Assembly (NCBI GenBank): GCA_002068945.1
Contig: MWBI01000168.1
Span: 1 to 32,344, forward strand
Origin: Candidatus Omnitrophica bacterium ADurb.Bin314
GTDB taxonomy: Bacteria; Omnitrophota; Omnitrophia; Omnitrophales; Aquincolibacteriaceae
Direction of reading: 5' to 3'
DNA: 32,344 nt
Shown piece by piece: positions 1 to 32,344 of this stretch. The notes under the pieces were generated by a model that was given only the letters and a program-made list of their open reading frames with translations, was not told where the DNA came from and did no database searches. The position numbers were made by a program, and so were the translations under genes. Position 1 is the stretch's first letter. The number at the start of each line of letters is the position of its first letter.

Positions 1-102
1 GTCGTTACGAAGGACCGGAAATGCGCGAGCCACTACGAAGACACGGTGGCGTTCACCGAGGATGGTTTTATAAATTTAACCAGAGACGAGGCGACGGAGT
101 AA
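1..102 (+). CDS. map: Methionine aminopeptidase, C-terminal end (partial)
   Basis: The frame is open from the first base and ends at TAA 100-102, giving the last 33 residues of a protein. The segment [18 protein letters not shown] matches the C-terminal strand of type I methionine aminopeptidase (family pattern xxFEHTVxVTEDGxExLT), which carries the final metal-binding glutamate (here E of TEDG). The enzyme removes the initiator Met from nascent proteins in the cytosol. The stop codon overlaps the infA start (TAATG), so the two are translationally coupled. The order map-infA-rpmJ-rpsM is the usual one at the end of the spc operon. The rest of the gene lies outside the window. Confidence 0.85.
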
Positions 103-320
103 TGCCGAAAGAAGATGCGATCGAAGTGGAAGGGACGGTGGTCGAGCCCCTTCCGAATGCGATGTTCCGGGTTCAGCTTGAGAACGGACACCGGGTGCTT
201 GCGCATATTTCGGGAAAGATGAGGATGCACTACATCCGCATCCTTCCGGGGGATAAAGTCAAGGTCGAGCTGTCGCCTTACGACCTGACCCGGGGCAGGA
301 TCACTTTCAGAGTCAAATAA
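102..320 (+). CDS. infA: Translation initiation factor IF-1
   Basis: This 72-residue single OB-fold protein begins [20 protein letters not shown] and ends [12 protein letters not shown], both typical of IF-1. It binds the 30S A site during initiation and helps IF-2 and IF-3 select the initiator tRNA. The ATG at 102 is chosen because it gives the exact family N-terminus and because its A is the last base of the upstream map stop codon. An in-frame ATG at 21 would add 27 residues that instead belong to the map reading frame. A GAGG at 88-91 is a plausible ribosome-binding site inside the end of map. Confidence 0.95.
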
Positions 321-335
321 GAACGGAGCGATGCC

Positions 336-449
336 ATGAAGGTCAGGAGTTCAGTCAAGAGAATCTGTGAAAATTGCAAAATCGTACGCCGCAAAGGCTA
401 CGTCTATGTGATCTGTTCCAACCCGAAACACAAACAACGCCAGGGTTGA
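336..449 (+). CDS. rpmJ: 50S ribosomal protein L36
   Basis: This 37-residue protein begins [20 protein letters not shown]. It contains the zinc-ribbon ligands C11, C14, C27 and H32 in the usual C-x2-C-x12-C-x4-H spacing, so it is the zinc-binding (C+) form of L36. L36 is a small late-assembling protein of the large subunit near the peptidyl-transferase region of 23S rRNA. It sits 15 bases after infA, preceded by a weak GGAGCG-type ribosome-binding site, and is followed by rpsM, as is standard in bacteria. Confidence 0.95.
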
Positions 450-474
450 AGAACCAGGAAAGGAACTAAAAGTT

Positions 475-858
475 ATGCCGCGTATTCTGGGTGTTGATAT
501 TCCGAGAGAAAAAAAGATCGAGGTGGCCCTCACGTACCTGTACGGGATCGGCCGTACCCTCGCGAGGCAGGTGCTGGACGAAGCCGGCGTGGATTGGAAC
601 AAACGCGCCAAGGACCTGACCGAGGCCGATGTGTCGACGATCACCGGTATCATTCAGAAGACCTGCCGGGTCGAGGGTGATCTGCGCCGCGAAGTGCAGC
701 AGAACATCAAACGTTTGATGGATATCCGCTGTTACCGGGGTGTCCGTCACGTTAAGGGCCTGCCGGTCCGGGGGCAGCGGACGCATACGAACGCCCGTAC
801 CCGCAAGGGCAAACGCAAGACCGTCGGCGGACTCAGCAAGAAGGCGCCGGCTCCGTAA
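475..858 (+). CDS. rpsM: 30S ribosomal protein S13
   Basis: The 127-residue product starts [20 protein letters not shown], the family N-terminus. It contains the helix-two-turn-helix core and the basic C-terminal tail [18 protein letters not shown] that reaches towards the decoding site and P-site tRNA. S13 lies in the 30S head and contacts the large subunit through bridge B1. The ribosome-binding site is AGGAAAGGA at 456-464, ten bases before the ATG. It is the first of the four genes rpsM-rpsK-rpsD-rpoA of the alpha operon. The length is normal. Confidence 0.97.
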
Positions 859-903
859 TAAAGAAATGTCCGAAGCACTTGTAAAAGAAAAGGTATAACG
901 ATT

Positions 904-1275
904 ATGGCAAAGAAAAAGAAGATCAAGCACCTGGCCCGTGGCGTCGTCCGCATCGCGGCCAGTTTCAACAACACGATCATCACGATCACGGACACCACGG
1001 GCAACGCCCTGGTCTGGGAATCCTCCGGCTCCGCCGGGTTCAAGGGGTCCAAGAAATCCACCCCCTTCGCGGCGCAAATCGCGTCCGAGAAGGCGGCAAA
1101 GAAGGCGATGGAGTACGGCATGAAGGAAGTCGAGGTCTACATCAAGGGCCCCGGCGCCGGCCGTGAATCCGCGATCCGCGCGTTGCAGGCGGCGGGTCTT
1201 CACGTGACCGCGATCCACGATATCACGCCGGTGCCGCATAACGGCTGCCGTCCGCCGAAAAAGAGGAGGGTCTGA
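904..1275 (+). CDS. rpsK: 30S ribosomal protein S11
   Basis: The 123-residue product contains the S11 core pattern [18 protein letters not shown] and the signature region [20 protein letters not shown]. It ends in the basic motif [15 protein letters not shown], which contacts 16S rRNA on the platform. S11 helps form the mRNA exit region with S7 and S18. The lysine-rich start [10 protein letters not shown] is common. It lies 45 bases after rpsM; an AAAAGG stretch about ten bases upstream can serve as the ribosome-binding site. Confidence 0.97.
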
Positions 1276-1278
1276 TCC

Positions 1279-1902
1279 ATGGGAAGGTACCGCGGTCCCG
1301 TCATTAAACTTCACCGCCGCGAGGGCGTCAACCTCGGTCTCAAAGGCCGCCGCGCGACGGACGAAAAGCACGACAAGCGGCTCACGAACCCTCCCGGGCA
1401 GCACGGCGCCCAGCGCAAGAAGCTTTCGGACTACGGCGTCCAGATGCGTGAAAAGCAGAAGATGAAGAGAATCTACGGGCTCGGCGAACGCCAGTTCCGT
1501 GTGGTTTTCCACCGGGCGTCGCAGAAGAAGGGTGTCACGGGCGAAAACCTCATCCAGTCGCTCGAGCGCCGTCTTGATAATGTCGTCTATCGCCTCTTGT
1601 TCAGCACCTCCCGCCGCGAAGCGCGTCAAATGGTGGGGCATGGTCTGATTACGGTGAATGGCCGGAAGGTGGATATCCCTTCCTATGAGGTGAAGGCGGG
1701 TGACAAGATCGCTGCCTGCGCCAAGGAAGCGACCCGGAAGCGCGTCCAGGCGAGCCTCGAGAAGTGGAAGGATCTCAGCGTTCCGGAATGGCTCAGTCTC
1801 GACAGGACGAAGGGTGTTGGCGAAGTCCTGAGGCTCCCGACCAAGGCCGACACGAGTCTACCGGTCGAAGAGTCGCTCATCGTCGAGTTGTACTCGAAAT
1901 AA
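1279..1902 (+). CDS. rpsD: 30S ribosomal protein S4
   Basis: This 207-residue protein begins MGRYRGPVIKLHRREGVNLG, as in S4. It contains the S4 RNA-binding domain around residues 95-160 (RLDNVVYRLLFSTSRREARQ, then GLITVNGRKVDIPSYEVKAGD). S4 nucleates 16S rRNA folding and, in many bacteria, represses its own operon. The N-terminal region lacks the four cysteines of zinc-binding S4, so this is the zinc-free form, unlike the L36 encoded nearby. It follows rpsK by three bases. Confidence 0.97.
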   Translation: MGRYRGPVIKLHRREGVNLGLKGRRATDEKHDKRLTNPPGQHGAQRKKLSDYGVQMREKQKMKRIYGLGERQFRVVFHRASQKKGVTGENLIQSLERRLDNVVYRLLFSTSRREARQMVGHGLITVNGRKVDIPSYEVKAGDKIAACAKEATRKRVQASLEKWKDLSVPEWLSLDRTKGVGEVLRLPTKADTSLPVEESLIVELYSK

Positions 1903-1941
1903 CACAGAAATTATCTTTTTCCGCACAAGGAGGAAACTATC

Positions 1942-2961
1942 ATGGGTATACGCTGGAAGACATTTGAAATGCCGAAGCGTCTGGAGGCGGACAAGAACAC
2001 CCTGACCGCCACGTACGCCAAATTCACGGCCGAGCCTTTTGAGCGCGGCTATGGAACGACGATCGGGAATGCCCTTCGCCGGGTGCTGATCTCCTCGATC
2101 GAAGGCGCCGCGGTCACGAATATCAAGATTGACGGAATGCTTCACGAGTTCGCGACGCTCGACGGGGTTGTCGAGGACGGCGCCCAGATCGTGTTGAACG
2201 TCAAGAATCTCGTGCTCCGCTATCACGGCAAGGGTCCGAAGAAGATCTATATCGACGTCAAGAAGGAAGGTCCGGTAAAGGGGTCCGACATCCAGGCCGA
2301 CGAAACGGTTGAGATCGTCAATCCGGACACCGTGATCTGCACGCTTTCCAAAGCGGTTCAGTTCAAAATGGAGATGGAGATCGGCCGTGGCCGCGGTTAT
2401 GTGCCCGCCGAGAAGAACAAGCAGGAAGTCGCGACGATCGGTGTTGTGAACGTCGATTCGATCTTCTCGCCGGTGACGAAAGTGAATTTTACGGTGGAAG
2501 ACACCCGCGTCGGCCAGACGACCGACTATGACCGTCTGATCCTCGAGGTCTGGACGAACGGGGCGATGGGACCGGAAGAGGCCCTCCTCTACGCGTCGAA
2601 CATCCTCCAGCGTCACCTCGACATCTTCGTCAATTACGGCGAACTGCCGGAAGAAGAAGAGGAAGAGGAAGAGACCGATCACGGTTTCATGGAAATGGTC
2701 AACAAGCCGATCAGCGAACTGGAACTGTCGGTTCGCAGCGCGAACTGCCTCGAGGCGGCCAGCATCAAGACGATCGGTGACCTTGTGCAGAAAAGCGAAG
2801 CCCAGATGCTCAAGTACAAGAATTTCGGGAAGAAGTCCCTCAACGAGATCAATCAGATCCTCGCGTCAATGGGCCTTCAGCTCGGCATGAACCTAGACGA
2901 AAAGCTCGGGAAAAAACCGGCGGCGGCTGAGGCCGATGCGTCGGCCCCGGCGGCGTCTTAA
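1942..2961 (+). CDS. rpoA: RNA polymerase alpha subunit
   Basis: The 339-residue product has the N-terminal dimerisation domain ([19 protein letters not shown] near residues 34-52). After a linker comes the C-terminal domain ([20 protein letters not shown], then [15 protein letters not shown]), which binds UP elements and activators. The linker carries an unbroken run of eight glutamates, longer than usual, and the protein ends in an alanine-rich tail. Alpha starts assembly of RNA polymerase. A strong AAGGAGG ribosome-binding site at 1927-1933 fixes the start at 1942. Confidence 0.97.
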
Positions 2962-2982
2962 GACGGAAGGTAGAGGCAATTT

Positions 2983-3537
2983 ATGCGTCACCGCAGGCTA
3001 CGCAGGAAATTAAACGTTGTAAGCGCCCACCGCAAGGCTTTGCTCCGTAACCTCGTGAGGGCTCTTGTGATCAAAAAACGGATCGAGACGACCCACGCGA
3101 AGGCCAAGGAAGCAAGCGCGTTCGCGGACAAGCTTGTCACCATCGCCAAGCGGGACACGCTCCACGCGCGTCGGCTCCTGATCGCGAAGCTGGGAGACGC
3201 GGACGTCGCGAGGCTCCTCCAGAAAGTGATCGCTCCGCAATTCAAGGGCCGCCAGGGCGGCTATACCCGCGTGCTTCGGACCAGCAAACAGCGGATCGGC
3301 GATGCCGCACAGGTGTCGATTCTCGAATGGACGGCGGTTTTCGAAGCCCCGGCCCGGAAGGCGAAGAAAAAGAAACCTTCCGAGAAGGTCGCGGAAAAAC
3401 CGGCCGCCAGGGAAACAGGCAAGGCTGAGCCGAAAAAAGAAGCGGCCGAAAAACAGGAGGCCCGGAGGGAAGCCGAGAAAAAAGGCGGCTTCTTGAAAGG
3501 TCTTCGGAGCTTCTTCAAGGGCGACGGAACGAAATAA
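2983..3537 (+). CDS. rplQ: 50S ribosomal protein L17 with a long basic C-terminal extension
   Basis: Residues 1 to about 122 are a normal L17 (MRHRRLRRKLNVVSAHRKAL, then LVTIAKRDTLHARRLL, then GGYTRVLRTSKQRIGDAA). L17 lies near the polypeptide exit tunnel of the large subunit. Residues from about 123 to 184 form an extra tail of Lys, Glu and Ala repeats, ending in a possible amphipathic helix GGFLKGLRSFFKGD. The usual bacterial length is about 115-130 residues, so the tail adds about 60. The gene ends the alpha operon and is followed by a terminator. Confidence 0.95.
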   Translation: MRHRRLRRKLNVVSAHRKALLRNLVRALVIKKRIETTHAKAKEASAFADKLVTIAKRDTLHARRLLIAKLGDADVARLLQKVIAPQFKGRQGGYTRVLRTSKQRIGDAAQVSILEWTAVFEAPARKAKKKKPSEKVAEKPAARETGKAEPKKEAAEKQEARREAEKKGGFLKGLRSFFKGDGTK

Positions 3538-3574
3538 AAGCGATTCCTTAACCTGGGGAATCTCTCGATCATTC

Positions 3575-3612
3575 AAAAAAAGGGGCCGTTCTGCCGAACG
3601 GTCCCTTTTTTT
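3575..3612 (+). terminator. Intrinsic terminator after rplQ
   Basis: A GC-rich stem pairs GGGGCCGTTC (3582-3591) with GAACGGTCCC (3596-3605) around the loop TGCC, with one G-T wobble. It is flanked by seven A on the left and seven T on the right, so it can work in both directions. It closes the ribosomal operon. The next start codon is only 17 bases beyond the T-run. Confidence 0.9.
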
Positions 3613-3629
3613 AACTGGACGGAGATGCC

Positions 3630-4811
3630 ATGGATCTCTCTCAAAAAGTGCTAGCTGTGAAACCCTCCGCCACACTCGCGATCGCGGCCAAGGCCAGGGA
3701 AATGAAGGCCCGGGGCATCGATGTGATTTCCCTTTCGGCCGGCGAACCCGATTTTGACACGCCCGGGTTCATCAAAGAGGCGGCGATCGACGCTCTCAGA
3801 AAGGGACAGACCAAATACACGCCCGTCGCGGGGACGCTCGAACTTCGCGAGGCGATCTGCCGGAAGCTCAAACGAGACCAGGGCCTCGATTTTACGCCTG
3901 ACCGGATCGTTGTCGGGACCGGCGCGAAACACGCGATTTTTAACGTGCTTTTTGCCCTGCTCAATCCCGGCGATGAAGTCCTGATCCCGTCCCCTTACTG
4001 GCTGAGCTATCCCGAAATGGTGACCGTGCTCGGCGGTACCAATGTGTTTCTTCCCACTTCCGAAGCGACGGATCTCAAGATCACGCCCGCGATGCTTGAG
4101 AAGGCGATCACCCCGAAGTCCAGGGTGCTGATCCTGAACTCGCCGTCGAACCCGACCGGCAGGGTCTACTCGAAAGAGGAATTGCTCGCGCTGGCCGCGG
4201 TTCTGAAGAAACATCCGCAGGTTCTGGTCTTGAGCGATGAGATTTACGAGAAGCTGGTTTTCGACGGACAAAAGCACTGGTCGATCGCCCAACTCGATCC
4301 CGAGGTCGCGAAACGGACGATTATCGTGAACGGTCACAGCAAGGCGTACGCGATGACGGGGTGGCGGCTTGGCTACGCCGCGTGTCCGGACAAGACGCTC
4401 GCGAAAGCCGTCGAGAGCATCCAGAGCCATTCAACCTCGAATCCCGTGTCTTTCGCGCAGGCGGGGGGAGCCGTGGCCCTGGACAAGGGCGACGAGGAGG
4501 CCGGGAAAATGAAAGCGGTTTTTGAAAAACGTCGCGATCTTTTCCTCGATCTCCTCTCGAAGATCGATTGCTTCAAAGCCACGAAGCCGGGAGGCGCTTT
4601 TTATATTTTCGTGAACATCAAAAAGACAGGCCTTTCCGCTTTTGAAGTGGCCCGGCGTCTTCTCGACGAAGCGCATGTCGCCGTTGTCCCGGGGGAACCG
4701 TTCGGAAGCCCGGAGCATATCCGGTTGAGCTGTGCCTGTTCCGAAAAAGACATCCGGACCGCGGTCGACCGCATGGCCGCCTGGGTCAGGAAGCCCGGCG
4801 CTCCGGCGTAA
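3630..4811 (+). CDS. aspB: Class I PLP-dependent aminotransferase, aspartate aminotransferase type
   Basis: This 393-residue fold-type I aminotransferase probably transfers the amino group between aspartate and 2-oxoglutarate in the cytosol. Visible active-site residues are N174 (SPSNPTG), D203 and Y206 (LSDEIYEKL), the PLP lysine K238 (NGHSKAYAMTGWRLGY) and the substrate-carboxylate arginine R365 (EHIRLSCA). The sequence pattern fits the Bacillus/Thermus (I-beta) subgroup rather than E. coli AspC. Some members of this subgroup also use prephenate, which would fit the aromatic genes further on, but the sequence alone does not decide this. A GGACGGAG ribosome-binding site precedes the ATG. The gene starts 17 bases after the ribosomal terminator. 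Confidence 0.88.
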   Translation: MDLSQKVLAVKPSATLAIAAKAREMKARGIDVISLSAGEPDFDTPGFIKEAAIDALRKGQTKYTPVAGTLELREAICRKLKRDQGLDFTPDRIVVGTGAKHAIFNVLFALLNPGDEVLIPSPYWLSYPEMVTVLGGTNVFLPTSEATDLKITPAMLEKAITPKSRVLILNSPSNPTGRVYSKEELLALAAVLKKHPQVLVLSDEIYEKLVFDGQKHWSIAQLDPEVAKRTIIVNGHSKAYAMTGWRLGYAACPDKTLAKAVESIQSHSTSNPVSFAQAGGAVALDKGDEEAGKMKAVFEKRRDLFLDLLSKIDCFKATKPGGAFYIFVNIKKTGLSAFEVARRLLDEAHVAVVPGEPFGSPEHIRLSCACSEKDIRTAVDRMAAWVRKPGAPA

Positions 4812-4908
4812 ATCCATCCCGCCGATACAACCCCCGTGTCGCATCGGTGAGCCGGGCTATATAACCACACGAGATGTAGGGGGTTTTAAGATGCCAAGGG
4901 AGGTAAGC

Positions 4909-6132
4909 ATGTCGGGATCGGGTGATGTGACAGGAAAGACAAAAAAGAAGGCGGTGGGCGGCCGTTCGCATGCTCTGAAATTGATACCTGACACCGCGCG
5001 GACACTGGCGCTCGCGATGTCACTGATTTTTATCAGTCCCGCCGCGCTCCCGGCCGCACAAGCGCCGGCATCGTCGTCGGCGGTCCCGGAGGTGGCCACC
5101 TACACCGAACTTCTCGCCGCGATCCGGAAGGCCCGGGCGGCCTCAGAGGCGCGGGTTGAGGCCGCGGTCGAACAGGAAAAAGTCCGTGAGGTCTGGGAGA
5201 CGGGCAGGCTGATCGATGAGCATATTCTTCTTCATAAAGAACGCGCGGATTACGGGGAACAGGTCATGGCCCGGCTTGCGGGGGACCTCGAAACGAGCCG
5301 GTCGGAGCTTTACCGGATGCTTGAATTTTACCGCGCTTACCCGATTTTCGCGCATGCGCGAAAATTGAACTGGTCGGATTACCGGGACCTCCTTGGGGTT
5401 AATGACGTCAAAGCGAGGGATGTCCTGGCTGAACGGGCGGAGAACGAGAAATGGACCCGCGAGCGGCTACGGGACGAGATCAGGAAACTGAAGACAGAAA
5501 AAGAGGGAGCCGACCCGGCCCCCCGGCCCGAACGGTCCGACCTCTCGGCCCCGGAGGTCCTTAGAGCCTCGCCCGGCAAGCCCGGAACTTACCGTTATGT
5601 CAAAGCCACCGTCGGCCCTGAAGCGGGACGTAACGTGATTGACCTCGGATTTTCCAACTATTACCGGACGTCCAGGGAACTCAGCTTCCGGGACGGGGCC
5701 CTGATAGAAACGCTCTCTACGTTCAGAGAGGCTTCCTCCCCTTCGGACAAGATCCGTCTTTCGAGGCGCGCGGCGGCGGACCTTTATACCTACCGCGCCT
5801 GGATCGTGAGGGTGCTGGACGGCGACACCGTGAAGGCCGTGATCGATCTTGGTTTTGGCGTTCGCAGCACGCAAGTCCTGCGGCTCCGGGGGATCGACGC
5901 TCCAGAGCTCGTAAGCGCGGACGGGAAGAAAGCGAAAGAATTTTTAGAAAAGAAGCTGGGTCTGGCGGAGGGTGAAGGGCTAAGCGACAGGATGGTTCTG
6001 GTTCGTACCGAAAAATCCGACAAATACGATCGCTACCTTGCCGACCTTTTTTATACGGACAAGAACGGCCGGGAGATCTATCTCAATCAGGAGATTCTGG
6101 CCGCGGGCCTGGCCATCCGGATGGGGGAGTGA
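4909..6132 (+). CDS. Secreted DUF1016_N / staphylococcal-nuclease-like fusion protein
   Basis: The 407-residue product has a long basic n-region and a hydrophobic stretch (about 30-49) ending PAAQA, a likely Sec signal peptide. Residues 62-195 match DUF1016_N (VWETGRLIDEHILLHKERAD, then LNWSDYRDLLGV). Residues about 222-270 form a middle segment I do not recognise. Residues 295-405 are an SNase domain with D304/D306 (LDGDTV), R325 and E333 (RLRGIDAPE) and R375 (DKYDRY), equivalent to the catalytic and calcium-binding residues of staphylococcal nuclease. It should therefore be an active, exported, calcium-dependent nuclease. The start at 4909 is preferred because AAGGGAGG lies five bases upstream. 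DUF1016_N is normally paired with a PDDEXK nuclease domain, so the SNase pairing is unusual. Confidence 0.85.
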   Translation: MSGSGDVTGKTKKKAVGGRSHALKLIPDTARTLALAMSLIFISPAALPAAQAPASSSAVPEVATYTELLAAIRKARAASEARVEAAVEQEKVREVWETGRLIDEHILLHKERADYGEQVMARLAGDLETSRSELYRMLEFYRAYPIFAHARKLNWSDYRDLLGVNDVKARDVLAERAENEKWTRERLRDEIRKLKTEKEGADPAPRPERSDLSAPEVLRASPGKPGTYRYVKATVGPEAGRNVIDLGFSNYYRTSRELSFRDGALIETLSTFREASSPSDKIRLSRRAAADLYTYRAWIVRVLDGDTVKAVIDLGFGVRSTQVLRLRGIDAPELVSADGKKAKEFLEKKLGLAEGEGLSDRMVLVRTEKSDKYDRYLADLFYTDKNGREIYLNQEILAAGLAIRMGE

Positions 6133-6151
6133 GCGTCACTTCCGCAACCTA

Positions 6152-6170
6152 TCCAACCTCGTAGGTTGGA
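6152..6170 (+). repeat. Short palindrome, copy 1 of a pair flanking the DUF11 gene
   Basis: TCCAACCTCGTAGGTTGGA is an 8-bp perfect inverted repeat with a CGT loop, just after the nuclease stop codon. There is no T-run, so it is not a standard terminator. A similar core (CCAGCCTCGCAGGTTG) lies at 7136-7151 beyond the next gene. Confidence 0.6.
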
Positions 6171-6189
6171 ACCGGTCGGGAATCAGATG

Positions 6190-6218
6190 TTGACCGGGTT
6201 TGACCGCGGGGATAGACT
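6190..6218 (+). promoter_or_regulatory. Putative sigma70 promoter for the DUF11 protein gene
   Basis: TTGACC (6190-6195, five of six matches to the -35 consensus) and TAGACT (6213-6218, four of six) are separated by 17 bases. Transcription from here would give a leader of about 90 bases before the ATG at 6318. A second TTTGACC at 6199-6205 overlaps the spacer. Confidence 0.5.
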
Positions 6219-6219
6219 A

Positions 6220-6288
6220 AAAACGGTTTCGCGGCAAGGTTCCCCGAGCCGCGGATCCCCTCAACAACCAGAGCCGGGAAGCCGTTTT
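6220..6288 (+). other. Potentially structured 5' leader
   Basis: AAAACGG (6220-6226) can pair with CCGTTTT (6282-6288), enclosing a second stem CGCGGC/GCCGCG (6230-6235 with 6248-6253). I do not recognise a known riboswitch class. The structure lies between the predicted promoter and the DUF11 gene, with the ribosome-binding site free downstream. Confidence 0.3.
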
Positions 6289-6317
6289 CCCTGCCAAGAC
6301 CTTCAAGGAGGCACGTC

Positions 6318-7118
6318 ATGAAATTTCCAAGGATCGTCGCAATCTCCACCGTTCTTATTTTCGCCGCGATTGCCGCCGTTTCTTTCACCCCGACGGGATT
6401 TGCGGACTGCGGTGATTGCAGGGAGCAGGGCTCCCCGCTTTACATCGAAAAAAACATGCCGCCGCAGATCGTGATCGGAAAGCCCTACGAATACATAATC
6501 CGCGTCACGAATCGCACTGACCGGCTGGTCAACGATGTTTCGGTGATCGAGACCCTGGCCGAGACGTATGTGATGAGCGCCGCGTTGCCGGAGCCTTCCA
6601 AAGTGGCGGGGCAGACGATCCAGTGGGATTTCGGGACCCTGAAGCCGAAGGAATCCCGGACGCTCACGATCCAGGGGAGCGCGAAATCGACCGGTTCCTT
6701 CAAATCATGCACAAAGGTGATCCACAGCCAGAGCCTTTGCCAGGGCCCTGAGCTGGGCATGCCGGCGATTCTTCTTGAAGTGATCGACACGGAGGACCCC
6801 GTCCAGGTCGGCGGGACGGAGAAGTTCTACGTTACCGTGACCAACCAGGGGAATGCCCCCGACGAGAACATCCTCGTGAAGATGAGTTTCGAGGAGAACT
6901 TCGATTATGTTTCTTCGGGCGGCCCCACGCAGGCAAAGGTGGAAAGTGCCAAATCCGTTGAGTTTGCTCCGCTCGCGTCTCTTGCCCCGGGCCACAAGGC
7001 GACCTGGGAAGTGACGGCGAAGGCCCTCTCGGAAGGCGATCATCGCACCTCGGTCAAGCTGACGAGTGACGCGATCCGGAGGCCGGTGGACGAGACCGAA
7101 TCCACGCACGTTTATTGA
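6318..7118 (+). CDS. Secreted DUF11-type repeat protein (OmcB-like)
   Basis: This 266-residue exported protein has a signal peptide of about 29 residues (hydrophobic core VAISTVLIFAAIAAVSF, likely cleavage after PTGFA). Two beta-sandwich repeats follow. The first is about residues 45-130 (IVIGKPYEYIIRVTNRTDRL, then IQWDFGTLKPKESRTLTI). The second is about 155-255 (VQVGGTEKFYVTVTNQGNAP, then FAPLASLAPGHKATWEVT). This pattern fits the DUF11 family, which includes the chlamydial cysteine-rich outer-membrane protein OmcB. Four cysteines lie in the mature part (C31, C34 and a pair near 135-145). A structural or adhesive envelope role is likely but unproven. AAGGAGG at 6307 fixes the start, and a terminator follows the gene. 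Confidence 0.75.
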   Translation: MKFPRIVAISTVLIFAAIAAVSFTPTGFADCGDCREQGSPLYIEKNMPPQIVIGKPYEYIIRVTNRTDRLVNDVSVIETLAETYVMSAALPEPSKVAGQTIQWDFGTLKPKESRTLTIQGSAKSTGSFKSCTKVIHSQSLCQGPELGMPAILLEVIDTEDPVQVGGTEKFYVTVTNQGNAPDENILVKMSFEENFDYVSSGGPTQAKVESAKSVEFAPLASLAPGHKATWEVTAKALSEGDHRTSVKLTSDAIRRPVDETESTHVY

Positions 7119-7126
7119 TCCGGAAT

Positions 7127-7158
7127 CCACCGTTTCCAGCCTCGCAGGTTGACGGTGG
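7127..7158 (+). repeat. Hairpin containing copy 2 of the palindromic core
   Basis: CCACCGT (7127-7133) pairs with ACGGTGG (7152-7158), and CAGCCT pairs with AGGTTG inside it around a CGC loop, with a three-base bulge. The inner part resembles the palindrome at 6152-6170, so the DUF11 gene is bracketed by two related sites. Confidence 0.5.
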
Positions 7159-7174
7159 TTAAACGGGTTCCTCG

Positions 7175-7210
7175 GCCCCTGTTCCGCTCCCGCGGAGCAG
7201 GGGCTTTTTT
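7175..7210 (+). terminator. Intrinsic terminator after the DUF11 gene
   Basis: A 13-bp stem (GCCCCTGTTCCGC at 7175-7187 with GCGGAGCAGGGGC at 7192-7204, one G-T wobble, loop TCCC) is followed directly by six T. It isolates the DUF11 gene from the next nuclease gene. Confidence 0.92.
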
Positions 7211-7316
7211 ATATGCATGGGATACCGTTCCCTCAAGGCGATCGTCCGGGTGATTTTGAGAAACCTGTAGCAAGTCGACGATAAAAGATTGGCTGTCCGC
7301 TTTGTGCGCTCCGTTT

Positions 7317-7322
7317 TATAAT
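7317..7322 (+). promoter_or_regulatory. Consensus -10 box for a probable leaderless nuclease mRNA
   Basis: TATAAT lies eight bases before the ATG at 7331, so transcription would begin at or within two bases of the start codon. No Shine-Dalgarno sequence is present in the gap. A good -35 at 16-18 bases upstream is not obvious (TGTCCG or CTGTCC), so confidence is limited. Confidence 0.45.
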
Positions 7323-7330
7323 CATTCCTT

Positions 7331-7882
7331 ATGAGAATACGGTTCCCGTTTTTTTTGATGGTTTCCTTCCTCATGGTCCTCGCCCCGCTGCCCGCGCGCG
7401 CGGCGGAGAGACCCGCCTTGGCCGGGGACTACGCTACGGTCAAGCGGGTCGTGGACGGGGACACGGTCATCCTCACGGACGGACAAAAGGTCCGGCTGAT
7501 CGGAATCGACACGCCGGAATCCCGCCGGAACGGGAAACTTGCCCGCGACATGGAAAAGACCCGTCAGGACGCGGACACGATCATCGCGCTCGGGAAACGC
7601 TCGGCGCAGTTCACGCGGTCGCTGACGGAAGGGAAGCGCGTCCAGCTTGAGTACGACGTCGAAAAACGCGACCGCTACGGCCGCACGCTCGCCTATCTTT
7701 ACACGGAAGACGGGATGTTCGTGAACGCCGAAATCCTGAGAGAAGGTTACGCGATGGTCCTGACCGTCCCGCCGAATGTGAAACACAAGGACCTGTTCGT
7801 GAAGCTTCAGAAAGAAGCACGCGAAGCCAAAAGAGGACTTTGGAGAGAAACGCCGATTTTACAGGCAAAGTCTAGGGGCTGA
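7331..7882 (+). CDS. Secreted thermonuclease (SNase family)
   Basis: This 183-residue protein has a clear Sec signal peptide (hydrophobic core FFLMVSFLMVLAPLPARA, cleavage near residue 24). One SNase domain follows, with D42 and D44 (VDGDTV), R55 and E63 (RLIGIDTPE) and R118 (DRYGRTLAY), which match the calcium and catalytic residues of staphylococcal nuclease. It should cut DNA and RNA outside the cytoplasm. Its SNase domain is related to, but clearly diverged from, the one in the fusion protein at 4909-6132. The gene is monocistronic by position: a terminator lies upstream and a consensus -10 box sits directly before the ATG. Confidence 0.9.
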   Translation: MRIRFPFFLMVSFLMVLAPLPARAAERPALAGDYATVKRVVDGDTVILTDGQKVRLIGIDTPESRRNGKLARDMEKTRQDADTIIALGKRSAQFTRSLTEGKRVQLEYDVEKRDRYGRTLAYLYTEDGMFVNAEILREGYAMVLTVPPNVKHKDLFVKLQKEAREAKRGLWRETPILQAKSRG

Positions 7883-7889
7883 GGGCTGA
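7876..7889 (+). repeat. Tandem heptamer (GGGCTGA) x2
   Basis: Two exact copies of GGGCTGA, the first of which contains the nuclease stop codon. It belongs to a set of short tandem repeats found in several spacers of this window. Confidence 0.5.
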
Positions 7890-7941
7890 AAGCCGCCGGG
7901 CTGGTCTGAGCCATTTCGGTTAAGCCGGAAGGACACATGCG

Positions 7942-9873
7942 ATGCGGATTCGACACCTGAAGACGGGGGACAAGATAACGCTCGACGGGCTGGAGGCGAT
8001 GCTCCAGGAGCTTCGCTATGTCCGTAAGGGCCTCGTGGAGCTTCCGGGTGAGTACGCGATGCGCGGCGGGACGGTCGATATCTATCCCGTGACCTACCGG
8101 ATGCCGGTGCGCCTCGACTTCCGCGGCGATACCCTCCATCAGATCCGCGATTTTTCCCCCTCCGAAGGGAAGAGCTTCACGATGTTCGAAGAGGTCTTCC
8201 TGATCCCGCTCTCCGGCCAATTCGAAAAAAAGGTCCGCCGCCTCGAGGAGCGGCTCGGCGCGTTCGAACCCGTCTCGGAGGCAGGTGAGCTCCAGCGCGG
8301 TGACTTTGTCGTCCACCTGCATTACGGGATCGGACGTTTCCTCGGCACGAAGATGATCCGGATGGACGGCGCGAAAGAACGCTGTTACGCGATCGAATAT
8401 GCGGACGGAGAAATCCTGTACCTTTCCCTGAAGGAACCGCTCGAACGTTATATCGGCGGCTTGTCGGGCTCGCCGAAACTGACGAAACTCAACACAAAGG
8501 AATGGGAGCGGATCAAGGAACGGACGCGGATCGCACTCCACAAGGTGGCCGGCGAGCTTCTCGAGATCCAGGCCCGCCGCAGCGTCCAGCAGGGATTCGC
8601 GTTCCCCTCCGACCGCGACTGGCAGCAGAAGTTCGAGGCCGAGTTCCCGTTCGAGGAGACCGCCGGGCAGAAACGGGCGATCGAGGAAACGAAGCGGGAC
8701 ATGGAGGCGCCGAAGCCGATGGACAGGCTCCTCTGCGGGGATGTCGGCTACGGAAAGACCGAGGTCGCGATGCGCGCGGCGTTCAAGGCTGTGACGGGCG
8801 GCAAGCAGGTTGCGTTCCTCGTGCCGACGACGATCCTCGCCGAACAGCACTACATCCTGATGAAGGATCGCGTGAAAACCTTTCCCGTGACGGTCGAGCT
8901 CCTTTCGAGGTTCCAGACCGCGGCCGGGCAGAAGGCAGTCGTGCGTTCCCTCAAGACGGGAGCGACCGACATCGTGATCGGTACCCACCGGCTCTTGTCG
9001 AAGGATATCGAGTTCCGGGAGCTTGGGCTCGTCGTGATCGACGAGGAACAGCGCTTCGGTGTCCGGCACAAGGAAGCCTTCAAACGGATGCGTTCGCAGG
9101 TGGACGTCCTGACGCTGACTGCGACACCGATCCCGAGGACGCTCCACATGGCCTTGCTCGGTGTCCGTGATATGTCCGTGATCGACACCCCGCCGCGTCA
9201 CCGCATGCCGGTCCGGACATTTGTGATGGAATATCACGAAAATATCGTGAAACAGGCTGTGGAACGTGAGATCGCCAGGAAGGGCCAGGTCTATTTCATC
9301 CACAACCGCGTCGAGAACATCGAAAAGGTCCACCAAAAACTGAAAGAACTCATGCCCGGGGTCCGCTTCGGCGTCGCGCACGGGCAGATGCCGGTCGAGA
9401 TGCTCGAACGGGTCATGATGAGCTTCATAAAAGGGTCGGTCGACTGTTTGATCTCGACCAACATTATTGAGTCCGGGATCGATATCCCGAATGTGAACAC
9501 GCTGATCGTGAACCGCGCCGATTGTTTCGGCCTCGCGGACCTCTACCAGCTTCGCGGCCGTGTCGGCCGTTTCAGGGAGCCGCGCCAGGCCTACGCGTAT
9601 TTCCTGACGCCGAAGAACTGGGTTTTGACGCTTGACGCCGGGAAGCGCCTTGCCGCGATCGAACGGTTTGTGGAGCTCGGCTCAGGGTTCCGGATCGCGA
9701 TGGAAGACCTCGAGATCCGCGGCGCCGGAAATTTGCTGGGGCACGAACAGAGCGGGTTCATTCACGCGGTCGGATTCGACCTCTATTGCAAGATGCTGAA
9801 GAGAGCGGTGGAAGAGCAAAGAACAAGCGCGAGGTCCGGTACGCCGAGCACGGAACAACGATCGCCCGCGTAA
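7942..9873 (+). CDS. mfd: Short Mfd-like (transcription-repair coupling factor) translocase
   Basis: Mfd is the DNA translocase that dislodges stalled RNA polymerase and recruits UvrA. This 643-residue product keeps part of the UvrB-like domain D2 (residues 1-88, with [14 protein letters not shown]). It goes straight into the polymerase-interaction domain (114-172, [18 protein letters not shown]). The SF2/RecG-like motor follows, with Walker [10 protein letters not shown] (266-274), DEEQ (367-370), TATPIPRT and the C-terminal [10 protein letters not shown]-type motif ([15 protein letters not shown]). Compared with E. coli Mfd (about 1150 residues), it lacks D1a, the remainder of D1b-D3, and the autoinhibitory D7, ending in a low-complexity tail. 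An in-frame stop at 7921-7923 rules out a longer N-terminus. SD-like GGAAGGA precedes the ATG. The motor motifs are intact, so it is probably active. Confidence 0.88.
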
Positions 9874-9890
9874 AGCGGTTACAGCATGCA

Positions 9891-9918
9891 CCGTACTCCG
9901 TACTTCGTACGCCGTGCC
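9891..9918 (+). repeat. Tandem heptamer repeat, four units
   Basis: The units are CCGTACT, CCGTACT, TCGTACG and CCGTGCC: two exact copies followed by two degenerate ones, in the spacer after the short mfd. A related GTACGCCGTAC occurs at about 14708 in the rsmI-purN spacer. Confidence 0.5.
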
Positions 9919-9926
9919 ATTTGATG

Positions 9927-9932
9927 TATAAT
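9927..9932 (+). promoter_or_regulatory. Possible -10 box for surA
   Basis: A perfect TATAAT occurs in the mfd-surA spacer, about 115 bases before the surA ATG. The hexamer 17 bases upstream is TTCGTA, a weak -35 that falls in the heptamer repeat. Confidence 0.4.
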
Positions 9933-10048
9933 ACCCGCTCTGTGAACCCCGTTGAAGACAGGACCTGTTTCAAACAGCGCTATCGCTTCCGGGAAGAAAT
10001 GATTTGAAAAAAGCCTGATCAGAATCCTTAAACATAAGGGCAACGCCA

Positions 10049-11035
10049 ATGTGTCCGATCCCTAACGGGGTGAAAAACCTCATTCTCGCGCTTTTGATCC
10101 TGTTTGTGCTGGTTCCTTTCGCCCGCGCCGAAGAAGAGCTCCTCGACCGGGTCGTGGCGGTTGTCAATGACGAGATCATCACGCAGGCCGAGCTCGACGC
10201 GGTCCTTCGCCCCGTTTACGAGGACTACAAACTGCAGTACAGCGGCGAGGAACTCGCGGAACTGGTCAGGGAAGCCCGCACGAAGATACTGGGCCAGTTG
10301 ATCGAGGACAAGCTCGTCTACCAGGAAGCGGTCGCCCAGGACATTGTGATCAATGAGGACGAGATCGAGAAGGAACTCTCTGACTTCAGGAAACGCATGG
10401 AGAACCCCGACGAGTTCGACGCGATGCTCGAACGCGAGGGGATGAATATGAAGAGCCTCCGCGAGAAGTTCAAGAGACAGCTTATGATTCGTCGTCTGCA
10501 GGATATGGAGATCCGCTCCCGTGTTGTGATCTCGCCGGCGGAGATCGAGAAATTCTACAGGGACAATCCCGACAAGTTCCGCAAGACCGCCCGCGTGAAG
10601 GTTCGTTCGCTCACGGTCAAAAAGAGCCCGGAGGCCCGCGAAAAAGGCATCGCCGACGAAAAGGCGAAGGAACGGATGGATTCGCTTTTTCTCAAGCTCA
10701 AACAGGGCGAGAATTTTGAAGCGCTTGTCGCGAGTTCCTCCGAGGACTCCCGCGCGAAGGAGAAGGAACCTTCCCAGTGGTTCGAAAAGGGTTCCATGAT
10801 CGAATCGGTTGACGAGGCCATCTTCAAGACCCCGAAAGGCCACCTGACCGGGATCGTCGAAACGCCGGTCGGTTTTCACATCTTCAAGGTCGAGGACGTG
10901 GAGGAAGCCCGCCAGATTTCTTTCCAGGAGGCCCGCGACCAGATCTCCGGTTACCTGTTCCAGGTCAAGAGCAACGAGCGGTTCAGGGAGTGGACGGAGC
11001 AGCTCAAGAAGACGGCGTATATTTCAATCCGGTAA
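10049..11035 (+). CDS. surA: SurA-like periplasmic peptidyl-prolyl isomerase/chaperone
   Basis: The 328-residue product has a signal peptide (NLILALLILFVLVPFARA, cleavage near residue 27). It then has a SurA N-terminal chaperone domain, opening LLDRVVAVVNDEIITQAELD, and one parvulin (rotamase) domain at about 181-284 (MDSLFLKLKQGENFEALVAS, then GHLTGIVETPVGFHIFKV). It helps outer-membrane proteins fold in the periplasm, which implies a two-membrane envelope. E. coli SurA has two parvulin domains; a single one is common elsewhere. A GTG at 10070 is a possible alternative start, but the ATG has AAGGGC upstream. A strong terminator follows the gene. Confidence 0.88.
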   Translation: MCPIPNGVKNLILALLILFVLVPFARAEEELLDRVVAVVNDEIITQAELDAVLRPVYEDYKLQYSGEELAELVREARTKILGQLIEDKLVYQEAVAQDIVINEDEIEKELSDFRKRMENPDEFDAMLEREGMNMKSLREKFKRQLMIRRLQDMEIRSRVVISPAEIEKFYRDNPDKFRKTARVKVRSLTVKKSPEAREKGIADEKAKERMDSLFLKLKQGENFEALVASSSEDSRAKEKEPSQWFEKGSMIESVDEAIFKTPKGHLTGIVETPVGFHIFKVEDVEEARQISFQEARDQISGYLFQVKSNERFREWTEQLKKTAYISIR

Positions 11036-11053
11036 GGAAGGGAACTCGTCCCT

Positions 11054-11088
11054 CGGGGCCCGGAACCAGTCCCGGGCCCCGCGTTTTT
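11054..11088 (+). terminator. Intrinsic terminator between surA and pdxA
   Basis: A perfect 10-bp GC stem (CGGGGCCCGG at 11054-11063 with CCGGGCCCCG at 11072-11081) is followed by CG and five T. The pdxA start codon is only 17 bases further on. Confidence 0.85.
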
Positions 11089-11105
11089 GAGTCATCCAAC
11101 AGGCT

Positions 11106-12104
11106 ATGATGAGAAAAAAGAAACAAACGCCGTGCGTGATCGCGATCACAATGGGTGATCCCGGCGGCGTCGGCCCCGAAGTGATCGTGAAGTCCCTCCG
11201 GCGGCACAAGCTGAAATCTTCCTGCCGCTACGTCGTTATCGGGTCCCGAAGGGTTTTTTCCTTCCTTGAAAAGAAGACCGGTCTTTCGTTCCCTTTTGCA
11301 ACACTCCCGCGCGACGCGGAAAAACTCCGGGGCGGGAAGGTCTATCTTCGGGACATGGGGGGCGGAACTTTCGATCTCGCGAAAGAGAGTGCCGCGAACG
11401 GACGGATGGCGGTCGGGGCCATCGCGACGGCCGCGGATCTCGCGGGCCGCGGGCTCGTCCAGGCGATCTGCACGGCGCCGCTCAACAAGGCCTCCGCACG
11501 GCTCGCGCAAAAGAATTTCGTGGGGCACACTGAGTTTTTCGCCGCGCGCTCGGGAACAAAAAAATTCGCGATGATGTTCGTGGGGCCCCGGCTCAAAGTG
11601 ACCCTGGCCACGATCCACGCGCCGCTCAAAAAGGTCAGCGGCCTGCTTTCGGCGGAGAAGATTCTGGAAAAGATCAAGCTCACCGCGGAAACGCTCAAAC
11701 GGGATTTCGGCCTCCGAAAGCCCGGGATCGCGGTCTGCGCTCTGAACCCGCACGGCAGGGAGTGCGGCGACGAGGAAGACGCGGTCATCTTACCCGCCGT
11801 TCGCAGGGCCGTGAGGGCCGGAATCCACGCTGCCGGACCGTTCCCCGCGGACCTTCTTTTCCACGCCGCTTATGAAGGGAAGTATGATGCCGTGATCGGC
11901 ATGTACCATGACCAGGCATTGACGGCGTTCAAACTCGTGCATTTTCATGATGGCGTGAACGTGACGCTCGGTCTTCCCTATGTAAGGACCTCGCCCGACC
12001 ACGGCACCGCCTACGACATCGCGTACAGGGGGAAAGCGAATCCGTCCTCGATGACCGCCGCGCTGGAACTCGCCGAAAGACTTGCGCTGAACCGTAATGC
12101 TTAA
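11106..12104 (+). CDS. pdxA: 4-hydroxythreonine-4-phosphate dehydrogenase
   Basis: This 332-residue enzyme oxidises 4-phosphohydroxy-L-threonine in the DXP-dependent route to pyridoxal phosphate. The N-terminal motif AITMGDPGGVGPEVIVKSL is diagnostic. The metal-binding histidines are H171 (TIHAP), H216 (LNPHGRE) and H268 (MYHDQAL), and H141 (GHTEF) is placed to contact substrate phosphate. The start could be either of the adjacent ATGs at 11106 and 11109. No good Shine-Dalgarno sequence is visible. The last eight bases overlap rsmA, so the two are translationally coupled. Confidence 0.94.
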   Translation: MMRKKKQTPCVIAITMGDPGGVGPEVIVKSLRRHKLKSSCRYVVIGSRRVFSFLEKKTGLSFPFATLPRDAEKLRGGKVYLRDMGGGTFDLAKESAANGRMAVGAIATAADLAGRGLVQAICTAPLNKASARLAQKNFVGHTEFFAARSGTKKFAMMFVGPRLKVTLATIHAPLKKVSGLLSAEKILEKIKLTAETLKRDFGLRKPGIAVCALNPHGRECGDEEDAVILPAVRRAVRAGIHAAGPFPADLLFHAAYEGKYDAVIGMYHDQALTAFKLVHFHDGVNVTLGLPYVRTSPDHGTAYDIAYRGKANPSSMTAALELAERLALNRNA

Positions 12105-12936
12105 TCAGGTCCGGCTTCTCAAGAAATACGCGATCCGCGTCCGCGGGCATCTCGGGCAACACCTCCTTATGGACCCGAACACGGTCCGCAAGATCGTGGA
12201 TGGCCTTGAGCTTGCGGCGGGCGAACCGGTCCTCGAGATCGGTCCCGGGCTCGGCGCCCTGACGGCGGAATTTCTCGTTCGCGGCCACAGCGTGATCGCG
12301 GTCGAGAAAGACCCGAAGTTCGTCGAAATCCTTCAGACCGAGATCGCTCCGGAGTTTCCCGGACTGCTCGAGATTGTTCGGGGGGATATCCTCAAATGCG
12401 ACCTGACGAAGGTCCTCCGGGAGCGGAACGTCCCGCTTCCCGTGAAGGCTGCGAGCAACCTGCCTTATTACATCTCGACGCCGATCCTTTTCCACCTGAT
12501 CGAACATCGCGCGTGTTTCCACTCGGCGGTGCTGATGATGCAAAAAGAAGTCGCGGCGCGAATGACCGCGAAACCTCGCACGGAGGATTACGGACGCCTC
12601 AGCGTTTCGTCATCCGTTTTCGGGAAGACGCAAACGCTCTTCGACGTGTCGCCAAAATGTTTTCTCCCGGCCCCCGAGGTCACGTCCCGGGTGATCCGTT
12701 ATGTGTTCGAACGGGGGCATGTCTCCGGCGAGGAAAAGGCCCTTCTCGATGTCATCCGCATCGCGTTCAGCGAACGCCGAAAGACCCTGCTTTCGCTTCT
12801 TTCGAAACAGTTAAGGCCCGAAAAGGGACGCGAGGAGCTGGCCATGGTCTTCGGGAGGCTCGGCCTTTCCCTGAATGCGAGAGGCGAGGAGCTGACGACC
12901 GCCCAGTTCCGGCAGCTCAGCGATGCGCTGAAATAA
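12097..12936 (+). CDS. rsmA: 16S rRNA A1518/A1519 dimethyltransferase
   Basis: This 279-residue KsgA/RsmA-family enzyme uses S-adenosylmethionine to dimethylate two adjacent adenines near the 3' end of 16S rRNA late in 30S assembly. Visible motifs are the SAM-binding EIGPGLGALT (47-56), the acidic ribose-binding EK (70-71) and the catalytic NLPYYIS (121-127). The N-terminal LGQHLLMD replaces the usual LGQNFL, a mild variation. The pairing with pdxA is the same as in many Gram-negative bacteria (surA-pdxA-ksgA). Confidence 0.95.
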   Translation: MLNQVRLLKKYAIRVRGHLGQHLLMDPNTVRKIVDGLELAAGEPVLEIGPGLGALTAEFLVRGHSVIAVEKDPKFVEILQTEIAPEFPGLLEIVRGDILKCDLTKVLRERNVPLPVKAASNLPYYISTPILFHLIEHRACFHSAVLMMQKEVAARMTAKPRTEDYGRLSVSSSVFGKTQTLFDVSPKCFLPAPEVTSRVIRYVFERGHVSGEEKALLDVIRIAFSERRKTLLSLLSKQLRPEKGREELAMVFGRLGLSLNARGEELTTAQFRQLSDALK

Positions 12937-12970
12937 CCAGGGGGCGGGGACGCTCACGTGCTCGACAACA

Positions 12971-13000
12971 ATGACGGCCCCCGACCGGTTTTGTTATAAT
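12971..13000 (+). promoter_or_regulatory. Putative promoter for the polyprenyl synthase gene (near-leaderless)
   Basis: ATGACG (12971-12976) and a perfect TATAAT (12995-13000) are spaced by 18 bases. The ATG at 13011 is ten bases beyond the -10 box, so the leader would be only a few bases, with no Shine-Dalgarno sequence. Confidence 0.55.
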
Positions 13001-13010
13001 AGCGTCTCCT

Positions 13011-14018
13011 ATGACACAAACATTGAACCTCGCATCGATCTACGCGCCAGTCACCTCCGGAATGGAGTCCGTCCCGGGGATCATCCGGGACATCCTCAAG
13101 ACCCCGAACCGGCGCATCGAGGACGTGGTCCGTTATTTCCTGTCGAGGAACGGGAAACTGCTGCGGCCCGCGCTCGTGTTTCTCGGCGGCGGGCTCGCGC
13201 GCTCGCTTTCGGCCGGCGCGCCGGTGCCCGCGGAACGGGAAGAGACGGCCGAGCTTCACCTCGCGGCCGCGACCGAGATCTTCCACGCGGCGACCCTGAT
13301 CCACGACGATATCATCGACTCCGCGCCGATCCGCCGCGGGTTGCCGTCGCTTCACGTAAAATGGGGGCCCCAGACCGCCGTGCTGGCCGGCGATTATTTC
13401 CACGACCGGGCGGTCGTCACGATCTTTCGGTACGGGAACGACCGGATCATTCCTCTCTTCCTCAAAACCGCGGGTGAGATCTGCGAAGGCGAGATGCAGG
13501 AGCTCGGCGAGAAGAACAATATCAATCTGACCGAGGAGATTCATTTCGAGATCCTCCGGAAGAAAACGGCGTCACTTCTTGCCTGTGCGCTCCAGACCGG
13601 AGCGCTTGTGTGGGGGATGGACGAGGCCCGCGCGGAGGCCCTCGGCCGCTACGGGAATTATTTCGGGATGGCGTTCCAGATCACGGACGATCGCCTTGAT
13701 TTCACCGGCCGCGAAAACGAGCTCGGAAAGACGCTCGGCTCGGATCTCGGGGAAGGGGTCTACACGCTCCCCGTGATCCGCTGCCTCGCGTCGGCCGACC
13801 GTGACAAGGTCGTCAGGATTCTCCACGCGCGGAACCACGGGAAACGGTTCTCAATGCTGAAAACCCTCCTCCAAAAGAACGGCGCGCTCGAGTACGCGCT
13901 GGAAAAGGCGAAGGGATTCGTCTCGCGGGCCAAGGCGGAGCTCGAGGGATTCCCCGAATCGCCTTTCAAAACGAGCCTTCTCGGTCTTGCGGATTACGTG
14001 ATCCGGCGGGAGCGGTGA
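13011..14018 (+). CDS. ispB: Long-chain polyprenyl diphosphate synthase
   Basis: This 335-residue all-trans prenyltransferase extends farnesyl or geranylgeranyl diphosphate with isopentenyl diphosphate, typically to make a quinone side chain. It has GKLLRPALV (48-56), the first aspartate-rich motif DDIID (99-103) within LIHDDIIDSAPIRRG, and the second DDRLD (226-230) followed by LGKTLGSDLGEG. The overall pattern is closest to octaprenyl/heptaprenyl synthases rather than short-chain IspA, but chain length cannot be read from sequence by eye. It is followed at five bases by rsmI. Confidence 0.88.
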   Translation: MTQTLNLASIYAPVTSGMESVPGIIRDILKTPNRRIEDVVRYFLSRNGKLLRPALVFLGGGLARSLSAGAPVPAEREETAELHLAAATEIFHAATLIHDDIIDSAPIRRGLPSLHVKWGPQTAVLAGDYFHDRAVVTIFRYGNDRIIPLFLKTAGEICEGEMQELGEKNNINLTEEIHFEILRKKTASLLACALQTGALVWGMDEARAEALGRYGNYFGMAFQITDDRLDFTGRENELGKTLGSDLGEGVYTLPVIRCLASADRDKVVRILHARNHGKRFSMLKTLLQKNGALEYALEKAKGFVSRAKAELEGFPESPFKTSLLGLADYVIRRER

Positions 14019-14022
14019 TTCC

Positions 14023-14709
14023 ATGCTGAGCATTGTCGCGACGCCGATCGGAAACCTGGGGGATATCACTTTACGGGCCCTGGAAGCCCTGAAGGCCGCG
14101 GATTACATCGCTTGCGAGGACACGCGGGAGACCGTCAAACTCCTGGCGCATTACCAGGTTCCCGAAAAACGATTCCTGGGCTATTACGAACATTCGCCCG
14201 AGATCCGCGTCCATGAGATCCTTGCGCTGGTGAGGCAGGGAAAGCGGGTCGCGGTCGTGACGGACGGAGGCATGCCGTCGATTTCGGATCCGGGGTTCAC
14301 GCTCATCCGTGAGGCGATCCGGGAAAAGGCACCTTTTGAAGTTTTGCCGGGGGCGTCCGCGGTGACGACGGCGCTTGTCGCGAGCGGCCTTGCGGTCGAC
14401 GAATTCTCGTTCCTCGGGTTTCTCCCGAACAAAAGCGCGGCACGGAAGAAGCGGCTCGCGCGGTTCGCGGAGCGGGAGGAGACGCTGATCTTTTTTGAAT
14501 CGCCGTTTCGCTTGCCGTCGGCGCTCCGGGATATGTTCGAAGTCTTCGGTGACCGGGAGGCGGTTGTGGCCCGCGAGCTCACGAAGAAATTCGAAGAACT
14601 CCTGAGAGGCCGGTTGTCGGAGCTCGTTCGGGATGTGGAAAAGCGGCCCCGAAAGGGTGAGATGGTAGTGTTGGTGTCGGGGCAGGGCCGGAAAAAACTA
14701 CTTTCCTAG
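14023..14709 (+). CDS. rsmI: 16S rRNA (cytidine(1402)-2'-O)-methyltransferase
   Basis: This 228-residue enzyme of the tetrapyrrole-methylase fold methylates the ribose of C1402 in the 30S decoding centre. It begins MLSIVATPIGNLGDITLRAL, the family start. The ACEDTRET motif and the SAM-binding region DGGMPSISDPGF are visible; the family usually reads DAGTPxISDPG, so two residues differ. PGASAVTTALVASGL is well conserved. It is shorter than E. coli RsmI (about 286 residues), lacking the extra C-terminal region. Confidence 0.93.
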   Translation: MLSIVATPIGNLGDITLRALEALKAADYIACEDTRETVKLLAHYQVPEKRFLGYYEHSPEIRVHEILALVRQGKRVAVVTDGGMPSISDPGFTLIREAIREKAPFEVLPGASAVTTALVASGLAVDEFSFLGFLPNKSAARKKRLARFAEREETLIFFESPFRLPSALRDMFEVFGDREAVVARELTKKFEELLRGRLSELVRDVEKRPRKGEMVVLVSGQGRKKLLS

Positions 14710-14730
14710 TACGCCGTACCGGGGGTGAAA

Positions 14731-15309
14731 ATGAAACGCATCGCTTTTTTTGTTTCAGGCAGCGGCACGAACATGGCCAATCTGGTCGCGAGGATCAAGG
14801 CGGGGGAGATCCGCGCCGAAGCCACGCTCGTGGTCTCGAACAAACCCGGCGTGAAGGCGCTCGAGCGGGCGAAAGAGTGCGGTGTTCCTTCTGAAGTGAT
14901 TTCGCACGAGGATTTCGCGACGCGTGAGGCTTTTGACGCGGCGCTGGCCGAATGCGTCGATAAATACAGGATCGACCTCATCTGTCTCTGCGGGTTCATG
15001 CGGGTCCTGACGCCCGGTTTCGTCAGAAAATATCACGGCCGTTTGATCAACATTCACCCGGCGCTGCTCCCGGCGTTCCCCGGCGCGCACGGCATCAGGG
15101 ACGCCTGGGATGCCAGGGTCAGGGAGACCGGCGTCACGGTCCATTTTGTGGATGACGGCGTGGATACCGGTCCCATTATCCTCCAGCGGAAAGTGCCGGT
15201 GCTTCCGACGGATACTCTTGAAACGCTCGAAGCCCGGATACACGCAGCTGAATATGAGGTCTATCCCGAAGCGCTCCGGCTCGTGATCGAAGGAAAGCTC
15301 CAGGTCTGA
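14731..15309 (+). CDS. purN: Phosphoribosylglycinamide formyltransferase
   Basis: This 192-residue enzyme transfers a formyl group from 10-formyl-THF to GAR, the third step of purine synthesis. Family residues visible are the phosphate-binding SGSGTNMANL (9-18), the catalytic N107 and H109 (NIHPALLP) and D145 (VDDGVDTGPI). The ATG at 14731 is preferred: GGGGGTGA (14721-14728) is a good ribosome-binding site for it. A GTG at 14725 would add two residues but would lie within that site. The gene lies 21 bases after rsmI. Confidence 0.94.
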   Translation: MKRIAFFVSGSGTNMANLVARIKAGEIRAEATLVVSNKPGVKALERAKECGVPSEVISHEDFATREAFDAALAECVDKYRIDLICLCGFMRVLTPGFVRKYHGRLINIHPALLPAFPGAHGIRDAWDARVRETGVTVHFVDDGVDTGPIILQRKVPVLPTDTLETLEARIHAAEYEVYPEALRLVIEGKLQV

Positions 15310-15317
15310 CCGGACGC

Positions 15318-15345
15318 TGGACAGCGGGGGAGGATTTGCTATAAT
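15318..15345 (+). promoter_or_regulatory. Putative sigma70 promoter for eno
   Basis: TGGACA (15318-15323, five of six) and a perfect TATAAT (15340-15345) are 16 bases apart. The leader to the eno ATG would be about 85 bases and contains the ribosome-binding site AAGGAG at 15423-15428. Confidence 0.6.
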
Positions 15346-15378
15346 CGCCCGCGAAGTTGACCGTTTTTTTCACATTAA

Positions 15379-16745
<1,367 letters not shown>

Positions 16746-16746
<1 letters not shown>

Positions 16747-17192
16747 TGCTGAAGCGTTTCCTCGTTTTTTTTGCGGCGGCCCTGGCGGTCCTGCTGGTCC
16801 TGTGCTGGATTTACCTGCCGTCTTTTTCGCGGTACCACGAACTGAAGCAGGAAGAGGAGAGGCTTTCCAGACGGATCGGGGAAATCGATTCCCAGATCAA
16901 GTTGCTCACGGATGAAAAATACCTTCTCCAGAACGATGTCGCGTATCTGGAAAAGGTCATCCGCGAGGAGCTCGGTTTCGTGAAACCGGGTGAGGTCATC
17001 TACGATCTCGTGACCCGGAAAAACTCAACTGGCCCCGTCGCGGTCGCGGAAGATCCCAAACCCGCGACGACAACCGTTGCTGTAACCGCCCCCGCTCCCG
17101 ATACCAGGACGCCGACCGCGACTTCGAAATCCGGAAGTTCCCGAAAAGTCCGGGCCCCGTCATCCAGGAACACATCCGCCAAACGGACCTGA
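16746..17192 (+). CDS. FtsB/DivIC-family septum formation initiator
   Basis: The 148-residue product has a short cytoplasmic start, one membrane helix (about 4-25), a coiled coil (about 33-75, ELKQEEERLSRRIGEIDSQI) and the family end motif VIREELGFVKPGEVIYDL. FtsB/DivIC links FtsL and FtsQ in the divisome. The remaining residues (about 92-148) are a Pro/Thr/Ser/Ala-rich, probably disordered, periplasmic tail not found in E. coli FtsB (about 100 residues). It overlaps eno by one base, the same neighbourhood as in many bacteria. Confidence 0.82.
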
Positions 17193-17265
17193 GCCTCTAT
17201 CGGAGTGCTTGCGTGTTGCGTGTGGCCATTGCAACTTGTGTCCGGTCAACAGGTTGCGAAAAAGC

Positions 17266-17291
17266 ATCCCGGGTCTCAATATACCCGGGAT
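17266..17291 (+). other. Inverted repeat in the ftsB-hydrolase spacer
   Basis: ATCCCGGGT (17266-17274) pairs with ACCCGGGAT (17283-17291) around an eight-base loop. Only three T follow, so it is a weak terminator candidate for the eno transcript or an operator next to the promoter at 17309. Confidence 0.4.
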
Positions 17292-17308
17292 TTCAGGGTA
17301 CTCTGCCT

Positions 17309-17336
17309 TTGACATCATAAATTGAATCGATATAAT
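17309..17336 (+). promoter_or_regulatory. Consensus sigma70 promoter ahead of the hydrolase-ilv operon
   Basis: Perfect TTGACA (17309-17314) and perfect TATAAT (17331-17336) with a 16-base spacer. This is the best promoter match in the window. It would transcribe the hydrolase-fold gene and, with only 23 bases to the next gene, probably ilvB as well. Confidence 0.75.
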
Positions 17337-17400
17337 AATAACTTCTTTGGTTTCAGGCACTTACATCACCTAAACCTCCGCGAGATCAAAGGCTATTCTT

Positions 17401-18291
17401 ATGTGGCGTATGCAAAAGAGATTTTTTGTCCCGTTTTTTATCGTTTGCTGTGTTTTGAATCCGGTACCCGCATTTTCGCGGGAACTGGTGGAATTTTCCA
17501 CCCCGGACCAAGCGAATGCTCCCGGGCAGGGGCAGGCCGTGTCCGCGAATGTGTCTGCAGGCGAGGCCAGCGATCCGTTTCCTTCGGGGCTTCTTGCGAT
17601 TGCGGACTACAAATACCCGGTTTATCTCTACGCGCCGAAAGGATACCGGGCGGACCGTTCTTACGCGATGATAATGGTTGCGCCGTCCGAAGGCGCGAAA
17701 GCAGAGGAGGGGATCGAATACTTCAGGGGGCTTGCGGACCGCGAGATGTTTTTTGTGCTTTCGACCGAGGGGCTGTGGACGGAGGACGATGACGTGCCGA
17801 CGAACCTCGATGTCTGGCTGCTGCAGATCAAGAAGGATGTTCTCGCCCGGTTCCCTGTCGACCAAAAGAGAGTCTTCCTCGTCGGGCGGGATTCAGGCGC
17901 CCAATATGCCGCTTATCTGGCCATGCGGTACCCGGCCGAATTTTCGGGGGCCGCTCTGATCGGACAGGCGTGGTCCAGTTCATTCGCGATACTGATGCGT
18001 CCGAGCCCGAATCCGGAAAAACAGGTTCCGTTTATCGCGGCGTTCCGGGCCGACCAGGCCGAGGTGAAGGCGAAGAACCAGGAATGGCTCGACAAGCTTC
18101 AGATGAAAGGGTATCCGCTCAAGGTCGTGGATGTCCCCGACGCGGCGGGTTTCAATACGTCCGAATTCAAGAAAGAGACGTACGCGTGGCTTGAAACCAC
18201 CAGCCAGCGTTTCGGGGCTGTTGTCGAAAAGGGCAAAAAAGGTTTCAAGTCGAAGCTCAAAAAAGGCATAAAGGATTTCTTCACGGTTTAA
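17401..18291 (+). CDS. Secreted alpha/beta-hydrolase-fold protein, probably catalytically inactive
   Basis: This 296-residue protein has a signal peptide (about 1-26). Its domain resembles the PHB-depolymerase/feruloyl-esterase-like alpha/beta hydrolases: YKYPVYLYAPKGYRADRSYA, then a nucleophile elbow VFLVGRDSGAQYAAYLAMRY. At the position where the family has Ser (G-x-S-x-G) there is D164 (G162-R-D-S-G166). The protein contains no histidine at all, so the classical Ser-His-Asp triad cannot exist. It ends in a lysine-rich amphipathic tail (KKGFKSKLKKGIKDFFTV). It may be a binding or scaffold protein. The start at 17401 is tentative; an in-frame ATG lies at 17410. The gene is expressed from a consensus promoter directly upstream of ilvB. 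Confidence 0.7.
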   Translation: MWRMQKRFFVPFFIVCCVLNPVPAFSRELVEFSTPDQANAPGQGQAVSANVSAGEASDPFPSGLLAIADYKYPVYLYAPKGYRADRSYAMIMVAPSEGAKAEEGIEYFRGLADREMFFVLSTEGLWTEDDDVPTNLDVWLLQIKKDVLARFPVDQKRVFLVGRDSGAQYAAYLAMRYPAEFSGAALIGQAWSSSFAILMRPSPNPEKQVPFIAAFRADQAEVKAKNQEWLDKLQMKGYPLKVVDVPDAAGFNTSEFKKETYAWLETTSQRFGAVVEKGKKGFKSKLKKGIKDFFTV

Positions 18292-18314
18292 CCATCCCGG
18301 AAAAACAGGCGATT

Positions 18315-20000
18315 ATGGAACTCACTGGCGCGCAGATACTCGTTAAAAGCCTTGAAATGGAAGGCGTGAAACACATCTTCGGTCTTCCCGGCGGAGTGAT
18401 TCTCCCGACCTACGACGTTCTCTACGACTCGAAGATCAAACTGATCCTCACGAAGCACGAGCAGGGCGCCGCGCACATGGCGGACGGTTACGCCCGCGCG
18501 AGCGGTCGCCCCGGCGTCTGTGTCGTGACGTCCGGTCCCGCGGCAACGAACACGGTCACGGGCCTCGCGACCGCGTACATGGACTGCGTGCCGATGGTCT
18601 GCATTACCGGGCAGGTTGTGTCCAACGCGATCGGGAGCGATGCCTTCCAGGAGGTCGACATTGTTGGCATCACGCGTCCGATCACGAAGCATAATTTTTT
18701 GATCAAGGACGTCAAGGATATCGCACGGACGGTGCGGGAGGCATTCTATATCGCGACAACCGGGCGCCCCGGCCCCGTGCTGATCGATTTTCCCGTGGAC
18801 GTGAGCCGCGCGCGCGCGGAATTCAAATGGCCGGAAAAGGTCTTCATCCGCGCCTATCGTCCCGATCTGACGGATCCGGACGCGCCGAAACAACTCCGCA
18901 AGGCGGCGGAACTGATCCGCCACAGCAAGCGGCCGGTTCTGTACGTCGGCGGCGGCGCGATCATTTCGGGGGCTTCGAAAGAGGTCCGCGCGTTCGTCGA
19001 AAAGACCGGAATTCCGATCACGACGACGATCCTCGGGCTCGGTATCTTTCCGGAGACGCACCCGCTCTCGCTCCGGATGCTTGGCATGCACGGGACGCAC
19101 TACGCGAACTACGCGGTGCAGAACGCGGATGTCCTGGTCGGTGTGGGCGCGCGTTTTGACGACCGCGTGACGGGGAATGTCTCGAAGTTCGCCCCGAACG
19201 CAAAGATCATTCATATCGACATTGATCCGTCGTCGATCTCGAAGACCGTGCGCGCGCACGTGCCGGTCGTGAGCGACGTGAAGACGGCGATGATGCGACT
19301 GCTGAAGCTTGTGGGCGATAAACGCGCAAGGATAAAACCGTGGCTCGATCAGGTCGCGGAGTGGAAGCGGAAGTATCCGATGAAATACAACCGTGATAGT
19401 TCGAAGGTGTTGCAGGAATACGTGATTGAACAGCTCGGCGAGCAGACGCGCCACGAGGCGATCGTGGTCACGGGGGTCGGTCAGCATCAGATGTGGACGG
19501 CCCAGTGGTACAAGTTCAAGCGGCCCCGCACGATGCTCACCTCCGGCGGCCTTGGCACGATGGGGTACGGGTTCCCTGCCTCGATCGGCGCGCAGATCGC
19601 GTGCCCCGGGGCGAACGTGGTTTGCATCGAAGGGGACGGTTCGTTCCAGATGACGATGACGGAGCTCGCGACCGCGGCCTACAACAAGGTCCCCGTGAAG
19701 GTGTTCGTGATGGACAACGGTTATTACGGGATGGTTCGGCAGTGGCAGGAACTTTTTTACAAACGCCGCTATTCGGGGTCCGTGATCGGTCCGACGAATC
19801 CCGATTTCGTGAAGCTCGTGAAGGCGTACGGGATCCTTGCCCTGGAGGTGAGGAAGAAAAAAGACGTGATCCCCGTGATCCAAAAGGCCCTCAAACACAA
19901 GGGGCCCGCTGTGGTGCATTGCAAGGTGGTGCCGGAATCGAACGTTTATCCGATGGTGCCGGCCGGCAACGCGCTCGACCAGATCATGGATATGGCCTGA
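18315..20000 (+). CDS. ilvB: Acetolactate synthase, large (catalytic) subunit
   Basis: This 561-residue thiamine-diphosphate enzyme condenses pyruvate with pyruvate or 2-oxobutanoate, the first common step to valine, leucine and isoleucine. The catalytic glutamate is E49 in LTKHEQGAAHMADGYARASG. The TPP/magnesium motif is GDGSFQMTMTELATAAYNKV followed by MDNGYYGMVRQWQELFY. The central FAD-binding domain region (VGVGARFDDRVTGN) is also present, marking it as anabolic AHAS rather than a catabolic form. No leader peptide or leucine attenuator is apparent in the short spacer to the preceding gene. Confidence 0.96.
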   Translation: MELTGAQILVKSLEMEGVKHIFGLPGGVILPTYDVLYDSKIKLILTKHEQGAAHMADGYARASGRPGVCVVTSGPAATNTVTGLATAYMDCVPMVCITGQVVSNAIGSDAFQEVDIVGITRPITKHNFLIKDVKDIARTVREAFYIATTGRPGPVLIDFPVDVSRARAEFKWPEKVFIRAYRPDLTDPDAPKQLRKAAELIRHSKRPVLYVGGGAIISGASKEVRAFVEKTGIPITTTILGLGIFPETHPLSLRMLGMHGTHYANYAVQNADVLVGVGARFDDRVTGNVSKFAPNAKIIHIDIDPSSISKTVRAHVPVVSDVKTAMMRLLKLVGDKRARIKPWLDQVAEWKRKYPMKYNRDSSKVLQEYVIEQLGEQTRHEAIVVTGVGQHQMWTAQWYKFKRPRTMLTSGGLGTMGYGFPASIGAQIACPGANVVCIEGDGSFQMTMTELATAAYNKVPVKVFVMDNGYYGMVRQWQELFYKRRYSGSVIGPTNPDFVKLVKAYGILALEVRKKKDVIPVIQKALKHKGPAVVHCKVVPESNVYPMVPAGNALDQIMDMA

Positions 20001-20014
20001 ATGCAGTTGTGGGC

Positions 20015-20035
20015 GGTAAGTTATAAGTGGTAAGT
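20015..20035 (+). repeat. Tandem heptamer repeat, three units
   Basis: GGTAAGT, TATAAGT and GGTAAGT in exact seven-base phase, in the spacer between ilvB and ilvN. Confidence 0.5.
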
Positions 20036-20084
20036 AAAAACTTGCCGTTGCCGCTTGTCCCCTATCACTGAAAGGATAACGAAC

Positions 20085-20627
20085 ATGAAACACACTATTT
20101 CGGTTCTCGTGGAAAACCATTTCGGCGTGCTCGCGCGCGTCGCGGGGCTTTTTTCCGCGCGCGGCTTCAACATCGACAGCCTCGCGGTCGGGGAGACCCA
20201 CGATCCCGAGGTTTCGCGGATGACCGTGATTGCGCAGGGAGACGCCCGCGTGATCGACCAGATCATGAAACAGCTCAGCAAGCTTGTTGATGTGATTTGC
20301 GTCGAGGATGTCACCGACAAGGATGTGATCGAACGCGAGCTCGTGTTGATCAAGCTCAGCGCCAACGCGACGAACCGGAACGACATCATGCACGTCGTGA
20401 ACACGTTCCGCGGGAAGATCGTGGACGTGAGCCCCGAGACCATGACGATTGAGGTGACGGGCAGCGAAGGCAAGATCGACGCGATGCTCGAGCTTCTGAA
20501 ACCGTTCGATCTTCGCGAAGTGGTGCGGACGGGACAGATCGCGATGGCGCGGCGTCATGAGCTCAAGGCGCCGTCCAAGAAAGCCGCGGGCAAATCCCGG
20601 TCGAAAAAAGCTTCCGGGAAAAAGTAA
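20085..20627 (+). CDS. ilvN: Acetolactate synthase, small (regulatory) subunit
   Basis: The 180-residue product begins [20 protein letters not shown], the ACT domain (about 1-78) that binds valine and mediates feedback inhibition of the large subunit. The C-terminal half ([20 protein letters not shown], then [20 protein letters not shown]) is the second family domain. About 20 lysine/serine/alanine residues at the end ([20 protein letters not shown]) are an extra basic tail. The ATG at 20085 has AAAGGA upstream; a TTG further upstream is unlikely to be used. Confidence 0.95.
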
Positions 20628-20661
20628 CGCTTTTTATTCACAACCAGAAAGGAAAACAGAC

Positions 20662-21660
20662 ATGGCAGTCAAGATTTATTACGACAAGGATGCGGACCTC
20701 AATCTTCTCAAAGGCAAGAAAGTCGCCATCATTGGCTACGGCATCCAGGGCCGCGGACAGGGGCTGAACCTCAGGGACTCGGGCGTCGATGTTCTCGTCT
20801 CGGAGCTCCAGGGGACGCCCAACTATGACATGGCGATCAAGGACGGTTTCAAGCCGGTCTCCGCGGCCGACGCGGCGAAGCAGGCCGATATCATCCAGAT
20901 CCTGACCCAGGACCACCTTCAGGCCGAGATCTATGAGAAACACATTGCCCCGAATCTGAAGGCCGGCAAGGCGCTTTGTTTCTCGCACGGGTTCAACATC
21001 CATTTCAAGTACATCAAGCCCGCGTCGAATATCGACGTGTTTATGGTCGCCCCGAAGGGCCCGGGTTCGCTCGTGCGCTCCCAGTTCGTCGAAGGCGGCG
21101 GCGTGCCGTGTCTCGTGGCGGTCCAGCAGAACCCGAGCGGTAAAGCGCTCAAGATCGGACTTGCGTACGCGAAGGCGATCGGCGGGACGCGCGCCGGCGT
21201 GATTGAAACAACATTCAAGGAAGAGACCGAAACGGACCTCTTCGGAGAACAGGCGGTTCTCTGCGGCGGCCTGAGCGAGCTCATCACGGCGGGGTTCGAC
21301 ACGCTCGTGGAAGCCGGCTATCAGCCCGAGATGGCGTATTTCGAATGTCTCCACGAAGTGAAGCTGATCGTGGACGCGATGTTTGTGTCCGGGATCAGCG
21401 GTATGTACAAACGCGTTTCCGACACGGCCGAGTACGGCGGTTACAGCCGCGGCCCCCGCGTGATCACGAAATCCACGCGCAAGGAGATGAAGAAGATCCT
21501 CAAGGAGGTCGTGAACGGAAAGTTCGCGAAGGAATGGATCGGCGAGAACCGGAAGGGCCGTCCGAACTTCAAGAAAATGCGTGCGACCTGCGAAAAGCAC
21601 AAGATCGAAAATGTCGGAGAACGCCTCCGCAAAATGATGGATTTCATCAACAAGAAGTAA
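20662..21660 (+). CDS. ilvC: Ketol-acid reductoisomerase (class I)
   Basis: This 332-residue enzyme rearranges and reduces acetolactate or acetohydroxybutyrate. The Rossmann motif is [17 protein letters not shown] (25-41). The beta2-alphaB loop that sets coenzyme choice reads [11 protein letters not shown], without the Arg/Ser pair that normally binds the NADPH phosphate and with an acidic residue instead. The catalytic FSHGFNIHF (H109) and the magnesium-binding [20 protein letters not shown] are conserved. [11 protein letters not shown] replaces the usual IPDExQxxVY. AGAAAGGAAAA precedes the ATG. It follows ilvN by 34 bases. Confidence 0.96.
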
Positions 21661-21670
21661 CAGATAACCG

Positions 21671-21694
21671 AGCCGCAAAGCCGCAAGGCCACAA
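21671..21694 (+). repeat. Tandem octamer repeat, three units
   Basis: AGCCGCAA, AGCCGCAA and GGCCACAA in eight-base phase, in the ilvC-leuA spacer. Confidence 0.45.
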
Positions 21695-21763
21695 GAGAGA
21701 CAGGACGAATTTCGTGTGGTCCGCGGCTTGCGGCGTGTATCCGGAACAGTACGGCCTGACGTC

Positions 21764-23329
21764 ATGAAACCAGAACGGAAAATATACATATTCGACACGA
21801 CGCTCCGGGACGGCGAGCAATCGCCGGGCGCGTCCCTCCTGCCCGAAGAGAAGCTCAAGATCGCGAAGCAGCTCGAGTGCCTGAACGTCGATGTGATCGA
21901 GGCGGGGTTCCCCGCCTCCTCGGAAGGTGAGATGAGGGCGGTCGCCATGATCGCGGAGCACGTGAGGAAACCCGTGATCTGCGGTCTTTCCCGCATGATT
22001 CCGCGGGATATCGACGCCTGCCGGAGTGCACTCGAAGGGGCGGCGAAAAAACGGATTCATGTCTTCCTCGCGACATCGCAGATTCACCGGGAATTCAAGC
22101 TCAAGAAGGGCAAACGCGAGATCATCGAGATGGCGGTGAAGAACATCCGCTCCGCCAGGAAGGATTTCCGTCAGGTCGAGTTCTCTCCCGAGGACGCATC
22201 GCGCACGGAACGGGATTTTCTCGTCGATGTCGTCCGCGCCGCGATCGACGCGGGAGCAACCTCGATCAATATCCCCGATACCGTCGGCTACGCGATCCCC
22301 GAGGAGTTCTCGGACCTCATCCGGCTCCTGATCAGGAAGAACCCCGCGCTTGGCAAGCAGATCGTGCTTTCGGTCCACTGCCACAACGATCTCGGTCTTG
22401 CGACCGCGAACTCGATCGCCGCCGTGCTGGCCGGCGCGAACCAGATCGAGTGCACCGTGAACGGGATCGGCGAGCGGGCCGGCAACGCGTCGGTCGAAGA
22501 GATCGCGATGATCCTCAACACGCGCCGGGATTTCATGGGTTGTTACACGGATATCAAGCTGTCCGAGATTACGAAGTCCTCGCGTCTTGTGTCGCATCTG
22601 ACGGGCATGGTCGTCCAGCCGAACAAGGCGATCGTCGGGAGGAACGCCTTCTGGCACGCCTCCGGTATCCATCAGGACGGGATTCTCAAGAAGCGCCAGA
22701 CCTACGAGATCATGAATCCGAAGAAGATCGGTCTCTCGGGAAATCAGCTGATGCTGGGCAAGCTTTCCGGGAAGCACGCGTTCGCGGTGCGCGTGAAAAA
22801 ACTCGGGTTTAATCTGTCCGCGGCGGAGATCGATGCCGCCTTCGTGAAGTTCAAGACGCTCGCGGACAAGAAAAAGTATATTTTTGACGAGGACATCGAA
22901 GCGATCCTGCAGAACCAGATCGCCCAGGTCCCGGAGACGTGGAAGCTCGTTTCCATGAAGGTCGTCTCCGAAACGGGGCAGAAACCATCCGCCACGATCC
23001 GGCTTTCCTATCAGGGACAGGTGAGCGAGGCGAGTTCCACCGGGGACGGTCCCGTCGAAGCGTGTTATAAGGCGATCGAAACGGTCGTCCGCTCCGGCGC
23101 CCAGGTTGCCCACTATGGCCTGCAGTCCGTGACGGGCGGCAAGGACGCGCTCGGCGATGTGGTGGTGAAGCTCGTGGTCGGGACGAAAGAAGTTTCCGGC
23201 CGCGGTACGAGCACCGACGTCATCGAGGCGAGCGTCCGCGCATATCTTTTTGCCCTGAACAAACTGTGTCAGGAACCGAAACGGGGTTCGGCGTCCGCGT
23301 CCCGAAGGAAAATAGACGTCCGTCTTTGA
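21764..23329 (+). CDS. leuA: 2-isopropylmalate synthase
   Basis: This 521-residue enzyme condenses acetyl-CoA with 2-oxoisovalerate, the first committed step to leucine. The TIM-barrel start IFDTTLRDGEQSPGASLLPE, the metal-binding SVHCHNDLGLATAN and GIGERAGNASVEEIAMIL are all present. The C-terminal region (about 390-505, VVSETGQKPSATIRLSYQG, then GKDALGDVVVKL) is the leucine-binding regulatory domain, so feedback inhibition is expected. The position after ilvBNC supports LeuA over citramalate synthase or homocitrate synthase. The ATG at 21764 gives the family N-terminus although the ribosome-binding site is weak. Confidence 0.95.
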   Translation: MKPERKIYIFDTTLRDGEQSPGASLLPEEKLKIAKQLECLNVDVIEAGFPASSEGEMRAVAMIAEHVRKPVICGLSRMIPRDIDACRSALEGAAKKRIHVFLATSQIHREFKLKKGKREIIEMAVKNIRSARKDFRQVEFSPEDASRTERDFLVDVVRAAIDAGATSINIPDTVGYAIPEEFSDLIRLLIRKNPALGKQIVLSVHCHNDLGLATANSIAAVLAGANQIECTVNGIGERAGNASVEEIAMILNTRRDFMGCYTDIKLSEITKSSRLVSHLTGMVVQPNKAIVGRNAFWHASGIHQDGILKKRQTYEIMNPKKIGLSGNQLMLGKLSGKHAFAVRVKKLGFNLSAAEIDAAFVKFKTLADKKKYIFDEDIEAILQNQIAQVPETWKLVSMKVVSETGQKPSATIRLSYQGQVSEASSTGDGPVEACYKAIETVVRSGAQVAHYGLQSVTGGKDALGDVVVKLVVGTKEVSGRGTSTDVIEASVRAYLFALNKLCQEPKRGSASASRRKIDVRL

Positions 23330-23413
23330 GGGATCAGGCCCGCCCGGCATCCGGATCGCTCACGGGATGACCCGCGGCGAGGATGTCAAACGTCCGGAAT
23401 TTTGGAGCGCTCG

Positions 23414-24307
23414 ATGAGATCGGTGAAACGTCATACGGGATTCAGGCTTTTCGGGATCTTCGGTTACCCCCTCGAACACACCCTTTCCCCCCACATGCAT
23501 GAAGCCGGATTTCGCGCCCTCGGGATCGATGCGAACTATATTGTCCTCGAACAGGATGCCGCGGGATTCCGTGAGGCAATGCGCGGTCTCAGACGTTCCC
23601 TCCTTTCCGGTTTCAATGTCACGGTGCCGTATAAAGAGACCGTGCTGAAATACCTTGACGGTATTTCACGCGAGGCCCGGGAGATCGGCGCGGTCAACAC
23701 GGTCTATCAAAAAGGCACGCGCTGGTTCGGCGCGAACACCGATATGGAAGGGTTCCTGCTCTCGTTGGGCAGGGAAGGGAAGTATCGGCCGGAAGGGAAG
23801 CGCGCGGTCATCCTTGGTGCGGGAGGGGCGTCGCGGGCGGTCGTCTACGGTCTTTCCAGGAAAAAAGCCCGTGCGGTCACGGTGGTGGACATGTTCCCCG
23901 AGAAAGCGGAAAAGATCGCCCGCGATCTGGGGCGGGTATTCCGCGGGACCGCTTATGAGGCCCTCCGGTCGGGGGACCTTCGCATCCGCGAACTGATCGG
24001 GAAGGCTGATCTTGTTGTGAATGCCACGCCGCTCGGTCTCAAGAAAACGGACCCGATGGCCGTCCCTTCGGAGTGGATCCCGAAGGCGGACGCCGGCCCG
24101 AAGCTTTTCATGGACCTGATCTATAATCCGGCCGAGACCCGTTTTCTCGCGTTGGCCCGGAAACGCGGTCACCGGACCCTGAACGGTCTCGGGATGCTTT
24201 TTTATCAGGGCGTTCGGGCGTTCGAATGCTGGACCGGGGGAAAGGCTCCGGTGAGTGTGATGCGTAACGCGCTCCTCGAGGCGCTCAGGACAAAAGGCAA
24301 GCCATGA
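23414..24307 (+). CDS. aroE: Shikimate dehydrogenase
   Basis: This 297-residue enzyme reduces 3-dehydroshikimate with NADPH. Substrate-binding residues T23 and S25 (EHTLSPHMH; the first is Ser in E. coli, a common change), the catalytic K74 (FNVTVPYKE) and D110 (NTDMEGF) are visible. So are the nucleotide-binding GAGGAS (135-140) and the C-terminal LNGLGMLFYQGVRAFECWTG. The ATG at 23414 has GGAG six bases upstream; a TTG at 23402 is less likely. The last four bases (ATGA) overlap the prepilin peptidase gene. It opens a five-gene run with three further shikimate-pathway genes. Confidence 0.95.
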   Translation: MRSVKRHTGFRLFGIFGYPLEHTLSPHMHEAGFRALGIDANYIVLEQDAAGFREAMRGLRRSLLSGFNVTVPYKETVLKYLDGISREAREIGAVNTVYQKGTRWFGANTDMEGFLLSLGREGKYRPEGKRAVILGAGGASRAVVYGLSRKKARAVTVVDMFPEKAEKIARDLGRVFRGTAYEALRSGDLRIRELIGKADLVVNATPLGLKKTDPMAVPSEWIPKADAGPKLFMDLIYNPAETRFLALARKRGHRTLNGLGMLFYQGVRAFECWTGGKAPVSVMRNALLEALRTKGKP

Positions 24308-25464
24308 TTGAAATGTTCTACCCCGTTATCATCTTCGTGTTCGGCGCGATCGCGGGGAGTTTTCTGAATGTTTGCATTCACCGGATGCCGCGGGAGCTTT
24401 CGATCGTTTGGCCGGGGTCGTTCTGTCCGAAATGCAAGATCCCGATCCCGTGGTACGAGAATATTCCGCTCCTGAGCTATCTCATTCTCCGCGGCAAGTG
24501 CTTCCGCTGCAGGCGTCCCATTTCGTTCCGGTATTTTTTCGTGGAACTTCTGAACGCCGTGAGCTGGCTCCTGATCTGGCGGAGCTGCGGTCTTTCGGCG
24601 GCGTTCGCGATCGCCGCGGTCTTTGTGTCGATGATGATCGTGGTGACGCTGACGGACCTGGAAACGGGATTCATCCCTCATGGCGTCACGTGGACGGGGA
24701 TGATCTTCGGGGTCTGCGTGAGCGTTGTGAACGCGCGCCTGGTGCCTCAGGGCTTGTGGTATCATAAGTTGCTCGCGAGCGTGCTCGGTCTTGTGACGGG
24801 CGCCGCGACCATTTTTGCCGTTGCGGAACTGGGGAAACTGCTCTTTGGAAAACGGAAAGTCCGTCTGGCCCCGGGGACCGTCATTACTATCAAGGACAAC
24901 CGTTTGCTGATCGACCAGCCTGGGGCCCCTCTCGCGTCGCGCGCCGGCGGAGTTTCCGGTTTTTTTCAGCGCCTGGCGGACACTCTGACGCGCGGGCAAT
25001 ATCTGGATCCGTCCTGCAGCTCGATCGCGTGGGACGATATCTTTAACCGGTCTTCGGACCGGATCGTTTTTCGCGCCGCGACGTTGAGGTTCGCGGGCGG
25101 GAATTTCAAGGACGTAGAGGTCGAGATCTCCGAAAAAAGCTTCCGTGTCGCCGGCAAGGAACACGCGCTTGCGGACGCGGGCGTGATTGAGGGGAGAGCC
25201 GAGGCGATGGTCCTTTCGCGCGAGGCGATGGGGTTCGGCGACCTGTGCCTGATGGCGATGATCGGGACGTTTCTCGGGCCTTGGCTGACGGTCCTTGTTT
25301 TCATGTTTGCGCCTTTTATCGCATTGCCGTACGCGCTTTTTTGCCGGTTCGCGAAAAAACAGGAAACGATCCCGTATGGTCCTTTCCTGGCCGTGATGGC
25401 GGTCATTTTCTATTTCGCGGGGCCGGAGATTCTGGACCTTTTTTCAACACTATACGGAGTCTGA
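24304..25464 (+). CDS. pilD: Prepilin peptidase / N-methyltransferase with a large internal insertion
   Basis: This 386-residue polytopic membrane protease cleaves and methylates type IV pilin-like (or type II secretion) prepilins. It has the N-terminal signature GAIAGSFLNVCIHRMPR. The zinc tetrad C41, C44, C66 and C69 marks the methyltransferase part. The two catalytic aspartates are D118 (TDLETGFIP) and D313 (GFGDLCLMAMIG). Between the two, about residues 183-305 form a soluble, beta-rich insertion (VRLAPGTVITIKDNRLLID, then KDVEVEISEKSFRVAG) that explains the extra length over the usual 250-290 residues. It is embedded, with four-base overlap, between aroE and aroC. Confidence 0.9.
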   Translation: MIEMFYPVIIFVFGAIAGSFLNVCIHRMPRELSIVWPGSFCPKCKIPIPWYENIPLLSYLILRGKCFRCRRPISFRYFFVELLNAVSWLLIWRSCGLSAAFAIAAVFVSMMIVVTLTDLETGFIPHGVTWTGMIFGVCVSVVNARLVPQGLWYHKLLASVLGLVTGAATIFAVAELGKLLFGKRKVRLAPGTVITIKDNRLLIDQPGAPLASRAGGVSGFFQRLADTLTRGQYLDPSCSSIAWDDIFNRSSDRIVFRAATLRFAGGNFKDVEVEISEKSFRVAGKEHALADAGVIEGRAEAMVLSREAMGFGDLCLMAMIGTFLGPWLTVLVFMFAPFIALPYALFCRFAKKQETIPYGPFLAVMAVIFYFAGPEILDLFSTLYGV

Positions 25465-25467
25465 CAC

Positions 25468-26586
25468 ATGCTGAATTACATCACGACCGGAGAATCACAT
25501 GGAAAGTACCTTGCGACGATCCTCGAGGGATTGCCGAGCGGTCTTGCGTTCGACCTTGATTTCGTGAACGCCGAACTGCGCCGGCGCCAGGGAGGCTTCG
25601 GGCGCGGCGGGCGGCAAAAGATCGAGACCGACTGTGTCGAGATCATGGGGGGCGTGATCCGGGGCAAGACGACGGGGGCGCCGCTCGGGCTGATTCTCAA
25701 GAACAGGGACAATACGGTGGACGCGTTGCCGGACCTCGAACGGCCGAGGCCGGGACACGCGGACCTCGCCGGGGCGCTCAAGTATCACCAGAGCATCCGC
25801 GCGATCCTCGAACGCTCGAGCGCGCGCGAGACCTCGATGCGTGTCGCGGCCGGCGCCGCCTGCAAATTGTTTCTCCGTGAATTCGGGATCGAGATCGCGT
25901 CCCACGTGGTTCGGATCGGCCCGGCCTCGCTCCCGGAGCGGTCGCTGACCGTCAAAGAGATCCGGGCGCTCACGAAAGATTCGCCCGTCAACTGTGTTTG
26001 TCCGAAAACGGCCCGGGCCATGATCCGGGTGATCGAGAAGGCCCGGAAACAATCGGATACGGTCGGCGGAAAATACGAGGTCCGCGCGGCGGGACTTCCG
26101 GCCGGGCTGGGTTCCTGTGTCCATCACGCGAGAAAACTCGATGGACGACTCGCGGGAATGCTGATGAGTAAACAATCCGTGAAGGCCGTGGAGATCGGCG
26201 AGGGGGACCGTCTCGGGTCCCTCTACGGTTCCGGGGCCCACGATGAGATCTTTTATTCAAAATCCCGCGGCTATTATCACCGGACGAACCGCGCGGGTGG
26301 TATCGAAGGCGGCATGACGAACGGGGAGGATGTGGTGGTCCGGGTGACGATGAAACCGATCGCGACCCTCGCTCGCCCGCTCGCCTCGGTTAACATGCGC
26401 ACAAAGCGGACCGAAAAGGCGGATTTCGAACGCAGTGATTTTTGCGCGGTTCCGGCGGGCAGCGTGATCGGCGAGGCGCTCGTGGCGTATGTGCTCGCGG
26501 ACGCCTTCCTCGAAAAATTCGGCGGAGATTCCATGCGGGAGATCCGGCGGAATTACGACGGGTACCGGAGGCAAATTCGCGGCTGA
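25468..26586 (+). CDS. aroC: Chorismate synthase
   Basis: This 372-residue FMN-dependent enzyme makes chorismate from EPSP. Diagnostic motifs are MLNYITTGESHGKYLATILE at the start, ELRRRQGGFGRGGRQKIETD, the catalytic-histidine region RPRPGHADLAGALKYH and ERSSARETSMRVAAGA. The flavin-binding GIEGGMTNGEDVVVRVTMKP and RSDFCAVPAGSVIGEA are also seen. The length is normal. It begins four bases after the prepilin peptidase stop codon. Confidence 0.97.
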   Translation: MLNYITTGESHGKYLATILEGLPSGLAFDLDFVNAELRRRQGGFGRGGRQKIETDCVEIMGGVIRGKTTGAPLGLILKNRDNTVDALPDLERPRPGHADLAGALKYHQSIRAILERSSARETSMRVAAGAACKLFLREFGIEIASHVVRIGPASLPERSLTVKEIRALTKDSPVNCVCPKTARAMIRVIEKARKQSDTVGGKYEVRAAGLPAGLGSCVHHARKLDGRLAGMLMSKQSVKAVEIGEGDRLGSLYGSGAHDEIFYSKSRGYYHRTNRAGGIEGGMTNGEDVVVRVTMKPIATLARPLASVNMRTKRTEKADFERSDFCAVPAGSVIGEALVAYVLADAFLEKFGGDSMREIRRNYDGYRRQIRG

Positions 26587-26600
26587 GAAGCGGGAGAGCG

Positions 26601-27101
26601 ATGAACATCTATCTTACGGGGATGATGGGGTCGGGAAAGAGCGTGACCGGGAAGGCTCTGGCGGCCCTGACCGGGTATCAGTTTACGGACATCGACTCCG
26701 AGATCGAGAAACAGGAGGGGCGGCCGATCGTTGAGATCTTCGCGACGGACGGTGAGTCGTATTTCCGGGATGTGGAAACGGCGGTCCTGAAAAAAATCTC
26801 GGCCGAAGCCCGGCGCGTTTTCGCGACGGGCGGCGGGATTATCTTGCGGGACGAGAATGTGGATCTCATGAAGAGGACGGGAAAGATCATCCTGCTCGAG
26901 GCGACGCTTCCGGTTTTGTGGGAACGGGTATGCCGGAACCGGGATCGGCCGCTTCTCAACACGCCGGATCCCATGGACGCCCTCGAAGGGATTTATGAGG
27001 TGCGGAAGGCCCGCTATCGCGCAACCTGCGATCACGCGGTGATGACGGACGGCCTGACCGCGGAAGCGACTGCTCAACAGATCAAGGCATTGATGAAATA
27101 A
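26601..27101 (+). CDS. aroK: Shikimate kinase
   Basis: This 166-residue P-loop kinase phosphorylates shikimate. Walker A is GMMGSGKS (7-14), the shikimate-binding aspartate is D32 (FTDIDSEIEK), R58 lies in YFRDVE, and the GGG motif (ATGGGIIL) and lid arginine (RDRPLL) are present. The ATG at 26601 follows GGGAGAG at a good distance; a longer in-frame extension upstream overlaps aroC and is not needed. It is coupled closely to aroC (14 bases) and aroB (4 bases). Confidence 0.95.
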   Translation: MNIYLTGMMGSGKSVTGKALAALTGYQFTDIDSEIEKQEGRPIVEIFATDGESYFRDVETAVLKKISAEARRVFATGGGIILRDENVDLMKRTGKIILLEATLPVLWERVCRNRDRPLLNTPDPMDALEGIYEVRKARYRATCDHAVMTDGLTAEATAQQIKALMK

Positions 27102-27105
27102 AACA

Positions 27106-28203
27106 ATGAAGACCATTCCTGTCAAAAGCATCAAAGGCGCCTATAAGATCGTGGTCGGGAAAGGGATTCTTGCCCGGAGCGGGAGCCTGCTTTCCGGGCT
27201 CTTCCGGCCGGGCGCCCGGATTCTGGTGGTCTCCCAGACCGGAATAAGCCGTTACGCGCGAACGGTCGCGGAAGCGATCACCCGAAAAGGGTTCAAGGTC
27301 TCTTTCCACACCCTGCCTGACGGGGAGCGCGCCAAATCCGGAAAAGAGCTTTTCCGGCTGCTCCACGTGCTGCTCGCGAAAGGTTTTGAACGAAAGGACG
27401 GCATTGTCGCGGTCGGCGGAGGTGTCGTCAGCGATCTTTCCGGTTTCGCGGCCTCCGTGTATCTTCGCGGGATCCGTTATGTGAATGTCGCGACAACCTT
27501 GCTTGCCCAGGTCGACAGTTCGATTGGCGGCAAGACGGGGATCAACCTTCCCGAAGGGAAGAACCTGATGGGCGCGTTCCATCCCCCGGCGCTTGTGATC
27601 TCCGATGTCGGTGTCCTGGATTCGCTTCCCGCGAAAGAACTTTGCGCGTCGCTCGCGGAAGTTGTGAAATACGGCGTGATCCGCGACGCGCGGCTGTTCC
27701 GGTTCCTCGAAAGGAACGCGGGGAGGATTCTTGAAAAGAACGCGGCGGCGCTTGAGCGGATTGTAACCGACTCCGCGTGTATCAAGGCCGGTGTCGTGAG
27801 CCGGGACGAATACGAGACGAAGGGTGAACGAATGATCCTGAACTACGGGCATACATTCGGTCACGGGATCGAGAACGCGGCAAAATACAGAAAAATCGTT
27901 CACGGCGAAGCGATTGGGATCGGCATGGCGATGGCGGCGCACCTTGCCGCCGAGATCGGGATATGCTCGCCGGAATTTGTGAGACGCCAGCTCGCGCTTT
28001 TAAAGAGGCTCGGCCTGCCCGTTGCCGTTGACAACCTGAAGATCCGGTCCGCGACGGTCCTGAAGGCCATGATGCGGGACAAAAAGAAAGCGGGGGGCCG
28101 TCTCCGCTTCGTTCTCCCCGAACGGATCGGCAAGGTTACGATCAAGACCGGTATCTCTGCCGGCGAACTCCGCAATATTCTCCGCCTTTTCGGCGCCCGA
28201 TAA
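27106..28203 (+). CDS. aroB: 3-dehydroquinate synthase
   Basis: This 365-residue NAD- and zinc-dependent enzyme converts DAHP to 3-dehydroquinate. The NAD-binding AVGGGVVSDLSGF (102-114), the TTLLAQVDSSIGGKTGIN block and the metal ligands E185 (LAEVVKYG), H249 (LNYGHTFGH) and H266 (VHGEA) are all conserved. The length is normal. It is the last gene of the aroE-pilD-aroC-aroK-aroB group. The only shikimate-pathway steps not seen here are DAHP synthase, dehydroquinase and EPSP synthase. Confidence 0.97.
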   Translation: MKTIPVKSIKGAYKIVVGKGILARSGSLLSGLFRPGARILVVSQTGISRYARTVAEAITRKGFKVSFHTLPDGERAKSGKELFRLLHVLLAKGFERKDGIVAVGGGVVSDLSGFAASVYLRGIRYVNVATTLLAQVDSSIGGKTGINLPEGKNLMGAFHPPALVISDVGVLDSLPAKELCASLAEVVKYGVIRDARLFRFLERNAGRILEKNAAALERIVTDSACIKAGVVSRDEYETKGERMILNYGHTFGHGIENAAKYRKIVHGEAIGIGMAMAAHLAAEIGICSPEFVRRQLALLKRLGLPVAVDNLKIRSATVLKAMMRDKKKAGGRLRFVLPERIGKVTIKTGISAGELRNILRLFGAR

Positions 28204-28239
28204 CCGCTTTTTCAGAGAGAGGAAGGCGGCGCTCAAACA

Positions 28240-28276
28240 TTTGCTATAAATCAATATATTATTGATTTATAGCAAA
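28240..28276 (+). promoter_or_regulatory. AT-rich perfect palindrome, operator-like
   Basis: TTTGCTATAAATCAATA (28240-28256) is followed by TAT and its exact reverse complement (28260-28276): 17-bp arms, 37 bases in total, with only six G/C in a GC-rich genome. It lies in the 239-base spacer between aroB and dprA. It lacks a T-run or GC stem, so it is not an intrinsic terminator. It looks like a dimeric repressor site or a mobile-element remnant. The rest of the spacer holds nothing I recognise except a doubtful 32-codon frame at 28281-28379. Confidence 0.6.
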
Positions 28277-28442
28277 AATCATGTTAGGCTTGCCGCATGA
28301 GGAGCAGGCGCACCCCCATACCACACAGGCGGATCTTCCGGACCATTGTTTTCTTTTGCGGACGAAAGATGATGGCTGATACGGTCCGTTGTTCCGCAGA
28401 CCCGGGGAACCTCCGGGAAAGACGACCGGCAGGATATCATCT

Positions 28443-29607
28443 ATGAACTCCATGTCCGACCGGGACCTTGCCTCCATGCTTGTTTTAAATCGCCTTGGGA
28501 TCCGGGAAAGGCGGCGGGCGGTGGAGCTTTTACGCGAAGGACAATATCCCGGCGAGGTCCTCGAAGTCCTGAATGAGGAGGGAACGAAAGAGCCGTTCGA
28601 TCCGTTAAAGGAGCTCGATGAGTGCCGGAGGGAAGGGGTCGCGTTATGCACAGTCCTCGACGCGGAGTACCCGGCCGCGTTGAAGGAGATCCCCGATCCT
28701 CCGCTTCTTTTTTACATGAAAGGGATGCTTGAGACCGGTGATGCCAATGCCGTGGCGGTGGTCGGGACGCGGCATCCGAGTTTTTATGGCAGAACGCAAG
28801 CCAGGCGTTTTTCGGGAGAGCTTGCCGCGAAAGGGATCACGATCATCTCCGGTCTCGCCCGCGGCGTTGACCAGGCGGCGCACGAGGCGGCCCTCGGGAT
28901 TCCCTACGGCAGGACGATCGCGGTGCTTGGATGCGGTATCGATGTTGTCTATCCCAAAGAGAATGAAAAACTGTCCGGGAAGATCACGGAGCGGATATTC
29001 GCTGATCAGCGAATATCCGCTCGGGACCCCGCCGCTTGCTGAAAATTTCCCGAGGCGGAACCGGATCATCTCCGGGCTCAGTCACGGCGTGCTTGTGATC
29101 GAAGCCCATTCGCGGAGCGGTTCGCTGATTACCGCCCACGAGGCGCTCGACCAGGGCAGGGAGGTGTTCGCGCTCCCGGGGCCGGTCGATCAGCTGACGT
29201 CGCGCGGCACCCATCAACTGATCAGGGAGGGAGCGGCCTTGATCGAAAGCCCGGAGGAGATCTTTGAAGCCCTTGCTGACCGCTGGCGGTCCGTTGCTCC
29301 TCCCGAATCTTTCGTGAGCGCCACGGCCGAGGAATCCGCTACCGGTGTACCGATACAACCCGTGCCGGTAAACAAGGAGGAGGAAGCGTCGGTGGTCGTC
29401 AATGAAGAGACACTCCCGGGAGAAGAGAAGGATGAGGAGTCGGCGATCCTGCTCGAAGCCCTGCGTGAGGAGAGCGGCATGACGGTTGATGAGATTCTTG
29501 AAATGACGGGACTGGATGCGGCAAGGGTCGCGACGCTGCTGTTTATGCTGGAGCTTGGGGGGCGGATCCGGAAAACTCCGGACGGCAGGTATTTTATGAC
29601 TAAATGA
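28443..29607 (+). pseudogene. dprA: DNA-processing protein A, interrupted by a +1 frameshift
   Basis: DprA loads RecA on incoming single-stranded DNA during natural transformation. The N-terminal part (frame of 28443) runs through AVVGTRHPSFYGRTQARRFS, ISGLARGVDQAAHEAAL and IAVLGCGIDVVYPKENEKL, then reaches a stop at 29042. The protein continues in the +1 frame from about 29002 with LISEYPLGTPPLAENFPRRN, the family motif HSRSGSLITAHEALDQGREV, ALPGPVDQLTSRGTHQLIRE and a C-terminal winged-helix domain to 29607. The frame change falls inside the palindrome at 28989-29022. All family parts are present in order, so this is a single recent lesion, a programmed shift or a sequence error. The ATG at 28443 has GCAGGA upstream. 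Confidence 0.88.
28989..29022 (+). repeat. 34-bp perfect palindrome at the dprA frameshift
   Basis: GAGCGGATATTCGCTGA (28989-29005) is directly followed by its reverse complement (29006-29022) with no spacer. The right half encodes the conserved ISEYPL region in the downstream frame. The left half has seven bases (28995-29001) between the conserved Glu-Arg codons and the Leu codon where a multiple of three is expected. Confidence 0.9.
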
Positions 29608-29662
29608 AATCCGGAGGCTGCCGATGCTTAGGTTATCGGGGCGTTCTTGTCAGAAAAAGTTT

Positions 29663-29691
29663 TTGACAGCCTCGTTCCGAAGGGCTAGATT
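29663..29691 (+). promoter_or_regulatory. Putative sigma70 promoter for the RDD protein gene
   Basis: Perfect TTGACA (29663-29668) and TAGATT (29686-29691, four of six) with a 17-base spacer. The -35 box is the right arm of an imperfect inverted repeat (TGTC...GACA, about 29649-29668), so a regulator could bind there. The leader would be about 50 bases. Confidence 0.6.
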
Positions 29692-29750
29692 CCAGTGGGG
29701 TGTGACGTCTTTTTAGGGCTTCGGGCTGTATAAACGAAAGGAGATTCGCA

Positions 29751-30302
29751 ATGGAAGGACTGGTTCCAGCAGGCAAAGGTAAAAGGTTCGCGGCCGGGAT
29801 TATCGATCTTGTTGTCGTTCCGATCGTTCTCGGTGTTGTTATCGCGTTGGCCCTCTTCATGGCGTCAGATGCGGTTCGCAATATCGTGCTCATCTTCATC
29901 AACGTCGCCTGGCTGATTTTTCGCGACGCCGTTTGGGCCCCCGGTCGCGCGATGATCAAGACGCGCGTCATCAGCTTGCTCGGAGGAAAGGTGACCCTGC
30001 TCCAGTCTTTCGTCCGGAACATCTTTTTGATTGTTCCCTTTGTGCTGTCGACCGGTTATGTGTGCGAGATCGCGAGGCTTCTGATCAGCGGTTCACTGCT
30101 CGGGCGCCGGATCGCTTACGGAATCACACTCGTCCTCGTGCTGGCCTTTTTCCCGGCTGTGATCGCGGGTGGTCCGCTGGCTGTGGTCGGGCTTCTCCTA
30201 GCCCTCATCGCGCCGATTGTCTTTCTGGTCCTCGATAAGGAACCGGTGGCGTCCGGTCGTTTGGCGGATATCTGGGCCAAAACCCAGGTGGTTGAAGCGT
30301 AA
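29751..30302 (+). CDS. RDD-family integral membrane protein
   Basis: This 183-residue protein has about four or five hydrophobic helices (around 15-38, 43-56, 88-106, 118-140 and 141-160). The N-terminal part carries the Arg and Asp of the RDD family (GKRFAAGIIDLVVVPIVLG: R12, D19) and a following FRDAVWAPGRAMIKTRVI. RDD proteins are poorly characterised; some are linked to sodium/proton exchange. AAAGGAG lies ahead of the ATG. The gene stands alone between a promoter and a bidirectional terminator. It lies between dprA and topA, which are often direct neighbours. Confidence 0.65.
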   Translation: MEGLVPAGKGKRFAAGIIDLVVVPIVLGVVIALALFMASDAVRNIVLIFINVAWLIFRDAVWAPGRAMIKTRVISLLGGKVTLLQSFVRNIFLIVPFVLSTGYVCEIARLLISGSLLGRRIAYGITLVLVLAFFPAVIAGGPLAVVGLLLALIAPIVFLVLDKEPVASGRLADIWAKTQVVEA

Positions 30303-30310
30303 CTTTTTTC

Positions 30311-30353
30311 AAAAAAATCCTCCTCTGTGCGAACCATAGAGGAGGATTTTTTT
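30311..30353. terminator. Bidirectional intrinsic terminator after the RDD gene
   Basis: Seven A, then TCCTCCTCT (30318-30326) pairing with AGAGGAGGA (30338-30346), then seven T. Three more pairs (GTG/CAT, one wobble) extend the stem to a CGAAC loop. Confidence 0.92.
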
Positions 30354-30400
30354 GTCTCCGGAGGTCCCGTGGCTTATCCTGCCCCGGATGAGGTGTGTGG

Positions 30401-30406
30401 TATAAT
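30401..30406 (+). promoter_or_regulatory. Consensus -10 box for the coiled-coil gene
   Basis: A perfect TATAAT ends 18 bases before the ATG at 30425, with AAGGTGG (30411-30417) between them. The leader would be about 12 bases. No clear -35 hexamer was found. Confidence 0.5.
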
Positions 30407-30424
30407 TAATAAGGTGGACGGATT

Positions 30425-30808
30425 ATGAAAAAAACGAAAAAAGCGCGCAAAAGTTCCTCGGCCGAGACCTCTCTCAAGGAAGCTCTGCTGCTCTATTCGC
30501 AAGTGGCCGAACTGAAAAAGCAGGTGAAAGAAGCTTCGGAGAGCAGGGGGCGAGACGAGGGACGCCTCACGGACCTCGAAGTCCACGTTAGCCTGCTAAC
30601 CCGTTTGCTCACCACCCTTTGCGTTGAAAGGTTCGGGATGAGGATCGGAACCTTGAAACGTCTGGTTCGCCGGATCGAGAAAGAAGCGGTTCGGGACTCT
30701 CAGATTCTGGAGCTGGAAATTTTGTATAATCTTTCCAAAGAACCCCTCAAAAAAAAGAATCCTCTTTCGGGCGATATTAAAAGAGATCCTTGGGATCAGA
30801 TATCGTAA
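30425..30808 (+). CDS. Small coiled-coil protein of unknown function
   Basis: This 127-residue protein has no family that I recognise. It is soluble and basic, starting MKKTKKARKSSSAETSLKEA. A coiled-coil prediction is plausible for about residues 14-63 (LLLYSQVAELKKQVKEASES, then LTDLEVHVSLLTRLLTTL). A charged helical region follows (RIGTLKRLVRRIEKEAVRDS). It has its own -10 box and Shine-Dalgarno sequence, and lies between the RDD-gene terminator and topA. Codon use looks like that of its neighbours, supporting a real gene. Confidence 0.65.
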   Translation: MKKTKKARKSSSAETSLKEALLLYSQVAELKKQVKEASESRGRDEGRLTDLEVHVSLLTRLLTTLCVERFGMRIGTLKRLVRRIEKEAVRDSQILELEILYNLSKEPLKKKNPLSGDIKRDPWDQIS

Positions 30809-30834
30809 TCCGTTGCTGCTGAACAGGTTATGCA

Positions 30835-30855
30835 AAGTCCGATAAAATCGGATTT
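30835..30855 (+). other. Weak stem-loop after the coiled-coil gene
   Basis: AAGTCCGAT (30835-30843) pairs with ATCGGATTT (30847-30855), one G-T wobble, AAA loop. The T-run is only three bases, so termination would be inefficient. Confidence 0.4.
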
Positions 30856-30946
30856 ACAATCCCATGCCTTTTGATTAGAATCGCTCCCTTTAAAAGCCTG
30901 CCCGCGTTTAACAGAATGGTTCAGGACGTTTTTTAAAGGGGTTTTT

Positions 30947-32344
30947 GTGGCAAAAGTGAAGAAGGCGTCAGGTAAAAAGAAGGAATCCGCCAGGATATCG
31001 AGCGCGAGACATCTCGTCATCGTCGAATCTCCCGCCAAAGCCAGGACCATCAATAAATTCCTCGGCAAGGATTACCAGGTTGAAGCCTCCATGGGCCACG
31101 TCCGGGACCTTCCCAAGAGCCGGATGGGTGTGGACCTCGCGAACGATTTCACGCCCGAGTACATCATTTCTCCGAAGAATATCAAGACGGCCAAACACCT
31201 CAAGGCCTCCGCCGCGGGCAAAGTCTCCGTGTATCTTGCGACCGACCCTGACCGGGAGGGGGAGGCCATCAGCTGGCATTTGGCGTATGTTTTCCGCGAA
31301 GCGAACAAGGACCTCCGGATACAACGCGTCGAATTCCATGAGATCACGAAGGAGGCCGTACTGCGCGCGTTCGAACATCCCCGTGATATCGACATCAACC
31401 TCGTGAACGCGCAGCAGGCCCGACGCATCCTGGACCGGATTGTCGGCTATCAGCTTAGTCCGCTTCTCTGGAAGAAGGTTGGCAAGGGGCTCAGTGCGGG
31501 ACGGGTGCAATCCGTGGCGCTCCGTTTTATTGTGGACCGCGAACGCGAGATCCGGAAGTTCGTTCCGCAGGAATACTGGACGCTCGACGCGCGTCTTTCC
31601 CCCGAAGAGGCGCAGGATAAAATCTTCCTTTCGCGGCTCGACAGGATCGGGTCCGAAAAACCCGTTCTGGTGGACCTCCAGGCCACCGAAGCGATCAAGC
31701 AGGAGCTGATAAATCTTCCGTTTGAGGTCTCCAGAATCGACAAGACCGAGAAACGCCGCAAGCCCCAGGCGCCCTACACGACGAGCAAGCTGCAGCAGGA
31801 ATCGTACACCCGCATCGGATTCTCCTCCGCAAACACGATGCGCATCGCCCAGCGGCTCTATGAAGGTATTGAGCTTGGCGAGGAGGGGAGCGTGGGTCTG
31901 ATTACCTACATGCGCACGGATTCCGTGAATGTCGCCGCGGCCGCCCAGCAGGAGGCCATCCAGTTCATCAAGGAAAAATTCGGGGCGGATTATCTCCCCG
32001 ATGCGCCGCCGGTCTACAAGTCCCGCAAGGGGGCCCAGGAAGCGCACGAGGCGGTGCGTCCCACATCCGTGTACCGTACGCCGGAGCTCGTGAAGGCGTA
32101 TCTCGCCGAAGATGAACTGAAACTCTATGAGTTGATCTGGCGGAAATTTGTCGCATCGCAGATGGTCCCCGCCGTGGACGAAGTCACGTCGGTTGCGATC
32201 CTTGCGGGGGACAAATACTGGTTCAAGACGAGCGGGACAAAGAACCTGTTCCCGGGGTTCACGGCCGCGTTCGGCGAGATCAGGACAGAAAGGGATACCG
32301 CGAAAAACGGGGAAGAAGAGCCCGAGGCGGTGGAAGTGCCCGAC
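30947..32344 (+). CDS. topA: DNA topoisomerase I (partial, runs off the window)
   Basis: The frame opens with GTG at 30947, preceded by AAAGGGG (30935-30941), and is open to the end: 466 codons. TopA relaxes negative supercoils by a 5'-phosphotyrosine break in one strand. The Toprim domain starts HLVIVESPAKARTINKFLG and holds the acidic metal site in LATDPDREGEAISWHL. The DNA-binding region includes NAQQARRILDRIVGYQLSPL and VGKGLSAGRVQSVALR. The catalytic tyrosine is Y321 (GLITYMRTDS). The lysine/serine-rich first 20 residues precede the family core. C-terminal zinc or repeat domains, if any, lie outside the window. Confidence 0.95.
   Translation, partial: MAKVKKASGKKKESARISSARHLVIVESPAKARTINKFLGKDYQVEASMGHVRDLPKSRMGVDLANDFTPEYIISPKNIKTAKHLKASAAGKVSVYLATDPDREGEAISWHLAYVFREANKDLRIQRVEFHEITKEAVLRAFEHPRDIDINLVNAQQARRILDRIVGYQLSPLLWKKVGKGLSAGRVQSVALRFIVDREREIRKFVPQEYWTLDARLSPEEAQDKIFLSRLDRIGSEKPVLVDLQATEAIKQELINLPFEVSRIDKTEKRRKPQAPYTTSKLQQESYTRIGFSSANTMRIAQRLYEGIELGEEGSVGLITYMRTDSVNVAAAAQQEAIQFIKEKFGADYLPDAPPVYKSRKGAQEAHEAVRPTSVYRTPELVKAYLAEDELKLYELIWRKFVASQMVPAVDEVTSVAILAGDKYWFKTSGTKNLFPGFTAAFGEIRTERDTAKNGEEEPEAVEVPD

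Follow-up and report, generated by a model that had tools for sequence, protein, structure and literature searches.

A predicted exported nuclease joining DUF1016_N to a shortened SNase domain in Candidatus Omnitrophota

We found that P0001, a protein encoded in a window of 32,344 nucleotides (the whole stretch of DNA analyzed, contig MWBI01000168.1), belongs to a clade of DUF1016_N-SNase proteins for which export from the cytoplasm is predicted. With moderate confidence, we favor the interpretation that P0001 is an exported SNase-type nuclease, probably Ca2+-dependent, with a built-in DNA-binding module, and that its likeliest use is the breakdown of foreign DNA outside the cytoplasm. DUF1016_N is widespread and is used as a marker for candidate phage defense. 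No established function for this domain was found in the literature searched. The exported clade, which carries a different nuclease and paralogues that vary in the helix-turn-helix (HTH) part, offers a direct test case for DUF1016_N as a DNA-recognition module. Members of this phylum are thought to be predators or parasites, and the clade would be an instance of a candidate immune domain relocated to the envelope.

An AlphaFold2 model of P0001, built on 51 relatives, contained a disordered N-terminus and a helical DUF1016_N domain, followed by a small beta domain at residues 227-284 and, last, an SNase barrel (mean pLDDT 84; Table 1). The pTM was just 0.56, so the placement of the domains relative to one another is uncertain. 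The first-pass annotation had located DUF1016_N in residues 62-195 and had made its proposal depend on it; the Pfam match covers residues 73-193 (E 1.6e-17; 64.3 bits versus a gathering cut-off of 32.8). In the model, this domain starts with a long helix (65-108), followed by helices at residues 115-127, 131-143, 155-161, 167-179 and 184-200. Matches to PPR proteins in a PDB sequence search were confined to residues 51-81, and we discarded them as probably compositional.

Table 1 Features of the P0001 gene and its product, in window coordinates.
Feature	Position	Strand	Residues	Description and basis
ORF encoding P0001	4909-6132	+	407 aa	DUF1016_N-beta-SNase protein with predicted export
Shine-Dalgarno-like sequence	4896..4904	+		AAGGGAGGT, ahead of ATG 4909; read directly from the sequence
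Predicted signal peptide	4909..5061	+	1-51	Long basic n-region, then TLALAMSLIFIS as h-region (32-43) and an Ala-rich stretch for cleavage, up to AQA
DUF1016_N domain	5095..5508	+	63-200	Pfam and AlphaFold2, pLDDT mostly >90
HTH/ParB-like part of DUF1016_N	5239..5508	+	111-200	HTH_ParB in relatives, 6sdk, mosaic test
Small beta domain	5569..5784	+	221-292	DLGF motif; AlphaFold2
C-terminally short SNase domain	5785..6129	+	293-407	Catalytic D304, D306, R325, D330, E333, R375
REP-like palindrome	6153..6169	.		CCAACCTCGTAGGTTGG, 20 bp past the P0001 stop codon

The source metagenome-assembled genome (MAG; 1.41 Mb, 177 contigs, 87% complete) has Candidatus Omnitrophota as its named-record relatives. 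Homologues of P0001 were present in 32 of the 58 genomes searched (its own and relatives), with several copies in many. We collected 60 homologues from these genomes, 56 of them with the full layout. A signal-like N-terminal stretch was carried by 19 of the 56, or by 21 of 89 with wider sampling, and we refer to these proteins as the exported members. In P0001, residues 32-51 comprise a hydrophobic core and then Ala-rich cleavage sites. A simple signal-peptide rule, requiring a hydrophobic core, a basic n-region and small residues at -3 and -1, was passed by 17 of the 19 members of the P0001 clade (P0001 and 16 of the other 18) versus none of the 37 other family members. Cysteine content after residue 61 also separated the groups, being 0.10% of residues in the exported members versus 0.71% in the others (p 9e-7, a value that overstates the independence of the members, given shared ancestry). 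Cysteine was absent altogether from 15 of the 19 exported members, and both members with two cysteines space them six residues apart, an arrangement that could be compatible with a disulfide.

The n-region of P0001 is unusually long (31 aa), an internal start is compatible with the sequence, and other DUF1016_N proteins are cytoplasmic. The hydrophobic stretch might consequently be an uncleaved inner-membrane anchor or reflect a mis-annotated start, with the nuclease acting inside the cell. We find this improbable, as a strong Shine-Dalgarno sequence favors ATG 4909, the signal peptides of close relatives are shorter and canonical, with AxA-type cleavage sites, and cysteine depletion suits an oxidizing compartment. 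Thus, export of P0001 is predicted, in line with the initial suggestion that DUF1016_N here follows a signal peptide, and the purely cytoplasmic prediction that would have spoken against this suggestion did not arise.

The exported members form one clade in all trees. In the full-length tree, a single branch (98/94) separated the 19 proteins from all others. When 33 sequences from Opitutaceae, further Omnitrophota, other phyla and Leptospira were added, the resulting tree of 89 again placed the 21 exported members together (SH-aLRT 94). Single-domain trees repeated the clade, both for DUF1016_N rooted on canonical YhcG (91/94) and for SNase (95). At least 11 genomes, from families f1, f3 and f7, carry the clade, and f8 has a partial copy; the clade has multiplied, to as many as four exported copies in one genome. 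Besides P0001, its genome encodes one more exported copy (contig 163) and no further DUF1016_N protein. A match to a viral contig (L033) was rejected as a 19-residue chance match within a phage structural protein.

The DUF1016_N-SNase fusion itself occurs in Omnitrophota, Verrucomicrobiota (Opitutaceae) and Leptospira plasmids, mostly without a signal peptide; the initial mention of similar fusions in PVC-type genomes was borne out by the first two groups. These cytoplasmic proteins, including one from a Leptospira plasmid (WP_142499955.1), have the domain order of P0001 (DUF1016_N, beta segment, short SNase) but lack the signal peptide and contain more cysteines, and the exported clade nests alongside them. 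They are already in public records, where the Leptospira protein is annotated merely as 'DUF1016 N-terminal domain-containing protein'. In a survey of these records, which used a 10-member alignment of exported proteins and is biased to close relatives, no clear signal peptides were seen in Opitutaceae or other non-Omnitrophota homologues. Since the exported proteins form one clade and homologues outside Omnitrophota have no clear signal peptides, we suggest that the fusion preceded the gain of export. This gain probably occurred once, from cytoplasmic relatives resembling the PADLOC candidate PDC-S02; the clade comes from the trees, and we infer the direction. Consequently, the idea of an SNase swap in the exported protein holds in that the YhcG nuclease has been replaced, but the replacement would predate export and have taken place in a mostly cytoplasmic family. 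No description of the exported clade or of its mosaic HTH part was found in the literature searched, which included few of the subscription journals.

The nuclease part was identified as SNase by Pfam (PF00565, residues 324-403, E 7e-7; 30 bits versus a cut-off of 21) and by PHROGs (SNase endonuclease, residues 287-404, E 2.8e-28); in Foldseek, S. aureus nuclease was a structural match for the C-terminal part (E about 1e-5; target TM about 0.66). PF06250, the C-terminal half of YhcG, had no match in P0001, while the control L091 matched both YhcG halves in Pfam, and the proposed replacement of PDDEXK by SNase was thus confirmed at the level of domain searches. YhcG (COG4804; PF17761 plus YhcG_C PF06250) resembles P0001 in its DUF1016_N domain, its stand-alone gene and its occurrence as several paralogues in certain genomes, Rickettsiae being the reported example (PMC1189080). 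In contrast, it ends in a PD-(D/E)XK nuclease and has no signal peptide, whereas P0001 has SNase, an intervening beta domain and predicted export. The secreted staphylococcal-type thermonucleases NucI and EcnA, as well as the SNase encoded at 7331-7882 of the window, share a signal peptide and the SNase active site with P0001; unlike P0001, they have a full-length SNase and neither DUF1016_N nor the beta domain. P0001 scored far below the cut-offs of the corresponding NCBIfam equivalogs (EcnA, 27.6 bits versus 180; NucI, 24.2 bits versus 250).

The residues D21, R35, D40, E43 and R87 of S. aureus nuclease correspond to D306, R325, D330, E333 and R375 of P0001. Together with the D19 equivalent, these positions are invariant in 19/19 exported members and nearly so in the cytoplasmic ones. 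The T41 equivalent is Ala in P0001 and usually Ala or Cys across the DUF1016_N-SNase family. The Pfam SNase profile is covered to position 75 of 107 in P0001, and the full-length domain with its C-terminal helix was not found there: the polypeptide ends shortly past the second helix of the fold. Following R87, 16 of the 19 exported members have 26-33 residues, versus 65 in the full-length SNase at 7331-7882. The short end is a family feature and not a truncation of the P0001 gene. Thus, all six catalytic positions are present, as originally described, but in a domain that is C-terminally short and has Ala in place of T41. The shortened fold may have weak activity, and with about 35 C-terminal residues of a full SNase missing in nearly all members, one could imagine an inefficient enzyme whose host protein acts chiefly by extracellular DNA binding. 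We give this little weight because six catalytic positions invariant throughout the exported members are unexpected of a dead enzyme. As a separate observation, one family member (L075:6100-7086) combines DUF1016_N with a degenerate SNase that has lost the catalytic motif.

The segment between DUF1016_N and SNase had been noted as an unrecognized stretch at about residues 222-270. The segment is present, but larger (about 221-292), and it corresponds to a conserved beta domain of the DUF1016_N-SNase family. Modeled alone, residues 221-292 reached a pLDDT of 88, with AlphaFold2 strands at 227-232, 242-247, 250-252, 265-268 and 282-284. Foldseek returned no structural match for it in the PDB or among viral structures. 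Profile comparison revealed a partial similarity to strands beta1-beta2 of SNase (probability 71%, 30 columns), which makes an internal repeat of SNase strands 1-2 possible. We rejected a second OB fold, as this similarity is partial and the Foldseek searches were empty. The middle segment is absent from two cytoplasmic relatives.

Several comparisons point to DUF1016_N as the part that contacts DNA. Pfam HTH_ParB overlaps the second half of the domain in 22 of 51 members (E up to 0.01) and, when E values up to 1 are admitted, in 8 of 10 exported members. Two cytoplasmic members scored above the cut-off of this profile; P0001 itself did not reach threshold, the match being seen in its relatives. 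Residues 167-211 of P0001 matched an LmbU-type regulator (E 0.0014), and the DUF1016_N profile found B. subtilis ParB (Spo0J, 6sdk) over the matching region (E 0.018). The counterpart region of YhcG has been described as mainly alpha-helical, with no confident match to a known structure (PMC1189080). The likeness to ParB/Spo0J concerns the HTH; P0001 has no ParB CTPase domain, and its remainder is a nuclease. Because the second half resembles the ParB HTH, we suggest that DUF1016_N is probably a DNA-binding domain. Hence, of the two options initially offered for this domain, binding of DNA or of a partner, the former gains support. A stronger constraint on DUF1016_N after export was considered and set aside: the effect was large in all-pairs data and weak with independent pairs (p 0.047).

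Next to this similarity stands the pattern of divergence between paralogues. In the exported pair L059/L035 (genome G028), DNA identity was 88-93% over helix 1, the beta domain and SNase, versus 49-69% over the HTH/ParB-like part; at third codon positions, it was 75-85% in the flanks versus 28-55% in that part. The exported pair L038/L040 (G007) fell from 95% in helix 1 to 62% in the HTH and returned to 85-91%, while L055/L034 (exported, G024) had 55% identity in the ParB-like part versus 72-81% elsewhere. The least similar 40-codon window was located inside or bordering the HTH/ParB-like part in three exported and two cytoplasmic pairs (p <0.0005 to 0.0025), in a test whose window was picked after the first pair was seen and which covers few recent pairs, the exported ones from three genomes. 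For the three exported pairs, the observed window was reached by 0 of 2000 permutations, and the cytoplasmic same-genome pairs L086/L085 and L049/L052 also had their worst window there (p <0.0005 and 0.0025). The test gave no significance for the G007 pairs L037/L038 and L037/L040. Older pairs were mostly uninformative, with a variable linker dominating, and the divergence between P0001 and its contig 163 paralogue was too high to judge the pattern.

The drop extends to third codon positions in the exported pairs, which is better explained by segmental exchange than by amino-acid selection alone. A near-constant nuclease combined with a diverged DNA-binding part among same-genome paralogues suggests that each copy may recognize different DNA. 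From sequence, the best reading of P0001 is that of a predicted periplasmic or secreted nuclease with a DNA-binding module varying between copies. A more elaborate scenario, which we consider speculative and rather unlikely, is that these exported nucleases have exchangeable modules: copies sharing a nuclease and recombining HTH segments would constitute a small DNA-specific repertoire outside the cytoplasm, possibly directed against phage or prey DNA crossing the envelope.

Our model for P0001 has three steps. The signal peptide is predicted to make the protein a Sec substrate, destined for the periplasm or the outside. There, judging by similarity, DUF1016_N would bind DNA with a long helix suited to dimerization and a ParB-like HTH. 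Finally, the small beta domain would connect this module to the shortened SNase, which, with its intact active site, is predicted to cut the bound DNA.

The role that this activity would serve is the least certain part of our explanation. Omnitrophota have been proposed to be predators or parasites (PMC10066038), and extracytoplasmic breakdown of foreign DNA, whether as food or during attack, would fit such a life. A barrier against incoming DNA would fit the link to PDC-S02, to which the P0001 family is similar over DUF1016_N (best E 7.8e-24). A defense enzyme would then have shifted from the cytoplasm to the envelope, where it would destroy entering phage or plasmid DNA. We regard this periplasmic barrier as unlikely. 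The cytoplasmic sisters match PDC-S02, paralogues differ in their DNA-binding part among cytoplasmic and exported members alike, which would suit an arms race, and ComEC had no match in the 87% complete MAG, so classical DNA uptake for food is not evident. A role of P0001 in competence was set aside on this negative, within the limit given by the completeness of the MAG. However, PDC-S02 is a computational candidate, for which no paper testing it was found in the literature searched; its matches are limited to DUF1016_N, none among the matches listed reaching SNase, and the candidate does not include export. In addition, exported copies have no clustered defense genes, and the P0001 gene lies amid ribosomal-protein, metabolic and repair genes. 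Across the family, no conserved gene neighbors were found, and none decides the role.

The proposed predatory or parasitic life, together with genomes that carry as many as four exported copies, also raises the prospect of an effector secreted to degrade the genome of an attacked prey or host cell. This seems quite unlikely to us: we saw no toxin-delivery domain, lipobox or neighboring immunity gene, and an ordinary Sec signal peptide is the sole targeting feature.

The palindrome downstream of the P0001 gene belongs to a repeated element. Exact cores of CCAACCTCGTAGGTTGG occur 27 times in the genome, versus 0 for a reversed control, and the core sits within a longer imperfect palindrome (ACCNNATCC...GGATNNGGT). 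On contig 163, another copy precedes the exported paralogue by about 110 bp. The palindrome is possibly a terminator, and any link to the P0001 system is putative.

Further features of the window and of the family were observed alongside. The full-length SNase at 7331-7882, with its own signal-like N-terminus, is encoded two genes downstream of P0001, placing two predicted exported nucleases within 3 kb; between them lies an exported-looking DUF11-type protein (6318-7118). The ORF at 7942-9873 is Mfd-like but has only 643 aa; judged by eye from its translation, it seems to be missing two parts of a usual Mfd, the UvrB-like N-terminus and the C-terminal domain. A dprA-like gene at 28389-29607 is split into overlapping frames (28389-29042 and 28729-29607), by a frameshift or an assembly error. 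Elsewhere in the family, ORF6N-like genes (phage antirepressor type, by eye) are found near L049, L052, L061, L081 and L083, mostly cytoplasmic members.
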